NCBI GenBank assembly: GCA_016200325.1 | Contig: JACQEZ010000014.1 | Location: forward strand, 1 to 64,000 | Source of the DNA: Candidatus Manganitrophaceae bacterium | GTDB taxonomy: Bacteria > Nitrospirota > Nitrospiria > SBBL01 > Manganitrophaceae | Reading direction: 5' to 3' | DNA length: 64,000 nt | In this document: piece after piece, positions 1-64,000 of the stretch | Layout: each line of letters begins with the position of its first letter | Position numbering within the stretch: the first letter of the stretch is position 1 | The notes under the pieces: generated by a model | Databases searched by the model: none | What the model was told of the DNA's origin: nothing | The model's input: only the letters and a program-made list of their open reading frames with translations | Position numbers and translations under genes: made by a program

Positions 1-2235
1 GGCCGGCCGAAGAATATCGTGATCTATCGGGAGCATTATATTTCGATCGTCTCCACCAAGCTCTCTTCCTCGGAGGCGAAGCCGGGGCTCTGGCCGGACG
101 GACTGGTGCCCAAAGTCGATGAGTACTTTGGCGAAGTTCGCCGGATGCCGGGGGAGACGGTCGCGGCCTTTCCCTTTAATGTCGCCTCGGGTCGAAAACA
201 GGGGGTGTGGGTCGATGTCTATGTGCCGCAGGGAACCCCTGCCGGCCTCTATAAAGGAACGGCGCAGGTCACCATCGGATCAACGGTCGCCACCAAGATC
301 CCCGTTCAGCTGACTGTTCGCAATTTTGATCTCCCCTCGGTTCCCACTCTCAAGACCGCTTATTCGGTCGGCTTGGGAGAGACCGCCTATGGCCATTACG
401 GGACACAAGCCATCACCGATGCCAAGTATTGGGAGATCATCTGTCTTTATACCAAAGAGATGCTGCTGCATAAGATTTCGAATGAAAACAGCATTTGGCC
501 AACGCCGCCCTGGAACAGCAACACCGGGTCGATCACCTGGACCCTTCCGGCCATCTCGACCAGCTGCAATCAACGTTATCCGCAGTTTCTCACCGGAGGA
601 GATCCCAACCTGCTTCCAAACGGAAAGCTTCCCGGGACAAAGCTCACCCGCGCCCGGATGCGGGATGGGACGGGGTTGAGCTCAACCGATGTTCGGTCGG
701 TCGCTTATTACCGCAGTTACACCCAGCACATTGCCGACATGGGGTGGAAATCGCAGCTCTTTTATTATCTCTGGGATGAGCCCCCCTATCCTTCTCTCTC
801 CAATACAGTCCGATCTTGCAGCCGGAACTATGTCGGGGTGACCAATCACGTTTGGCCCGATCTCTACCAAAAAGCGAAATATTTTTCAGACAACGCGATC
901 GACATCCCTATTATGCTGACGACCACGCGCCAGGCGACCGAAGAGTGTTTTACAAACTATCTGGGCGTTCCCAATTACACTAAATATATTGATATCTGGA
1001 CCGTTCCGAATCGCTTAATGCACGGCCGGCCGAAAGATCCCTGGCCGTTTAATACCAACCTGCGGAAGAGCTACGACTCGATCATTGCCGCGGGAAAACA
1101 GCTCTGGTGGTATCAGGGCTGCGGCAATCACGGCTGCGGCGGGTCGGAGGTGGGACCTCCCACGCCGATGGTCGATCTGCCGGCGGTCTATAGCCGCGCT
1201 TTTCAATGGTTGACCTATAACTATCAGGTCGACTATGCCGTCCCCGGTCCGACGACCGAGCTCTACTACGAGGCGGTCTACGCCTACAATATCCCGGGGA
1301 ATGACCCCTGGAAGAATCTCTGGTATTTCACCGGGAACGGAGACGGCACCCTCCTCTATCCCGGCCGTCCCGACAAGATCGGCGGAACCCACCATATCCC
1401 GATTGCCAGCATCCGGCTGAAGCTGATTCGAGAAGGAATTGAGGATTTTGAATACCTCTCCTTGGTGGCGGCGAAGAAGGATCAGGCGGGATTGGACGGC
1501 CAGGCGTGGGTCAAGGCAAACATTCTGGATCCTTACGTGGCGATCGTCGATCCGGCGGACGGGGTCAGAAAATTAACCCCTTTTGCCTGGAATAAAAGTG
1601 CGGGAAGCACCACCTCCAGCACCGGGATCCTTCGCGCGCGAGAGGAGTTGGCAAAAGTGCTCTCTTCCACATCCTCCTCGTCTCCGCCTGTTTCTGCCAC
1701 CAGCATTTCAGCGAGCGATTCATTCGACCGGGCAAATAGCAGCAGCCTGGGGGAAAACTGGAATGTTTATACCCCCGCGTATCAAATCTATAACAATCAG
1801 GTCCGAAACACTGACACCGCCAGTCAAGAGGCACAACGGCTATCCATCATCGGCGCCAATCAAGACGTCGCTGCCTCTTGCAAAGTGGCCGCCAGCGGCA
1901 ATAGTTGCGGGGTGATCGCCCGTTGGTCGAACGCCAACAATTTCTATTATGTCCGGCTCGACCCGGGTCTCGGAAACATCGCTCTCTTCAAGAAGGTCAA
2001 TGGGGTCTATACGCAAATAGCCACTGCGGCCCGGGCGATGGCCTATAATACCTACTATCGGCTTCGTCTGGTGGTCAAGGGGAGCAGTCTGACCGTTTAT
2101 TTCGCCAATGAGTCGACCATCGCCATCGCCGCAACGGATGTCGCATTGTCTGCCGGCAATTATGCCGGGCTTCGCTCCTATACGTCGGCCGCATTCACGA
2201 CCTACTTTGACAATTTCAAAGCCGCCACTCCGTAA
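1..2235 (+). CDS. DUF4091 (GH123-like) protein with C-terminal concanavalin-like domain, 5' partial
   Basis: The reading frame is open from base 1, so the true start lies upstream of the window; an internal GTG at 19 has no clear ribosome binding site. About 744 codons are visible. The region near residues 470-490 carries REGIEDFEYL, typical of DUF4091 proteins, which are related to glycoside hydrolase family 123. A Ser-rich linker follows, then a ~170-residue beta-rich domain (starting SDSFDRANSSSLGENW, ending YFDNF) of the LamG/concanavalin-like type found on secreted carbohydrate-active proteins. It is probably exported, but the signal peptide would be outside the window. The substrate cannot be told. 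A strong terminator lies directly after the stop codon, so this gene ends a transcript. Confidence 0.72.
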   Translation, partial: GRPKNIVIYREHYISIVSTKLSSSEAKPGLWPDGLVPKVDEYFGEVRRMPGETVAAFPFNVASGRKQGVWVDVYVPQGTPAGLYKGTAQVTIGSTVATKIPVQLTVRNFDLPSVPTLKTAYSVGLGETAYGHYGTQAITDAKYWEIICLYTKEMLLHKISNENSIWPTPPWNSNTGSITWTLPAISTSCNQRYPQFLTGGDPNLLPNGKLPGTKLTRARMRDGTGLSSTDVRSVAYYRSYTQHIADMGWKSQLFYYLWDEPPYPSLSNTVRSCSRNYVGVTNHVWPDLYQKAKYFSDNAIDIPIMLTTTRQATEECFTNYLGVPNYTKYIDIWTVPNRLMHGRPKDPWPFNTNLRKSYDSIIAAGKQLWWYQGCGNHGCGGSEVGPPTPMVDLPAVYSRAFQWLTYNYQVDYAVPGPTTELYYEAVYAYNIPGNDPWKNLWYFTGNGDGTLLYPGRPDKIGGTHHIPIASIRLKLIREGIEDFEYLSLVAAKKDQAGLDGQAWVKANILDPYVAIVDPADGVRKLTPFAWNKSAGSTTSSTGILRAREELAKVLSSTSSSSPPVSATSISASDSFDRANSSSLGENWNVYTPAYQIYNNQVRNTDTASQEAQRLSIIGANQDVAASCKVAASGNSCGVIARWSNANNFYYVRLDPGLGNIALFKKVNGVYTQIATAARAMAYNTYYRLRLVVKGSSLTVYFANESTIAIAATDVALSAGNYAGLRSYTSAAFTTYFDNFKAATP

Positions 2236-2247
2236 TGATTTCTCACC

Positions 2248-2284
2248 GGCCCTCGGAGAAAAAGCGCTCCGAGGGCCTTTTTTA
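2248..2284 (+). terminator. Rho-independent terminator after the DUF4091 gene
   Basis: A perfect 10-bp stem (GGCCCTCGGA at 2248-2257 with TCCGAGGGCC at 2268-2277), a 10-nt loop and a run of seven T begin 13 bp after the stop codon. Confidence 0.9.
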
Positions 2285-2408
2285 TTTACTCCCCAACTGC
2301 TTCATAAAATATAGAGGGAAGAAACTCCCTTCGGAAGCGGCCGAGTCGGCTCCTGACGCGAAACAGCGTTATTCAGAGCCGATAATCCAGATTTGTTTAA
2401 AAAGAATC

Positions 2409-2438
2409 TTGACAAAGGTGAATCTTTTTAAATATTAT
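2409..2438 (+). promoter_or_regulatory. Sigma70-like promoter of the cupredoxin-like gene
   Basis: TTGACA at 2409-2414 and TATTAT at 2433-2438 are separated by 18 bp. It is the only good -35/-10 pair between the terminator at 2284 and the gene at 2746, and it implies a 5' leader of about 300 nt. Confidence 0.6.
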
Positions 2439-2522
2439 GGGGGCCAGCTTCATACCCTCATTTCGGACCGCGGCTTCATCAGGCGGCATCCGACTTGATG
2501 TTCAGGGTACGATGCAAAGTAG

Positions 2523-2609
2523 AAGGCGTTTTGATAAAACTAAATGCCTTCCACGGCAACGTGGGGAGTAAGGCTTAACCGGGTAGGTTATGACGGAAGT
2601 TTTTCTTCC
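2523..2609 (+). promoter_or_regulatory. Structured 5' leader, class unknown
   Basis: Within the predicted leader there are three successive hairpins: 2523-2550 (AAGGC/GCCTT with an inner GTTTT/AAAAC), 2551-2564 (CCACG/CGTGG closed by a GCAA tetraloop) and 2595-2609 (GGAAG/CTTCC). The tetraloop hairpin is followed by GGAGTAAGGC. I compared it with the c-di-GMP-I and yybP-ykoY motifs; both show scattered similarity but neither matches its core. It may be a cis-regulatory RNA, but the class is unassigned. Confidence 0.35.
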
Positions 2610-2745
2610 CTGATCCTGTGGAAGTGCAAACGGAATGCAAGGCGATTCCTACCAATATCCTTGAACCAAATAAGCAACCATGGGGGAATGAGAAGGCCAG
2701 TCGGCTTTCTCTTGAGTTCAAGACCTAAAACAAGGAGAGAAACAG

Positions 2746-3570
2746 ATGAGTAAGTTTGGCAGGTTGTTTGGAACGACAATGATGTTGGGTTTGTTGTCGA
2801 CGACGCTGGCCTTTGCGGAATACGCAGAAGCGCCGGTGGCCGACGGAGGATCCATCACCGGCAAAGTGACCTTAAAGGGGAATCCTCCTCCTCCCCAAAG
2901 CTTTTCTTTTGAGAAGTTTCCGCAACCGAAGTATTGCAGCCAGGCTGATTCGGATGGCAAGGGAAACCGAGTCCGTCAGGATGTCAAGGTAAAGGGTGGC
3001 GGGTTGTCGGATGCAGTCGTTTTCATCGAGAAGATTGAAAAAGGAAAGCCCTTCAAGTTCGAGGGAACCCAGGTGAAGGCACATTTCTGTGAATTCCTCG
3101 TCCAGGGCGGCCCCTCCCAGTCGGTCGGTGTCGTTATGAAGGGAAAAGACATCAGCTTCACGAATGAAGATGCCGATCCGAGCGAGGAGAAGTCGAAGGA
3201 AGGGGTTCTCCATAATCCCCACGGCTATGAGATGAAAGGATCCCAGAGCACGACCCTCTTCAACAAGCCGCTTCCTAAGAAAGGCCAAACGATCAAAGAG
3301 ACGATCAAGCCGATTGCTTTCAAGAAAGAAGATTCTTTCATGAAGGTCGAGTGTGATCAGCACAATTACATGAACGTCTGGTTCCTCCCGGTTGCCAGCC
3401 CCTATTATGCGATCGTCAACGAGGATGGAACATTCTCGATCGACGATGTTCCTCCCGGCGAATACGAACTGAAGGCGTTCCACCCGTCCCTCGGCTTCGT
3501 TGAGCAGAAGGGGATTAAAGTCGCAGCGAAGGGAAAAGCGACGGCAAATTTTGAGTTTACCGGAAAGTAA
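2746..3570 (+). CDS. Secreted cupredoxin-like / carboxypeptidase regulatory-like protein
   Basis: 274 aa, starting after AAGGAGAG. Residues 1-24 form a signal peptide ending FAFAE-like (LAFAE), so the product is periplasmic or extracellular. The N-terminal ITGKVTLKGNPP segment has the fold signature of transthyretin/carboxypeptidase-regulatory domains. The C-terminal part (VECDQHNYMNVWFLP, PYYAIVNEDGTFSIDDVPPGEY) matches the plastocyanin-like family in which a Cys-x-x-His segment precedes an Ig-like regulatory fold. The Cys and His could bind copper, but the full type-1 copper set is not obvious. It is monocistronic, between its own promoter and a terminator. A role in extracellular electron transfer or metal binding is inference only. 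Confidence 0.7.
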   Translation: MSKFGRLFGTTMMLGLLSTTLAFAEYAEAPVADGGSITGKVTLKGNPPPPQSFSFEKFPQPKYCSQADSDGKGNRVRQDVKVKGGGLSDAVVFIEKIEKGKPFKFEGTQVKAHFCEFLVQGGPSQSVGVVMKGKDISFTNEDADPSEEKSKEGVLHNPHGYEMKGSQSTTLFNKPLPKKGQTIKETIKPIAFKKEDSFMKVECDQHNYMNVWFLPVASPYYAIVNEDGTFSIDDVPPGEYELKAFHPSLGFVEQKGIKVAAKGKATANFEFTGK

Positions 3571-3590
3571 GTCTCTTCAAAAGTAAAGTC

Positions 3591-3627
3591 AAAAGGGGGA
3601 TGGCGATTCGCCACCCCCCTTTTTTTT
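3591..3627. terminator. Bidirectional terminator between convergent genes
   Basis: Stem GGGGG-A-TGGCG / CGCCA-CCCCC with a 3-nt loop, flanked by AAAA on the left and eight T on the right. It lies between the stop codons of the cupredoxin-like gene (plus) and arsS (minus) and can serve both. Confidence 0.85.
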
Positions 3628-3644
3628 GAAAAGTGAATCGATGA

Positions 3645-4691
3645 TTAGGTCACCGCTCCGCCGCAAGAGGAGCCGGCCCCGGCCGTACAGCCGTAGCAAT
3701 GGTTTCCGGTGACGATGCGGCGATGAACAAGGGCGGCCGGATTAAAATCGGAGATATGTCGGGGTGTCAGATCGCTCACCGGTAGATTGAGCATTTGATT
3801 GAAGTCGCAATCGTACAAGGTGCCGTCCCAGCCGACGGAGAGGGTATAGCGGCACATCACCCCGGCAGCGGCGGCCGGATTGAAGGCGTTGACCAACCGC
3901 TCCATATAACTCTCCAGGTTCCCCGTTTCAATTAAAAATTCGAGAAAGCGGCTGATCGGCATGTTGGTGATTGTATAAAGGTGATTAAAGACGATGCCAT
4001 ATCGGTGCTCCAGCTCCCTGCGAAATTGTCCCTCGATCGCTTTTTGTTTCGGTGGAAGAAATGCGCCGACCGGATTGTGGACCAGATTTAAAATCAGGCC
4101 GCTTCCTTCGACCCCGTAGCCGATCTGATTAAGAAGCCGGAGGGCGGCAATCGACTTTTCGAAGATCCCCTCTCCCCGCTGCGCGTCGGTCTGTGCGGAA
4201 CGATAATAAGGAAGAGAGGCGATGATCTCGACCCGATGGCCGGCCAAGAAGGGAGCGAGATCGGATTGGGACGGCAAAAGCAGCACGCTGAGATTGCATC
4301 GGTCGATGACCTGTCGGCCCAGCGCACGCGCCTGTGCCACAATCCACCGGAACTGCGGGTTCAACTCGGGGGCGCCGCCGGTGATATCGACCGTCGGGAT
4401 GTCGGTCTGCGCCAGCGCTTCGATACAACGCGCCGCCGTCTCCTGGGTCATCACCTCTCGGCGATCGGGGGCGGCATCGACGTGACAATGACGACAGGTC
4501 TGGTTGCAGAGTTTTCCGAGATTCATCTGGAAAACCGAAATGCCGGTTGCATAGAGCGGGTCGAACCCGGCCTGCCGCATCCGCTCCTCGAAAGGGGAGC
4601 ACCTGTCGGTACGGGAGAGAATTCGAATCTGCTCGCGTTCCGATGTGAGCGGACTGCGACGGGCCTTCAGGCTGAGTTTTGTTTCAGCCAT
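3645..4691 (-). CDS. arsS: Arsenosugar biosynthesis radical SAM protein ArsS
   Basis: 348 aa radical-SAM enzyme. The Fe-S cluster motif is CNQTCRHCH (Cx3Cx2C) near residue 63. The C-terminal DUF3641 part ends HCYGCTAGAGSSCGGAV, as in the ArsS family, with cysteine and no selenocysteine codon. In the established pathway ArsS forms dimethylarsinoyl ribosides from dimethylarsenite and SAM. The start follows AGGAGAG, 11 bp after the stop of the peroxidase-like gene, so the two are co-transcribed. No arsM is visible here, so the methylarsenic substrate must be made elsewhere or taken up. Confidence 0.88.
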   Translation of the reverse strand: MAETKLSLKARRSPLTSEREQIRILSRTDRCSPFEERMRQAGFDPLYATGISVFQMNLGKLCNQTCRHCHVDAAPDRREVMTQETAARCIEALAQTDIPTVDITGGAPELNPQFRWIVAQARALGRQVIDRCNLSVLLLPSQSDLAPFLAGHRVEIIASLPYYRSAQTDAQRGEGIFEKSIAALRLLNQIGYGVEGSGLILNLVHNPVGAFLPPKQKAIEGQFRRELEHRYGIVFNHLYTITNMPISRFLEFLIETGNLESYMERLVNAFNPAAAAGVMCRYTLSVGWDGTLYDCDFNQMLNLPVSDLTPRHISDFNPAALVHRRIVTGNHCYGCTAGAGSSCGGAVT

Positions 4692-4702
4692 TTTTATCTC
4701 TC

Positions 4703-5035
4703 CTACATCGACAACTTGTGAGCCACATTCCGCATCTGGAGGCCGTGGACCAATGAGGCCCCGCCGCGGATGGCGCAGGCGACATGGACCGCCTCGGTCA
4801 TCTCCTCGACATTGGAGCCTTTCTCAAGGCAGGCCTGTGTGTAAGCGTCGATACAGTAGGGGCACTGCACGGCGTGGGAGACCGCCAGCGCAATCAGCGC
4901 CTTCTCCCGCTCGGTCAGCGCCCCCTCGGCGAAGACGGCGTTGTAATAGCCGATGAACTTCTCCCAGAGCTCTTTGTTTCCTTTTCCCATCTCCGCAAAC
5001 TTCCCGAGATCCCCCGGATGGTAATAGCTCTCCAT
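4703..5035 (-). CDS. Arsenosugar-associated peroxidase-like (carboxymuconolactone decarboxylase family) protein
   Basis: 110 aa when started at the ATG at 5035, which follows AAGGGAG; a longer frame reaches 5062 but lacks a binding site. It is an AhpD/CMD-fold protein with the redox pair CPYC followed by IDAYTQ, and it belongs to the small subfamily encoded beside arsS. It is the upstream gene of a two-gene operon with arsS. The CxxC suggests a thiol peroxidase or reductase role in arsenic or alkylhydroperoxide handling; the exact reaction is not established. Confidence 0.85.
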   Translation of the reverse strand: MESYYHPGDLGKFAEMGKGNKELWEKFIGYYNAVFAEGALTEREKALIALAVSHAVQCPYCIDAYTQACLEKGSNVEEMTEAVHVACAIRGGASLVHGLQMRNVAHKLSM

Positions 5036-5167
5036 CGTTTCTCCCTTATGAGTGAACGGCAAAGCTGCTTCTCGTGCGCCCCTTCCGGTTCATTAGATCT
5101 CTTTCGTGCCGAGAAGAGCGGCTCTCTTGATATGTACCATGATCGGTTCAGATACTCAAGCGGCGGT

Positions 5168-5210
5168 AAAAAAGGCCCCGCCGGAAGAGGAGACGCGCTC
5201 TTCCGGCGGG
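5168..5210 (-). terminator. Strong terminator after secreted gene A1
   Basis: A perfect 13-bp stem (CCCGCCGGAAGAG at 5177-5189 with its complement at 5198-5210) and an 8-nt loop. On the minus strand it is followed by GGCC and six T. It lies 25 bp after the stop of the gene ending at 5235. Confidence 0.88.
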
Positions 5211-5234
5211 TTGGAGGGGTGTTCCTCCTTGGGT

Positions 5235-6287
5235 CTATTGATCGATGCTGACGATCGGGCAGTTCACGACGACCCCGATCGCCCCCCAGGGGGCGCCGTC
5301 CGGACCGGTGATCCGTCCTTCCGAGGCGAGCCGCGCGACGGTATTGAAATCCATCTGGGCGGCGTTGGTTTTGGCGGTGATCGCCTCCGCCTTCCAGACG
5401 GCGATATGGACATCCCACATCGGGCTATAGGCGGTGGCGCGATCGCCGAAGGGGATCTCTTGCACGATGTTAAACGGATCCCCTTCGCCCATCAGCGCTG
5501 AGCTGAGTCCTTGGCGGGCAGGGTTCATCTTTCCGGTCTGGCCGTTTGCAAAGGGGATCAATCCGGTCAGCGCGGAGGTCGGGGCGTTCGAGCCTTTCGA
5601 CGGGGTCGCGGCGAGCCGGGGGGTGTAGGTGGCCGCTTCGACCGCAGCCACGCCGGGATCGGAGGCATTGAAGGAAGTATAGTGGACGACCTTTCCCTCA
5701 AAGAAGCCCTTCGTCAACCGGAAGATTCCCTTTTTATTCTTCATGTCGATCGAAACGGTCCGATCATGCTCGCCGGTGCCGTTCTTCACATGGGGGGCAT
5801 TCAACACCGTGCCATCCGGAAGCTCGATCAGCGGGGTGTAGCCGGCCTCGGCGATGGCGCCCGGCTTTGCTTCCTTCGGGGGGAATCCGGTCGGTCCCGG
5901 AACGACGCTGCGGACCGGGGTGAAGATCACGCTGCCGGTAAACTCGATCATCCCATCTGTCATTTTCACCTTCTCGACCGCGTTCGTCCCTTTGGCATTC
6001 GCCATTTTGGGGGAGTAGTGAACCCCGCGGCGGGCCGCATCTTCTTTGTCGGAAGACTCCGTCACGACATACCAAACGGTCTCGCCCCCGCGCCGTCCCT
6101 CAAAGATCGGCAGGGTGACTTCGGTAAAGTCGGCGTTCTCCACGGCGCTCTTGAGGAGAAGCGTGTGTCCCGTCTTCATTGCTCCTCCCTTCATCGTCAG
6201 ATCCTCTTTGGCCGACGCCGTCGCCGACAGTGCGGAGAGGGAGAAGAGAAGCGTCCATGCGGCGAGCTGTTGTTTTGTTGTTTTCAT
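5235..6287 (-). CDS. Secreted protein, family A copy 1 (unknown function)
   Basis: 350 aa from the ATG at 6287, which follows AAGGAGG; an upstream in-frame ATG at 6344 would overlap the predicted promoter start and is rejected. Residues 1-26 form a signal peptide ending ATASA. It is a clear paralogue of the gene at 7466-8494: both share FxGRRxxxTVWYVVTESS, GPTGFPP, TPLIELPDGTVLNAPH, FANGQTG and a C-terminal TGPxGAxWGAxG plus NCP. I do not recognise a characterised family. It has its own ECF-type promoter (6338-6362) and a strong terminator. Co-regulation with periplasmic redox genes suggests a stress-induced exported protein. Confidence 0.8.
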   Translation of the reverse strand: MKTTKQQLAAWTLLFSLSALSATASAKEDLTMKGGAMKTGHTLLLKSAVENADFTEVTLPIFEGRRGGETVWYVVTESSDKEDAARRGVHYSPKMANAKGTNAVEKVKMTDGMIEFTGSVIFTPVRSVVPGPTGFPPKEAKPGAIAEAGYTPLIELPDGTVLNAPHVKNGTGEHDRTVSIDMKNKKGIFRLTKGFFEGKVVHYTSFNASDPGVAAVEAATYTPRLAATPSKGSNAPTSALTGLIPFANGQTGKMNPARQGLSSALMGEGDPFNIVQEIPFGDRATAYSPMWDVHIAVWKAEAITAKTNAAQMDFNTVARLASEGRITGPDGAPWGAIGVVVNCPIVSIDQ

Positions 6288-6337
6288 TGCCGTCCTCCTT
6301 GGTAGGGTGAAGGTGATTTCAATCTGCACGGATGTAT

Positions 6338-6362
6338 GTCGCACGAGGCGGGAACTCCTTAC
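6338..6362 (-). promoter_or_regulatory. Predicted ECF-sigma promoter of gene A1
   Basis: On the minus strand, GTGTAAGGAGT (GTAAGGA core 6362-6356), 14 nt, then CGACAT (6341-6336). It lies 51 bp before the start codon and matches three other promoters in this window. Confidence 0.68.
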
Positions 6363-6468
6363 ACCGGGCCGGATAAAATTTATCCCAAATAGTAATCGAA
6401 GCCATGGAGGTTCAAGTCAAGACCAAGAAATGTTTAGACGAGGAAGAGAGTGGAACGACGGCGAGGCG

Positions 6469-6500
6469 CTCTTCCGGGGGAGAAGAATCCCCCGGAAGAG
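6469..6500 (-). terminator. 12-bp hairpin after secreted gene B1
   Basis: CTCTTCCGGGGG (6469-6480) pairs perfectly with 6489-6500 across an 8-nt loop, 14 bp after the stop of the gene ending at 6515. There is no T run, so it may act as a weak terminator or as a 3'-end stabiliser. Confidence 0.5.
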
Positions 6501-6514
6501 TCAAGAAGATCAGA

Positions 6515-7384
6515 TCAGAAAATGACGGGAAAGAGGCTTGATTCGTCTATGTTCGGGGTGTGCGTATCGTCCGGCTGCGTGTTGAGTCCCGGCGTGAAGA
6601 ATGTTTCCGGGGTCGGGAAGGTACTTCCGGAAAATCCCGCCGTGCTCGCGTTGAACGGGCCGTTGTAGGCGAACGGCGTCGTCACGTCGAGGGTGAACGG
6701 CGTCGGGGAGGGGAGCCCTTGCTCTCCCGTTTGTGTGAGATGCATCGATGTGGTCATATTGACCGGACCGCTGAATGAGAAGATCGAAGATCCCGCTCCG
6801 GCGACGAACGAGGCCGCTTTATCGGTCTCCTCAAAAGCAGTGGTCAATCCGGTTGCCGCATTGATCTCTTGAATGACCTGCTGATCGATTGACGCTTTCA
6901 TGGTAGCGGGGTCGAGGGTAAAAGTAATGTGTCCCGCCAGATGGAACGGCGCTCCGGTCGCGGTTCCGATTCCGAGATCGATCGTCGAGTTGATCGTTCC
7001 GGTCAGGGTGTTCGGCCCGTCGAAGTCGGGCGCGGTTTGCGGATCGGCGCCGCCGTCGGTGCCGCAGGGAAGCCCACAGCCGAAGTCGGCGCTGGTCCAG
7101 ACGATCTTGAAAGGATTTCCGGTAAATGAGCCCGGCATCCCGACCCCCTTCACATAATTGGTTAAGGTACAGGTCATCACCCCGTCGGCGCCTCGGGCGC
7201 CGCAGGTCGGCGCGGTGTCCGCCTGCATCACCGTTCCCAGCTGGGCCGGGGTGATGGCAAACCCGAATGTGGTTGATCCCACCGTCGTACTGGTGGTGTT
7301 TGTCTGGATGTTTTGTGCAAAAGCCGCTCCGGACAAGAGGAAGACCCCCATTGCCCCGAGCGCCAAAAGGTGGATGCTTCTCAT
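6515..7384 (-). CDS. Secreted protein, family B copy 1 (unknown function)
   Basis: 289 aa, starting after AAGGAGG. The signal peptide ends GAAFAQ. The mature protein has conserved cysteines in TCGARGADGVMTC and FGCGLPCG, suggesting disulfides, and ends DESSLFPVIF. A second copy, about 85% identical in DNA over the 5' third, lies at 45924-46808. It has no family that I can name. It lies between the two family-A genes with short gaps, but each gene has its own binding site and a 3' hairpin, and only the family-A genes show the ECF promoter. Low charge and Thr/Gly richness suit a surface or matrix protein. Confidence 0.78.
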   Translation of the reverse strand: MRSIHLLALGAMGVFLLSGAAFAQNIQTNTTSTTVGSTTFGFAITPAQLGTVMQADTAPTCGARGADGVMTCTLTNYVKGVGMPGSFTGNPFKIVWTSADFGCGLPCGTDGGADPQTAPDFDGPNTLTGTINSTIDLGIGTATGAPFHLAGHITFTLDPATMKASIDQQVIQEINAATGLTTAFEETDKAASFVAGAGSSIFSFSGPVNMTTSMHLTQTGEQGLPSPTPFTLDVTTPFAYNGPFNASTAGFSGSTFPTPETFFTPGLNTQPDDTHTPNIDESSLFPVIF

Positions 7385-7429
7385 ACAACCTCCTTGTCTT
7401 TGTGAAGGACCTATTACTCCGTTGTTGCA

Positions 7430-7453
7430 CTTCTCCCAGGGGCGGGGGAGAAG
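7430..7453 (-). terminator. Hairpin after secreted gene A2
   Basis: CTTCTCCC (7430-7437) pairs with GGGAGAAG (7446-7453), 12 bp after the stop of the gene ending at 7466. The placement and the GAAG ends match hairpins behind the related genes. There is no T run. Confidence 0.4.
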
Positions 7454-7465
7454 GTGTTGATCGTG

Positions 7466-8494
7466 TCAGTGGTCGACGCTGATGACGGGGCAATTGATGA
7501 TGATTCCGACGGCGCCCCAGGTCGCCCCTCCCGGGCCGGTAATCAGGCCTTGCGCCGCCAGACCCGAGATTTGATAGAAATCACTTCGAATATAATTTTG
7601 CTTGCTCGCGACGGCGCTCGGGGTCCAAAACGAGAGAAAGGCATCCCAGAGGGGACTGTAGCCGGCGCTGAGGGGGATCACCTCCAAGACATTGAGCGGA
7701 TCTCCATCTCCCATCAGTGCGGAGCTCAACCCTTGGCGATCGGGATTGGTGGCGCCTGTTTGACCGTTTGCGAAAGGGACGATGGGAGAGCGGGCGGAGG
7801 TGAGGTCGTCCCGGCCGATTCCCGGTGCCGCATTTAAAGCCGGCGCATAGGTCGATCCCTCCAGTGCCGCCACCCCCGGATCAGTGGCGTCGAAAGAGAC
7901 GTAGTGGACCGGCTTGTGGGCATAGCGTCCCTCCGTTTCTCGGAGGACCACCTTTCGCTGGGTGAAGTTAATAGAGAGGACCTTGTCGTGCTGGCCGGTC
8001 TTGTTGGCCAGATGGGGCGCATTCAATACGGTTCCATCGGGCAGTTCGATCAATGGAGTGTACCCCGGATCGCCGACGGAGCCGTATTGGGCCGCCAGCG
8101 GGGGAAATCCGGTCGGTCCCGGGGTGACCGAATGGACAGGAGTAAAGTCGACGCTCGCGTTGAAGTTCACGATCCCGCCGGTGACCGTCACTTTTTGAGC
8201 AGCCGGGGTTCCCTTGGTGTTGGCGAGCTTCGGAGAGAAGTTTACGCCGCGGGCGATGGCATCTTTTTCATTGGAAGATTCTGTGACGACATACCAGACG
8301 GTGTCGGTCAGACGTCTTCCCTGAAAAAGAGGGAGGGTCACTTGGGTGAAGCTCGTATTTTCCACCCCGCTCTTCATTAAAAGGAGATGGGTGGTCGCTT
8401 CAGAGCTCGGAACGGGGCCGGCGATCGGCGCCGCAATCAGGGAGACGGACAAAAGGAGTCCCCCTGCCATGATCGGATAGATCGGTCTTTTCAT
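7466..8494 (-). CDS. Secreted protein, family A copy 2 (unknown function)
   Basis: 342 aa, with the start after AAGGAGGAGAG. The signal peptide lies in residues 1-26. It is colinear along its whole length with the gene at 5235-6287: matching blocks are FQGRRLTDTVWYVVTESS, GPTGFPP, TPLIELPDGTVLNAPH, RQGLSSALMGDGDP and TGPGGATWGAVG. Both end with an isoleucine/valine-rich strand, NCP and a final acidic-basic dipeptide. The function is unknown. Its ECF-type promoter at 8547-8571 lies in the gap after the anti-sigma gene, so it is the first target downstream of the sigma/anti-sigma pair. Confidence 0.8.
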   Translation of the reverse strand: MKRPIYPIMAGGLLLSVSLIAAPIAGPVPSSEATTHLLLMKSGVENTSFTQVTLPLFQGRRLTDTVWYVVTESSNEKDAIARGVNFSPKLANTKGTPAAQKVTVTGGIVNFNASVDFTPVHSVTPGPTGFPPLAAQYGSVGDPGYTPLIELPDGTVLNAPHLANKTGQHDKVLSINFTQRKVVLRETEGRYAHKPVHYVSFDATDPGVAALEGSTYAPALNAAPGIGRDDLTSARSPIVPFANGQTGATNPDRQGLSSALMGDGDPLNVLEVIPLSAGYSPLWDAFLSFWTPSAVASKQNYIRSDFYQISGLAAQGLITGPGGATWGAVGIIINCPVISVDH

Positions 8495-8546
8495 CGCTCT
8501 CCTCCTTGAGTGTAAGGTAATAAAGCCACTTCCTGTTCGCCGATAG

Positions 8547-8571
8547 GTCGCCGAGACGGAGCAATCCTTAC
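8547..8571 (-). promoter_or_regulatory. Predicted ECF-sigma promoter of gene A2
   Basis: ATGTAAGGATT (core 8571-8565), 14 nt, then CGACCT (8550-8545), 53 bp before the start at 8494. It is one of four matching promoters. Confidence 0.7.
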
Positions 8572-8661
8572 ATAAAAAATAAAAAAGTAAATCTTATGGA
8601 GAAAACAATGAGAATGATATGAGTCGAAGAAACGGTAAAAACCTTACAAAGAATAAGGAAA

Positions 8662-8946
8662 TTATTCCGTTGGAGGACGGAGTGACCGTTTTATCCGTTC
8701 CTTTGCCTCGGGGGAGAGGGCGGCGGGGGCGTTCTGACCCGCTCTCTCAGCGTCTCGCCGGAGGATGCTTCGAATGAAGTGAAGTTGCTTCATGTAGCGC
8801 GCGCACCATTTGCAAATCAGAAAATGAAGCCGCATACGAACGTTTTGCTGCAGCGAGAGGGGGTGCTCCATCGACTCTGAGATCTGCTGAACAACCTCCT
8901 TACAAGGAGGGGTGATCCGTGCGAGAAATTGGACGAGGATATTCAC
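8662..8946 (-). CDS. Zinc-binding anti-sigma factor (zf-HC2 type), soluble
   Basis: 94 aa. The ATG overlaps the stop of the sigma gene by 4 bp, the usual translational coupling of sigma/anti-sigma pairs. It has H41-x3-C45-x2-C48 (HFLICKWC), the ZAS motif, with C15 as a likely fourth zinc ligand. There is no membrane segment, so it is cytoplasmic. In this family (for example RsrA) oxidation of the cysteines releases zinc and frees the sigma factor. The same redox sensing is inferred here. Confidence 0.85.
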   Translation of the reverse strand: MNILVQFLARITPPCKEVVQQISESMEHPLSLQQNVRMRLHFLICKWCARYMKQLHFIRSILRRDAERAGQNAPAALSPEAKERIKRSLRPPTE

Positions 8947-9569
8947 TTGCTCTCTACCGAATTTCTCCCGAAGAAGTGAACTTCAAGGCACTTCCTCAAC
9001 TGCATTCGGGCGCGATGGAGTAAGACCCAGAGATTCGAGGTGGAGATCTTCAAGGTGTCGCAGATCTGGGCACTGCTGATGTCGTCGATCTCCCGAAGCG
9101 AGAAAACATGGGCCATTCGCGCAGGCAGTTTTGAGAGACAGCCGTCGAGCGCGACCCAAAACTCCTTTCGCTCAAAGAGGACCCCGGGATCGGCCGCCCA
9201 TTCGGCCGGGCCGGTCTCATCCCGTTTCCAATGTCCCTGCTCGTCGAAGACCCCTTCCATTTCCGCTTCGAATTGCGTCGCATCCTCAATCGGCATTTCC
9301 CGGCTGCTCTTCCGGAAATGGTCGATGATCTTGTGCTTGAGGATGCCGATGAGCCAGCTTCGCTCGGACGATTCGCCCAAAAAACGATCCCGGGCCTGCA
9401 GGGCCGAGAGGAGCGTCTCCTGGACGACATCCTCGGCAAGCTTTGGATCACGCAGCCGAAGGAGCGCGAAGCGATAGAGGATATTTCCGTGCAGGTCGAC
9501 CCATTTTTCCGGGTCGGAGGACGACGCCGCCCGCTCCGGCAGTCGATTCATGGCGCTTTCAGTATTCAA
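8943..9569 (-). CDS. ECF-family RNA polymerase sigma factor
   Basis: 208 aa. The sigma2 region is at residues 25-85 (ALLRLRDPKLAEDVVQETLLSAL, then SWLIGILKHKIIDHFRK). The sigma4 helix-turn-helix is at residues 148-196 (LPARMAHVFSLREIDD, then LHRARMQLRKCLE). A long acidic linker joins them. The first codon is probably TTG at 9569 behind GAGGGGA; an ATG at 9551 is the alternative. It is co-transcribed with the anti-sigma gene. No good copy of the regulon promoter lies upstream, so autoregulation is not evident. Its likely targets are the four RTGTAAGGANT/CGACNT promoters in this window. Confidence 0.9.
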   Translation of the reverse strand: MNTESAMNRLPERAASSSDPEKWVDLHGNILYRFALLRLRDPKLAEDVVQETLLSALQARDRFLGESSERSWLIGILKHKIIDHFRKSSREMPIEDATQFEAEMEGVFDEQGHWKRDETGPAEWAADPGVLFERKEFWVALDGCLSKLPARMAHVFSLREIDDISSAQICDTLKISTSNLWVLLHRARMQLRKCLEVHFFGRNSVESK

Positions 9570-9804
9570 GGAGGTCCCCTCGATTAACGGGGTTGTAGCA
9601 TGTTTGTCCGGAGATTTGCAATTATTTTCTTAAGTAAGAGCGCTTGGAAAAAATTAATCTCTTCTGAAGGGTGGAAGTGAAAGATGTAAGGGAGGACACT
9701 TTAAAATTCTTGCCGACAGACTATTCTGAACTTGATAACGACGGGTCATTCATTACGTGATCTTACACTCACTAAAAATTAGAGGAGATGAAGGAGGAGA
9801 TAGC

Positions 9805-10011
9805 ATGGAGGGTTATAAGTGTCAGGTCTGTGGAAAAATATTAGCAAGCCAACAAGATCTTCTATCCCATGAGCTAGAGCATGCCCCTCGTTTTGAATGC
9901 GCTGTTTGTGGAGAGGTATTTAGATCCAAGGAAGAGGCCTACACACATGAGGTTGGCCGACATGGCCGGCCTCCGGCCACCGATCCGGTGCCGGCACCCC
10001 GGCGCAGCTAA
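9805..10011 (+). CDS. Small double C2H2 zinc-finger protein
   Basis: 68 aa from the ATG at 9805, placed exactly behind AAGGAGGAGATAGC. Two zinc-finger units are visible: CQVCGKILASQQDLLSHELEH and CAVCGEVFRSKEEAYTHEVGRH, each Cx2C-x12-H-x3-4-H. The tail is Pro-rich. C2H2 proteins of this size occur in several environmental bacterial phyla and may bind nucleic acid. The target is unknown. It stands alone between divergent and downstream genes. Confidence 0.75.
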   Translation: MEGYKCQVCGKILASQQDLLSHELEHAPRFECAVCGEVFRSKEEAYTHEVGRHGRPPATDPVPAPRRS

Positions 10012-10230
10012 TGGACGGCGCATCCAAGATTAAGGGCGCCATCGCTGATCGTCAGCTTTCACATTCATCCGGCACATTCATCCGGGCCCCTAGGCTCAAC
10101 CGGATCATTTTGCCGAGCCTCCTTGCTGAAGACAGGGTTAATCTTCTAGAATGAGATAAAGGGGAGAGGTCGACCGGGACCCGGAACGTCTCATCCCCAA
10201 TTCATCGGAGGCGGTGCGCTACCGATAAGA

Positions 10231-11424
10231 ATGTCAGAAGAGAAGGTCAGGGATGATCAAAAAGATCGAGCCGTGCAGCACAATACGGAAAGATCGGCCA
10301 TGGTCCCTGCCGGTGCGGCAGGCGAAAATCTCTTTTTCGAGGTTTTTCGAACGGTGAACGATGCGGCCAAGCGGCAGCTTCTGCTGCAGCTGCTTCGGGA
10401 AGAGAAGGGGACCGGCCTGATTTATGTGACGACGGCAAAACAGGCCGAAGAGCTCTATCGATGGCTTTTGTCGGCGGGGGTGAGTTCCGCTCTCTATTGT
10501 GAAAAGGGAAAAGCCGCGCAGCGTGAGGGGGCCCAACGCCAATTTATGGACAATCTGTTTCAGGTCATGGTGACGACCCCTCCTTTCGGGATGAAGATTG
10601 ATCGGCCGGATCTTCGTTTCGTCGTCCATTACACCTTTCCCGACTCGCTCGAGCGCTATTATGAAGCGGCAGGGCGCGTGGGACGAGATCGGTATCCGGC
10701 GCGGGCGATCCTTCTCTGCAGCCGGCTGGAAGACCGGCGGATTCAATCCGCTTCTCTGGCGGAGCGGTTTCCCCACCGGGAGGAGTCGCTTCGATTCTAT
10801 GAGATTCTCAGTGAGTTCTCCGAAGATGTGGAGCCGGGGGAAGGGGTCTCTTTGACCTCATTAATCGCCGCTTCGGGATTGGCGGAGCGCCGGGTCAAGG
10901 TGGTGGCTGCTCAATTGGATGAGGCCGGGATCGTTAAGCGAAAGCGGCAGCGGATTCATCAGCTGCGCGAGTTTAAAGACCGCGCCGAATTGGAAACCTT
11001 CTTGATCGACTACGAGCGACAGCACAGGAGCGACCAGGAACGTCTTCAGGGGGTGCTCCGCTACATCCAGACGACCATGTGTCGGCTCCGGTATTTGAGG
11101 AATTTTTTCGGTGAGACGGTCGAGCAAAACTGCGGTCGCTGCGACAACTGCCGGCGTGCCGCCGATCGGTCCGCACTTCGGTCGACCTCAAAGGCGCCCC
11201 TCCGAAGGCGAACCGCTTCCTCGTCTCCGCGTCCGTTCCGAAAGGGGGAGATGGTCAGCCATCCGACCTTTGGAGAAGGAGAGGTGATGGAGGGGGAGGG
11301 AGAGAAAACGACGGTCGCATTCGTCCGAGGCGGAATGAAGAAGGTGCTCTCCTCTTATCTTCAAAAACTAAAAACCGGGTCGCTTCAACGCCTTGCCGGG
11401 AGCGATTTGGGGAAAAAGGGATGA
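10231..11424 (+). CDS. RecQ-like protein lacking the first helicase domain
   Basis: 397 aa. Residues ~45-165 match the second RecA domain of RecQ helicases (GLIYVTTAKQAEELYRWL, VTTPPFGMKIDRPDLRFVVHY, YYEAAGRVGRD), with motif VI reading AAGRVGRD instead of the usual TGRAGRD. Residues ~290-315 hold the RecQ zinc site (CRLRYLRNFF, CGRCDNC). The N-terminal domain with Walker A and the DEAD-like box is absent, and the upstream 200 bp do not encode it. The C-terminus (HPTFGEGEVMEGEG) resembles the small beta domain at the end of PcrA/UvrD helicases. It is therefore unlikely to be an ATPase by itself, but it may bind DNA. Confidence 0.75.
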   Translation: MSEEKVRDDQKDRAVQHNTERSAMVPAGAAGENLFFEVFRTVNDAAKRQLLLQLLREEKGTGLIYVTTAKQAEELYRWLLSAGVSSALYCEKGKAAQREGAQRQFMDNLFQVMVTTPPFGMKIDRPDLRFVVHYTFPDSLERYYEAAGRVGRDRYPARAILLCSRLEDRRIQSASLAERFPHREESLRFYEILSEFSEDVEPGEGVSLTSLIAASGLAERRVKVVAAQLDEAGIVKRKRQRIHQLREFKDRAELETFLIDYERQHRSDQERLQGVLRYIQTTMCRLRYLRNFFGETVEQNCGRCDNCRRAADRSALRSTSKAPLRRRTASSSPRPFRKGEMVSHPTFGEGEVMEGEGEKTTVAFVRGGMKKVLSSYLQKLKTGSLQRLAGSDLGKKG

Positions 11425-11599
11425 GTCCCCTCAGCGCAGACCTTCAAGACGGTTCCGGATTTGGACCCGGCCTGTGTTCGCGTCATTCGGCGGGGTGGAC
11501 AGCCAGGTCGGCCGATCAGCGATTTGCGTCGGCACGGGACCTCTTGACGCCTACGTCCCTTTCCTTCGAAATCCGAATCAGCTCCCACAGCGATAATTC

Positions 11600-11627
11600 T
11601 TGACACCTCAAAAAACTCTGCCAAAAT
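11600..11627 (+). promoter_or_regulatory. Probable promoter of the TVP38 gene
   Basis: TTGACA (11600-11605), a 16-bp spacer and CAAAAT (11622-11627) lie 67 bp before the chosen start at 11694. Confidence 0.45.
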
Positions 11628-11693
11628 AGCGGCGACGTGACGGGATTGCAATGGGACGGAGCGTCTTGCTTTCGAGTCGCTTCGGTGGGAGGG

Positions 11694-12365
11694 ATGGTGA
11701 AGTCGAACCAGAGGCGCGCGATCCTCTTTCTCCTGGTGTTTCTCTCCCTTGTTGCGGCGGTTCGCCTCGGAGGGGTGGGCGACCTTCTCGATCAGGAGCG
11801 ACTCCGGAGCGGAATCGAACGGTGGGGAGCCTGGGGGCCGCTGCTCTACATCGCGATCTTCGCGATCGCTCCGGTCCTTTTTCTGCCGGGTCTTCCGTTG
11901 ACGGTCGCAGGAGGCTTGGCCTTCGGACCGGTCTGGGGGACCGTTTACGCGTCGATCGGCTCCACCCTGGGGGCCGGACTGGCCTTCCTCGTCGCCCGCT
12001 ACTTCGCACGCGGGGCGGTCTCGGAGATGCTCGGAGAGCGGTGGAAGAAGATCGATCAAGGGGTTTCCGAGCGGGGGTGGCTTTTTGTGGCGATCACACG
12101 GTTGATCCCGCTTTTTCCATTCAACCTCCTCAACTATGCTTTTGGGCTGACGAAGATTCCGTTTCCGATCTATCTATTTACCTCTTGGCTCTTCATGCTT
12201 CCGGGGACGGCGGCCTATGTGCTCTTCTCCAGCTCCCTTCTCGGTCTGCTGAAAGGAGAATTCTCCCCCCTCTTTTTAATCGGGCTCTTTCTCCTCGTGC
12301 TGGTTTTCTCGATGCCGTTCTTTTATCGAAGAGGGAAGGGGACTTCGCCGAATATTGAAAAGTGA
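11694..12365 (+). CDS. TVP38/TMEM64 (DedA-like) family membrane protein
   Basis: 223 aa from the ATG at 11694; an upstream in-frame ATG at 11637 is less likely because it starts with non-membrane sequence. There are about six hydrophobic segments. The family core is FLPGLPLTVAGGLAFGPVWGT, then SIGSTLGAGLAFLVARYFAR, and later FNLLNYAFGLTKIPF. Members are inner-membrane proteins linked to lipid or ion transport; the substrate is unknown. The flavoprotein gene that follows is commonly paired with TVP38 genes, so the two are probably a functional unit. Confidence 0.85.
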   Translation: MVKSNQRRAILFLLVFLSLVAAVRLGGVGDLLDQERLRSGIERWGAWGPLLYIAIFAIAPVLFLPGLPLTVAGGLAFGPVWGTVYASIGSTLGAGLAFLVARYFARGAVSEMLGERWKKIDQGVSERGWLFVAITRLIPLFPFNLLNYAFGLTKIPFPIYLFTSWLFMLPGTAAYVLFSSSLLGLLKGEFSPLFLIGLFLLVLVFSMPFFYRRGKGTSPNIEK

Positions 12366-12522
12366 ACGGGCCGGGTAAGCGGCCGCGCCTCCAATCGGTG
12401 ATTTTCGGCATTTCTATTTCCAATCCGGAAAGGTATGATCGAAAAATGGACTTGAACAGCGCGCTTCAAAAAACCAACCCGGTTCACCTGCCGTGAGCGC
12501 GCCTGCAGATCGAGCGGGAAAG

Positions 12523-14040
12523 ATGTTCCCCGATGATGAGTACAACCGTCAGCTCCTCGCCAACGTCCATCCGCCGGGATGGATCAATCCGGAGCCGCGC
12601 GGCCGATATCATCTGGTCATCATCGGGGCCGGCACCGCCGGTCTGGTCACCGCCGCGATCGCGTCGGCGCTGGGAGCGAAGGTTGCCCTGATCGAGCGTC
12701 ATCTGATGGGGGGCGACTGTCTCAACGTCGGTTGCGTCCCCTCCAAGGCGCTCCTCCGCGCCGCCCGCGCCTGGGCCGAAATCGGCCGGGCCGAAGCGTT
12801 CGGCGCGGCGAGTCTCGCCGGGGTGAAACATGATTTCGGCGCGGTGATGGCCCGGATGCGACAGCTGCGGGCGCAGATCAGCCCCAACGATTCGGCGAAG
12901 CGGTTTACAGAAAAGGGGGTCGATGTTTTCATCGGAGAAGGCCGGTTCGTCGCGCCCGATGCGGTCGAGGTGGACGGCCGGCGGCTCTCCTTCTCGAAAG
13001 GGGTCCTCTGCACCGGCGCCCACGCCGTCCTCCCGCCGATCCCCGGGCTGGCGGAGGCGGGGATTCTCACGAACGAAACGGTCTTCAGCCTGACCGAGCT
13101 CCCGCAGCGGATGGCGGTCCTCGGTGCGGGGCCGATCGGCTGTGAGCTGGCGCAGGCGTTCGCCCGCTTCGGCAGCCGCGTCACCCTCTTTGAGAAACAG
13201 CGGCAGCTTCTTCCCCGCGAAGAGGCAGACGCCGCCCGGATTCTTCTGGCGCGGATGGAGCGAGAAGGGGTGACGGTCCGCTTCCAGGCCGATCTTCTCC
13301 GAGCGGAAGGGCAAGGGGGTGAAAAGGTGCTTCACTATCGGGCGGCCGGGGAGGAGAAGCGCTGGGTGGGGGATGCGATTCTGGCCGCCGCCGGCCGGAG
13401 GCCGAATGTCGATCGGCTGGGGCTGGAGGGGGCGGGGATCGCGTATGACACCGAGCAGGGGGTCCAGGTCAATGACCGCCTTCAGACGACTCATCCAAAA
13501 ATCTTCGCGGCGGGAGATGTCTGCTCTCCGCAACGGTTCACGCATGCCGCCGACGCGATGGCGCAGATCGTGGTCCAGAACGCCCTCTTCCCCCATCCGT
13601 TCGGGCTCGGCTATGCCGGCACCGGATCGCTGATCATTCCCTGGTGCACTTATACCGATCCGGAGGTGGCTCACGTCGGACTGTATGAAGCCGAAGCCGA
13701 GGCAAAAGGAATCGAGGTCGAAAGCCATACCGTTTCACTCCGTGAAGTAGACCGCGCGATTCTCGACGGGGAAGAAGAGGGGTTCGCGCGCGTTCACTTG
13801 AAAAAAGGAACGGACCGGATTCTCGGCGCCACGGTTGTCGCCTCTCACGCCGGCGACCTGATCTCTCAGTTCGCGCTGGCGATGACGGCGGGGATCGGAC
13901 TGGGGAAGATCGCCCGGACGATCTATCCCTATCCGACCCAGGCGGAGGTCATCAAGAAGGTGGCCGTCGCCTGGCGAAAGGGAGCGCTGACCGGAGGAAA
14001 GAAAAAAATCCTCCGCCGCTGGTTTGACTGGAATCGTTAG
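12523..14040 (+). CDS. Mercuric-reductase-like FAD/NAD(P) disulfide oxidoreductase
   Basis: About 505 aa from the ATG at 12523; a GTG at 12493 is an alternative without a binding site. It has an FAD-binding GAGTAG, the redox-active disulfide GGDCLNVGCVPSK, an NAD-binding GAGPIGCE, a second FAD motif (IFAAGDVC) and a C-terminal dimer domain with YPYPTQAE. The pair of C-terminal cysteines that bind Hg(II) in true MerA is missing (the end reads RRWFDWNR), and there is no heavy-metal domain. A MerA assignment is therefore rejected; the enzyme is a class I disulfide reductase of unknown substrate, coupled to the TVP38 gene. Confidence 0.85.
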   Translation: MFPDDEYNRQLLANVHPPGWINPEPRGRYHLVIIGAGTAGLVTAAIASALGAKVALIERHLMGGDCLNVGCVPSKALLRAARAWAEIGRAEAFGAASLAGVKHDFGAVMARMRQLRAQISPNDSAKRFTEKGVDVFIGEGRFVAPDAVEVDGRRLSFSKGVLCTGAHAVLPPIPGLAEAGILTNETVFSLTELPQRMAVLGAGPIGCELAQAFARFGSRVTLFEKQRQLLPREEADAARILLARMEREGVTVRFQADLLRAEGQGGEKVLHYRAAGEEKRWVGDAILAAAGRRPNVDRLGLEGAGIAYDTEQGVQVNDRLQTTHPKIFAAGDVCSPQRFTHAADAMAQIVVQNALFPHPFGLGYAGTGSLIIPWCTYTDPEVAHVGLYEAEAEAKGIEVESHTVSLREVDRAILDGEEEGFARVHLKKGTDRILGATVVASHAGDLISQFALAMTAGIGLGKIARTIYPYPTQAEVIKKVAVAWRKGALTGGKKKILRRWFDWNR

Positions 14041-14216
14041 CGCCTGACCTGCCCGGTTTTTCTTCACGTTGTTGTCGCTTCATCTCACTTTTAAACCCCC
14101 GCTCGAACTTCTCGGCCGTTTTCTCATCGACAACGAATTGTAAAGGGCCGGCGCGTCAAGGCGGGCCTAGACCTGAGCCGCCTTCGTCCATACTGAGGAG
14201 CGCTTTCGCGCTCCCA

Positions 14217-14246
14217 TTGTTTGGTATGTCTGAAAACTTTTATAAT
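14217..14246 (+). promoter_or_regulatory. Probable promoter of the lipoamide-dehydrogenase-like gene
   Basis: TTGTTT (14217-14222), 18 bp, TATAAT (14241-14246). The perfect -10 lies 31 bp before the start codon. A hairpin (GGAGCG/CGCTCC) lies just upstream. Confidence 0.5.
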
Positions 14247-14277
14247 TGAGAAGAATTATTCATTCAAAGGAGTGGAG

Positions 14278-15654
14278 ATGGAGCGATATTCTCTTTTGGT
14301 TCTCGGGGCCGGCTCGGCGGGACTCTATGGTGCCCTCAAAGCGGCGGAACTCGGCGCACGCGTCGCGCTGGTGGAGGGGGCCGACCTCGGCGGCACCTGT
14401 CCCAACCGCGGCTGCCTTCCGACCAAGCACCTCGTCACGGCCGCGGAGCGCTATTACTATGGCCAGCTCCGTTCCTTCCGCGGCGTGAAGCCCCGCCGAA
14501 GTCGGTTAAATTTTACCGCCTTGATGTCGGAGAAAAATGCGGTGGTCCAATATGCGCGCGAAGAAAAGGAGCGGATGGTGTCGGACCATCCGAACATCAC
14601 CTTGATTCGGGGAAGAGGTCGGCTTATCTCCGGCGAGGCGGTCGATGTGAACGGAACGGTTCTCTCCGCCGAGAAGATTCTTCTGGCCACCGGCTCCTCT
14701 CCGATCCTCCCGCCGATTCCGGGGCTCGCGGAACGCGGTCCGCTCAACAGCGACCGGGTCCAGTCGCTCACCCGCCGGCCGCAGCGATTGATCGTGATCG
14801 GCGGCGGGGAGATCGGTCTGGAGTATGGCCAGCTTTTTCTCCACCTCGGCACCGAGGTCGTCCTCCTCGAAAAAGAAGATCGGATTTTGCCGCGCGAGGA
14901 GCCGGAGATTTCAGCAGCGCTCCGGCGTTACCTTGAAGAAGAGGGGATGGAGATCCACACCGGCGTCGAGCCGGAGCAGGTCGAGTCGCTCCCGAACCGC
15001 CGGGGCCATCGGGTGACGGCTCGAAAGGGAATGGAACGGGTGGCTTTCGAATCGCCGGCCCTTTTTGTCGCCATCGGACGGCGTCCGAACACCGATTCTC
15101 TCGGATGGGAGAAGATCGGGCTGAAACGAACCGAGAACGACGGGATTGAGACGACCCCTTATTTTCAAACATCGATTCCGACGCTCTTTGCTGCCGGGGA
15201 TATCCGGGGGCACCGGCGAATGCTCGCCAGCATTGCCGACCGGGAAGGGGAGCTCGCCGCGGAGAATGCGCTGACGGGGAGCCGACATACGATGGAGTAT
15301 CTCGGGATTGCTTATGCCATCCTGACCTCTCCCCAAGTCGCGAGCGTCGGCCTCAAAGAGGCGGAGGCGCGTGCGGCGGGCCATGCGGTGAAGCAGGTCG
15401 ATCTCTCCCTTCCGGAGGAGCTCCCGAAAGCGACCGCCGACCGGGGTTGGGTGAAGCTGGTGGTGGAGGAGGGGAGTCACCGGATCCTCGGTGTTCACCT
15501 CCTCGCGGCGAAGGCGGCCGAGGCGATTCATGAGGCGATCTTCATCGTCAAGAGCAAGCTGACGGTCGAGGAGGTCTGCCGGACCGTCCATGTCTATCCG
15601 ACCGTCGCCGAGGCGATCCTCCGCGCCGCAGAGGCATATCCCATGGTGGTATAG
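14278..15654 (+). CDS. Dihydrolipoamide dehydrogenase-like flavoprotein
   Basis: 458 aa from the ATG at 14278 behind AAGGAGTGG. It has GAGSAG (FAD), the disulfide GGTCPNRGCLPTK (Cx4C), GGGEIGLE (NAD), FAAGDIRG and a C-terminal HVYPTVAEA with the catalytic His/Glu pair. It is a class I disulfide reductase of E3 type. No E1/E2 genes lie next to it, so it could be the E3 of another complex or a second orphan reductase like its neighbour. The two flavoproteins share organisation but not close sequence, and this gene has its own promoter. Confidence 0.82.
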   Translation: MERYSLLVLGAGSAGLYGALKAAELGARVALVEGADLGGTCPNRGCLPTKHLVTAAERYYYGQLRSFRGVKPRRSRLNFTALMSEKNAVVQYAREEKERMVSDHPNITLIRGRGRLISGEAVDVNGTVLSAEKILLATGSSPILPPIPGLAERGPLNSDRVQSLTRRPQRLIVIGGGEIGLEYGQLFLHLGTEVVLLEKEDRILPREEPEISAALRRYLEEEGMEIHTGVEPEQVESLPNRRGHRVTARKGMERVAFESPALFVAIGRRPNTDSLGWEKIGLKRTENDGIETTPYFQTSIPTLFAAGDIRGHRRMLASIADREGELAAENALTGSRHTMEYLGIAYAILTSPQVASVGLKEAEARAAGHAVKQVDLSLPEELPKATADRGWVKLVVEEGSHRILGVHLLAAKAAEAIHEAIFIVKSKLTVEEVCRTVHVYPTVAEAILRAAEAYPMVV

Positions 15655-15678
15655 ATTTCCCATTCGCGGGCTTGGGGT

Positions 15679-16500
15679 TTACGTCGGCCGTTGTGCGATC
15701 ACCAGGCAATCCTGGCCGATCGGGTATCGGTATTCGATCGGAAGCCATTGGTCCAGATCGACCAAAAAAATCAGAAACGGGTGAACCAAGCGGCGGAGAA
15801 ATTTTCTCTTTTTAATCGACTTCTCGAACACGCAGGCCGACTGCCAAATCGGCCCCGCCGGGTAGGAAATGTGTAAAGACCGAAGGTCCGCCTGCTCCAA
15901 CTTCCCCTCAAGTTCCTCCTTCGTATAACCGAACCGCTCGACGTTGCACCGCACGCTACTTTCTTGAGGAGAGGGGTTGTTCTTTTCCGATCGGCTCAAA
16001 AAGGGAAAGAGACGTTGCCGTAGCGGCGGGCCCGGCGGGGTGGGGACCGAGAGGATGAGATAACCGCCCCGCTTCAACGCTCTGGAAAAACGTTTTAGCG
16101 CCTGAACGTCATCTTTCAGAAAGGTCAGGACATGCATTGAGAAGATCAGGTGAAAGGATTCGGTAAAGGGGAGCCCTTGTATGTCGCCCACCTGAAACGA
16201 GAGGTTTTGGGTCCCTTTCCTGTCAGCGATGGTTTTTGCGCGCCCAATTTTCTCCGACTCGATTTCGACGCCGGTGATCTCCCACCCCGGATAACGCTCG
16301 GCCAAATAAAAGGAGTGGGCGCCGTTGGCACATCCGGCATTGAGAACGGCCGCGTTTTCCGGAAGGGTGATTTTTCGCAGCGCTCGCATGAGATAGTGAT
16401 TTCGCGATCGATCGCCGAGATGGGTTGTTCCGAGCCACTCCAGGGCGAGCCGTTTAATCGGATCGTTCTCCAGTAATGCTTGTTCGCATCCGTAAGCCAT
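15679..16500 (-). CDS. Class I SAM-dependent methyltransferase
   Basis: 273 aa, starting after GGAGGAGAG. Motif I is VLNAGCANGAHSF (residues ~52-64), the acidic motif II is GVEIE, and the motif IV region is FHLIFSMHVLTFL. It belongs to the broad UbiE/type-11 fold. The C-terminal ~80 residues are basic and aromatic-rich without obvious relatives. The substrate is unknown. It converges on the flavoprotein gene, with 24 bp between the stop codons. Confidence 0.8.
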   Translation of the reverse strand: MAYGCEQALLENDPIKRLALEWLGTTHLGDRSRNHYLMRALRKITLPENAAVLNAGCANGAHSFYLAERYPGWEITGVEIESEKIGRAKTIADRKGTQNLSFQVGDIQGLPFTESFHLIFSMHVLTFLKDDVQALKRFSRALKRGGYLILSVPTPPGPPLRQRLFPFLSRSEKNNPSPQESSVRCNVERFGYTKEELEGKLEQADLRSLHISYPAGPIWQSACVFEKSIKKRKFLRRLVHPFLIFLVDLDQWLPIEYRYPIGQDCLVIAQRPT

Positions 16501-16555
16501 CTCTCCTCCTCCGTCGTTTTACCTGCGTCGTCTGGGGCATCGTGAGGCGCAAGTT

Positions 16556-16720
16556 CTATGCCTCTTTGTGATTGGATTCAGGCGGCCAATCTACGGGAGG
16601 ATGGTTGTCGAGGTTGAGGAAGAACTGTGGGGCCAAAGACAGAAAGGGGTTGTCACTATTTAGCAACCTGTCGTCGGCGAGGCGGAAATATTTCTGGATG
16701 ATTGTTTGGGAGAGTACGTT
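16556..16720 (-). pseudogene. Decayed coding fragment
   Basis: A 54-codon open stretch with protein-like composition (IIQKYFRLADDRLL, then APQFFLNLDNHPPVDW) ends at a TAG. It is bounded upstream by a stop and has no start codon. It may be the C-terminal remnant of a lost gene. The parent family is not recognised, and chance cannot be excluded. The rest of 16501-16948 holds the repeat noted next and no gene. Confidence 0.25.
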
Positions 16721-16798
16721 CTAAGGTCGCGGGGTTTTACTCCACGCCCCACCGCAGGGGCCGGCTTGCCACGGCGCCTTTGGATTTTCCATGTTACT

Positions 16799-16885
16799 CC
16801 GGTTGCTCTTCGACACGCTCAGGATGACCGTTCAGGGTGAGCCCTTCGGCTCGCTCAGGACAGGCCTGTCGAACCCTGTTGCGGC
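16799..16885. repeat. Dispersed palindromic repeat of the TTCGACAGGCTCAGGA type
   Basis: Inverted copies CTCTTCGACACGCTCAGGAT and CTCGCTCAGGACAGGCCTG then TCGAAC flank a GTGAGCCCTTCGGCTC hairpin. Related short repeats are common between genes in many bacterial genomes. It has no coding potential. Confidence 0.5.
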
Positions 16886-16948
16886 CGCCCAGGAACAGAG
16901 GTGTAGAGCGCGCATTCCTTTTGATGTTGAATGCCTAACGTTTGAGTT

Positions 16949-17554
16949 TTAATGTTTAAATGTGGGGATGGTTCCGGTGGGGGTGGAGAAGAAGGGGTTG
17001 GTGCCGGCGGAGTGGTCGGTGACATCGACGAGGCCGGTGATCTGCGGGAATTTTTCGGCGAGGATGCGGATGACGCCGTGGTGCAGCGTCTTATCGGCCA
17101 TGGTGCATCCCTGACAGCCGCCCGACATCTCGACGTAGGCGATGTTTTCTTTGAGCTCGACGAGCTTGATGTGGCCGCCATGCTCGGCCAGTCCGGGGTT
17201 GATGGTTTCGTTGAAGACCTTTGAGATCTCGCGGGCCAGGTCGGTATCCCACGCCGGGTTCGGATTGTCGATCACCCATGCCTGCGCCATCCCGGTGCTG
17301 GAGTAATCGATCGTCGATCCCTTGATCAGAGGCTCCGATTCCCAATTGATGAAGAATTGATATTCTCCGCATCGGAAGACAAAATCGCGCGGATCGGCCT
17401 GCCCGGGTGCGACGTAGTCGAACTTGTATTTAAAGTCGCCGCCCTCACGCGTGACGGTGAGCCGCACGCCGATGTCGCTTCGGCCCTGTAGGGCCTGGCG
17501 GACTTTTTGGACGGCGTTGTCGGTGAGGGTGGCAATGGGTTGGTTAGGTTGCAA
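16949..17554 (-). CDS. NfuA/NifU-type iron-sulfur cluster carrier
   Basis: 201 aa from a TTG at 17554, chosen because AAGGAGA lies 7 bp before it; upstream codons lack a binding site. Residues 1-95 form a HesB/IscA-like N-terminal domain (VRQALQ, VRLTVTREGG, FVFRCG, INWESEPLIKGSTIDY) without the three-cysteine set of IscA. Residues 110-190 are a NifU C-terminal domain with CQGC (SGGCQGCTMA), which holds a bridging [4Fe-4S] cluster in NfuA. The product probably delivers clusters to respiratory or radical-SAM enzymes, both plentiful in this window. Confidence 0.85.
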   Translation of the reverse strand: MQPNQPIATLTDNAVQKVRQALQGRSDIGVRLTVTREGGDFKYKFDYVAPGQADPRDFVFRCGEYQFFINWESEPLIKGSTIDYSSTGMAQAWVIDNPNPAWDTDLAREISKVFNETINPGLAEHGGHIKLVELKENIAYVEMSGGCQGCTMADKTLHHGVIRILAEKFPQITGLVDVTDHSAGTNPFFSTPTGTIPTFKH

Positions 17555-17643
17555 CAGAGTTCTCCTTGTGTAACTAAAGCTGTAATCGTACAATAACACA
17601 GCTGGAGACTCGAGTCTAATCTAAGTGACTTGGAGAATCGAAA

Positions 17644-18564
17644 ATGGGAAGAAACAAAAAGAAAGATCCAGTTAGATTCAATTATTACCTTATTGCTTTT
17701 ATTGATATTTTAAATCAGAAAGAGTCCCTGCAAAAATTTAAGAGACTTCCTGTCACGGCAGATGAGAAAGAAACATTCTCCCAAGTAATTAGGGAGACCT
17801 TTGGTGTCGTAGATGGATTCCGCACATCGTTTGAGAAGTTTTTCAGTGAGAAGGTTAAAAGCACGATTCCTATGGAAATGATTCCTGAGGAACATCGACA
17901 AATGTTTATAGAAGCTCGAAAAACTGAAGTGAAGTTCCAAGGATTCTCAGATACAATTGTGGTTTATGTCTCATTGAATGATGAAACAATTAAAGCTCCT
18001 ATAAATGGAGTTTTCGCCGCTTTAGCAGCTTGTGCATCAACTTTTCTGATCTCTCTGGCGATCGGTCATGTGTGCCGTGGAGGAATCGAAATCGGTTGGG
18101 CGTCTGAATTCTACGAAGGAGAAATATATGGATCTGCTCTTTTGGATGCCTACCACCTGGAGAGCGAAGTGGCTCAGTATCCTCGAATAGTTATTGGAGA
18201 CCAAGTGATTAATTATCTTATGAGTATGAAGAGAGCCGAAGGGTCGGACCCTTTAACGAAGATTGGTAGCCAAATGGCAGACTTTTGTCTTTCTTTGTTC
18301 GCACGAGATGTTGATGGTAATTTGATTTTAGATTACCTTGGGGAAGGTTTTAAAAAGCATATGGCTCCTAACGGTTTTGTCGGTGATTTTAAAGATATTC
18401 CTAAGAAGGCATATAAATTTGCAGAAAAAGAACTCGAGAAATGGAGAGAAGCACGGAACACAAAACTTTCTATAAGATATAATCTTCTTCTTAACTATTT
18501 GAACGCAAGGCTTCCCTTATGGGAGGACAATAATGGTCCGAAGAGTGAGGCCTCTAAAAGTTAA
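17644..18564 (+). CDS. AT-rich gene for a nucleotidyl-cyclase-like protein
   Basis: 306 aa, much richer in A/T than its neighbours, with upstream TTGGAGAATCGAAA. Features recall class III nucleotidyl cyclase domains: AFIDIL with D21, FSDTIVV with D103 (positions of the two metal aspartates), then RGGIEIG (145-151) and YGSALLDAYHLE (162-173), which parallel the RIGIHTG and G-x2-VNxAARLE segments. PRI follows at 180-182. Similar single-domain proteins of unknown role occur in accessory islands, and some relatives are anti-phage signalling cyclases. The activity is inference. It is flanked by convergent GC-rich genes, so transfer is likely. Confidence 0.6.
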   Translation: MGRNKKKDPVRFNYYLIAFIDILNQKESLQKFKRLPVTADEKETFSQVIRETFGVVDGFRTSFEKFFSEKVKSTIPMEMIPEEHRQMFIEARKTEVKFQGFSDTIVVYVSLNDETIKAPINGVFAALAACASTFLISLAIGHVCRGGIEIGWASEFYEGEIYGSALLDAYHLESEVAQYPRIVIGDQVINYLMSMKRAEGSDPLTKIGSQMADFCLSLFARDVDGNLILDYLGEGFKKHMAPNGFVGDFKDIPKKAYKFAEKELEKWREARNTKLSIRYNLLLNYLNARLPLWEDNNGPKSEASKS

Positions 18565-18600
18565 AAGAATTGGATTATATTTAATTTTATTCAAACCTTC

Positions 18601-20352
18601 TCACCCAAATGTAAACGCATACAATTCCACACTCGGGTTCTCGAAGATCATCTCGAACAGGTGTTCCGCATCGTCTTCCTTCGGTAGGGTGATCAAGTTA
18701 TAAAGCCGGGCATCTTTGATGATTGTCTTGCCGTCCGCGCCGACATCGCTCCCCCGCATGTCCGCCGGGATCGGCGCCCCGTCGACCAAAACCTTCGCCG
18801 GAATTCCTTTATCACTTCCCTTCATCACCAAATTTAGCTTCGGCGCTTGAAAGCGGAATTGGATTTTGCCGCCGGGGGCTTGAAGGATCGCCGCCTCATC
18901 GGCCACCTTCCAGGTGCCGCCGAGCGCCCAGTCGTTGAGGCGGAGCGCGGGGGGCGGGGTGTAGTTTGTCGTTGTGTCGAGGGCCATCCGCTCGTTGGAA
19001 AAGAAATTGCTCGCGCGGCTGTAGCCGACGTAGGTTTCGGGGGAGTGGATGCGGCGCAGGTCGGCGTTTCGCTTCGTCTCATCGACTGCCACCGGTCGGT
19101 GGAGGAGCTTTGCCTCCATCAAGACCGATTGAATCGCCTGCTCGAAGACATCTTCGTCTCCTTCTCCGAAGTGAGTCAACCGCAGCTTCCCCTCCGCATC
19201 GATCAGATATTTCGCCGGCCAGAACTGGTTGTGGTATGCCTTCCAGGTGCCGTAGTCGTTGTCGACGGCGACCGGATATTTGATTCCGTGCCGAACGATC
19301 GCCGACTTAATGTTGCCCACCTCTTTCTCGAACTGGAACTCCGGCGTGTGGACGCCGACGATGACGAGCCCCTGATCGCGATATTTTTCATCCCAGCGGG
19401 TGACCGCCGGCAAGGTCCGAATGCAATTGATGCAGGAGTAGGTCCAGAAGTCGATCAACACCACCTTGCCGCGCAGGCTCTCTTTGGTGAGCGGCGGGGA
19501 ATTCAGCCAGGTGGTGACCTCGGCAAATTCCGGCATCGTGCCGAGGACCGGATAGGGAGACTTCTTGTTGGCGGCCAGAGCACTGTCGGGTCCGAAGGCG
19601 CTGCCGGGGTCGGACGGGGTGTTGACGGTTCCGGTCAGCTGTTTTTCGATTTGGTTGGCGACGAAGAGCGATCCCGGCAGCTTGGCGAGGAGCAGGGTGT
19701 CGAGGTTAAAAAAGAGGGCCACGACCGTGGCGAGGGTCAGGGCGCCCAGGGCCTTATGAAAGGACGGTCCCCATTTCCGTAATGACGTAACCCGCTCTGA
19801 AATCCGCCGGCCGCCATATCCGATCATCAGCATCGGCACCGCGGCTCCGAGAGAATATGCGGCCATTAAGAGGAGCGTCGGCGCGAAAGAGGACTGCACC
19901 GCCGCCAAGGTCAGAATGATTCCCAGGATCGGTCCGGCGCAGGGAGCCCAGATCAGTCCCAGCGACGCACCGAGCAAGAGTGAAGAGACCGCCGTTTGCT
20001 TGCCTGACATTTCGCCCATGCCGGGGATCAGCTGTACGAGGGCACTGATCCTCACCCCGATCCCCGCCCAAAGGGAGGGCCAAAGGAGGGTGAAGGCGAA
20101 GAAGAATAAGAGAATAAGGGCGGCATCTCTGAGCATGGCGTTGCTGAGGCCGAGGAAGGTGCCGAAGAGTGAGAAGATCACGCCAAAGCCGGTAAAACTG
20201 ATCGCAAGCCCAAGAACAATCCAGAAGGGTCGGTGGCGGTGATTTCCCGAAACGGAGGCGCTCAGAAGAGGGGGAAGAATCGGCAGAATGCACGGGCTCA
20301 AGACCGTCAGTCCCCCTGCGATGATGGCTAAAATTCCGAGTGTCCCGTTCAT
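18601..20352 (-). CDS. DipZ-like CcdA/thioredoxin fusion protein
   Basis: 583 aa, starting after GGAGGACGATC. Residues 1-230 are a CcdA-type membrane domain (SPCILPILP with C21; WAPCAGP with C138). Residues ~265-420 are a TlpA/thioredoxin domain with C307-I-N-C310. Residues ~430-583 form a beta-rich domain as in Mycobacterium DipZ. The family carries reductant across the membrane to periplasmic disulfides or peroxides. The gene stands alone and has an ECF-type promoter 141 bp upstream of its start, shared with the periplasmic molybdoenzyme operon next door. Confidence 0.88.
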   Translation of the reverse strand: MNGTLGILAIIAGGLTVLSPCILPILPPLLSASVSGNHRHRPFWIVLGLAISFTGFGVIFSLFGTFLGLSNAMLRDAALILLFFFAFTLLWPSLWAGIGVRISALVQLIPGMGEMSGKQTAVSSLLLGASLGLIWAPCAGPILGIILTLAAVQSSFAPTLLLMAAYSLGAAVPMLMIGYGGRRISERVTSLRKWGPSFHKALGALTLATVVALFFNLDTLLLAKLPGSLFVANQIEKQLTGTVNTPSDPGSAFGPDSALAANKKSPYPVLGTMPEFAEVTTWLNSPPLTKESLRGKVVLIDFWTYSCINCIRTLPAVTRWDEKYRDQGLVIVGVHTPEFQFEKEVGNIKSAIVRHGIKYPVAVDNDYGTWKAYHNQFWPAKYLIDAEGKLRLTHFGEGDEDVFEQAIQSVLMEAKLLHRPVAVDETKRNADLRRIHSPETYVGYSRASNFFSNERMALDTTTNYTPPPALRLNDWALGGTWKVADEAAILQAPGGKIQFRFQAPKLNLVMKGSDKGIPAKVLVDGAPIPADMRGSDVGADGKTIIKDARLYNLITLPKEDDAEHLFEMIFENPSVELYAFTFG

Positions 20353-20492
20353 GATCGTCCTCCTGCAGCGCTATTTCATTTAAATTAGCATACTTTGTTA
20401 TTTCTTTATACGCTCCGGCTCCTTCGCCCCCCCCTTTCCCCCTTGCCGGTCTTATTGTTGGGGTGGCTGAGTGATTCCTTCCATATATATAG

Positions 20493-20518
20493 GTCGGAGG
20501 GGGTTCCGTATTCCTTAC
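20493..20518 (-). promoter_or_regulatory. Predicted ECF-sigma promoter of the DipZ-like gene
   Basis: ATGTAAGGAAT (core 20518-20512), 15 nt, CGACCT (20496-20491). The leader to the start at 20352 is about 135 nt, the longest of the four. Confidence 0.62.
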
Positions 20519-20601
20519 ATCCCTTTTTTGAATATCAGCGGGGTGTCCAGTGTGCGGGGCACTTATGAAGAAGGAGGGGGGGAGGGAAGCTGGGTCGGAC
20601 G

Positions 20602-21372
20602 CTAGATCCCGGCATACCATTCGTAGCCTTGGTCTTCCCAGTAACCCCCTTTTCCGCCGGCGATAGGGTCGAGGCGATCGACCAGTTCGATCTGCATGAT
20701 GTACTTCGCCATCTTGTAGCCGAGTTGCCGTTCCACCCGAAGCCGGAGCGGCGCGCCGTTCCCGATCGGGAGCGGCCGGTCGTTGAGGTCGTAAGCGAGG
20801 ATCGTCTGAGGGTGATAGGCATCTTCGAAGTCGATGCTCTCGTAATAGTAATTTCCAGATTCGTCCGGATCGGCGGCGTGGAAGACGACGTAGCGGGCGT
20901 CCGCTTTGGGTCGGACCTTCTCGAGAATGAGGCTCAGCGGGACCCCTTTCCACTTTCCGATCGCGCTCCATCCCTCGACGCAATCGTGTCGTGTGATCTG
21001 GGTGCGAGAGGGAAACTGTCGCAGCTCGGCGAGGGAGAAGTCGGTCGGTTGTTCCACCAGGCCGCTCACCTCCAGTTGCCAGTCGGCAAACTGGTTTGCG
21101 GCGAGGGCGACATACTCTTCAGTGTCGGGGTTCGTCGATCCGTTCACCGGAAAATCGGCCGAGAGATCGGCCTCGGTATACTCGCGCGCCATCGCTCTGC
21201 GGGGGGTAATCGCCCGCTGCACCCGGCGGGTGACCCCTTCCGCGCTGCTGAGAAACCCTTCAAACCACGGCTTCCGTGAGAGGTTCTCGCAGCCGGCCAG
21301 GAAAAGAAGACCGGAGAGTTGGGCGGCGCGGACCAAGAAGTTTCTTCGGCCGAGGCTAATTCGTTTCTTCAT
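20602..21372 (-). CDS. Periplasmic molybdopterin oxidoreductase (sulfite oxidase / MsrP family)
   Basis: 256 aa. A twin-arginine signal (RRNFLVRAA) runs into FLAGC, so it is Tat-exported and possibly lipidated. The molybdenum-ligating cysteine is in RHDCVEGW, followed by GVPLSLIL and RYVVFHAAD as in sulfite oxidase-fold catalytic domains. It is shorter than E. coli MsrP. The start overlaps the end of the cytochrome b gene by 17 bp, so the two are translated as a pair, as in MsrPQ-type systems. A role in repair of oxidised periplasmic methionine or in reduction of an oxyanion is inference. Confidence 0.85.
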   Translation of the reverse strand: MKKRISLGRRNFLVRAAQLSGLLFLAGCENLSRKPWFEGFLSSAEGVTRRVQRAITPRRAMAREYTEADLSADFPVNGSTNPDTEEYVALAANQFADWQLEVSGLVEQPTDFSLAELRQFPSRTQITRHDCVEGWSAIGKWKGVPLSLILEKVRPKADARYVVFHAADPDESGNYYYESIDFEDAYHPQTILAYDLNDRPLPIGNGAPLRLRVERQLGYKMAKYIMQIELVDRLDPIAGGKGGYWEDQGYEWYAGI

Positions 21373-22288
21373 CTTCTGCTCCAGATTTCGGAAGGAGATA
21401 CCATCCGGTGACCATTGATCGAAGGTTATTCCGAAGGCCTGTGATTGCCACCATCAGGAGGTGAACGACGGTATAACCGATGAAGGCGAACGCGGCGATA
21501 AAGTGGATGGTCCGGGCCGACTGCCGTCCGCCGGACAGGGTGAGCAGGCCGGGAAAAGCTGCATCGATGTCGGGCGACATCGTTAGCCCGGTCAAGACAA
21601 TTAGGGGGGCCAGGACGAAAACCACGCTGGTGTAGGCAATCTTCTGAAGGACATTATAATGCGCTGCTTCCTCGCCGGCGGGATGGCGGAAGCGAAGATG
21701 GTCGAGAATCGCCGCGCCGATCCGTCGAAGGTCTTCCTTCTTCGGAAGGAGATCGAGCCAGAGATGCCGGCGCGCGAGGGAGAAAAAGGCGAAGATCACC
21801 CCATTGAGGACAAAGATCCAGGCGAAGAAGAAGTGCCAGCGCCGTCCCATCGACAGCCATTGATGAGCCGGCAGGGTCATCCACTCCGGGAAACCCCGGC
21901 GATAGAGCGCGCCCGCTTCGTTCCGCGAGGCGCCGAAAAGGCCGGTGGTGTCGAAGGCATGGCCGAAGAGGGTGGTCACCCCCCGCATCTCGCCGTTCTC
22001 CGTCCGGACCGCTTTCATGGCCAAGAGGGGCCGGTCGCGATCGGACCGCTCTCCCCAATAGAGCGCCGGATGGGCGTTAAAGATTTGGAACCCGCTCATC
22101 AGAAGAATCGGAAGACAGAGGACATTGAGCCAATGACCGAGCCGGACAAAAAGGGGATGTCGGAATCGCCAACGACGGTCGGGAGGAAGGGGAGCGATCC
22201 GGTTCTCTTCGGAGGGGATCGGCGCGGAGAGACCCTCTTCCGGCGTTGCATCGGGGGACGCTTCCTCTTTTTTGTTCGGTTCTTCCAT
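21356..22288 (-). CDS. Cytochrome b561-like membrane subunit for the molybdoenzyme
   Basis: 310 aa from the ATG at 22288; an upstream TTG at 22342 coincides with the predicted transcription start and is rejected. An acidic, Pro-rich N-terminus is followed by four to five membrane helices. Possible haem ligands are in RLGHWLNV, RRWHFFFAW and VVHLLM, with another His in TIHFIAAF. The arrangement fits the cytochrome b subunits that take electrons from quinol to partner molybdoenzymes. It is the first gene of the two-gene operon and directly follows an ECF-type promoter. Confidence 0.83.
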   Translation of the reverse strand: MEEPNKKEEASPDATPEEGLSAPIPSEENRIAPLPPDRRWRFRHPLFVRLGHWLNVLCLPILLMSGFQIFNAHPALYWGERSDRDRPLLAMKAVRTENGEMRGVTTLFGHAFDTTGLFGASRNEAGALYRRGFPEWMTLPAHQWLSMGRRWHFFFAWIFVLNGVIFAFFSLARRHLWLDLLPKKEDLRRIGAAILDHLRFRHPAGEEAAHYNVLQKIAYTSVVFVLAPLIVLTGLTMSPDIDAAFPGLLTLSGGRQSARTIHFIAAFAFIGYTVVHLLMVAITGLRNNLRSMVTGWYLLPKSGAEDEETN

Positions 22289-22348
22289 CGGAAGGGCCCT
22301 TATTTCTTGGTTCACACTATCACCCCATTCATTCAATGTCAAAAAGAA

Positions 22349-22373
22349 GTCGGATCAAAGTGCGATTCCTTAC
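22349..22373 (-). promoter_or_regulatory. Predicted ECF-sigma promoter of the cytochrome b/molybdoenzyme operon
   Basis: ATGTAAGGAAT (core 22373-22367), 14 nt, CGACTT (22352-22347), 61 bp before the start at 22288. Confidence 0.7.
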
Positions 22374-22479
22374 ATGATTCAATCAAAGTCATTGAAATAT
22401 CTTTTGACTCTTATTTGTAGGCCGGGTTACAATAGCCGCCAAAGAGCGCCCGCCGGTGGGTTTTCGGCGGGACCCATCC

Positions 22480-23700
22480 ATGATCGACACCGCTGTTCGG
22501 ACGGAACCGATGATCTATTCCCCATCCCGACTTGAAACCTATCGTCAATGTCCCCAAAAATTTAAATTTACCTATATTGATCAAGTTCCCTCCTCCCTTG
22601 AAGGGGTCGAAGCCTTTATGGGATCGCGCGTCCACGAGGCGCTCTATCAGCTCTACCTTAATCTCCGCTTCTGCAAAAAGATGTCGTTGGAGGAGCTGCT
22701 TTCCTATTATGAGGAGATCTGGGAAAAGGAGTGGCACGGTGACATCCAGATCGTCCGCGATGAGATGACCCCGGACGAGTATCGGGCCCTCGGCGAGAAG
22801 TGTCTGGTCGATTATTATCGCCGATATGCCCCCTTCGATCAGACCCGGACGCTTGGTCTGGAGCATCCGGTGCAGTTTGCTCTCGATCCCGACGGAAAAT
22901 ATTCTATGAAGGGGTTTATAGACCGACTGAGCCAGCCGAAGGACGGGGTGATCTGGATCCATGATTATAAGACGAAGGGTTTTTTCCCGACGCAGCAGGA
23001 TCTCGATCAAGATCGCCAGCTTGCTTATTATCAGATGGCGATCCAGCAGCTCTGGCCTGAAACAAAAGAGGTCGAGCTGATTTGGCACTATCTGATTTTC
23101 GATCAGGAGTTTCATTCTCGCCGGACGCGAGCGGATCTGGACGCATTGCGGGAGGAGACGATCACGCTCATCCAAGAGATCGAGACGACGACCGATTTTC
23201 CGGTCAAACAGAGCGCGCTTTGCAGCTGGTGCGAGTACCGAGCCCTCTGTCCCCTCTTCCGCCACCAGTATGAGACCGCCGCGCTTTCGAAAAACGAGTA
23301 CATGAGCGAAGAGGGGGTCTTCCTCGTAGAGCGCCTGGCGGCGCTTCAATCCGAAGAGGCGCGGATCAAGGGAGAAGTGGAGAAGGTCAAGGAAGCGCTC
23401 CTCGCCTATGCCCGGAAAAAGGGGGTCGAGGTTCTCTTTTCCAAGACGCACAAAGTCCGGATCAAGGTTTATGACAATATCCGTTTTCAGGGGAAGAGCG
23501 ATCCGGGAAGAGCCGCTCTGGAGCGGGCGATCAAGGAAGCCGGGAAGTGGGAGGAGGTCTCATCCCTCGATGTTTATGCCTTGTCAAAGCTGCTCTTGAA
23601 CGGGACATGGGGCGCCGATCTTGCGGAGCGAATCAAAAAATTCGGAAAGTCGGAAAAGAGCCCCTGGATTAAGGTTTTCCCGCGTGACGACCAGAGATAA
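22480..23700 (+). CDS. PD-(D/E)XK nuclease with Fe-S cysteines (RecB/Cas4-like)
   Basis: About 406 aa; the ATG at 22480 is chosen, with 22510 and a GTG at 22456 as alternatives. The order is YSPSRLETYRQCPQKF (first cysteine), MGSRVHEALY, GFIDRLSQ then IHDYKTKG (catalytic D...DxK) and CSWCEYRALCP (last three cysteines). This is the AddB/RecB/Cas4 nuclease core closed by a [4Fe-4S] cluster. A long charged helix and a ~90-residue C-terminal extension follow. There is no helicase or cas gene nearby, so it is a stand-alone nuclease, probably in DNA repair. Coding starts inside a short intergenic region shared with the divergent ECF-controlled operon. Confidence 0.83.
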   Translation: MIDTAVRTEPMIYSPSRLETYRQCPQKFKFTYIDQVPSSLEGVEAFMGSRVHEALYQLYLNLRFCKKMSLEELLSYYEEIWEKEWHGDIQIVRDEMTPDEYRALGEKCLVDYYRRYAPFDQTRTLGLEHPVQFALDPDGKYSMKGFIDRLSQPKDGVIWIHDYKTKGFFPTQQDLDQDRQLAYYQMAIQQLWPETKEVELIWHYLIFDQEFHSRRTRADLDALREETITLIQEIETTTDFPVKQSALCSWCEYRALCPLFRHQYETAALSKNEYMSEEGVFLVERLAALQSEEARIKGEVEKVKEALLAYARKKGVEVLFSKTHKVRIKVYDNIRFQGKSDPGRAALERAIKEAGKWEEVSSLDVYALSKLLLNGTWGADLAERIKKFGKSEKSPWIKVFPRDDQR

Positions 23701-23849
23701 GCGTTGCGCTTGCGCAGCACCGTTCTGTCAAAAACTGACCTTCTTTCTCCTTAATTAGAAGAGCGCTGGACAATTTATCCGTAATCCGTTATAAAGCACT
23801 CCGTCGAACCTGCGCGAACATGCGCAAACATACGATTGAGGAGTAGTAA

Positions 23850-24515
23850 ATGACCCGAATTCTCACGCTCCTTTTTATCCTTTCAACGATCCATCTGGCC
23901 GAAGCGGCCGACTGGAAGGCGATTCCGATCCTTAAATCGGGGATGGTTTCTGCGACGGCGAATCAAAATTTCGGGAGAAGCCCCGGAAAGACGGAGAAGA
24001 CGGCGCTTCCCGATTTTGCCTCTTTCCCGCAGACCCTCCAAGCGGCCAGCACGGATCAGGCGGGAACCGATCGGAGCGCGAAGGCTGAGATGCGTTTAGA
24101 GATGGAGCCCGGCGCAATCCGCTTTAGAGGTAAATTGGAGACGACAGACGCCGTGCCGACCGATTTTCTTGCGCCGGTGGCATCGATGCAAGGCGCAGTC
24201 GTCGTCGATTTGAAGATCATGCTTCCCAATGAAACAGGCACGCTGAAGGGCTCCTTTCGGGTCAGTGCGGAAGGGCCGGCCGCGATCATTCCGCCCGGAG
24301 AGAAAAATCCATTGCCCGATAGCATTATTGCCAAGGTTTTTGTGAATGATGAGCTGGTTCTCAACTCGGTCGACTTTGTTTCCGGGGTCGATAAGGAAAT
24401 TCCGCCGCTTCATCACGGCGATATTGTGACCCTGCTTTTTCAAGAAGATTTCAGCATGTTCTCCTCAGGGCAAGCCGACCTTCTCTCCACCTTCCGTTAC
24501 ACATTCAGTCAGTAA
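23850..24515 (+). CDS. Secreted protein of unknown function
   Basis: 221 aa, starting after GAGGAGTAGTAA. The signal peptide covers residues 1-19 (ends AEAAD). The mature part is beta-rich with no cysteine and no motif that I recognise; GTLKGSFRVSAEGPAAIIPPGE and a C-terminal FRYTFSQ suggest an Ig-like or lipocalin-like barrel. It precedes the FGE-like gene by 63 bp on the same strand and might be co-transcribed with it. Confidence 0.65.
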   Translation: MTRILTLLFILSTIHLAEAADWKAIPILKSGMVSATANQNFGRSPGKTEKTALPDFASFPQTLQAASTDQAGTDRSAKAEMRLEMEPGAIRFRGKLETTDAVPTDFLAPVASMQGAVVVDLKIMLPNETGTLKGSFRVSAEGPAAIIPPGEKNPLPDSIIAKVFVNDELVLNSVDFVSGVDKEIPPLHHGDIVTLLFQEDFSMFSSGQADLLSTFRYTFSQ

Positions 24516-24578
24516 TCGGTTTTGAAAAGCTTTGCTTCGTACAGAATGAATGTGCTAAGCTGCTAATCAGGGAAATCT

Positions 24579-25412
24579 ATGGACAAGATCTTTATCAGGG
24601 CTTGGATTGCTTTTGTTGGGTTTCTCTGTCTCGTTGCAATTATCGCGATTCGGGTTACAACGCCGAAAGACGAAGAGGGTGGCGCGCCCGTCCAGACGGT
24701 CAAGTCTTCAGGACCTCCCAAGGAGAACCCGATGGTTCCAGTTCCAGCCGGGGAATTCACAATGGGGAGCGAGGAAGGGGGCTTCGACGAGAAGCCAATA
24801 CACCGGGTTTATGTCGATGCATTTAAGATCAATCAATATGAGGTGACACAGGCGTATTATGCCGAGTTTGTGAAGGCAACCAACCACCGCTCCCCGCTCT
24901 CCCGCTATGTCAAAAACATCAACTATTTTAACGACCAAAACCAGCCAGTCATCTATGTCACCTGGGAGGATGCCGACGAATACTGCCGTTGGCGGGGAGA
25001 ACGGCTTCCGACAGAGGCAGAGTGGGAAAAAGCGGCCAGAGGCGTCGATGGAAGCCCTTGGCCTTGGGGAAAAGACTCGAAGCCGGTATTTGCCAACTTT
25101 CTCGGAGACGGCGACCCGGTCCATTACACATCCGTGGTCGGTTCATTTGAGAATGATAAAAGTTCCTACGGGCTCTATGATGTCGCCGGGAATGTGCGGG
25201 AGTGGGTCGGGGATTGGTATGAAGAGCAGTATTATCGGCATTCGCCCGCTCGAAATCCGAAGGGTCCCGATCAGGGAGAGATGAAATCGATGCGAGGGGG
25301 TTCCTGGAACGATTCTCCTATCTCTGGGACGACGACGGCGCGCATGAAGATGTTTCCGGATTATCGTGATACAACAGTGGGGTTCCGGTGTGCTCAGTCG
25401 ATTAAGGGATAA
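24579..25412 (+). CDS. Formylglycine-generating-enzyme-like (SUMF1/PvdO) protein, membrane-anchored
   Basis: 277 aa. One N-terminal membrane helix (residues 8-26) is followed by a periplasmic domain of FGE-sulfatase fold: VPAGEFTMGSEEG, YEVTQAYYAEFV, YVTWEDADEYCRWRGERLPTEAEWEKAARG, GLYDVAGNVREWVGDWY, MRGGSWND and GFRCA. The two adjacent cysteines used by true FGE to oxidise a substrate cysteine are not both present, so it is more likely a structural or otherwise repurposed member. It lies upstream of the oxidase cluster; an accessory role there is inferred from position only. Confidence 0.78.
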   Translation: MDKIFIRAWIAFVGFLCLVAIIAIRVTTPKDEEGGAPVQTVKSSGPPKENPMVPVPAGEFTMGSEEGGFDEKPIHRVYVDAFKINQYEVTQAYYAEFVKATNHRSPLSRYVKNINYFNDQNQPVIYVTWEDADEYCRWRGERLPTEAEWEKAARGVDGSPWPWGKDSKPVFANFLGDGDPVHYTSVVGSFENDKSSYGLYDVAGNVREWVGDWYEEQYYRHSPARNPKGPDQGEMKSMRGGSWNDSPISGTTTARMKMFPDYRDTTVGFRCAQSIKG

Positions 25413-25427
25413 ACACCTGAAGTACGG

Positions 25428-25547
25428 TTAAAGAAGATTGAGCCAATATAGGACAAGAAAGATTGCGATGAGGGCATTAAAAATCAACCCGACAATCACA
25501 ATCATATTGAAAATCTGGGGATCTTTATGGCGCTCCTTGGTATCCAC
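25428..25547 (-). CDS. Possible small single-helix membrane protein
   Basis: 39 codons from a GTG at 25547 that follows GGAG by 9 bp. The product starts MDTKERHKDPQIFN and continues as one strongly hydrophobic helix (VIVGLIFNALIAIFLVLYW) ending NLL. It is convergent with the FGE-like gene, 15 bp from its stop codon. The composition is protein-like, but no relatives are recognised. Confidence 0.35.
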   Translation of the reverse strand: MDTKERHKDPQIFNMIVIVGLIFNALIAIFLVLYWLNLL

Positions 25548-25675
25548 TCTGTTGGCTCCATCGTTTATATTGAAGCGAAATTACAGTACCACAGGATTTG
25601 GAAAAGAGTCAAGTTTTTTGGTGTAACACTGGAAATTTGAAGCTTATACAGGTAGCGTCCGTTAATGTATGCTTT

Positions 25676-25855
25676 TTATCCTATTATATTGTATTCGCTA
25701 TTACTAAATGTATGAAACATTTTTTCCGCGATATAAAGTAATTCTAAGTCTTTGAGAAGTTCTGGTGAGAGTGCCCCCATTTTAATTTGCTGGAGAGAAT
25801 CTGGTGCTACGATATCGGGTGCTATGACGATATTATAGAGTCGGTGGCACGATGC
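25676..25855 (-). pseudogene. C-terminal gene fragment
   Basis: A 59-codon open stretch (RLYNIVIAPDIVAPDSLQQI, then LSPELLKDLELLYIAEKMF) closed by TAA. It is bounded upstream by a stop and has no initiation codon at its left end; an internal ATG could give 34 aa. It lies in an AT-rich 570-bp gap, probably the tail of a decayed gene. The family is unknown. Confidence 0.3.
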
Positions 25856-25897
25856 CTATACGAGCTAATTTATGAGTTTTGAAGTTTTACTTTTTTC

Positions 25898-25926
25898 TTG
25901 ACAACCTTTATTTTTTGGTATATAGT
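25898..25926 (+). promoter_or_regulatory. Promoter of the respiratory cluster
   Basis: TTGACA (25898-25903), 17 bp, TATAGT (25921-25926). It is nearly ideal for the housekeeping sigma factor and lies 56 bp before the first small gene. Confidence 0.75.
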
Positions 25927-25981
25927 CCCGGTCAATTTTCTTACCAGATTACTGAGAGCCATTATTCCTGAGGGGGTGAAA

Positions 25982-26095
25982 ATGGATCAAAAACAAGGCC
26001 AAACAGTTGGGAAAATTATATTTTTTATTACGATGATTCTTTGTTCTGGCATTATCTGGTATATCTCTGCTCCACCTCCCGGCTTCACGCACTAA
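25982..26095 (+). CDS. Small membrane protein 1 of the oxidase cluster
   Basis: 37 aa from the ATG at 25982, behind GAGGGGGTGAAA. A polar N-terminus (MDQKQGQTVGK) is followed by one helix (IIFFITMILCSGIIWYIS) and a short tail (APPPGFTH). It is the first gene after the strong promoter. Small one-helix subunits such as CydX are normal in bd oxidases; this product is not recognisably CydX but occupies the same kind of niche. Confidence 0.65.
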   Translation: MDQKQGQTVGKIIFFITMILCSGIIWYISAPPPGFTH

Positions 26096-26172
26096 ATTCA
26101 GGTCAAAATGTTAGGCATGCTTTTTTTTCTTAACGAAGTTCCTACCATTATTATAATGATGGAGTTTTAAAA

Positions 26173-26319
26173 ATGGCGAATCAGGACGCAAGTGGAAGCG
26201 GGACAGGAAAAACGATGGTTCTGTATGTCGTATTTTTGGCCGTGGCTGCAGGTTACTACTTTTTTCTCGACTGGGTTATGATGGGGCCGATGCAGAATCT
26301 CCCGTTCCCATATAAATAA
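26173..26319 (+). CDS. Small membrane protein 2 of the oxidase cluster
   Basis: 48 aa from the ATG at 26173, behind GGAG with an 8-nt spacer. A Gly/Ser-rich start (MANQDASGSGTGK) leads into one helix (VLYVVFLAVAAGYYFFLDW) and a tail ending LPFPYK. It lies between small protein 1 and the CydA-like gene on the same strand, so it is probably another accessory subunit. No family is recognised. Confidence 0.65.
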   Translation: MANQDASGSGTGKTMVLYVVFLAVAAGYYFFLDWVMMGPMQNLPFPYK

Positions 26320-26419
26320 ACTTGTTTGTTTTCCTAATGTAAAAGGGTTTGGGTTCGTCTTCCCTGCCCATTTGTTTTAAGTATTCACATCTTAATCATC
26401 TCTTTAAGGAGGTATTAAA

Positions 26420-28342
26420 ATGCGCAGCTTTAACGATCCTAGAAAGGCAAAGATTGGAGCAGTCGTCCTTCTGGGTGTGATAGGCTTGCTCCTCCTCCTC
26501 CCCTTTATCCCAATGCAAGCTGGAGCCGAAGAAGCAAAGCAGGAAAGCGCTCCGGCGGAAAAAAAGGTTGAGAAGGCAAAGGACGTCTATTATAAGGGGC
26601 CTGGTGAATTTGGAATTGTCTCGGGTCCTCCAGCTCCAAAGCTGAAATATCCCGATGACTATGGAACCTATGGAACTTTCCAGAGCCGTACCATCCTCTG
26701 GGTCGCCAATCAGCAGCATCTCTATTTCGGCAGCTTTGTTCTTGCCGTTCCGATGTTCGTGTTCGTCATGGAGTTAGTCGGAATGCTGCAAAAAGACAAG
26801 TTAATGGCTAAAAAATATGATGATATGGCCCACGAGATGATGAAGATCAGTTTGACCGCTTATTCCATTACAGCGGTTCTCGGAGGGATACTCATCTTCA
26901 CCTTCTTGGCTCTTTACCCGGGGTTCTTTGGGTACCTGTCAAGAATCTTTAAGCCGATCATGCACGTCTATGCTCTTCTCTTTATTCTGGAGAGCGGAAC
27001 CTTATATATCTACTACTATGGCTGGGATGGAATGAATGATGGCGGTTTTCTTAAATGGTGCCATCTGTCAATCGCTTTTCTCCTCAACACGATCGGCATC
27101 ATTCTGATGTTCTTCGCCAATTCATGGATCGGATTCATGATGTCTCCGGCCGGGGTTGATGAGCAGGGCCGCTTCTTAGGTGACATTTGGAAATCGGTTC
27201 ATACAGCCCTTTGGCACCCTCTAAATGTCCATCGAATTCTGGGGAATGCTGCATTTGGAGGGGGAGTCGTTGCCGCTTATGCCTCCTATCGTTTCTTGGC
27301 TGCGAAGACTCCGGAAGAGAAAGCTCATTATGACTGGATGAGCTACGTCGCCATGTTTATGGGAATCCTCAACCTAATTCCGCTCCCATTCGCCGGATAT
27401 TGGCTGATGAGAGAAGTCTATGGCTATCGGCAGCAGATGGGAATTACGTTGATGGGCGGTCTCCTGGCCTGGGTGTTCATCATGCAGGCGATGATGATCG
27501 CAATTCTTTTCGTAACCACCAACTACTATCTCTGGCAGGCGATGGGGAGAATGCCCGGCGCAGAGCGGTATTATCGCCTCTTTAAATATATGCTCCTAGT
27601 ATTGATTGTGGCAACCATCTCCTGGTTGACGCCGCATACCCTGGTGATGACCCCCGCTGAGCTTAAAGCGATGGGAGGGGCGCAGCATCCAATCGTTGGG
27701 AACTACGGCGTGATGTCGGCAAAAAATACCGCCGTCAATATCATGATCACGACGACGGTGTTCTGTTTCTGTATCTATCAGCGGTGCAACAAAGTACCTA
27801 CTGTGAAGTGGGCCGCGGCAGGGAATGCATTCCTTGGTGCGCTCTTTACTGGCGCGGCAGTGAATATTGTCTTTTTGGGAATCTATGGCTACTTCATCCC
27901 GGCCAACGTCCGTATCGGCCTTTCCGTTCCTCAGGTCTGCTCGACGCTGACCACTCTTTTTGTCGGAGTCACGATTAATACGATGATGATGAAGGGGGCA
28001 AGACAGCTTGGAGAGGTCCGATGGGGACAGATGTCGCCAAGAGGTTCCTATGCGCTCTTCTGCTTGGCCGTGTCGTTTACATGGACGATGGCGGTGATGG
28101 GATATCTTCGCTCTTCCGTCCGTCTTCATTGGCATGTGAATGAGATTCTTCGGGACAATTCTCCCTGGGCATTCACCAATCCAGTCGGTTATGCGGGCAA
28201 CATGAACTCAATGAATGTGCTTCTCTTCTGGACGATGCTGCTCTTCGTCTTCTGGCTGGGTGCTCTTTCAGCGAAAAAAGCGCCTGTCAGGGAAGAAGAA
28301 GTGGGCGTCGGAAAAGCGACACTTCCGGCGGGGAGCCATTAA
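26420..28342 (+). CDS. Large cytochrome bd oxidase-like membrane protein (CydA-like)
   Basis: 640 aa, starting after AAGGAGG. A signal-like helix is followed by ~14 membrane segments. CydA landmarks are present in order: H100 in QQHLYFGSF (equivalent to the haem b595 His), E191 in FILESGTLYIYYYGWDG, H271 in NVHRILGNAAFGG (haem b558) and W328-x3-E332 in GYWLMREVYGYRQQ, where normal CydA has GRQPW. The second half (350-640) adds about seven helices not found in CydA, and no cydB follows. Such long bd-like proteins are known in Nitrospira relatives. It probably reduces O2 or moves electrons with the downstream cytochromes c as partners instead of quinol; this is inference. Confidence 0.8.
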   Translation: MRSFNDPRKAKIGAVVLLGVIGLLLLLPFIPMQAGAEEAKQESAPAEKKVEKAKDVYYKGPGEFGIVSGPPAPKLKYPDDYGTYGTFQSRTILWVANQQHLYFGSFVLAVPMFVFVMELVGMLQKDKLMAKKYDDMAHEMMKISLTAYSITAVLGGILIFTFLALYPGFFGYLSRIFKPIMHVYALLFILESGTLYIYYYGWDGMNDGGFLKWCHLSIAFLLNTIGIILMFFANSWIGFMMSPAGVDEQGRFLGDIWKSVHTALWHPLNVHRILGNAAFGGGVVAAYASYRFLAAKTPEEKAHYDWMSYVAMFMGILNLIPLPFAGYWLMREVYGYRQQMGITLMGGLLAWVFIMQAMMIAILFVTTNYYLWQAMGRMPGAERYYRLFKYMLLVLIVATISWLTPHTLVMTPAELKAMGGAQHPIVGNYGVMSAKNTAVNIMITTTVFCFCIYQRCNKVPTVKWAAAGNAFLGALFTGAAVNIVFLGIYGYFIPANVRIGLSVPQVCSTLTTLFVGVTINTMMMKGARQLGEVRWGQMSPRGSYALFCLAVSFTWTMAVMGYLRSSVRLHWHVNEILRDNSPWAFTNPVGYAGNMNSMNVLLFWTMLLFVFWLGALSAKKAPVREEEVGVGKATLPAGSH

Positions 28343-28404
28343 ATTCTCTTAATGGGGAGAGAACCGCAAGGTTCCTCCCCACTATCGGGGGGTAAGAGAA
28401 GAGG

Positions 28405-29634
28405 ATGAATAAGGCAAAAGATAGTGGTGGGACGATCTTTAGAGTAGCACTTTGGTATATCTTCATCTTATCTATTTTTGCGGGAATTTCTGTCTGGTTG
28501 CCCCAGATTCGTGGAGACGCTCCCGAGGCGGCGCAAGCAGTCGACCTCGCCTCCGTCACACCTGAGAAATTGGCGGAAATGGGGAAAATGATTGTGTTCG
28601 GAACGGCGAACCCCAGTTTTGGAGGAGGAGGTGTCCCGATTGGAAAAGGGCAATGTCCTCTCTGTCATATGTTCTTCCAAGAACAGAAGGCGGATCGCTG
28701 CCCGGTTCTGATCGGTGAAGAGGGACGCTCCAACAATCGGGTAAAAGAAGATCGGTACAAAACATTCGCTTCCCGACTTGCGAATGGCGAGCCGAACAGC
28801 GGGGTTAAGCCGCACGCCACGAAAGGCGGCGAGTACCTTGTCGAATCTGAATACTGCCCGAACTGCTACGTGGTGGAAGGCTTTGGTATCAAAGGGACGA
28901 ACGATACAGAGAGCCCGATGCCGATCATCAACAAGCCGCCCATTCAGCTGACCGATACTGAAATTGTCTCCGTGGTGTCATTTCTTCAGACGAAAGACGA
29001 CGGCGATTTCACCAAATGGACTGCAAAGGCCTCTTGGGAGTCTTATTGGGGTAAGCCGTTGAAGGCGGACACAGGTTCCAAAGAGGGAGAAGCCAAAGCA
29101 GCCCCGGCCGGTCCTCCGGTCGCTCTCGACAGTGATACTCCGGAGCAGATTGTCCAGAAGATGACCTGCTTCGCCTGCCATAAGATTCCGGGGATTTCGA
29201 TTGCCAAGACCGGTATGATTGGACCCTTATTGATCGAGAAGACCAATGCTCCCAACCGCATCAAATCGCCCGAATATCAGAAGGCGGTGAAAGAGGGGAA
29301 GGCGCACGCGACAACCCCGAGAGAATATGTGATCGAGTCCATCATGAATCCGGGAGCCTTTATCGTCCCCGGATTTGCGGATGACATGATCAAAGACTTC
29401 TCTCATAAATTTACCGTCGCGGGGCTCGACAAGTTGGTGGATTACCTTCTTCAGCAGGATGCTGCTGAAGCGATTAAGCAAAATCTTGATCGGCTGCCAA
29501 ATGAGAAAGAGGGCCCCTTGAAAAAGGCGGATCTCTCCTCGCCCGAGCAAAAAGCAATCGCTAATGCGACGACACCCAAATCGGATGGGAGGCACGCCTC
29601 CATCTCCGGAGAAAATGCCGGAGGAAAACTTTAA
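28405..29634 (+). CDS. Membrane-anchored di-haem cytochrome c with a degenerate third site
   Basis: 409 aa. One N-terminal helix (12-32) anchors two cytochrome-c domains. Haem motifs are CPLCH (84-88) and CFACH (255-259). A third site, CPNCY (151-155), lacks the axial His, so it is either non-haem or a degenerate attachment site. A Pro/Met segment (PMPIINKPPI) before the C-terminal helix of domain 1 offers Met ligands. The C-terminal 50 residues are charged. It follows the CydA-like gene by 62 bp. It likely hands electrons to or from the oxidase at the outer face of the inner membrane. Confidence 0.82.
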   Translation: MNKAKDSGGTIFRVALWYIFILSIFAGISVWLPQIRGDAPEAAQAVDLASVTPEKLAEMGKMIVFGTANPSFGGGGVPIGKGQCPLCHMFFQEQKADRCPVLIGEEGRSNNRVKEDRYKTFASRLANGEPNSGVKPHATKGGEYLVESEYCPNCYVVEGFGIKGTNDTESPMPIINKPPIQLTDTEIVSVVSFLQTKDDGDFTKWTAKASWESYWGKPLKADTGSKEGEAKAAPAGPPVALDSDTPEQIVQKMTCFACHKIPGISIAKTGMIGPLLIEKTNAPNRIKSPEYQKAVKEGKAHATTPREYVIESIMNPGAFIVPGFADDMIKDFSHKFTVAGLDKLVDYLLQQDAAEAIKQNLDRLPNEKEGPLKKADLSSPEQKAIANATTPKSDGRHASISGENAGGKL

Positions 29635-29667
29635 ATGAAAAGTGTGAGGAAGGGAGGAGCGCATTTT

Positions 29668-30675
29668 ATGTTAAAGCAGAGAGGTACTTCTCTTATTTTG
29701 CAAGTCCTCTTCACCGTCCTGGCCCTGCCGATGCTTGCTTGGGCCAGCGGAGGGGGAGTCGAGTGGATGGATGCGGGGAAGTTCGCGCTCATCATTGAGA
29801 TGGGACTCGGCATTGGGGTTATTTTTCTTGCTTGGCTGATTAAGGACAAGCTCGGGTTTCCATTCCCAAAGTTGCTTCAGGCCCCCTTAATCTGGATAAC
29901 AGCCTTTATTATTTTCCGGGTGATTTTACAGCCGCCGATTCCGTTCTCCTTGCTCGCGATTTATATGACGGTTGTGACAATTGGTGTTCTTCTCTACATT
30001 ACTATCACTCAGCCCAATTGGGAAGAGTTCAGCAAGCCGATTGTATTCATGCTGCAGGAGGATAGCGGAAAGGCAAAAATGTCCCGCTATATTACTTTTG
30101 CGGCCGTTCCGGTGCTATTGGCCTACGGCACTTACAATAAAATGCTCCCAAAGTTTGAGGAGCCTGTCGAGCTGAGAACTGTTCATCCAGCTCCCCCAGC
30201 GAGCATCAACGTTCATGATAAGATTCTCAATCTTCAGACGGCTGAAAACCCATATCGAATTGATGATTCGGGAAAGTATCTGAAGGTCGGCTTGGAAAGC
30301 GCCTATTTTGGAAAAAATCCATGGGCGACTGATGCTCCCAAATATCTTCAGAATGTAAGAGATGGGGGTATCGTCTTCTTTGGTACAGCGGGATGTTTCT
30401 TCTGCCATGGCGACAACCTTGACGGCAAAGGACCTTTCGCGTTCGCCTTCAATCCGATTCCAGCAAATTTCGCCGATCCTGGAACGATTTCGCAGCTTCA
30501 GGAAACGTTCGTATTCTGGCGTGTATCTAAGGGAGGACCTGGGCTATCGAGAGAAGGATTTCCATGGGCATCAGCCATGCCGCCCTGGGAAAAGCATCTG
30601 ACCACAAATGAAATTTGGCGGGTCATTCTCTTTGAGTATTGGCACACTGGTTTCTTCCCGAGAACATGGGATTAA
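29668..30675 (+). CDS. Multi-helix membrane cytochrome c (mono-haem)
   Basis: 335 aa from the ATG at 29668, which follows GGGAGGAG; the ATG at 29635 touching the previous stop codon has no site of its own. A signal or first helix, then four more hydrophobic segments (40-58, 74-90, 95-113, 142-156), and a periplasmic C-terminal domain with CFFCH (243-247), SAMPPWEKHL (likely Met ligand) and a final aromatic segment. It is the third large gene of the cluster and probably an intramembrane docking or electron-entry subunit. I do not know a characterised homologue. Confidence 0.78.
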   Translation: MLKQRGTSLILQVLFTVLALPMLAWASGGGVEWMDAGKFALIIEMGLGIGVIFLAWLIKDKLGFPFPKLLQAPLIWITAFIIFRVILQPPIPFSLLAIYMTVVTIGVLLYITITQPNWEEFSKPIVFMLQEDSGKAKMSRYITFAAVPVLLAYGTYNKMLPKFEEPVELRTVHPAPPASINVHDKILNLQTAENPYRIDDSGKYLKVGLESAYFGKNPWATDAPKYLQNVRDGGIVFFGTAGCFFCHGDNLDGKGPFAFAFNPIPANFADPGTISQLQETFVFWRVSKGGPGLSREGFPWASAMPPWEKHLTTNEIWRVILFEYWHTGFFPRTWD

Positions 30676-30737
30676 GGCTAAATTGAACTGAGAAACGGGT
30701 TATTCCCAATCGTTCTAATTAAGGGGGACTGTGAAAA

Positions 30738-32489
30738 ATGAGGGAACAACTTATTAATGCAGATAAAAGGCAGCTGATGCTTAAAGGGCTCGCTGCTGGC
30801 GCACTCGCGCTATTGCTCTCGTCGGGGGGGATGTTCTGGACCGGCAAGGTATCGGCTGAAGCGTTAGAACCAAAGCCTGGAAAGTATCGACCGACGCCTC
30901 CGAGCAAAGAAGATGTTGAAGCAGGCAAAGCGGTCTATTTTAGAAAGTGTGTTTGGTGTCACGGTCCGGATGGCGCTGGGGATGGACCATCGGCCATCCG
31001 CCTCCATCCGAAACCGCGTAATTTCAACCAAGGGACCTTTAAGATTCGGCACACTGCCAGTGGCGAACTGCCGACCGATGAGGATCTCTTTAATACGGTA
31101 ACACACGGACTCCCTGGGTCCGTGATGCCGCCTTGGGGCGAGATTCTCTCAGACAAGGAGAGAAGGCAAGTCATCTCATTCGTTAAAACTGAGCTTGTGA
31201 AGGACCGGAAGTTTGACGATAAAGATGAAGCTTTAAATGTAATTGATTACGGTAAGCAGATTGCTTCCTCGGAAGATAGTATCAAGAAAGGCCGAGAAAT
31301 TTTTATGACCAAGGCAAAATGTGTGGAATGCCATGGCGTCGAGGGAAGAGGGAATGGAAACTTAACCCAACGCGACGACTGGGGTTTTCCGATCTTTCCG
31401 GCCGACCTTCAGAAACCCTGGAATCTTAGAGGAAATAGAAGAGATCCATATAATCCAAAGAATATCTTCCGTGAGATTTCCACAGGCTTGAATGGAACGC
31501 CGATGCCTTCTTTTGCCGATGAATTGACCCCGGAAGAGCGATGGCATGTGGCTAACTTCGTGATGTCTCTCTCTCAAAAATTTCCGATCGATCCCTCGAC
31601 CAATAAGCCAGCGATTCAGTTCGTCATTAAATCGAAGTTCCTTAAGGAAGGGGAGCTTCCGAGCGATCCAAACGATAAGCGGTGGGAGCCGCTTCCTCCC
31701 CAGATTATCGGGATGGCGAGCCAAATCATCCAGCCGCCTCGGCACTTTTTGAGAACGGTCGATGATCTTCGAGTTAGATCGCTCTTCAATAATAAGGAAG
31801 TTGCGATCCTCGTTGAGTGGGACGATCGGACGGAGAGTCATCGCGATGAGAATAAACAAGCGGTTTATGATATGACGGCGATTTCATCCGCCTCATTCCC
31901 CGCGATTAATACAACGGAATATACCCATGAGAATGATACGGAAGCGGGACCACTAAAGGATGTCAATCCCCCGTCCAAAGGGGTTTATAATGACGGCGTT
32001 GCCATCCAGTTCGCTGAGAAGTGGCAGGAGCTACCCTCTCCTGAGAAGCCTTATTTTATTCATGGTGACGTTAAAAGAGGTGTCGATCTTTGGAAGTGGG
32101 AATCCGACGGTTCCACAAAAGAGTACGAAGGCCATGGAATTGATAGTGTTAAGGTCAAGGAAGGGAATAAGAATGTCCGTGTCGATGGGGCGAAGTGGAA
32201 CAATGGCCGGTGGCAGTTGATCTTGAAGCGGTCTCTCACGACTGCAGACAAGGAACATGATGCCCAGCTTGAGATGGGGAAGAATATTCCGATGGTCTTC
32301 TTTGCCTGGGATGGCGATGCCGGTGAATTCGCTGGTAAGATGGCGCTTTCGACCTATTACTACCTGATGCTGGAACCTCCAGTTCCAGGTAAGGTCTATG
32401 TCATTCCTCCAATCATCGCGGGTATCGTCGTGATCCTTGAAGGATGTGTTTTGTATAGTGCCCGTAAGAGAAAAAGAGAGAACGCCTAA
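30738..32489 (+). CDS. Di-haem cytochrome c fused to an ethylbenzene-dehydrogenase gamma-like (NxrC-like) domain
   Basis: 583 aa, starting after AAGGGGGACTGTGAAAA. The signal is in residues 15-40. Haem motifs are CVWCH (71-75) and CVECH (195-199), each followed by a MPPW or MPSF Met-ligand segment. Residues ~305-550 are the haem-b-binding beta-sandwich domain of the ethylbenzene dehydrogenase/DMSO reductase gamma family (VAILVEWDD, DGVAIQF, NGRWQLILKRSL, VFFAWDGDAGE). One C-terminal helix (553-575) ends in RKRKREN. The related NxrC of Nitrospira carries electrons from nitrite oxidoreductase. No alpha or beta subunit is encoded here, so in this cluster it may link a periplasmic donor to the oxidase. 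Confidence 0.85.
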   Translation: MREQLINADKRQLMLKGLAAGALALLLSSGGMFWTGKVSAEALEPKPGKYRPTPPSKEDVEAGKAVYFRKCVWCHGPDGAGDGPSAIRLHPKPRNFNQGTFKIRHTASGELPTDEDLFNTVTHGLPGSVMPPWGEILSDKERRQVISFVKTELVKDRKFDDKDEALNVIDYGKQIASSEDSIKKGREIFMTKAKCVECHGVEGRGNGNLTQRDDWGFPIFPADLQKPWNLRGNRRDPYNPKNIFREISTGLNGTPMPSFADELTPEERWHVANFVMSLSQKFPIDPSTNKPAIQFVIKSKFLKEGELPSDPNDKRWEPLPPQIIGMASQIIQPPRHFLRTVDDLRVRSLFNNKEVAILVEWDDRTESHRDENKQAVYDMTAISSASFPAINTTEYTHENDTEAGPLKDVNPPSKGVYNDGVAIQFAEKWQELPSPEKPYFIHGDVKRGVDLWKWESDGSTKEYEGHGIDSVKVKEGNKNVRVDGAKWNNGRWQLILKRSLTTADKEHDAQLEMGKNIPMVFFAWDGDAGEFAGKMALSTYYYLMLEPPVPGKVYVIPPIIAGIVVILEGCVLYSARKRKRENA

Positions 32490-32510
32490 AGGGCATTTCC
32501 CGTTGAAATA

Positions 32511-32555
32511 AAAAGGGGTGGATACAGCAATCTGTATCCACCCCTTTTCTTTATT
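32511..32555 (+). terminator. Strong terminator of the respiratory cluster
   Basis: A 17-bp perfect stem (AAAAGGGGTGGATACAG at 32511-32527 with 32532-32548) with a CAAT loop and a T-rich tail, 21 bp after the last stop codon. Confidence 0.93.
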
Positions 32556-32598
32556 AATAGAAAAATGGCTTCTCGGGTCAAAATTAATAAGAAAGCTT

Positions 32599-32628
32599 TT
32601 GATTCCAGAACCGATTCTAAGTTATAAT
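32599..32628 (+). promoter_or_regulatory. Probable promoter of metK
   Basis: TTGATT (32599-32604), 18 bp, TATAAT (32623-32628). The leader to the start codon is about 118 nt. I looked there for SAM or SAH riboswitch cores and found none. Confidence 0.55.
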
Positions 32629-32752
32629 CAACCAATTTTATCCCTCCGCGGTTCGGTCAGTGCGGGAGCAGCTGAACAGGACGGATTTAAGACACATTTA
32701 AATAGAGAGGTTGCAGGCCGACGTAGAGGGCCTCGCATTAAGGAGGAACAGT

Positions 32753-33904
32753 ATGAATCGTTTGAATTTTCTTTTCACGTCCGAGTCGGTGACCGAGGGG
32801 CATCCGGACAAGATTGCAGACCAGATTTCAGATTCCGTTTTAGATGCGATCATCGGACAAGACCCGACCTGCCGGGTTGCTTGTGAAGCGATCGTTACCA
32901 CCGGTTTGGCCTTCGTCGCCGGGGAAATTACCACCTCCTGCTATGTTGAAATTCCCGATATCGTCCGCGAGACGATCAAGCAGGTCGGATATACCCGGGC
33001 AAAGTACGGGTTTGACTACGAGACCTGCGCGGTGATTACCTCGATTCATAACCAGTCCCCCGACATTGCCATGGGGGTCGATACCGGGGGGGCCGGCGAT
33101 CAGGGCTTAATGTTTGGCTACGCGACCAATGAGACACCGGAATTGATGCCGATGCCGATCCTTTTGGCTCATAAGATTACGAAGCGGCTGACAGATATGC
33201 GGAAGGGTGATATTCTCCCCTATCTCCGTCCCGACGGCAAATCTCAGGTCACCGTCGAATACCGAGACGGGAAGCCGGTCCGTGTCTCGACCATTGTTGT
33301 CTCGACCCAGCACAGCCCCGACATTACCCTAAAAGAGCTTCGGGAGGATGTCATTGAGAAGGTGGTCAAGCCGGTGATTCCGCCTGAGCTGCTCGATGAC
33401 GAGAACATCATTTATCATATCAATCCGACCGGCCGTTTTGTCATCGGCGGACCCCAGGGAGATACCGGTCTGACCGGTCGAAAGATCATCGTCGATACCT
33501 ATGGCGGGGTCGGAAGCCATGGTGGAGGCGCTTTCTCCGGAAAAGATCCCTCCAAGGTCGACCGGTCAGCCTCTTATATGGCCCGATATATTGCGAAGAA
33601 CCTCGTCGCCGCCGGAATTGCGGAGCGTTGTGAGGTCCAGCTGGCATACGCAATCGGCGTCGCCGATCCGGTCTCCATTTTGGTCGACACCAAACAGACC
33701 AGCAAAATCTCTCAAGACAAGCTGGTCAAACTGGTCCGCGACCACTTTCCGATGACGCCGCGGGGGATCATTGAACATTTGAAACTCCGTCGGCCCATTT
33801 ATAAGAAGACCGCCGCATATGGTCATTTTGGACGGAACGATCCTGATTTTACCTGGGAGGCGACCGATTTGGCCGCAGCGCTGAAGAAGGCGGCCGGCAT
33901 ATAA
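32753..33904 (+). CDS. metK: S-adenosylmethionine synthetase
   Basis: 383 aa from the ATG at 32753, behind AAGGAGG. It makes SAM from methionine and ATP. Family signatures are [13 protein letters not shown] at the start, [17 protein letters not shown], and [23 protein letters not shown] near residue 250. Full family length. It is followed by ahcY on the same strand after 112 bp, so the two steps of the activated-methyl cycle are adjacent. SAM also serves arsS and the methyltransferases in this window. Confidence 0.95.
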
Positions 33905-33986
33905 GCCGGTTTTGCCCGGGGTTCGCAATCGGTTTTTGAATCTGATCATTTGGCTTCGGTTTTGTCCGGGGCCAGGCACGTTTTAA

Positions 33987-35273
<1,287 letters not shown>

Positions 35274-35296
35274 ATAAATTTCAGACGTTCGGATTT

Positions 35297-35354
35297 AAGG
35301 AGCCAGAATCCAGGATAAAGGTGTTAAACCTTCCGGTTTCTGGCTCCTTTTTTG
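35297..35354 (+). terminator. Terminator after ahcY
   Basis: AAGGAGCCAGAA (35297-35308) pairs with TTCTGGCTCCTT (35338-35349). The intervening 29 nt contain a small AAGGT/ACCTT hairpin. Six T end the element. Confidence 0.85.
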
Positions 35355-35377
35355 AATTCTGTTAGAATAGGGACCCG

Positions 35378-36208
35378 ATGGCCTGGTTTAAAAAAGAGCG
35401 GCAGCCTGGAGAGACCAAAAAGATCAAGATCCCGGAGGGGCTCTGGGTCAAATGCAACAACTGCCGTGAGATTATTTATCGCAAAGAGCTTGAGCGAAAT
35501 GCCAAGGTCTGCCCTAAATGCGATTACCACTTTCCGATCTCCGTTGAGGAGCGGATTGCGATGGTGGCCGACGAGGGGAGCTTCACCGAGTCGGACGCTT
35601 CACTCGCTCCGCTCGATCCGCTCAATTTCAAAGACTCTGCAAAATACAAAGACCGCCTCAAGGCAAATCAAGAAAAGACCGGCCAGCCCGATGCGCTGGT
35701 CATTGGAGAGGCGCAGATCAACCATCGCCCCATTATCCTCGGCGTTTTGAACTTTGGTTTTATGGCGGGGAGCATGGGGTCAGTCGTCGGAGAGAAGTTG
35801 ACGCGCGGCATCGAGCGGGCCAAGGAAAAACATTTTCCGTTGGTCTTCTTCTCCGCCTCCGGCGGTGCCCGGATGCAGGAGGGAATCCTCTCTTTGATGC
35901 AGATGGCGAAGACGAGCGCCGCCATCGCACGCCTTCAGGATGAAAAGGTTCCTTATATTTCCATTCTGACCGACCCGACCTTTGGCGGGGTCACCGCAAG
36001 CTTTGCAATGCTCGGAGATATCATCATCGCCGAGCCAAAATCGCTCATTGGGTTTGCCGGCCCACGGGTCATTGAAAAGACGATCAAACAGCAGCTTCCT
36101 GAAGGATTCCAGCGGGCCGAATTTCTCTTAGAGCATGGAATGATCGACATGATCGTCCCACGGAAAGACCTCCGAGAAACGCTGATCCGCGTCCTCTCTT
36201 TTTTCTAA
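35378..36208 (+). CDS. accD: Acetyl-CoA carboxylase carboxyltransferase subunit beta
   Basis: 276 aa. It forms malonyl-CoA with AccA in fatty-acid synthesis. An N-terminal zinc ribbon (CNNC, then CPKC 17 residues on) is followed by the crotonase-like core: [37 protein letters not shown] and [11 protein letters not shown]. The binding site is weak (TAGGGAC). No accA or folC is adjacent. Confidence 0.94.
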
Positions 36209-36336
36209 ATTCCGATCTGTTCAAAAGCCTTTTTACATTTACGCTTTCTTCCGAAAGAAAAGAAATGTTATTCTAACACTATCGTAGGCCGACCCTTGTT
36301 TGAAGCAATGAAGACGATTGAGATAGGAGCTTTCCG

Positions 36337-36961
36337 ATGAAGAGTGAGAGGATAGAGCGTACCGTCGATCCGCAGATGGAAGTTTACAGTGACATCAAGC
36401 GAGCGGATTACACGAAAGAGGCTGGGGTATATGATCAGAAGCGTTTTTTGCACGAAGCGGGGCGGTTTTATGCTGATTTATCCAACCAGATCATCTTTGA
36501 TTTACTGGATGCCCCGGAAAGCCGAAGAGAAGCAGGTCCGGGGGCTCTGTTTTCATCTGGCCAATGCCCTGCATCTACCGTATAAAGACAACAGCTTTGA
36601 CAAAGTCGTCTCCATCCGCTTCTTCCACATCCTCCCCCATCAGATGCAGCGCGCGATTCTACAGGAAGTACAGCGGATCTTAAAGCCCGGAGGGCGCTTC
36701 ATCGTGGAGTTCAACAGCCCCTTTGCCGGAGTGCTTCTCTGGGCCATTCGACGCGATCATCTAGTGATCTGGCCCAAGCAGGTCAAAGCCTTATTTGAGG
36801 GGATGACAATTGTGAAGAAAGTCGGTATCATGCTGCCGGGGCTCGCGCGTGTGGCCCGAGCCAATAAAAAAATCGGCTATGCGCTGGGCCGCAAACTCGA
36901 TTTCTTCCCCCTCAATCATCTCTGCAATCAAATCCTCATCGTCGCTCAAAAACAAAAATAG
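36337..36961 (+). pseudogene. Class I methyltransferase gene broken by deletion and frameshift
   Basis: The first frame (36337 to about 36520) encodes MKSERIERTVDPQ...AGRFYADLSNQIIFDLLD, the normal start of an UbiE-type methyltransferase. From about 36510 the family continues one frame over: FHLANALHLPYKDNSFDKVVSIRFFHIL, then LKPGGRFIVEFNSP, to a stop at 36961. Between the two parts the stretch that should carry motif I (the SAM-binding VLDxGCGxG) and motif II is missing, about 40-50 codons. The frame shift and the lost motif together make it non-functional. Its start has no strong binding site. Confidence 0.75.
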
Positions 36962-36999
36962 GTTGTCTTCCAAGGCATGCGAGCCGATTCTCCGGGCCG

Positions 37000-39900
37000 T
37001 CACGGGTCGAGCTTAAGGAGATGCTCGCTGTTTGCCTCCAGACGGAATTGGTAGTTTCCATTGTCTCCGGAGACCGTCGCCGCGGGTGTTCCGACCGAGT
37101 TGATCTTAATCCCAACCACGGAAATCCCTGCTAAATCTCCGGCGGTCGGATTAATCACCTGTCCGGCCAGCAGCACCGTGGTCGGCGGGATCGGGTTTAC
37201 ATTCAGGTGGGTGTAAGAGAGCCCCCCCGCATGGCTGGTGACCAACGCATTTCCCGACCCCCCCTCGGCCACGCTGAGGTGGGTGAATCCCTCCGGGACG
37301 TTAAAGAAAATAAACCGGCCGCTGTCGGTGGTCGCCGTCGCCCCCGGCACCATTTGGCCGGCTGAATTGAGATAAGCGGGCGTGCCGACCAGATCCCCCG
37401 CCGTATTTCTCGCCTCCATCCGAACCCCTGCCTGCGGTTGGTCCGCTCCGAGAAGGAGGCGAAGCGACTTGTCGGTTCCCGCAAAAATCAGGTCGCTCCT
37501 TCCATCGTCATCGATATCTCCTGCCGCCAGCCGCCCACTCGGAGCGGTGGAGAGCCGCTTTCCTCCTCCGAAGGTCCCATTCCCGTTACCGGAGAGAAAA
37601 TAGGCGCCTCCGGCCCCGGCCAATATCAGATCAATCCGTTTATCTCGATTGACGTCGGTCGCCACCATATCGACCGGATCAAACCCGGCAGGAAGGTCAA
37701 ACGCCGGCTGTAATGTTCCGGTTGGATCATTCGGAGGAGGACCGAGAAAAAAAGCCCCTCCGCCGCTGTGAAGCGCAATGAGATCGGGGATCTCATCCGA
37801 ATCAAGAAAGACCGCTTTGACCCCTTTGTAAGTGGCCGGAGTCGGAAGGGTAAGGTATTTCGGGGCGAGTGCCGCGCCGTCGGCATTGAATGTCAGATCG
37901 CAGAGCCCTTTGACCGGATCGGAGATAATGACATCGACGATCGAAAGCCCGACCTGTCGAACGGCAATGCCATTGGGAGTCGCTCCGCAGGTTCCCGTCG
38001 GATCTAAGACACCGGATGCGGCCCGAAAGAGTTCAAACGATCCATCCCCCCGATTGAGGAGCCGGACCAGCGAGGGATCCCCTTCGGTTGCGACCAAGAT
38101 ATCGAGGAACCCATCCCCCGTGATATCGGCGATGGTGAATGCCGCGGCTGTATTCGGCACCGGAAGGGGAATCTCCGCCCCGGCATTGAACCCGCCGGCG
38201 CGGTCTCCCAGGAAGATAAAGATTTTCTTGTTGCTGAGGATGATGAGGTCGACCTGGCCATCCCCATTGTAATCTCCCACTTCGGCTGCCTGAACCGAAG
38301 GGAGATTCGCCGTACCGACTTTCAATTGAAAAGGAGGAGCGGGGGAGAACGTTCCGGGGCCGGTTCCATGTAAGATCGTGACCGTTCCGGTCGATGAAAC
38401 GGCAAGAAGGTCAATTTGGGCATCGTCATTGAAGAAGCCGATTCGAAGGGACTGCGCCGGTGCATCGAGCGTGGCAAAAGGCGATTTAGGCGGATCATTC
38501 GTTTCAAATCCAGGAACGAGCACCTGTCCGGCGACGGTTCCTCCCTGCAGTGGGGGGGAGAGGCCGGCCTGTTGGGCCAACGCTGTGAGATCACCCTGGG
38601 ACAGCGTCCAGAGGGGGGCTTGGACCCCGACGCCGCTCCTTGCGTGGGTCTCGACCTGATAGTTATAGGCCGGGAGGTATCCATCCCGCTCGGCGCGGAG
38701 GATAAATTTACTGTTGCTTTCAAGTGAGAGGGCAAACTTTCCGGCGGGATCGGTGGTGAGTTGAGGCCCCTTTCCAAGAACCGAGATTCGAACATCGCCG
38801 ACCGCTGCCGCCCCTTCCGGCCCGGCCAGGCTCTGGACGCCGCCGGTCACCGAAATCTGACTCGGCAAGGCTTTGTTGACGACAGGATCCAAAAGGGTGG
38901 CACCATCGGGATAGACGGTGGTCAGAAAAGCGCCCGAATCTTCAGGAGAGGTCACCCTGAGCTGAAAGAGGGTGGGCGTATTTGCAGAAACCGGGAGATC
39001 GCAGACGACATACCGGCCGCCGTCGGAGGTCGTCGTCCCTGCGATCGGGTTTCCAGCCAGATCGAGATAGACCACCCGCCCCACCCCTTCTCCGCTCTCT
39101 TTGAAGGCGGCGAGGGAGATTCCCGCTGTGGCCCGGCCCTGCTTCGTTGGATCAATCAGGCCGAGATCGTGGACCGTTCCATAGAGCATCCCTCGACCCG
39201 CCGGTGGACAGAGCCGTGCGGCGCCGGCGGCCGTGAGGAGGAGCAGATCGCGCTTTCCGCCCGCCGGCCCGGTGGAGAGTGGCTGATAGGTCGGAAGATA
39301 GGTGTCTTTGGACACTTTCACCGTGTAATTGCTGTTGCCCAGGAGCGGTGCGATCGCGGTGGGGTCTTCGGAGAGGGTCGGTTGAATCGTGAATAGACCA
39401 TTGTCCCCGGAGAGATTGAGAAACAGGGCCGACCCGATCAGCTGAATTCCTGCGTCTTTGACCGTCTGAGATCCCTCGTCTGTGACCGTCCCATTCACCG
39501 GGACGGTAAAGGAGGCCGATCCTGCGGCGAGCGGGCCCATAATAATCGTCTGAACGAAGGCGCCGCCGGGCCGGCAGTAGACGACCGTCCGGCCGGTGGA
39601 GAAGACCTTGGTCTGTTTGTCCGGATCGATGGAGATTCCCGCCGCGTTGAGAAAAAGGGCTCCTCCGGGGTTTGACGCACAATTTGGAAAGAGAATGAAG
39701 CCCGATTGATCGGTCGTCGCCGTCAAGGTCGGATCGAGCTTTCCGGTCGTGTCGAAGTAGAAAACCTTCCCGAGGGAGGATGGATCGGTGCCGGTCGGCG
39801 TGATCACCACCCCCGATTGGCCGGGGTCGATCCGTCCGACGATCACGTTCGTCGTCGCAAGGAGTGGAACACCGGCGCTCTTCGCCAAGCCCTGCAAGGT

Positions 39901-40764
39901 TCCTTCCGAATAGAGCTTCATGTTGTCGTCGGTGAGGGGATCGAAGGCCTGCTGCCGGCTATTGACCGCATCCATCGGGGTGGCGAAGCGATGAACTGTC
40001 TCGCGATAGCCGGGGGCCGAGAGGCGGACGAGAAAGTCGCCATTGGTCGGAAGGCCCTGGTCCGCCGAAAGGAGAACGATCCCGGCGTCATTCGATTTTT
40101 CGATGCTCTCCCTTCCGAAGAAGGAGGCCGCGGCGCCGGCGATGTTGGCCCCGGTCACCGGCTCGACCACCGATCCGAGGACCCCGATTCGGGCGGGAAA
40201 GACCGGAAGAACGTCGATCTGACCGATGGAAACCGCTCCCGCAAAGGAGGTGATCCGGCCATTGCCGCGCCCCCCACGGGTCAACTGGAAGAAGGTCTCC
40301 CCCGGCGGCGCGTTGAAGAGGGTAAAGGTCCCTTCCGACGAGGTCCCTTGGTCGACAATGAAATCGGGGACCCGTCCCAGACTGTTGTAATAAAGATTTC
40401 GGTCCTCTCCGCCGATCCGTCCGATGACATTCCCTTCCGCGTCGGTCACTTGAAGCGCCGCTTCACTCGCAGGACCCTGCGGGCCCTGAATCACCCCGCT
40501 GATCAGTCCGTTTTGGTTCAGCTGGTTGGTCGAGGCGGAATTCTTTAAGGTCAAGATATCGGCCTGTGTGATGATCCGGAGAAATTGGGCCGGATCGGGC
40601 GCCACGATGTCGCTGGAGCCGGTCTTGAACTGAAAGAGATAGGTCGTGCTGAAAGGGGCGTCCCGTTCATCCCCCTGACTGATGCAGCAGTCGGGAAAAG
40701 GGTCCGACGAGCAGGCGGAGAGGAGGAGAACAAAGGGAATCATTTGTCGTAACCAGTATTTCAT
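37000..40764 (-). CDS. Giant lipoprotein with FG-GAP/VCBS repeats and carboxypeptidase-regulatory-like domains
   Basis: 1254 aa from the ATG at 40764. The lipobox LLLSAC puts the lipidated cysteine at residue 18. The N-terminal 750 residues are a series of transthyretin/CarboxypepD_reg-like domains (GVIQGPQGPASEAALQV, GVLGSVVEPVTGANIAG, GTVTDEGSQTVKDAGIQL). Residues ~760-1110 hold FG-GAP/VCBS blades with calcium-type acidic loops (DYNGDGQVDLI, DITGDGFLDIL, DVNRDKRIDLI, DIDDDGRSDLI). Another regulatory-like domain closes the protein. It is likely at the outer surface, in adhesion or matrix attachment. It is last in the minus-strand surface cluster, 65 bp after the porin gene. Confidence 0.8.
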   Translation of the reverse strand: MKYWLRQMIPFVLLLSACSSDPFPDCCISQGDERDAPFSTTYLFQFKTGSSDIVAPDPAQFLRIITQADILTLKNSASTNQLNQNGLISGVIQGPQGPASEAALQVTDAEGNVIGRIGGEDRNLYYNSLGRVPDFIVDQGTSSEGTFTLFNAPPGETFFQLTRGGRGNGRITSFAGAVSIGQIDVLPVFPARIGVLGSVVEPVTGANIAGAAASFFGRESIEKSNDAGIVLLSADQGLPTNGDFLVRLSAPGYRETVHRFATPMDAVNSRQQAFDPLTDDNMKLYSEGTLQGLAKSAGVPLLATTNVIVGRIDPGQSGVVITPTGTDPSSLGKVFYFDTTGKLDPTLTATTDQSGFILFPNCASNPGGALFLNAAGISIDPDKQTKVFSTGRTVVYCRPGGAFVQTIIMGPLAAGSASFTVPVNGTVTDEGSQTVKDAGIQLIGSALFLNLSGDNGLFTIQPTLSEDPTAIAPLLGNSNYTVKVSKDTYLPTYQPLSTGPAGGKRDLLLLTAAGAARLCPPAGRGMLYGTVHDLGLIDPTKQGRATAGISLAAFKESGEGVGRVVYLDLAGNPIAGTTTSDGGRYVVCDLPVSANTPTLFQLRVTSPEDSGAFLTTVYPDGATLLDPVVNKALPSQISVTGGVQSLAGPEGAAAVGDVRISVLGKGPQLTTDPAGKFALSLESNSKFILRAERDGYLPAYNYQVETHARSGVGVQAPLWTLSQGDLTALAQQAGLSPPLQGGTVAGQVLVPGFETNDPPKSPFATLDAPAQSLRIGFFNDDAQIDLLAVSSTGTVTILHGTGPGTFSPAPPFQLKVGTANLPSVQAAEVGDYNGDGQVDLIILSNKKIFIFLGDRAGGFNAGAEIPLPVPNTAAAFTIADITGDGFLDILVATEGDPSLVRLLNRGDGSFELFRAASGVLDPTGTCGATPNGIAVRQVGLSIVDVIISDPVKGLCDLTFNADGAALAPKYLTLPTPATYKGVKAVFLDSDEIPDLIALHSGGGAFFLGPPPNDPTGTLQPAFDLPAGFDPVDMVATDVNRDKRIDLILAGAGGAYFLSGNGNGTFGGGKRLSTAPSGRLAAGDIDDDGRSDLIFAGTDKSLRLLLGADQPQAGVRMEARNTAGDLVGTPAYLNSAGQMVPGATATTDSGRFIFFNVPEGFTHLSVAEGGSGNALVTSHAGGLSYTHLNVNPIPPTTVLLAGQVINPTAGDLAGISVVGIKINSVGTPAATVSGDNGNYQFRLEANSEHLLKLDP

Positions 40765-40829
40765 AGAGAACCTCAATGACGATGCTGACGATCTAAAAAC
40801 TCGACCGAAGCAGGTCGTTCAATCGCCGC

Positions 40830-42272
40830 TTAGAAGCTATAGGTCAATTCAATATACACCCGATCATTGTTCTTAAAAAAGCCGATAAAGTGGAATTCGC
40901 CCGGCAGCGGTCCGCCGATCGACCCCGAGAAGACATCGGCTCCCACGGCTATTTTAAAGTCGTCGTTTAACCGGTAGGTGACCTTGGGGCGGATCAAAGT
41001 GTCTTTTTCGTTAATATAGTAAATCGTCAGCATCTCCAGAAGGACGCGGCTGTAAGCGAGCTCCCGGCGGATGAATGCGGCGACGAAGGTGTCGAGCCGG
41101 TCCTGGATGATCTCGGGTTGGTATGCGAAGATGTATTGCTGCTGGACCTGGAAAGAGAGGTCGGCGCCGAAGAGACGGAAGTCGACGCTTAAAGCGTATT
41201 TTGCATAATCCCGTTGAATTTCTCCCAGCGCGAATTGAAGCGTCTGATCTGTCGTCGTCGGGTTAAAACGTCCGAATCGGGTTCCGAACATCTTTCCATG
41301 GACGTAAGCGGCCTCGCCATTAATCACCACGGCCCCAAACCCCTTGGTGAAATTGGTTCCGATCTGGTCGAGTCGATGATATCTCGGATTGAAGGTGACG
41401 TCGGGGGAGACGCCGAACTGCCCCAAACCGAAAACGGTCCGAAAGGCCGAGGGAAAGTCGTCCCAGGTATAAAGGTAGACGAGGGAGAAGTCCCAGCCGG
41501 CGATCGGGCGGGTCGCCTTAATCCCCCAGATGCTGTTCTCGAAGGTCCGCGGCGGCTTCTTTAATCCGTCCAGATTCTGAAATTCCTCCCATTCGCTTCC
41601 CCGCGGGGCCGGCTTGTTAAAGTGAAGATCGGGAATCCAGAGAACCTCCAGAGTGTTCGGGTCGGAATAAAAATCGGCCTTGATCATCCACACCGGGATA
41701 TAGCGGTCCTGTATTCCCCTCAAGATAAATTCTTGGAAGTCTTGCGGATTGACGACGTCATTGACCCGGGCCCCCTCCACCACCCCCCATCGGACGATCT
41801 GTTTCCCAAGCCGCAGATCGAGCTTGGGAAAGAAGAGATCAAGATAGAACTCTCTGACCTCGGTCTTCTTCTTGACGATTTCGATGCTGCGGGAATTTTG
41901 AATGTTGAGGGCTTCGATTTCTTCGGCGGTGAGGTTTTCGGTCAGGATGGTCCGGGGGTTATTTCTCGGGACGACGCTGTCGACCGACTCGAAATCGTAC
42001 ACCGCGTCGTAGTAGCTTCGAACCAACGCGGTGAGATGCATGTTGGACGAGGGGGTATACCGCGCTTCCAAATAGGCCAGATTGAGGATCTTCGTAAAGG
42101 CCGACGGCTGGTCATAGCGATAGGCCGTCTCATTCCTGAGCTGGCCGTGAAAGGTCAGGGTCTCGCTGCCGGTTCCGGCCGGTGTCTCTTGGGCGCGGGC
42201 GGTCAGCATCATCCTGTTTTGAATCACTAAAAAAATAAAAAGAGTAAAGACGAGGGATTGATTAAAACGCAA
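40830..42272 (-). CDS. DUF1302-like outer-membrane porin
   Basis: 480 aa from a TTG at 42272 that overlaps the end of the TPR gene by 11 bp. The signal peptide ends ARAQE. The mature protein alternates in beta-barrel fashion, contains LDLRLGKQIVRWG and NDVVNPQDF, typical of DUF1302 outer-membrane proteins, and ends with phenylalanine (ELTYSF), the usual BAM signal. It lies between the TPR/beta-barrel gene and the giant lipoprotein. In other phyla such proteins sit with lipid- or hydrophobe-transport lipoproteins; the substrate here is unknown. Confidence 0.78.
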   Translation of the reverse strand: MRFNQSLVFTLFIFLVIQNRMMLTARAQETPAGTGSETLTFHGQLRNETAYRYDQPSAFTKILNLAYLEARYTPSSNMHLTALVRSYYDAVYDFESVDSVVPRNNPRTILTENLTAEEIEALNIQNSRSIEIVKKKTEVREFYLDLFFPKLDLRLGKQIVRWGVVEGARVNDVVNPQDFQEFILRGIQDRYIPVWMIKADFYSDPNTLEVLWIPDLHFNKPAPRGSEWEEFQNLDGLKKPPRTFENSIWGIKATRPIAGWDFSLVYLYTWDDFPSAFRTVFGLGQFGVSPDVTFNPRYHRLDQIGTNFTKGFGAVVINGEAAYVHGKMFGTRFGRFNPTTTDQTLQFALGEIQRDYAKYALSVDFRLFGADLSFQVQQQYIFAYQPEIIQDRLDTFVAAFIRRELAYSRVLLEMLTIYYINEKDTLIRPKVTYRLNDDFKIAVGADVFSGSIGGPLPGEFHFIGFFKNNDRVYIELTYSF

Positions 42273-45200
42273 CGGTAACCCCCATCCTCAATACTCTTTT
42301 TTCATAAGGTCCGATCGAGGGGTTTCTTCCCAGCAAGACGTCGGTGACACTCGGCTGTCCCAGCGATGCCGCCGATGCAATATTCGATCGGTTTTTCTGC
42401 CATTGGTAGTCGACAAAAAGGCTGGTGGTGTCGCTCCAAGGATAGAAGAAGCCGACGCTGTAAGAGAGGAGACGGTTTTCTCGGAGCTGGTTTGCATCGA
42501 AGCCGGAGGGGAGCAGCCCTTGGCCGATCAGAGAGGCGACCTGCCCGGGTGTGAGTTCGGGATTGAGAAAGTTTTGGAAGAGAATGGAGGCCGATCCTCT
42601 AAATTGGAGATAAGGCAAGACCCACCTCTGATATCCAAGCTGAAAGCGATGTCCCTGATAGCTGTTGCTCGGGGTTCTGGGTGTCAGCCGATAAGTATAC
42701 GTATAAGAGAATGAGAGGTCGTCTCGCCAAGGGAGAGAGTGGTTCATCAAGAGCGTTCCCCGCTGTTCTTGGGAGTCGAGCTGGGCGGCGCTGGGATAAG
42801 AGGTATCGGTATAAGCATATTCGAGCGAGGTCACCGTGGGAAGCGATGAGAAGAAGTTGACCGAAGCGGTCCCCTGAGTGAGAAGGAGCGCGAGCCCGCT
42901 CCCTTTCGCCAAGCTGGCCTGATATCGGCCGGAAAACCCATAAGAGAAGGGGGGGGTGGGATGATGTTGGAGTCCCAGTGACAGAGAGTGGTTGCTGTAG
43001 TAGACCTGGGCGCGATAGTAAAAGGTCGTGTCTCCCTGATAGGAGAGCGGAATCTGAAGGCGGGTTCCCTTGACCACATAGTAAGTCAGATTTGCCGAAA
43101 GGGTGTTGAAGTAATCATCTTGGGCCGGCTCGGTGAGTGGAAAGTTGCTGTCGATCCCGACGGTATAGCCGACATTTCCGAAAAAGCGCTTCTCGAGCGC
43201 TTCGACCCGCGCTTTGATCTCTTCGACCTCCCGGGGTGGGGGCGAGGGGGCTTCAGAGAGGACCAATCGATAATAGGTCATCGCCTGGTTGTTGTCCTCC
43301 TGCCATTCATAGAGCTGTCCCAGTCGGGCGTAGGCGGGGAGATAGCGATGATCGATCTCGACCGCCGCCCGGTAAGCGGATGCCGGCTCTTCAAGGAGCC
43401 GGCGATCTTCTTTCACCCGCTTCGCATTCTCTTTGTTCAGTCCCCCTTCTCCGAAGTTCACATGCTCATAGAGAAGCCCGAGGTTGTAATGATAGCGCGC
43501 CTCCTTGGGTCGAAGGACGATGGCCTCTTTGAGATCCCAGAGCGCCAATTGAAGCTGCGCGGGGGTAAGCTTCCCACCGGAAGGGGCCGCCGCTTTCTCT
43601 TTCTCCGCGGCGGCTGCGTTATCGGAAATGGTCGATAAGACGGCCAGCCCCCGCTTCTCATGCCGCTCGGCCTCTCGGTATTGTTTCAGGCTCTCATTGA
43701 GGGCGGCCAGACGTGTAGCGGCTTCTTTATATTCCGGCAGCTCGCCCTTTTCCTTCTGATTGAGGAGCCGCCGGTAGGTCTGAGCGGCGGTCGGAAGGAG
43801 CCCCCTCGCCTCTTGAACCGCGCCGAGACGGAGCAGCGCCCCCGCATGCGTCGGGTCGGTATGAAGAATGGCTGAAAAGGCCTCACTCGCCTCCGGCCAT
43901 TTGTTCTCAATGCCATAAGCGATTCCGAGAGAGTAGAGGATGGAGAGATTGTCCTTTTCTTCGGTATGGGCCTCTTGGAGAAGCGCAATCGCCTCTTCCT
44001 TCTCTCCCTTGGCGAGAGCGGCTTGTGCACGGTTAAAGAGGGCGCGGGTCTTCTCGCGTGCCTGTTCCAGTTTTTGACGCGCCGCGTCCCTTTCCTTTTC
44101 AAGCTCCGGTCGCGACATGGCCATCGCCTTCAGGTTGTCATCCGAGAGCCGAAGGAGCCGTTCATATGCGTCGACCCCTTTGGAGCCGGATCCCTGCTGT
44201 GTATAGAGCCGCGCCAGCTTCCGCCATGCAGGATAAAACGCCGGCTGCAATTCAACCGCCCGCTCAAAGGTGGCGGTCGCTTTGTCCGGCGTCCCCTGGC
44301 CCTCATAGATCTCTCCGAGATAGTAGTAGATCGGCGCGCTTTCCGGGGAGAGCCGCGCCGCCTCCTCCAGGAGCGCTTGGGCCTCACGCTGCTCGCCCTT
44401 TGATTTCTTGGTGACCCCTTCGACGAACGGTGGATTGGCTTCCAGCGTCGACTTCAGCATGGCGAGGGCGGTCTGATAAAGGCCCGATTCGGCTTCCAGA
44501 GAGAAGATGTCCCGGTTTTTCTGAAGCGAGAGGACCTTCACATAAGCGGCGATGGAGAGGCGGTAGGCGCCCCGTTCCCGTTGTGTCTTACCGAGGAGGA
44601 GTTGCAGGACGCGGGAATCAGGGTCGAGGATTAACGCCTCTTCTATTTCCGGCAGGGCCAGGTCGTGCCGTCCGACCTCGTCATAGAAAAGAGCCAAGTT
44701 ATGATGCACCGCCGCCAGCCCCGGATCGACGGCCGCTGCCGCTTGAAATTCGACGATCGCCGCGTCCCCCTTTTTTTCTTTCATTAGAAGATTCCCTTTT
44801 CGGGTATGTGTTTCAATCTCTTTCCGATCGAGCAGGGAAAAGAGGGCCTCCTTGGCAGAGCGAATCTCCGGGATGGTGTCATCATGATTGAGCAGCAGGA
44901 CCGTTTCATATTCTTGGATAGTATCATCGACGCTTCCGACCTTTTCGTAGAACTTCGCCAGGGCAAGATGCGGCTGAATGGCAGCAGGGTCAATGGCCAC
45001 CGCTTCTTTGAATAAGGCAAGCGCACGGACCGGATCGCCGACTTGGGTGGCCAGATCAGCGAGGAAGAGGCGGAGTTGGAGGCTTTTCGGAAGGAGGGCG
45101 GCCGCTTTCTGATAGAGGGCCCAGGCCGCCGGAAGATTTTTCTCCTGGAGCCGCGCAGCCGCTTCCGTAACCAACGCCTGGACCTGTCTTGCCGTTTCGG

Positions 45201-45819
45201 GGGTGGCGCCGAGCTCTGCGACCCGCCGCTCGGCGTCGCGCGCCTCCGGTGTGCCGGCCGGGCTATGTTGCAGGACCTTCTGATAGGCCTCGACCGCCTC
45301 GTCTATTTTCCCCTGTGATTCGGAAAGTTGGCCGAAATAGAACCAGGCATTATATTGCGTCGGGGCGAGGGTCACCGTTTTTCCAAAGAGGGCCTTGGCT
45401 TGCTCGATATCCCCTTGGTTTTTGAGCACCAGGGCCAATCCGAAATAGCCTCCCGGAAAGGTCGGCGCTTTTTTGATGACCGCTTGAAACGCTGTTTTCG
45501 CCTCTACCCATCGGTTGGCCCGGGTATAGAGCATCCCGAGATACTGCTGGGGGAGGACCAGTGTCGGATCTTCACGGAGCACTTCCAGGAAGCGCGTCTC
45601 CGCTTCTTTGTCGTTTCCTTGCTGAAAAAAAACGACCCCTTCCTCAAATCGTTTCTTCAACTCCGGGGAGGCTGCCAGCGCCGGTCTCGAGGGGCCGACC
45701 CAAAGAAGGAGAAGAGATAAACAGAGGAGGAAAGAGAAGCTTATAAGGGTTCGGAAGGTTTTTTCGGGTGAAATTCGAAAATTGAAGGGGTTACAGGGAG
45801 GAGATGAATTAATTTGCAT
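42262..45819 (-). CDS. TPR-rich protein with C-terminal outer-membrane beta-barrel
   Basis: 1185 aa. A signal segment (residues 25-50, ending ALAAS) is followed by more than 15 tetratricopeptide repeats up to ~870 (for example AETRFLEVLREDPTLV, AKTAFQAVIKKAPTFPGGYFGLAL, AITRL-like helices). The last ~310 residues form a barrel starting VGYTVGIDSNFPL and ending VTVAF. Large TPR-barrel fusions of this kind act as scaffolds and export pores in polysaccharide or surface-protein assembly (compare PelB/BcsC). The start codon lacks a clear binding site and may lie a few codons away. It is the first of three overlapping or close minus-strand surface genes. Confidence 0.8.
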   Translation of the reverse strand: MQINSSPPCNPFNFRISPEKTFRTLISFSFLLCLSLLLLWVGPSRPALAASPELKKRFEEGVVFFQQGNDKEAETRFLEVLREDPTLVLPQQYLGMLYTRANRWVEAKTAFQAVIKKAPTFPGGYFGLALVLKNQGDIEQAKALFGKTVTLAPTQYNAWFYFGQLSESQGKIDEAVEAYQKVLQHSPAGTPEARDAERRVAELGATPETARQVQALVTEAAARLQEKNLPAAWALYQKAAALLPKSLQLRLFLADLATQVGDPVRALALFKEAVAIDPAAIQPHLALAKFYEKVGSVDDTIQEYETVLLLNHDDTIPEIRSAKEALFSLLDRKEIETHTRKGNLLMKEKKGDAAIVEFQAAAAVDPGLAAVHHNLALFYDEVGRHDLALPEIEEALILDPDSRVLQLLLGKTQRERGAYRLSIAAYVKVLSLQKNRDIFSLEAESGLYQTALAMLKSTLEANPPFVEGVTKKSKGEQREAQALLEEAARLSPESAPIYYYLGEIYEGQGTPDKATATFERAVELQPAFYPAWRKLARLYTQQGSGSKGVDAYERLLRLSDDNLKAMAMSRPELEKERDAARQKLEQAREKTRALFNRAQAALAKGEKEEAIALLQEAHTEEKDNLSILYSLGIAYGIENKWPEASEAFSAILHTDPTHAGALLRLGAVQEARGLLPTAAQTYRRLLNQKEKGELPEYKEAATRLAALNESLKQYREAERHEKRGLAVLSTISDNAAAAEKEKAAAPSGGKLTPAQLQLALWDLKEAIVLRPKEARYHYNLGLLYEHVNFGEGGLNKENAKRVKEDRRLLEEPASAYRAAVEIDHRYLPAYARLGQLYEWQEDNNQAMTYYRLVLSEAPSPPPREVEEIKARVEALEKRFFGNVGYTVGIDSNFPLTEPAQDDYFNTLSANLTYYVVKGTRLQIPLSYQGDTTFYYRAQVYYSNHSLSLGLQHHPTPPFSYGFSGRYQASLAKGSGLALLLTQGTASVNFFSSLPTVTSLEYAYTDTSYPSAAQLDSQEQRGTLLMNHSLPWRDDLSFSYTYTYRLTPRTPSNSYQGHRFQLGYQRWVLPYLQFRGSASILFQNFLNPELTPGQVASLIGQGLLPSGFDANQLRENRLLSYSVGFFYPWSDTTSLFVDYQWQKNRSNIASAASLGQPSVTDVLLGRNPSIGPYEKRVLRMGVTVAF

Positions 45820-45883
45820 TTACATAAAGCGCGTTAATTTGTTTCATAATCACCGGCTGTGCATAGCCCTCCATCCAGAGGAA

Positions 45884-45915
45884 CTTCTCCTGGAGGGAGG
45901 TCCCTCCAGGAGAAG
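45884..45915 (-). terminator. Near-perfect palindrome after secreted gene B2
   Basis: CTTCTCCTGGAGGGA (45884-45898) pairs with 45901-45915, 8 bp after the stop of the gene ending at 45924. There is no T run. It lies upstream of the TPR gene, so it may be a processing or attenuation point inside the cluster. Confidence 0.5.
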
Positions 45916-45923
45916 AGGTGTCG

Positions 45924-46808
45924 TTAGAAGAATACGGGAAACAGGCTTCCCTCGTCGATGGTCAGCGTCGCTGGGTTGTCGACCTGAGTTCTCAGGCCGG
46001 GTGTTGTAAAAGCACCCTGCGGCGGGAAGTTGCTCCCTGTTAAAGGTGATTCGCCGGCTGCTGGGAAAGAATTCCAGCTGGCTCCGTAGGGGAACGCCAC
46101 TGTCACGTCCGATGTGAACGGTGTGGCAGAAGGGGCTCCCTGTTCGCCGGTTTGTGTGAGGAGCATGTGAGCGGTCAAGTTGACCGGACCTGCAAAGGCA
46201 AGAATGGCAGGGTCATTGCTGGCAGTGAATCCAGCCGTCGGTGTTGCGTCGGTCTCGGTGAAAGACATGGTGAGCCCGGTCGCATTGTTGATCGCCTGTA
46301 TGACCTGCTGATCGATGTGCGCATTCATGGTGGCAGGGTTCATGCTAAAGGTGATATGTCCCGCGCTATGAAATGGATCGGTTGCAGTCGTTCCCAAACC
46401 GAGATCGATGGTCGAGGTGATGTTCCCGGTCAGGGTTGTTCCCGCAAAAGCCGGTGCGGTTTGTGGATCCGGTCCACCTTCTGTGCCGCAGAGAAATCCG
46501 CAGCCGAAGTCAGCCCGGGTCCAGACGATCTTAAAAGGATTTCCGGTAAAAGAACCGGGCATCCCGACCGCCTTGATGTAGTTGGTTAAGGTACAGGTCA
46601 TCACCCCGTCGGCGCCGCGGGCACCGCAAGTAGGTGCGATTTCCGACTGCATTACCGTCGCAAGCTGTGGTGCAGTGATGGCAAACCCGAATGTCGTCGA
46701 CCCCACCGTGGTGCTGGTGGTATTGGTCTGGATATTCTGGGCAAAAGCCGCCCCGGACAGGAGGAAAACCCCCATGGCCCCGAGCGTTAAAAGACGATTG
46801 ATTCTCAT
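45924..46808 (-). CDS. Secreted protein, family B copy 2 (unknown function)
   Basis: 294 aa, starting after AAAGGAGG. It is very similar to the gene at 6515-7384: same signal peptide (GVFLLSGAAFAQ), same first mature residues (NIQTNTTSTTVGSTTFGFAI), same cysteine sites (TCGARGADGVMTC, FGCGFLCG) and same end (DEGSLFPVFF). DNA similarity is highest in the 5' third and falls toward the 3' end. The function is unknown. It is the second gene after the c-di-GMP riboswitch, while its sister lies in the ECF cluster, so the two copies probably answer different signals. Confidence 0.78.
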   Translation of the reverse strand: MRINRLLTLGAMGVFLLSGAAFAQNIQTNTTSTTVGSTTFGFAITAPQLATVMQSEIAPTCGARGADGVMTCTLTNYIKAVGMPGSFTGNPFKIVWTRADFGCGFLCGTEGGPDPQTAPAFAGTTLTGNITSTIDLGLGTTATDPFHSAGHITFSMNPATMNAHIDQQVIQAINNATGLTMSFTETDATPTAGFTASNDPAILAFAGPVNLTAHMLLTQTGEQGAPSATPFTSDVTVAFPYGASWNSFPAAGESPLTGSNFPPQGAFTTPGLRTQVDNPATLTIDEGSLFPVFF

Positions 46809-46867
46809 ACAGCCTCCTTTATCTATGTTGCTTTGTGTTGCTCTGCTGCCTGACTGCCCGGCAGCCC

Positions 46868-46890
46868 TCTCCCACTTGCAGCATGGGAGA
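46868..46890 (-). terminator. Small hairpin after the riboswitch-controlled gene
   Basis: TCTCCCA (46868-46874) pairs with TGGGAGA (46884-46890), about 20 bp after the stop at 46910. Weak, with no T run. Confidence 0.3.
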
Positions 46891-46909
46891 AGCCCTCTGA
46901 ACTCTCGGA

Positions 46910-47590
46910 CTACTTGGTGAAGTTGTATACGTTCGATATATTCGTTCCGCTAAACCCGTTTGTGCTGTCGAATTGGACTGTTCCTTGTGTCGTCACGCCG
47001 TCGATTTGCTGAATGAAGGTTCCGGTTGCGCTTCCGATGAGATTGCCGTCCGGGTCGGTGAGAGAGTGAATCGAAAAGAGAATTGAAAAGTGTTGGTCCG
47101 GCGATGTCGTCCCCGGTACCCCGGGGGTGATTTGGCTGACTCGAGACGAGAAGGTGTTGCTCCTGCCGCCGCCGGTGCGGGAGAGCGAGGCCATGTCATT
47201 TTCAACCGAGATCACCAGACCCGCTTCGGAGAGGTCGAACGGGGTCGAATGAAAGAGCGGGGTTCCGCTGTCGCCTTTGGGAATCCCGACGCCGAATTGG
47301 TTGTTCGGAGCGAGGCCCTTTGCGATTGTCGCGGGAAGATCCGCCGCTTTCGGATCCCCCAAGAAAAGCGGGGTCGACGTGTCGGGAAAAGGGGTGCCCG
47401 GATCATGATTCGGTACGGCCGCGCAGGCCGTACAACCTAAGATCGGATTATTAAAAAGACCGGTCGTCGTTGAGGTATGGGTGAGGGTGAGGGTGTTTTG
47501 CGCTTCAGCCTCCAAGGGCAAGAATAAAAGCCCCATCATCCAAAAACTCCCATGAAGAATCAATGCCGCCCACCGGAAACGTTTTATCAT
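46910..47590 (-). CDS. Secreted protein of unknown function under c-di-GMP riboswitch control
   Basis: 226 aa from the ATG at 47590; a longer frame to 47668 runs through the riboswitch and terminator and is rejected. The signal peptide ends LEAEAQ. The mature part begins NTLTLTHTSTTTGLF, contains one CTAC pair and is Ser/Thr/Gly-rich, like family B in style but not alignable along its length. It ends NISNVYNFTK. It directly follows the c-di-GMP-I aptamer and terminator, so its expression should respond to c-di-GMP. A matrix or biofilm role is inferred. Confidence 0.72.
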   Translation of the reverse strand: MIKRFRWAALILHGSFWMMGLLFLPLEAEAQNTLTLTHTSTTTGLFNNPILGCTACAAVPNHDPGTPFPDTSTPLFLGDPKAADLPATIAKGLAPNNQFGVGIPKGDSGTPLFHSTPFDLSEAGLVISVENDMASLSRTGGGRSNTFSSRVSQITPGVPGTTSPDQHFSILFSIHSLTDPDGNLIGSATGTFIQQIDGVTTQGTVQFDSTNGFSGTNISNVYNFTK

Positions 47591-47623
47591 ACCGCGTCTC
47601 TTTAAGAATTTAGAAGCGGCCGA

Positions 47624-47658
47624 TAAAAAAAGCCGCCACAGAATTTCCTTTGGCGGCT
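47624..47658 (-). terminator. Intrinsic terminator of the c-di-GMP riboswitch expression platform
   Basis: On the minus strand AGCCGCCA (47658-47651) pairs with TGGCGGCT (47638-47631), followed by seven T (47630-47624). Its first arm overlaps the 3' strand of aptamer helix P1, so the two structures exclude each other. Confidence 0.85.
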
Positions 47659-47734
47659 CGGCAGGCATGGCTTTACAGCTTTAGCCTCGTTGCTTTGCGT
47701 CCCCCTCTTTCGAGAGGTTTGCTCTGAGCAAAGG
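47647..47734 (-). promoter_or_regulatory. c-di-GMP-I (GEMM) riboswitch aptamer
   Basis: Read on the minus strand: CCTTTG (P1 5'), GAGCAAACC, a P2 hairpin TCTCGAAAGAG with a GAAA tetraloop, GGGACGCAAAGC, a P3 stem (GAGGCT...) and CAAAGG (P1 3'). The GCAAACC, GNRA loop and GGACGCAAAGC blocks are the diagnostic conserved core of class I c-di-GMP riboswitches. P1 closes with six perfect pairs. The aptamer 3' end is shared with the terminator, so ligand binding should favour read-through into the gene at 47590 (an ON switch). The direction of control is inference; the class assignment is strong. Confidence 0.92.
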
Positions 47735-47893
47735 ATGAATCATTACATCAGTGTCTGCGGACCAGCGCGTGACCCTGATTCGGGATGCGCCTTATTCTCG
47801 CACCCCCATTGCCGTCGTGGCTATTTCTTACTTCAAACTCCCAGTGGTGCCTAAATCGGACCCGACCTATTTCTCGGATGAGCCGTTTCGCCT

Positions 47894-48799
47894 TCAGAAA
47901 TAAAAATGAATGCCGATCATTCCTTCGATGCCGTTCAATTCCAGAGGAAGTGTCTTTACGTTCGAACGAATCTCATCGTTCGGGGTCCCGCCCCGTTTGA
48001 CATTTGCGTAGGTTAAGACCTCACCGGGAACCGGTCTGGGCTGGAGATCGGTTCCCGCTTCCGGCTCGGGTGGGGTGGAAAATCCGGAAGGGAAAAATCG
48101 TCTTACCTTCATTTTTGGGACCCTACCAACTATATAGCTGGTTCGAAATGAAATTGCAATCCATTTTTTCAAAAAGTACTCGCCGCCGAACCCCCACCGA
48201 CTCGTCAAACCCCATCCCGTCGCCTCTAGGGAGCTTGCCACCGGAAAGGCTTGTGCGACCGGTGTGGTCACCTTCAACAAGGTATCAACCGTCATCTGCG
48301 CATAAGCGAGGCCGATCAGACCGATATCGATATAAACGCGGCTTTTCTCCGATCCCAATGGAATGTGATAACGCCAGCCAAGCCAAAGATTCGTAATGGA
48401 GATGTCATACCGGCTGTTCCTCGGGACATCTTTAAAATCGGTCGCAGCGGTCGTCGTAATCTGGGGAGCAATGTCATTTCCAATCGTCTCCCCCTCCCAG
48501 AGATTTAAGGTCATCAGAAATGCATTGCGCCGATTTATTTCCCGTGCCACCTCAACGCCGAAGGCCCGATCGATCTTATAAGAAGGAACCTCCAGATTTC
48601 TCGCCTCCGGGGTAAAGAGGATGTTTGGTTGAAGCTGATTGTTCGGATCTTGGAGGAGCGCCAAGCTGGGGTCGCTCAAAATTCTATTGAGCGTCTTCAG
48701 CGAGGGCTTATAAAGGCCTCCGACGATTCCGATCTCCCACCGTCCCTCCTCTTCTGCAAAGCCCTGTCCAACCCCGCTGAGGAGAAGGAACAGAGCCAT
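47894..48799 (-). CDS. Outer-membrane beta-barrel protein (OmpW/OprF-size)
   Basis: 301 aa from the ATG at 48799; the N-region of the signal peptide has no basic residue, so the real start may be a rarer codon upstream. The signal ends GQGFAEE. The mature protein begins WEIGIVGGLYKPSLKTLN, has alternating beta strands (YDISITNLWLGWRYHIP, WGLTSRWGFGGEYFLKKW) and ends HFYF, as expected for a small barrel. The function is unknown. It lies just upstream of the riboswitch, in the same direction, and is probably transcribed separately from the riboswitch-controlled cluster. Confidence 0.68.
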   Translation of the reverse strand: MALFLLLSGVGQGFAEEEGRWEIGIVGGLYKPSLKTLNRILSDPSLALLQDPNNQLQPNILFTPEARNLEVPSYKIDRAFGVEVAREINRRNAFLMTLNLWEGETIGNDIAPQITTTAATDFKDVPRNSRYDISITNLWLGWRYHIPLGSEKSRVYIDIGLIGLAYAQMTVDTLLKVTTPVAQAFPVASSLEATGWGLTSRWGFGGEYFLKKWIAISFRTSYIVGRVPKMKVRRFFPSGFSTPPEPEAGTDLQPRPVPGEVLTYANVKRGGTPNDEIRSNVKTLPLELNGIEGMIGIHFYF

Positions 48800-49181
48800 C
48801 CCATATTTCAGAAATCTAGAAGTGATCGAAGCGCTTCCTCCGGTGAACGACCCGAGATCGGCGGCCGATTACCGCTCTCTCTAATTCATTCACCGGATAT
48901 TAAAGCCATCCCAAGTTGCCATTTGGTGGACGGCCGGGTGATCATTCATTCGTGATAAACGACGCGGCATTTATCGATTCGCCGTTCATTCACAGATGAA
49001 TACAAAATTATAGGTAATGCGACCTCGATGTCAAGCATTTTGTGCATCTTCTTGGTGCGGCCATTTTAGAATTGGAAGCGGACGATGCGGCGTGGTGAGA
49101 AGAGGTGAAGCGGTCGATTCGGTTCATTGACTTTTTTGTGATCATTATGATAGCCTGAACCGCCAATTTTATGGAATTCTC
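48800..49181. other. Intergenic region before the trp operon
   Basis: A 382-bp divergent gap. It must contain the trp promoter; TTGACT at 49127-49132 with TGATAG at 49148-49153 is a candidate of modest quality. No Trp-rich leader peptide, attenuator hairpin or gene is seen. Confidence 0.4.
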
Positions 49182-50675
49182 ATGGTGACCCCCTCATTCG
49201 ATCTCTTCTGCCAGAAAGCCAAAGAAGGCAATCTCATTCCCGTTTATCGAGAGATCCTGGCTGATACCGAAACCCCCGTCTCCGCATTTTTAAAAATTGC
49301 GGGCGGACGGGAGTATGCCTACCTTCTGGAGAGTGTCGAGGGGGGGGAGAAGTGGGGAAGATACTCTTTTCTCGGGGTCGACCCGTCGATCTTAATCAAG
49401 GCCGAAGGAGAGCGCGTGGTGATTACCCGGGAGGGGAAGCCGACGGAGATTGCCGCCGACGGAAATCCGCTACTTGTCTTGAAGGAACTTCTTTCGGAGT
49501 TTAAGCCGGTAGAGATGGAAGGACTTCCCCGATTTTTCGGCGGGGCGGTCGGCTACCTCGGTTATGACATGGTTCGCTTCTTCGAGCCGGTTCGCTTCGA
49601 CTCCTCGGATCGACCGAACCCCGATTTTTTCTTTCTTTTTACCGATACGCTCCTGATTTTCGATAATGTGCGGCATCGGATCAAGGTGGTCTCGAATGCG
49701 TTCATTCAGAATGACGATCTAAAAAGCACCTATCAGCGGGCGATCGAAAAAATCGACGCGCTGATCGATCGCCTTCGGCGCCCCTTGGATTGGGAGGCGG
49801 TCGGAGCGGCCCCCCGGAGATCGGCCGAAGCGGGGACGCTCTCTCCGAGATCGAATTTCACCCGCGAGGGATTTAAGAAGGGGGTCCTCGCCGCGAAGGA
49901 GTTCATCAAGGCGGGCGATATCTTCCAGGTGCAGCTCTCGCAGCGCTTTTCAATAACGCTCTCCTGCGATCCATTTGCCGTCTACCGCGCCCTCCGGGGG
50001 GTGAACCCGTCGCCTTATATGTATTTTCTTAAATTCGGCCGTCTTCATCTCGTCGGGACCTCTCCGGAGGTGTTGGTTCGTCTGGAAGGCCGACAAGCCG
50101 AGACCCGTCCAATCGCCGGGACCCGCCGACGGGGGACGACGCCGCAGGAAGATCTGGCGCTCGAAAAGGAGCTTCTGGCCGATCCCAAAGAGCGGGCGGA
50201 GCATGTCATGTTGATCGACCTCGGACGGAATGATCTGGGGCGGGTCTGCGAATACGGAACGGTCCAGGTCGATGAGCTGATGGTGATCGAGCGCTACTCG
50301 CATGTGATGCATATCGTTTCCAACGTCGTCGGCCGGCTGGAGGAGGGGCAGGATGCGTTCACGCTGCTCCAATCGTGTTTTCCCGCCGGTACGGTAACCG
50401 GCGCTCCGAAGATCCGCTCGATGGAGATTATCCATGCACTGGAGCCGGCGGGCCGCGGCCTGTATGCCGGCGCGGTCGGCTACTTCAGCTTCCAAGGGAA
50501 CATGGATACCTGTATTACAATCCGGACGATCATCATCGACGGCGATCAGGCGACCATACAGGCGGCGGCGGGAATCGTCGCCGACTCCGATCCCGACAAA
50601 GAATATGAAGAAACGGTCAACAAGGCCAAAGCAATGCTGACCGCGATTCAATTGGCGGAGAGCGGTTTAGAGTAA
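49182..50675 (+). CDS. trpE: Anthranilate synthase component I
   Basis: 497 aa. It converts chorismate to anthranilate with TrpG. The N-terminal LLES motif ([11 protein letters not shown], residues ~46-56) is the Trp-binding feedback site. The catalytic domain has [36 protein letters not shown] and [17 protein letters not shown]. It is first in the trp operon, with 10 bp to trpG. Confidence 0.96.
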
Positions 50676-50685
50676 AAGGAATCCC

Positions 50686-51285
50686 ATGCTTCTCGTCATC
50701 GACAATTATGACTCCTTCACCTATAACCTTGTTCAGTATCTCGGGGAGCTGGGGGCGGGGATGGAGGTGTATCGCAACGACAAGCTCACCCTCGCGGAGA
50801 TCGAGCGAATGGCGCCTTCGAAGATTGTCATTTCGCCCGGTCCCTGCACGCCGAAGGAGGCTGGTATTTCAGTCGATCTGATCCGGGAATTCGGCGCCCG
50901 GATTCCCATTTTGGGGGTCTGTCTCGGACATCAGGCGATCGGCGAGGCCTTCGGCGGCGAGGTGATTCGGGCGCCCCGGTTAATGCATGGGAAAACGTCG
51001 ATGATCGAGCATGACGGCCGGACGATTTATAGAGCGCTTCCCAATCCATTTGAAGCGACCCGATATCACTCCCTCATCATCCGCCGAGAGAGTCTTCCAG
51101 ACGTCTTGGAGATCACCTCCTGGACGAAAGAGGGAGAGATCATGGGGGTGCGGCATAAAACGTTTCCGGTGGAGGGGGTCCAGTTCCATCCGGAATCAAT
51201 TCTGACGCAGGTCGGAAAGGATCTGCTGAAGAATTTTCTGGGCGATCCGAGACCTGCTCTGGAAGCGTCCGCAATAAAGAAGTAA
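50686..51285 (+). CDS. trpG: Anthranilate synthase component II (glutamine amidotransferase)
   Basis: 199 aa class I amidotransferase that supplies ammonia to TrpE. It starts [15 protein letters not shown]. The nucleophile Cys is in [15 protein letters not shown] and the His/Glu pair in VQFHPES. It lies 12 bp before trpD. It may also serve folate synthesis, as is common when only one copy exists. Confidence 0.96.
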
Positions 51286-51297
51286 GGGGGATTCAAG

Positions 51298-52308
51298 ATG
51301 ATCAAAGAGGCGATTGCAAAGGTGGTCGAGCGGGTCGACCTGACCGAGACCGAAGCGGAAGAGGTGATGCGTGAGATCATGGAGGGAAATGCCACCCCGG
51401 CGCAGATTGCCTCTTACATCACCGCGCTCCGGATGAAGGGGGAATCGATTGCCGAGGTTACCGGGTCGGCCCGGGTCATGCGCGAAAAGGCGATCCATGT
51501 CCATGTGAGCGACCCGCTCGTCGTCGATACCTGCGGGACCGGCGGAGACCGGCTCCATACCTTCAACATCTCGACGACCGTCGCCTTCGTGGTGGCCGGC
51601 TGCGGGGTGACCGTCGCCAAACATGGCAACCGCTCGGTGTCGAGCTCCTGCGGAAGCGCCGATGTCTTGAAGATGCTCGACATCCAGATCGATCTGCCGC
51701 CGGAGCGGGTCGAGGGGTGCATCAACGAAATCGGGATCGGGTTTCTCTTCGCCCCCCGATTCCATGGCGCGATGAAGCACGCGGTCGGCCCGCGGCAAGA
51801 GACCGGCATTCGGACGATCTTTAACATTCTCGGACCGCTCACCAATCCGGCCGGTGCGACGATTCAGGTCTTGGGGGTGTTCTCTCCTATCTATACCGAA
51901 TTGCTGGCGCAGGTGCTTCTCAATCTCGGGTCGCAGCACTGCTTCGTCGTGCACGGCTCCGATGGATTGGACGAGATCACCATCACCGGCAAGAGCCGAA
52001 TCTCCGAGGCAAAAGGGGGACGCGTCCTCACCTATCCGCTGGAGCCGAAAGATTTCCAGCTCTCCGGAGGAAGTCTGAAAGATTTGGCGGGCGGCGACGC
52101 CGAGGCGAACGCGGAGATTCTTCTCTCGATTCTCAAAGGAGAGGCCGGTCCGAAACGGGAGGTCGTGTTGATGAACGCCGCCCCCGCGCTGGTCGCCGTC
52201 GGGAGGGCGAAGACCCTCCAAGAAGGGGTGCTGCTTGCCGCCGAGTCGATCGAGTCGGGACGAGCGATGATGAAGCTCGAGCAGCTGCGGGAGATGACCA
52301 ACAAATAG
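51298..52308 (+). CDS. trpD: Anthranilate phosphoribosyltransferase
   Basis: 336 aa. It joins PRPP to anthranilate. [18 protein letters not shown] and [17 protein letters not shown] are the diphosphate and anthranilate sites; [17 protein letters not shown] is also characteristic. It starts behind AAGGGGGATTCAAG. Full family length. Confidence 0.96.
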
Positions 52309-52334
52309 CGCGAGGGATCCCTTCCTCCCCTCGG

Positions 52335-53135
52335 TTGATGATGATTTTCTTAGATGAGATTCTTAAAATCAAGCGCGAAGAGGTCGGCCGCCGCAAGGGG
52401 CGACGAACCCTTCAGGAACTCCGGTCGCGGATTGCCGACGCCGGCCCGACCCGCGGGTTCCAGCGAACACTTCGAGAACGGCAGGAAGGGTCGCCGCGGC
52501 TGATCGCCGAGATCAAAAAGGCTTCCCCTTCCAAGGGGGTGATCCGGGAGCGGTTCGAGCCGGTCGAGATCGCCAAAATTTATGAGGGAGAAGGGGCCGC
52601 CGCCCTCTCCATCCTCACGGAGGAGCACTTTTTCCTGGGGAGCCCTTCATTTCTGCAAGAGGTTCGATCGGTCAGCACCCTGCCGCTTTTAAAAAAAGAT
52701 TTTATTCTCGACGAGCTCCAAGTCTACGAAGCGCGCGCGTGGGGGGCCGACGCCCTCTTGTTGATCGCCGCGCTGTTGGAACGGCGGCAAGCGGTAGATT
52801 ATTTTCATCTGGCGCGGGAGCTCTCGCTCGATGTGCTGGTCGAAGTGCATACCGAAAAAGAGCTGGAGCAGGTGCTCGATTGGGCGCCGATCATCGGGAT
52901 CAACAATCGCGACCTCCAGACCTTCAAGACCGACCTGGAGACGACCTTTCGCCTGCTTCGCGAAATCCCCGCTTCTCTTCGAAAAGAGCGGATCGTGATC
53001 AGCGAGAGCGGGATTCATTCGAGAAAAGAGGTCGAGCGGCTCTATGATGCGGAGGTCGATGCAATGCTGATCGGCGAGACGTTCATGGCCTCCGAGAAGA
53101 TGGCCGACAAGATGAAGGAATTACTGGGGAGATAG
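52335..53135 (+). CDS. trpC: Indole-3-glycerol phosphate synthase
   Basis: 266 aa TIM barrel that closes the indole ring. Key segments: LIAEIKKASPSKGVI with the catalytic lysine, LSILTEEHFFLGS, LKKDFI and VISESGIHS. Two adjacent ATG codons at 52335-52346 make the exact start uncertain by one to three residues. It is followed by an inverted-repeat element that separates it from trpF. Confidence 0.95.
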   Translation: MMMIFLDEILKIKREEVGRRKGRRTLQELRSRIADAGPTRGFQRTLRERQEGSPRLIAEIKKASPSKGVIRERFEPVEIAKIYEGEGAAALSILTEEHFFLGSPSFLQEVRSVSTLPLLKKDFILDELQVYEARAWGADALLLIAALLERRQAVDYFHLARELSLDVLVEVHTEKELEQVLDWAPIIGINNRDLQTFKTDLETTFRLLREIPASLRKERIVISESGIHSRKEVERLYDAEVDAMLIGETFMASEKMADKMKELLGR

Positions 53136-53249
53136 AATTCAGAAGCCAGAAGTCAGAATTTAGGAGTCGGAATAAAGATAAAGGATGGAATGACCGCTGA
53201 GAAGTAACATCTCTTATTCTCTCTTCTGAATTCTGACTCCTGACTTCTT
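53136..53249. repeat. Inverted-repeat element, copy 1 (between trpC and trpF)
   Basis: Left arm 53136-53171 (GAATTCAGAAGCCAGAAGTC... GGAGTC) and right arm 53228-53249 (GAATTCTGACTCCTGACTTC) are imperfect inverted copies of a GAAGTCAGAATTCAGGAGTC-like unit. It lies inside the operon and would be transcribed as a long hairpin. Two more copies lie at 60.2 and 61.6 kb. Confidence 0.75.
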
Positions 53250-53261
53250 GTTTTCATTATT

Positions 53262-53894
53262 ATGAAGGTCAAAATCTGCGGGATCACCCACCTGGAAGAT
53301 GCAATGGCGGCGGCGGAGCAGGGCGCCGATGCGGTCGGATTTATCTTCGCACCGGAGAGCCCGCGGTTCGTTCCGCCTGAGACGGTCCGAAAGATCATCG
53401 ATGCTCTTCCGCCGTTCGTCACGACCGTCGCCGTCTTTACCGCGGGGGTGGAAAAAGATTTTCGCTATGCGATTGACGAATGCGGCGTCGATCTCATTCA
53501 GTTCCATGGGCCGTTTTCGCCCGAGGTGATCGCGCCGTTCGCCACGCGGGCCATTGGCGTGATCCGCGTCCGGGATGAGAAGAGCCTGGAAGAGATCGCC
53601 CGCGTTTCGGCCCGCGCTATTTTGCTCGATGCGTACCATCCCCAGCAGCTCGGTGGAAGCGGCGAAGTCTTTGACTGGACGATTGCCGCAACGGCGGCGC
53701 CCTCGGCGAGGGTCATCCTGGCGGGCGGCCTGACCCCAGAAAATGTAGCCGCCGCGGTGGCCCGGGTGCGACCCTACGGCGTCGATGTCAGCAGCGGGGT
53801 GGAGAAGATAAAAGGAAAGAAGGATGCGATGAAGATCAAACGGTTTATCGAGGCGGCCAAGCGGGCGGGAGATACAAATGTTGCTGCCGAATAA
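53262..53894 (+). CDS. trpF: Phosphoribosylanthranilate isomerase
   Basis: 210 aa. It starts [17 protein letters not shown] with the catalytic cysteine at residue 6; [15 protein letters not shown] and VDVSSGVE complete the (beta/alpha)8 signature. The stop overlaps the start of trpB by 17 bp. Confidence 0.95.
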
Positions 53895-55086
53895 GAAGGG
53901 GCGGTTCGGTTCCTACGGCGGGCGGTATGTCCCTGAGACGTTGATGCCGGCGCTGGAAGAGTTGGAGACGGCCTATCAGGCGGTCCGGCGCGATTCGGCC
54001 TTTAAGAAAGCGCTCGCCGACGGGTTGAAAAATTATGTCGGCCGTCCCACGCCGCTTTATTTCGCGAAGCGGCTCTCGGAACGGCTGGGAGGGGCAAAGG
54101 TTTATCTCAAACGGGAAGACCTTTGCCACACCGGCGCGCACAAAATCAACAACACCATGGGTCAGATTCTCCTGACGCAGCGGATGGGGAAACAGCGGGT
54201 GATCGCCGAGACCGGCGCCGGGCAGCATGGCGTGGCGGTGGCGACGGTGGCGGCGCGCGCGGGGCTCGCCTGCGAAGTCTATATGGGAACCGACGACATG
54301 GAGCGGCAGGCGCTCAATGTGATCCGGATGCGGATGCTCGGGGCCAAGGTGACCGGCGTCAAAGCCGGAAGCCGGACGTTGAAAGATGCGATCAGTGAGG
54401 CGATGCGCGATTGGACGACGAACATTCGAACCACCCATTATATTCTCGGCTCGGTCTTGGGGCCCCATCCCTATCCGATGATGATTCGCGACTTCCAGTC
54501 GGTCATCGGAGAGGAGGCGCGTCACCAGATCCTCCGGGCTGAAGGAACGCTTCCTGATCTCTTGATCGCCTGCGTCGGCGGGGGGAGCAATGCGATCGGT
54601 CTCTTTTATCCTTTTCTCTCCGACAAGTCGGTTCGGATGATCGGCGTGGAGGCGGGGGGCCGCGGCATCGCGGCCGGGCAGCATGCGGCACGGTTCGCCG
54701 CCGGGTCGGTCGGCGTGCTCCATGGGACGATGACCTACCTGCTTCAAGATCCGCATGGGCAGATCGAGACGACCCACTCGGTCTCGGCCGGGCTCGATTA
54801 CGCCGCCGTCGGTCCGGAGCATAGCTATTACCGTGAATTAAAACGAATTGAGTATACCTATGCGACCGACGAAGAGGCGCTGGCGGCATTTCGGCTGCTG
54901 GCCGAGACCGAAGGCATTTTGCCGGCGCTGGAATCGGCCCACGCGATCGCTCATCTCGTGAAGGTGGCTCCGACCCTCTCGCCCGATCAGCGGGTGATCG
55001 TCAACCTTTCCGGGCGGGGAGATAAAGACGTAAACCAACTCTCGCAGATGAAGCAATTTATGTCGGAGTTCGGGGAGAACAAATAA
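53878..55086 (+). CDS. trpB: Tryptophan synthase beta chain
   Basis: 402 aa PLP enzyme that joins indole and serine. The PLP lysine is in [33 protein letters not shown] and GRGDKD are the other sites. It is the TrpB1 type that partners TrpA. It starts behind GGGAG, inside the end of trpF. Confidence 0.96.
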
Positions 55087-55104
55087 CCTGACCCGAGGAG
55101 GCCG

Positions 55105-56364
55105 ATGACGGTGGCCACAAAAAAGAAGTCCGGACCGGGAGCGCGAGGCCGATCCAAAGCTAAGAAAAAAGGGACCGGCCCGACGGAGTCGGTCGAGAAT
55201 CGACTCCGAAAAACGATTGCGGCGCAGAAAGCCCGGCTGGAAATCCTGGAGGCGATGGAGGAGATGAGCCGGCTCCTGAACTCCACCCTTGATGAGCGGG
55301 TGGTTCGGCGGCGGGCCATGGAGTCGGCGACCCATCTAATGCGGTCGGAGGTCGGCTCGCTTCTGTTGATCGATCCGAAGACGAAAGATCTTTTCTTCGA
55401 GATCGCCCTCGGCGAGAAAGGGGAGAAGGTTCGGGAGATTCGTTTAAAGCCGGGGGAAGGAATCGCCGGCTGGGTCGCCCAGACAGGCGAGGCGCAAATC
55501 ATCAACGACACCCGGTCGAATCCCTACTTTTTCAAGAGCGCCGACGAGAAGAGCGGTTTCGTCACCCGCAACATGATCTGCGTTCCGGTCCGGATCCGGG
55601 AGAAGATCGCCGGGGTGCTCCAAGCGATTAACAAGAAGCGGGGAAAGTTTACTCCGATTGATCTGGAAGGGCTTAAATTGCTGGCCGACCAGGTGGCCAT
55701 CGCCATCGAGAATGCGGGCCTCTATAAAGAGCTGAAAGAGACCTTCCTTAGCACCGCCGCGGCGCTCGGCGATGCGATCGAGGCAAAAGATGCCTATACC
55801 GGCGGCCACACGAAGCGGGTGCTGGAGTACAGCCTCGTCGTCGGAAGGCGGCTGGGACTCACCCCGGAGGAGTCGGAGAGCTTAAAACTTGCTGCGGCGC
55901 TTCATGACATCGGCAAAATCGGGATTGAGGACCGCATTCTGGGGAAGCCGAATCGGCTGGAGCCGGAGGAAGCGAAAATCATGGAAGGTCATACGGTGAT
56001 CGGCGCGCGGATCGTCGAAAATATCCGGCCGTTGCGGGAGATCATCCCAGGTATTCGCCATCATCATGAAACATATGACGGGCAGGGATATCCGGACGCC
56101 CTCAAGGGGGAGGCGATTCCGATCATGGCCCGGATTATCTCGGTCTGCGATACCTTTGATGCGATGACCTCCAACCGTCCCTACCGAAAAGGCCTTCCGG
56201 CCGAGCTCGCCGTTCAGGAGCTGCGAAAGCAGGCCGGTACGCAGTTCGATCCGCGGGTTGTTGAAACATTCATCGTTGCATTTGAAAAGGGGGAGATCGA
56301 GCCGATCCTTCATCCGAACAGGTTGTCGGCCTCCGATGCATCCCTCTCTGGAAGGGGTTCCTGA
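55105..56364 (+). CDS. GAF-HD-GYP cyclic-di-GMP phosphodiesterase-like protein
   Basis: 419 aa. A basic N-terminus and a coiled segment (residues 30-60) precede a GAF domain (65-215: MRSEVGSLLLID, GEGIAGWVAQTG, GVLQAINKK). An HD-GYP domain follows (225-405) with HDIGKIGI, HTVIGARI, HHETYDGQGYP and RPYRKGL. All metal ligands and the GYP motif (here as GQGYP) are present, so c-di-GMP hydrolysis is likely. It stands 18 bp after trpB and its stop overlaps the trpA start (TGATG), so it is translated within the tryptophan operon. The GAF domain could sense a small metabolite. Confidence 0.9.
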   Translation: MTVATKKKSGPGARGRSKAKKKGTGPTESVENRLRKTIAAQKARLEILEAMEEMSRLLNSTLDERVVRRRAMESATHLMRSEVGSLLLIDPKTKDLFFEIALGEKGEKVREIRLKPGEGIAGWVAQTGEAQIINDTRSNPYFFKSADEKSGFVTRNMICVPVRIREKIAGVLQAINKKRGKFTPIDLEGLKLLADQVAIAIENAGLYKELKETFLSTAAALGDAIEAKDAYTGGHTKRVLEYSLVVGRRLGLTPEESESLKLAAALHDIGKIGIEDRILGKPNRLEPEEAKIMEGHTVIGARIVENIRPLREIIPGIRHHHETYDGQGYPDALKGEAIPIMARIISVCDTFDAMTSNRPYRKGLPAELAVQELRKQAGTQFDPRVVETFIVAFEKGEIEPILHPNRLSASDASLSGRGS

Positions 56365-57161
56365 TGAGCCGGATCGAATCGGTCTTTAAAAGTTTATCCC
56401 AGCGAAAAGAGAAGGCGCTGATCGCCTATGTAATGGCGGGCGATCCTTCCCTTGCCCAAACGGCGGAGATTGTCTTTGCGATCGAAAAGGCGGGGGCCGA
56501 TCTGATCGAGCTCGGCGTCCCCTTCTCGGATCCGGTTGCCGACGGCCCGACGATCCAGAAAGCGTCCGAAAGGGCGCTCCGCCAGGGGACCACGCTGCGG
56601 GCCGTGCTGGAAACGGTCACGGTGCTCCGGCGGCAGACAAAGATTCCGATTCTGTTGATGACCTACTGCAATCCGATCTATGCTTTCGGCTTGCTCGATT
56701 TTTTTAAGGAGGCAAAAGGGGTTGGAATCGATGGCGTCATCATCCCCGACCTTCCTCACGAGGAGTCGAAAGAATTTCTCACCCTGTCGAGACGTCACGG
56801 AATCGACCTGATCTTCATGATCGCGCCGACGAGCCCGCCCGAGCGGGCGGAGCGGCTCGTGAAAGAGGGGAGCGGGTTCATCTATTATGTTTCCCTCACC
56901 GGGATCACCGGTGTTCCCCTGACCGAGCAGGGGGCGGTCCAGGAGCGGATTCGAAAGTTGAAGGCCATGACGGCGCTGCCGATCGCCGTCGGCTTCGGCA
57001 TCTCTACGCCGGAGGCGGCGAAAGAGATGGCGCAAGCGGCCGACGGGATCATTGTCGGGACCGCGCTGGTCAAGATTGTGGAGGCTGCGGAGAACGATCC
57101 CGCGTATCTCTCCCGGTTGACCGACCTGATCGCTTCATTGAAAGCCGCCACCCGCGCATAG
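56364..57161 (+). CDS. trpA: Tryptophan synthase alpha chain
   Basis: 265 aa TIM barrel that releases indole from indole-3-glycerol phosphate. LIELGVPFSDPVADGPTIQ carries the catalytic Glu and Asp. IAPTSPPERAE and YYVSLTGITG follow. The start codon overlaps the stop of the HD-GYP gene by one base. Last gene of the operon; no clear terminator follows. Confidence 0.96.
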   Translation: MSRIESVFKSLSQRKEKALIAYVMAGDPSLAQTAEIVFAIEKAGADLIELGVPFSDPVADGPTIQKASERALRQGTTLRAVLETVTVLRRQTKIPILLMTYCNPIYAFGLLDFFKEAKGVGIDGVIIPDLPHEESKEFLTLSRRHGIDLIFMIAPTSPPERAERLVKEGSGFIYYVSLTGITGVPLTEQGAVQERIRKLKAMTALPIAVGFGISTPEAAKEMAQAADGIIVGTALVKIVEAAENDPAYLSRLTDLIASLKAATRA

Positions 57162-57230
57162 TTTTACCCGCCCGTTTTATCCTCGACCGGGATGGACCTC
57201 CGCCTATTCGTGTTATTTCTTCCCTTTTCT

Positions 57231-57258
57231 TGACAAACCCCGATTACCTGCTACCTTT
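57231..57258 (+). promoter_or_regulatory. Promoter of the 57.4-59.3 kb gene pair
   Basis: TTGACA (57231-57236), 16 bp, TACCTT (57253-57258). The leader is about 180 nt to the start at 57443. Confidence 0.5.
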
Positions 57259-57442
57259 GTAGCGTTGCTCGTCTCCGATGGATCTTTGTGCGCTGCGGAT
57301 CGGTCTCTCTTTCTTGGGATCAACGCGCGAGAGGGGCGAGATGCGTTTCCCATTCGGGCCGAAGACTCCCAGGGTCATTCAGTCTTCATTCCTTCAAAAA
57401 TATTTCACTGAGATTCATCAGATCGACAAAGAGGAGAGGACC

Positions 57443-58189
57443 ATGCAGTTTGATTGGAAGAAGATGATCTGGATTGGGATTCTGCTCGCGGCGCCCCTCT
57501 TTTTAGGGGGAGCGAACGGAGAGGGCTGCGGCGGCAAGAGCGTGCTGGAGAACCTGGGCGATGACAGCACCAAAGAGGCGAAGGTTGAGAAGGCGCGAAT
57601 CGCGCTGGACGACCGCGATTTTGCCACGGCGATCGAGACCCTCCAAGAGCTTTGCGGTACGTCGCTGACGGCGCCGACCTGCGATCCGGAGATCGTCAGC
57701 CTCTACGCCTCGGCCTACGCCGGCCGCGCGGGATTGGATGTCTTTGACCTCATTAAAGAGGGGGCCAATCAACCAGCCGCCTCCGGGGCAACCAGTTATA
57801 CCCTTTTCTCAAAACACTTCTCCAGTCCGACGGCGGCCAATGTCAGCGACATCGGCGCGGCGGTCTCTCTTTTGACTTCCATCCCGAGCCGGACTCCGGA
57901 CCAAGGGCTTCAATTGGCCATCGCGTCGACCAGCGATCTGGTTATTTTCCTCGGCAGCTTGACAGGCGGTTACAACACGACCACCGGAAAACCGAATGCA
58001 CTGCCGGCCGTCTCCTCCGTGAATGCCGCTGCTCTCTCCAGAGTGCTCGCCGATGTCGGCGACATGGATACTGGATTGACCGAAGCCAATATCGGTAACG
58101 ACAACATCAGCGGTCATATCCAGCAGATTCAACAGTCGCTGTCGGGAGGAAGCGCCACAACCGTTGTGACTTTCCTCGGCGGCATCTAA
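57443..58189 (+). CDS. Secreted TPR-like protein of unknown function
   Basis: 248 aa from the ATG at 57443 behind GAGGAGAGGACC; an upstream in-frame ATG at 57278 is not used because it lacks a site and would add a non-signal N-terminus. Signal peptide residues 5-25 end LGGANGEGCGGK, so the cysteine could be lipidated, although the lipobox is poor. One helical hairpin (KARIALDDRDFATAIETLQEL) resembles a TPR unit with a nearby disulfide pair (CGTSLTAPTC). The rest is Ala/Ser/Thr-rich. It is 29 bp before the barrel gene, so the two form an operon. Confidence 0.68.
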   Translation: MQFDWKKMIWIGILLAAPLFLGGANGEGCGGKSVLENLGDDSTKEAKVEKARIALDDRDFATAIETLQELCGTSLTAPTCDPEIVSLYASAYAGRAGLDVFDLIKEGANQPAASGATSYTLFSKHFSSPTAANVSDIGAAVSLLTSIPSRTPDQGLQLAIASTSDLVIFLGSLTGGYNTTTGKPNALPAVSSVNAAALSRVLADVGDMDTGLTEANIGNDNISGHIQQIQQSLSGGSATTVVTFLGGI

Positions 58190-58218
58190 GGACTCGGACT
58201 CATTTTAGGGAGCGTGCG

Positions 58219-59286
58219 ATGTTAAAGAGAAGTATCGTTTTGCTAGGGCTATTGGCGGTCGGCCTCTTCTCGGTAGGGGTCACCTGGGCCGAGGAGCTTC
58301 CGACCCTTTACCGGGGCATCCGTCCGCTCGGCATGGGAGGGGCCTTCATCACCCTTTCCGACGACGAGAATGCGATGTTCTACAATCCGGCCGGGTTGAA
58401 CGATGTGAGCGGATTCGGAGGGGTGTCGATCCTCAACCCCCTTCTGGAGGTTTCTAAGAACAGCAAATCGCTCTATAGCGACTTGAAAGATCTCGATACC
58501 GATAATCAAGCCATCGTTGCCGATTTCCTGAGCAAGATGGTCGGCGAACATCAGCACGTCCGTGCAGCGGCCCTTCCTAACGTCTTCATGCACAACTTTG
58601 CAATTGGCGTTTTAGGCCAGGGAACACTCGATATGGATATCCGAAATCCCGGTAATCCCGCGGTGTTTACGGACATCAAGCTGGATACCGGCCTCCTTGT
58701 CTCCGGGGCGCTCGGTTTTTTTGACCAGCAGCTACAACTCGGTGCGACCGGTAAATTTATTAAGCGGGACGGGATTAAGCATGTCTACTTCGCTCCGGAG
58801 ATCGCACACAAAGATTTTGATCCGCTCGATCAGCGGGAGAAGAAATCGGATTTCGCCTTCGACGTCGGGACGAAGCTGAGTTTAAAAAGTCCGCTCCGAC
58901 CGACCTTCGCCCTCGTCGTCCAGAACATCACCGATCTCGATTTCAAGGAGCTCGGGATCATCCCCCAAGAGGTGAATGTCGGCGCCTCGATCAACCCCAA
59001 CTTCTGGATCCTCAAGACGACCTTTGCGGTCGAGGTCGATGATCTGACCAAGAATGCCGATGCGGACAAAGATCTTTACAAGCGGACCCATTTGGGGGCC
59101 GAGTTCCGCTTCCCGAAGATCCTGGCGCTTCGCGCCGGCCTCAATGCCGGCTACGTGACCGCCGGGGTCGATCTCGATTTTTGGATTCTTTCCGTTTCCG
59201 CCGCCACCTATGCGGAAGAGATCGGCGCCTTCGCCGGACAGCGGAGCGATCGCCGCTACATTGTGCAGGCAAGTCTCGGCTTTTAA
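58219..59286 (+). CDS. Outer-membrane beta-barrel protein of the PorV/TraF-like (UPF0164) type
   Basis: 355 aa, starting after GGGAG. The signal peptide ends TWAEE. The mature N-terminus LYRGIRPLGMGGAFITLSDDENAMFYNPAGL is the hallmark of the PorV/FadL-related family, in which a Met-Gly-Gly-Ala segment and an NPAGL motif begin the barrel. It ends ASLGF. Such proteins carry hydrophobic molecules or assist surface secretion. It pairs with the upstream secreted protein and ends at a strong terminator. Confidence 0.8.
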   Translation: MLKRSIVLLGLLAVGLFSVGVTWAEELPTLYRGIRPLGMGGAFITLSDDENAMFYNPAGLNDVSGFGGVSILNPLLEVSKNSKSLYSDLKDLDTDNQAIVADFLSKMVGEHQHVRAAALPNVFMHNFAIGVLGQGTLDMDIRNPGNPAVFTDIKLDTGLLVSGALGFFDQQLQLGATGKFIKRDGIKHVYFAPEIAHKDFDPLDQREKKSDFAFDVGTKLSLKSPLRPTFALVVQNITDLDFKELGIIPQEVNVGASINPNFWILKTTFAVEVDDLTKNADADKDLYKRTHLGAEFRFPKILALRAGLNAGYVTAGVDLDFWILSVSAATYAEEIGAFAGQRSDRRYIVQASLGF

Positions 59287-59306
59287 TTTCTCTTTCCCAT
59301 CCCCCC

Positions 59307-59338
59307 AGGAGCGACGAATCGGTCGCTCCTTTTTTTTG
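59307..59338 (+). terminator. Rho-independent terminator after the barrel gene
   Basis: AGGAGCGAC (59307-59315) pairs with GTCGCTCCT (59322-59330) across a 6-nt loop, followed by eight T. Confidence 0.92.
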
Positions 59339-59476
59339 ATCGCGAGTCCGGCGACCGAGGCAAAAAGGATGTAGATTTACCTGATGATGAATTGGCCGTC
59401 GCCGGGGTTGCAACGCTGCCGCGAAAAACAGAATGACCCCTCGGATGAAACGCCTCATTGAAGGCGGAGCGTCCCG

Positions 59477-60145
59477 CTATCCCCCTTCGATCTTTCCATC
59501 GACCATTTTAATCAGCCGGTCGGCCTGAAGGGAAAGCTTTTCGTTGTGGGTGACCAGGACGAAGGTCATCCCTCGATCCCGATTGATTCCCTTCAGCAAA
59601 GCGAAGACTTCATCACTCGTATGGGTGTCGAGATTGCCGGTCGGCTCATCGGCCAAGATCAGCTGCGGCCGCAGCGCCAACGCCCGGGCGATCGCCACCC
59701 GCTGCTGCTCCCCGCCGGAGAGCTGTCCCGGGCGATGGGTGAGGCGGTGGGAGAGACCGACCGCCTCGAGCATCTCCCGTCCGGCCGTCTCTAACTCCCG
59801 CCGATCGATCCGCCGGATCAACCCCGGCATCATGACATTCTCCAGCGCGGTAAACTCCGGCAGAAGGTGATGAAATTGGAAGACGAATCCGATCTGTCGG
59901 TTTCGAAATTCCGCCAACTCCCGATCCGACCGGGCAAAGAGGTCGGCCCCTTCAAAAAGAATTTTCCCGGAGGTCGGACGATCGAGCCCCCCGAGGATGT
60001 GGAGAAAGGTGCTCTTCCCGACGCCGGAGGCGCCGACGATGGAGAGCATCTCTCCTTTCTGAATAGAGACGGTGACCCCCCGAAGGATGACCAGCTCCTT
60101 GCCGGCGATCGGAAATGATTTGTAGAGATCGATAACGTCAATCAC
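59477..60145 (-). CDS. lolD: Lipoprotein-releasing ABC transporter ATPase LolD
   Basis: 222 aa from a GTG at 60145. It powers release of outer-membrane lipoproteins with LolC/E. Walker A is GASGVGKST, the Q-loop is [12 protein letters not shown], the signature is LSGGEQQR, Walker B is [12 protein letters not shown] and the H-loop is [21 protein letters not shown] is typical of LolD. It follows the permease gene by 101 bp on the same strand, with an inverted repeat between. Confidence 0.93.
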
Positions 60146-60168
60146 GGAGAACCCAAAATAGAGGAGAT

Positions 60169-60246
60169 AGAAGACAGGAGTCCGAATCCAGAATAGGGCA
60201 GAGGTGTCTTTTATTCTGAATTCGGACTCCTGACTCCTGTCTTCTT
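60169..60246. repeat. Inverted-repeat element, copy 2 (between lolC and lolD)
   Basis: AGAAGACAGGAGTCCGAAT (60169-60187) pairs with the end of the right arm at 60214-60246 (ATTCGGACTCC...TGTCTTCT). The right arm carries an extra CTGACTC unit. Confidence 0.78.
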
Positions 60247-61554
60247 TTACTCATACCTCAGCGCCTCGGCCGGGTCGAGCCTGGCTGCCTGCCAAGAGGG
60301 ATAAAGGGTGGCGAGAAATCCGATGAGGACCGCCGCCGATGAGACCAGGATGACATCAACCATCTGGATCTTTACCGGAAGATGGCTGATGTAGTAGATA
60401 TCGCTCGGCAGTGTATAAAACTTTTGAAGCACCCAGCAGACGGCGATCCCCAGCGGGGTGCCAAGCGCCACGCCGACCCCGCCGATGATGACCCCCTCCA
60501 GCATGAAGATCCGCATCACCGACTCCCGTGTCGCCCCCATCGCCTTCAAGATGGCGATCTCCCGGCTCTTCTCCACGACCGTCATCGTCAAGGTGCTGAC
60601 GATGTTGAACGAGGCGACCAGGATGATCAATACCAGAATGATGAACATCATCATCTTTTCGAGCTGAAGCGCGGAAAAAAGATTCCGGTTGAGCTTCATC
60701 CAGTCGCGCGCTTGGTAAGGGAATTGAAGATGGCTCTCGATCTGCTGGGCGACCCGGTCGGCGATGAAGATGTCATCGACCTTCACCTCCACCCCGGTGA
60801 CGACGTCGGGGAGGTTGAAGAACTGCTGGGCTTCTTTGATGGAGATGTAGGCGAGCGAGGAGTCGTATTCATACATCCCCGAATCGAAAATGCCGACGAC
60901 GCGGAACTTCCGGATCTTCGGGGTAAAGCCCATCGGTCCCCCGAGCGCTTTGCCGAGATTTTTTCCTTCTTTCCCGACCGGGGAGACGATGTTGATCCGG
61001 TCTCCCAGAAAGGCTCCCAGCCGACCGGCGAGCTCTTTTCCGATAATGATTCCGGGTGAATTCTTCTCCGCCGCCCCCTCCGGTTCGGCGAGCTCTTGGT
61101 CCGGTAGGGAAAGGGAAGGGGGGTTGGTCAGATAGTCGAGCTTTCCCTCCACCAGGTTTTTGCCGATCTCGGTCACCTGGGCTTCGGTCGTCGGATCGAT
61201 CCCGCGGAGGACGACGCCGAAAACATTGGTATCCGAGGAGAGGAGAACCTGCCGGAAGATGAAGGGGGTGGCGGCGACCACGTGCGGCACTTTTTTGACC
61301 TCGTCGGCCAGGCGGTAATAGTCTTGGATGTCGTCGCGGGTCCGGTCGGTGATGACGACATGGGAATTCGTCCCGAGAATTTTATCTCGGAGATCTTCTT
61401 TGAAGCCGGTCATCACGGCGAGGGTGGCGATCAGCGCCGCAACCCCGACCATCACCCCGCCGATCGAGATTAGGGTGTTGAGAGAGATCCCTTTTTGACG
61501 GCGTTTGGCCCTCAGATAGCGAAGGCCGACAAAAAATTCGTAAGGAAATGACAT
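60247..61554 (-). CDS. lolC: Lipoprotein-releasing ABC transporter permease (LolC/LolE family)
   Basis: 435 aa, starting after AAGGAATC. The first helix (30-52, [21 protein letters not shown]) is followed by a MacB-like periplasmic domain and three C-terminal FtsX helices ([61 protein letters not shown]). There is only one permease gene, so it probably works as a LolF-type homodimer with LolD. Upstream of lolD and downstream of lysS on the minus strand. Confidence 0.9.
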
Positions 61555-61572
61555 TGATTCCTTTTAAGAAAT

Positions 61573-61657
61573 TAGAAGTCAGAATTCAGAAGTCAGGAGT
61601 CAGAAGGGGAAAACGAAAGTCTCTTCTGGCTTCTGGTTCCTGACTTCTGACTCCTTC
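61573..61657. repeat. Inverted-repeat element, copy 3 (between lysS and lolC)
   Basis: Left arm AGAAGTCAGAATTCAGAAGT... (61573-61605) and right arm CTTCTGGCTTCTGGTTCCTG... (61623-61657) are imperfect inverted copies of the unit seen at 53.1 and 60.2 kb. A 17-nt loop lies between. Confidence 0.75.
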
Positions 61658-61660
61658 AAT

Positions 61661-63142
<1,482 letters not shown>

Positions 63143-63274
63143 CGGCTCCCCTCGTGACGAAGCATTCCCGGATGCCGGAGAATCCTTCAAAAATCAGATC
63201 ATTATAGAGGATTGACCGGAGGAGGTCAAGAATCGAGCGGGAATCCAAAGACCCGATCAATCGGCCTCTGTTTC

Positions 63275-63303
63275 TTGTCAAAAGGGGGATCGGCTGTTAC
63301 ACT
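63275..63303 (+). promoter_or_regulatory. Promoter of the FN3 lipoprotein gene
   Basis: TTGTCA (63275-63280), 17 bp, TACACT (63298-63303). The predicted transcript starts near 63310, only two bases before the ATG at 63312, so the message may be almost leaderless. Confidence 0.5.
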
Positions 63304-63311
63304 CAGGTGGG

Positions 63312-64000
63312 ATGTGGAAGATAAACGATCAGACAGCCGGCATTCGACAGATTAGAGCCCTCCCTTTCATCCTGATCTCTCTCCTTCTGGCCGCTTGCGG
63401 CCATAGCCATCGGCACCACGATGCAGGCCTCCTGCCGGCGCCGACGGGGGTTATCCTCACCACGGCGAGCGGAGCGATCACGGTCGAGTGGACCCCGGTG
63501 CCGGGGGCGCTCTCTTACAATCTCTATTTCGCTACTGTCTCCGGCATCACCAAGGTGAATTATCAGACGCTCCCCCTCGGCGAGCGTCTGCCGGTGGCTG
63601 CAGGCCCCTTCACCCACACCGATCTCTCCGATGGAACGACCTATTATGTGGTCGTGACCGCGGTCAACGCGGCGGGGGAGAGTGCCGAGTCGGTTGAAGC
63701 GTCTGCCACACCACTTTCCACCGCCCTTCCTCTCGCTCCCACCGGTTTGAAAGCGACCCCGTCGGTCGGTCAAATCACATTGGAATGGAACTCCGTGACA
63801 GGGGCATCGAGCTATTTCGTCTACCGCGCGGAGAGGTCGGGAGTGAATCGAAACAATTGGAATACGATCGTCGGTGGCAGGCAGACCCAGGTTCTGGGAG
63901 GGGCGACGATCCGAATCGAAGCCGGTCTGACCAATGGAACGACTTATTACTTTGTCGTCACAGCGCAGAATAGCCTTGGACAAGGGGTCGAGTCGGCTCA
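63312..64000 (+). CDS. Lipoprotein with fibronectin type III domains, 3' partial
   Basis: The frame opens at the ATG at 63312 and is still open at the window end (229 codons plus two bases). Residues 13-29 form a signal with lipobox LLLAAC, Cys at 29. A His-rich stretch (GHSHRHHD) follows the lipid cysteine and might bind metal. Two FN3 domains are visible: 43-133 (APTGVILTTASGAITVEWTPV, GTTYYVVVTAVN) and 142 to the end (APTGLKATPSVGQITLEWNSV, GTTYYFVVTAQN). It is probably an outer-membrane surface lipoprotein with more FN3 repeats beyond the window. Confidence 0.8.
   Translation, partial: MWKINDQTAGIRQIRALPFILISLLLAACGHSHRHHDAGLLPAPTGVILTTASGAITVEWTPVPGALSYNLYFATVSGITKVNYQTLPLGERLPVAAGPFTHTDLSDGTTYYVVVTAVNAAGESAESVEASATPLSTALPLAPTGLKATPSVGQITLEWNSVTGASSYFVYRAERSGVNRNNWNTIVGGRQTQVLGGATIRIEAGLTNGTTYYFVVTAQNSLGQGVESA

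Follow-up and report, generated by a model that had tools for sequence, protein, structure and literature searches.

Conserved small single-helix proteins encoded with a bd-like cytochrome cluster in Candidatus Manganitrophaceae and other Nitrospirota

Gene clusters in which a bd-like protein (bd-like_3) is encoded together with two cytochromes c and an alternative NxrC (alt_NxrC_2) are known from Nitrospira moscoviensis, Nitrospina gracilis and Kuenenia, and are widely conserved (PMC6606698, PMC3578206). In N. moscoviensis the cluster is highly transcribed, and its alt_NxrC_2 is a dihaem protein of 63.8 kDa with a signal peptide and one transmembrane helix (Table 2 of PMC6606698). In manganese oxidisers, the cluster TO_1 is found in the majority of Troglogloeales and also elsewhere in the Nitrospirota; electron bifurcation has been proposed for TO_2, a different cluster (PMC9040806). 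In the canonical cytochrome bd of E. coli, H19 is a ligand of haem d, H186 and M393 are ligands of haem b558, and E445 is a ligand of haem b595 (PMC8585947).

The window analyzed here is a stretch of 64,000 nucleotides from a Candidatus Manganitrophaceae bacterium. On its plus strand, a sigma-70-type promoter (TTGACA-N17-TATAGT, 25898..25926) precedes sp37 (25982..26095), the first gene of an operon, which encodes a single-helix protein of 37 aa. It is followed by sp48 (26173..26319; 48 aa, also a single helix), a bd-like CydA homologue of 640 aa (26420..28342), a 409-aa cytochrome c with two CxxCH motifs (CPLCH and CFACH) and a third site, CPNCY (28405..29634), a 346-aa membrane protein with a C-terminal monohaem cytochrome c domain (CFFCH; 29635..30675), and a 583-aa alternative NxrC that joins a dihaem cytochrome c to an ethylbenzene-dehydrogenase-gamma (EB_dh) domain and a C-terminal membrane helix (30738..32489). 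The operon ends in an intrinsic terminator whose stem has 17 pairs, with CTTTATT behind it (32511..32548). A sequence-only reading of this DNA had listed the same two small ORFs, CydA-like gene, two cytochromes and dihaem/EB_dh fusion, each of which is found in its place, as is the 17-bp terminator. The promoter, which it had called near-ideal, is identical in 5/5 genus members tested, and a second family (L052) has TTGACA-N17-TAGAAT; when the 250 nt 5' of the 37-aa ORF were base-shuffled, 0.2% of the shuffles scored at least 11/12. Both small proteins proved real, but their count was wrong. A third one, sp39 (25428..25547, minus strand; 39 aa, GTG start, single helix), is divergently transcribed from sp37 and had been overlooked.

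The presence of the bd-like gene, two cytochromes c and an alternative NxrC in synteny identifies the large genes as the published bd-like_3/alt_NxrC_2 cluster (PMC6606698, PMC3578206). Shared features are the bd-like protein, the two c-type cytochromes, the alternative NxrC with its two haems, EB_dh domain and single transmembrane helix, and the lack of CydB. The cluster is not of a new kind, having been described already in Nitrospira, Nitrospina and anammox bacteria. The main text of these two papers contains neither the three small proteins nor the neighbour encoded upstream that resembles formylglycine-generating enzyme (FGE), and what is new at this locus is the small proteins. No NxrB-level match was found in the window's genome, so its distribution extends beyond nitrite oxidisers. 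It is probably the TO_1 cluster, judged by the description of TO_1 in Candidatus Manganitrophus, in which a bd-like protein is likewise accompanied by a cytochrome b component in the periplasm (PMC9040806). The OR-N family and the CydAA' bd-like oxidases (PMC10839748, PMC12342949) also share with the window a CydA homologue without CydB, a putative cytochrome c donor and the presence of several paralogs per Nitrospirota genome.

The bd-like protein matches PF01654 (E 6e-18) over its N-terminal half only, the match ending at residue 336, which corresponds to profile position 240 of 418. The structure model (pLDDT 83) nevertheless aligns with CydA over most of its length: in VIA comparisons it gave Z 35.0 with 7ose_A (residues 82-621, 350 aligned, rmsd 3.5), and Z 31-35 with ten CydA chains. 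As modeled, the protein is a single complete CydA fold in which extra helices (about 346-490) replace the quinol loop. The stretch after residue 336 forms membrane-length helices in the predicted model and no quinol-binding loop was recognized; the bd-like protein of Nitrospina is likewise without this loop (PMC3578206). A second half representing a separate known domain was considered and rejected, as a fold search with the insert alone retrieved nothing more specific than helical bundles of a generic kind (VIA Z of 9.5 at best, Foldseek E values above 0.4), a result that does not imply a novel fold. Of the earlier description, a CydA-like protein with a second multi-helix half, the CydA identity stands, while the unrelated second half gives way to one CydA fold with an insert. 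H100 and H271, the equivalents of E. coli H19 (haem d) and H186 (haem b558), are invariant in 95/95 homologues. Equivalents of M393 and E445 were not placed by the profile alignment of the C-terminal part. By eye, E445 falls on the invariant S565 and W451 on W571, a placement that is not relied upon. The claim that there is no CydB was borne out genome-wide: PF02322 had 0 matches in the window's genome, which is 99.4% complete, with 10/14 control genomes positive, and no cydB partner is encoded elsewhere in the genome.

The third site of the 409-aa cytochrome is conserved as CxxC[Y/F]. In a Scalindua homologue, a bd-like protein is fused to the dihaem cytochrome (E 3e-32), and in the window's own genome the C15 paralog fuses a bd-like protein to a monohaem homologue. 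These natural fusions tie the bd-like protein to the neighbouring dihaem cytochrome c and, together with the loss of the quinol loop, support the cytochrome c coupling proposed earlier. The locus shares with canonical cytochrome bd (CydABX/CydH) the CydA fold, the H19 and H186 equivalents and small single-helix proteins encoded beside the oxidase gene; it differs in the absence of CydB from the genome, the replaced quinol loop and the c-type cytochrome partners.

We consider it fairly probable that the genes encode a cytochrome-c-linked complex of the bd-like_3 type with sp37, sp48 and sp39 as single-helix accessory subunits; for the small proteins, genomic linkage is what points to physical membership. 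In such a complex the CydA-fold membrane protein, working without CydB, would take (or give) electrons on the periplasmic side via c-type haems. Electrons may reach the dihaem 409-aa cytochrome from the 583-aa protein, with its haem b/EB_dh domain and its pair of haems c, and from the 346-aa cytochrome; the 409-aa protein may dock on the bd-like protein at the position of the canonical quinol loop. The terminal acceptor would be O2, or quinone in reverse electron transport.

The first option, a cytochrome-c-coupled terminal oxidase of the OR-N type, is a tentative reading that falls a little short of an even chance. It agrees with the CydA fold, the conserved H19 and H186 equivalents, the fusions with c-type cytochromes and the absence of canonical CydAB from the genome, and in manganese oxidisers, clusters of the TO_1 type are taken to be terminal oxidases (PMC9040806). 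Two observations speak against it, the occurrence of the bd-like gene set in anammox genomes and the failure to recover M393 and E445 equivalents, and both are in favour of the second option, as is the replacement of the region of the E. coli quinol loop. According to this second reading, to which we give slightly less than even weight, the complex would not be an oxidase but a periplasmic-cytochrome:quinone oxidoreductase serving reverse electron transport, similar to alternative complex III; reverse transport is a role suggested for bd-like_3 in Nitrospira and Nitrospina (PMC3578206, PMC6606698). However, no quinone site was identified, the haem d ligand equivalent H100 is invariant, and bd-like proteins of OR-N are viewed as putative cytochrome-c-oxidising O2 reductases (PMC10839748). 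For the electron bifurcating complex that the sequence-only reading offered as another possibility, the published proposal concerns TO_2 and not clusters of the present type (PMC9040806).

Beside sp39, a gene for a protein with an N-terminal membrane helix and an FGE/SUMF1 domain (PF03781, E 5e-58) is located at 24579..25412 on the plus strand. Throughout the class it keeps its place upstream of the cluster, and relatives often have two copies. In FGE, the catalytic cysteine pair follows GGS(Y/F). This pair is lacking in RGGSWNDSPISG...RMKMFP (RGGSW...RMKMFP) and in all aligned homologues shown, which rules out an active formylglycine enzyme. The neighbour is a conserved part of the locus but a degenerate member of its family.

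The small ORFs were traced in 58 related genomes. The genes sp37 and sp39 were each found in 53 of these and sp48 in 52, always in single copy, and for sp37 and sp48 a wide E-value gap separated true matches from the next match. In relatives, sp37 and sp48 lie directly upstream of the bd-like orthologue; genomes without the small ORFs are those that lack this orthologue or in which a contig end truncates it. They are under purifying selection without indels and are better conserved than the spacers. For sp37, dN/dS is ~0.13-0.26 within the genus. Conservation is even stronger for sp39 than for sp37 and sp48, with dN 0.01-0.03 vs dS 0.8-1.4 between the window genome and other genus members (dN/dS about 0.01-0.05). 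The C-terminus of sp48 carries a conserved motif, DWxxM..QNLPFPY / DHFLM.QGLDFWY. By comparative sequence evidence, sp37 and sp48 are genuine conserved genes. None of the three proteins matched a Pfam or NCBIfam model above cut-off, including CydX and CydH; Pfam scans of their alignments (A5, A2, A6) gave no family match, and no convincing homologue was found in the PDB (best E 0.18 and 1.1). No description of the small proteins or of the FGE-like neighbour was found in the open-access literature, in agreement with the earlier view that the small subunits and this neighbour appear undescribed.

Outside the home class, the trio is located directly upstream of a bd-like gene in another Nitrospirota class (bd-like proteins 47-49% identical), with sp39 on the bd-like strand in three loci. 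In five Nitrospinota genomes it has the same arrangement at a locus separate from the bd-like cluster, after a DUF420 gene and near genes for a Cys-rich Fe-S protein and an HmuY-domain protein. The idea that the Nitrospinota small ORFs had moved between the bd-like and cytochrome genes was rejected, since the frame found there belongs to the cytochrome, which it extends by several helices at the N-terminus, and the trio itself is elsewhere. sp37 and sp48 are not common to all bd-like genes: they were found upstream of 0/29 paralogous bd-like genes, and searches of anammox and proteobacterial genomes with a bd-like gene did not detect the trio, so not every bd-like complex requires it.

We slightly favour the view that sp39, sp37 and sp48 are a hitherto unrecognised module of three obligate subunits, each with a single helix, belonging to the cytochrome-c-linked bd-like complex of Nitrospirota and Nitrospinota, which would make them a counterpart of CydX/CydH with an independent origin. 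CydX is of similar size, with 37 aa (PMC4325964); unlike CydX and CydH, the window's proteins are outside any Pfam family, are encoded upstream of the cydA-like gene and are three in number. In the part played by CydX/CydH, they may cap lateral helices, stabilize haem sites or guide assembly. A different and rather unlikely explanation is that they are not stoichiometric subunits but assembly or maturation factors, serving the bd-like complex or more than one respiratory complex in haem insertion, cytochrome c attachment or insertion into the membrane. Because the Nitrospinota trio is unlinked and follows a DUF420 gene, an assembly or wider respiratory role fits that arrangement equally, and the separate transcription of sp39 in Nitrospiria points the same way; their single copy, strictly linked in Nitrospirota to just one of the several bd-like paralogs, and the position of the small genes at the head of the operon, before the structural genes, argue against it. 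That the ORFs are chance or leader-peptide frames without protein function is very improbable, as this reading draws on the lack of a Pfam, NCBIfam or PDB family but is contradicted by single-copy conservation in two phyla, a dN far smaller than dS, the absence of indels and the E-value gap.

In Nitrospirota that oxidise nitrite or manganese or carry out comammox, complexes of the bd-like type have a central place in respiration; purification of none is reported in the cited literature and the direction of electron flow is debated. The occurrence of the cluster in genomes without detectable NXR also weakens the case for a role in nitrite oxidation only. Microproteins of the sp37, sp48 and sp39 type are likely overlooked by standard annotation and proteomics. 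These three conserved, unannotated membrane microproteins provide handles on the complex, and their presence in the native complex would define its composition.

The conservation of two small ORFs upstream of the 640-aa CydA-like (bd-like) gene indicates that sp37 (37 aa, 25982-26095, plus strand) and sp48 (48 aa, 26173-26319, plus strand) are real proteins and not chance ORFs. Profile searches gave a single strong match in each of 53 (sp37) and 52 (sp48) genomes among 58 relatives, located beside the bd-like orthologue or on a contig fragment, with the next-best match several orders of magnitude weaker. Where a match was missing (G017, G020, G040; G003, G027, G048), the bd-like orthologue was missing as well or cut by a contig end. 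A local search upstream of orthologous bd-like genes detected sp37 in 43 of 46 loci and sp48 in 44, and one additional sp37 (G028) was recovered by genome search; exceptions among the 46 include one truncated locus and L089, where the bd-like gene is an additional copy that lacks the cluster. Neither protein is encoded upstream of any of the 29 paralogous bd-like genes, and at only two of these does a small membrane ORF of any kind, preceded by a ribosome site, lie within 600 nt. Among genus members, both ORFs show dN several-fold lower than dS and no indels, and they are more conserved than the spacers. The two one-helix proteins proposed in the sequence-only reading are borne out, as is their conservation upstream of orthologous bd-like genes, a check it had suggested. 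In the sp37 alignment, the C terminus is often His (e.g., PPGFTH, KPAH), with CPC in Nitrospira; this end may have a ligand or contact role, though it varies among lineages.

A third small protein, sp39 (39 aa, 25547-25428, minus strand), had been overlooked. Its homologues occur at nearly every locus, as one copy in 53/58 genomes, and in Nitrospiria on the strand opposite to the cluster. Of the trio it is under the tightest constraint: comparing this genome with the rest of the genus gives dN 0.01-0.03 and dS 0.8-1.4. None of the three proteins matched a Pfam, NCBIfam or PDB family above cut-off, and as far as open-access literature shows, these three conserved microproteins are undescribed.

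Small ORFs of the same kinds precede bd-like genes in another Nitrospirota class, where sp39 and bd-like share a strand in three loci. Five Nitrospinota genomes have the trio arranged as in Nitrospiria (a reversed sp39 followed by sp37 and sp48), located after a DUF420 gene at a different locus from the cluster. In a FastTree tree (topology only), the Nitrospinota bd-like proteins fall among those of Nitrospiria, nested in their clade, which suggests transfer. Contig JACZVJ010000019.1 (G085), titled Nitrospinota, is probably misassigned, because it agrees with Nitrospirales in its cluster, FGE-like genes and trio as well as in its place in the tree. The anammox and proteobacterial genomes tested gave no convincing trio match.

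All other elements claimed earlier were also present in the window. The promoter (TTGACA-N17-TATAGT) is kept across the genus, and the terminator, with a 17-pair stem, is the strongest of the region. The claimed absence of cydB holds for the whole genome, a 4.2 Mb assembly that is 99.4% complete and has no CydB. Throughout the class, genes for the bd-like protein (26420-28342), dihaem cytochrome (409 aa, 28405-29634), membrane/monohaem cytochrome (346 aa, 29635-30675) and dihaem+EB_dh protein (583 aa, 30738-32489) follow in that order, and a diverged form of the same series is found in Nitrospinota, in anammox bacteria and in some proteobacterial genomes. This large-gene cluster is already known. 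It corresponds to bd-like_3/alt_NxrC_2 of N. moscoviensis, which ranked in the top 40 gene sets there by transcription and for which a part in reverse electron flow was proposed (PMC6606698). It has also been reported from Nitrospina and Kuenenia, where 14 helices were described and a quinol site was lacking (PMC3578206), and TO_1 of manganese oxidisers, by its description, fits the cluster as well (PMC9040806). In Nitrospira and Nitrospinota (for example at L061 and L209), several helices extend the first cytochrome at its N terminus that the window's counterpart does not have, while the window's 346-aa protein has extra N-terminal helices missing from theirs, an apparent domain rearrangement between neighbouring proteins.

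The FGE-like gene (24579-25412, plus strand) is single in the window, where many relatives (L054, L061-L090) have two paralogs. Since the catalytic cysteines are missing from all aligned homologues shown, these proteins probably serve in structure or binding. Immediately upstream, 23850-24515 encodes a secreted 221-aa protein without Pfam or NCBIfam match.

The structure model of the 640-aa protein (mean pLDDT 83) aligns with CydA chains across residues 82-621 (Z 31-35); next come NrfD-type subunits from alternative complex III, which are related (Z 20-23). The protein was rightly called CydA-like, but its second half is no foreign addition: the alignment shows one CydA fold plus an insert. 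Predicted helices 350-375, 381-403, 433-455 and 465-490 would occupy the quinol-loop position; the insert alone gave no clear match in a fold search. Besides H100 and H271, invariant residues are H215, H406, H572, E414, R568, W571 and D579, with H423 almost invariant, and E. coli E99 aligns adjacent to invariant Y184. If CydA topology holds, H406, E414, H423 and H572 would face the periplasm and could form a docking or metal site.

Two bd-like proteins are fused to C-terminal cytochrome c domains homologous to the 409-aa cytochrome, as scored against its homologues: a 799-aa paralog in the same genome (contig C15, 7791-10187, minus strand; monohaem; E 1e-15) and an 848-aa Scalindua protein (E 3e-32). 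These fusions are good evidence that the 409-aa cytochrome is the direct redox partner. Its CPNCY site is kept as CxxC[Y/F] in most relatives, with a Cys-free sequence in a minority. The 799-aa paralog has neighbours homologous to the 346-aa and 583-aa proteins, making a second, related complex in this genome. Scalindua rubra has nine stretches matching bd-like, among them the 848-aa fusion, in which the cytochrome is dihaem. Contig C14 of the window's genome (about 186594-189255) carries two short CydA-like genes in tandem, encoding 422 and 445 aa; an NxrB/ferredoxin-like ORF lies a few kb away, at 183565. This pair is reminiscent of CydAA', which has been reported to lie downstream of alternative complex III.

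An O2-reducing oxidase is a tentative assignment, slightly short of an even chance: H100 and H271, the counterparts of H19 and H186 in the E. coli protein, do not vary among 95 homologues, and recent OR-N papers point the same way (PMC10839748, PMC12342949), but anammox bacteria have the cluster too, and this occurrence speaks for a function not confined to O2. That occurrence would fit a quinone-reducing complex in reverse electron transport, which we consider just as possible. The best-supported arrangement is a CydA-fold core to which a periplasm-facing cytochrome c relay would be attached, with the three single-helix proteins as accessory members, a membership suggested by linkage and conservation. 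Because this genome carries the cluster without any NxrB-level match, nitrite oxidation is not required for it.
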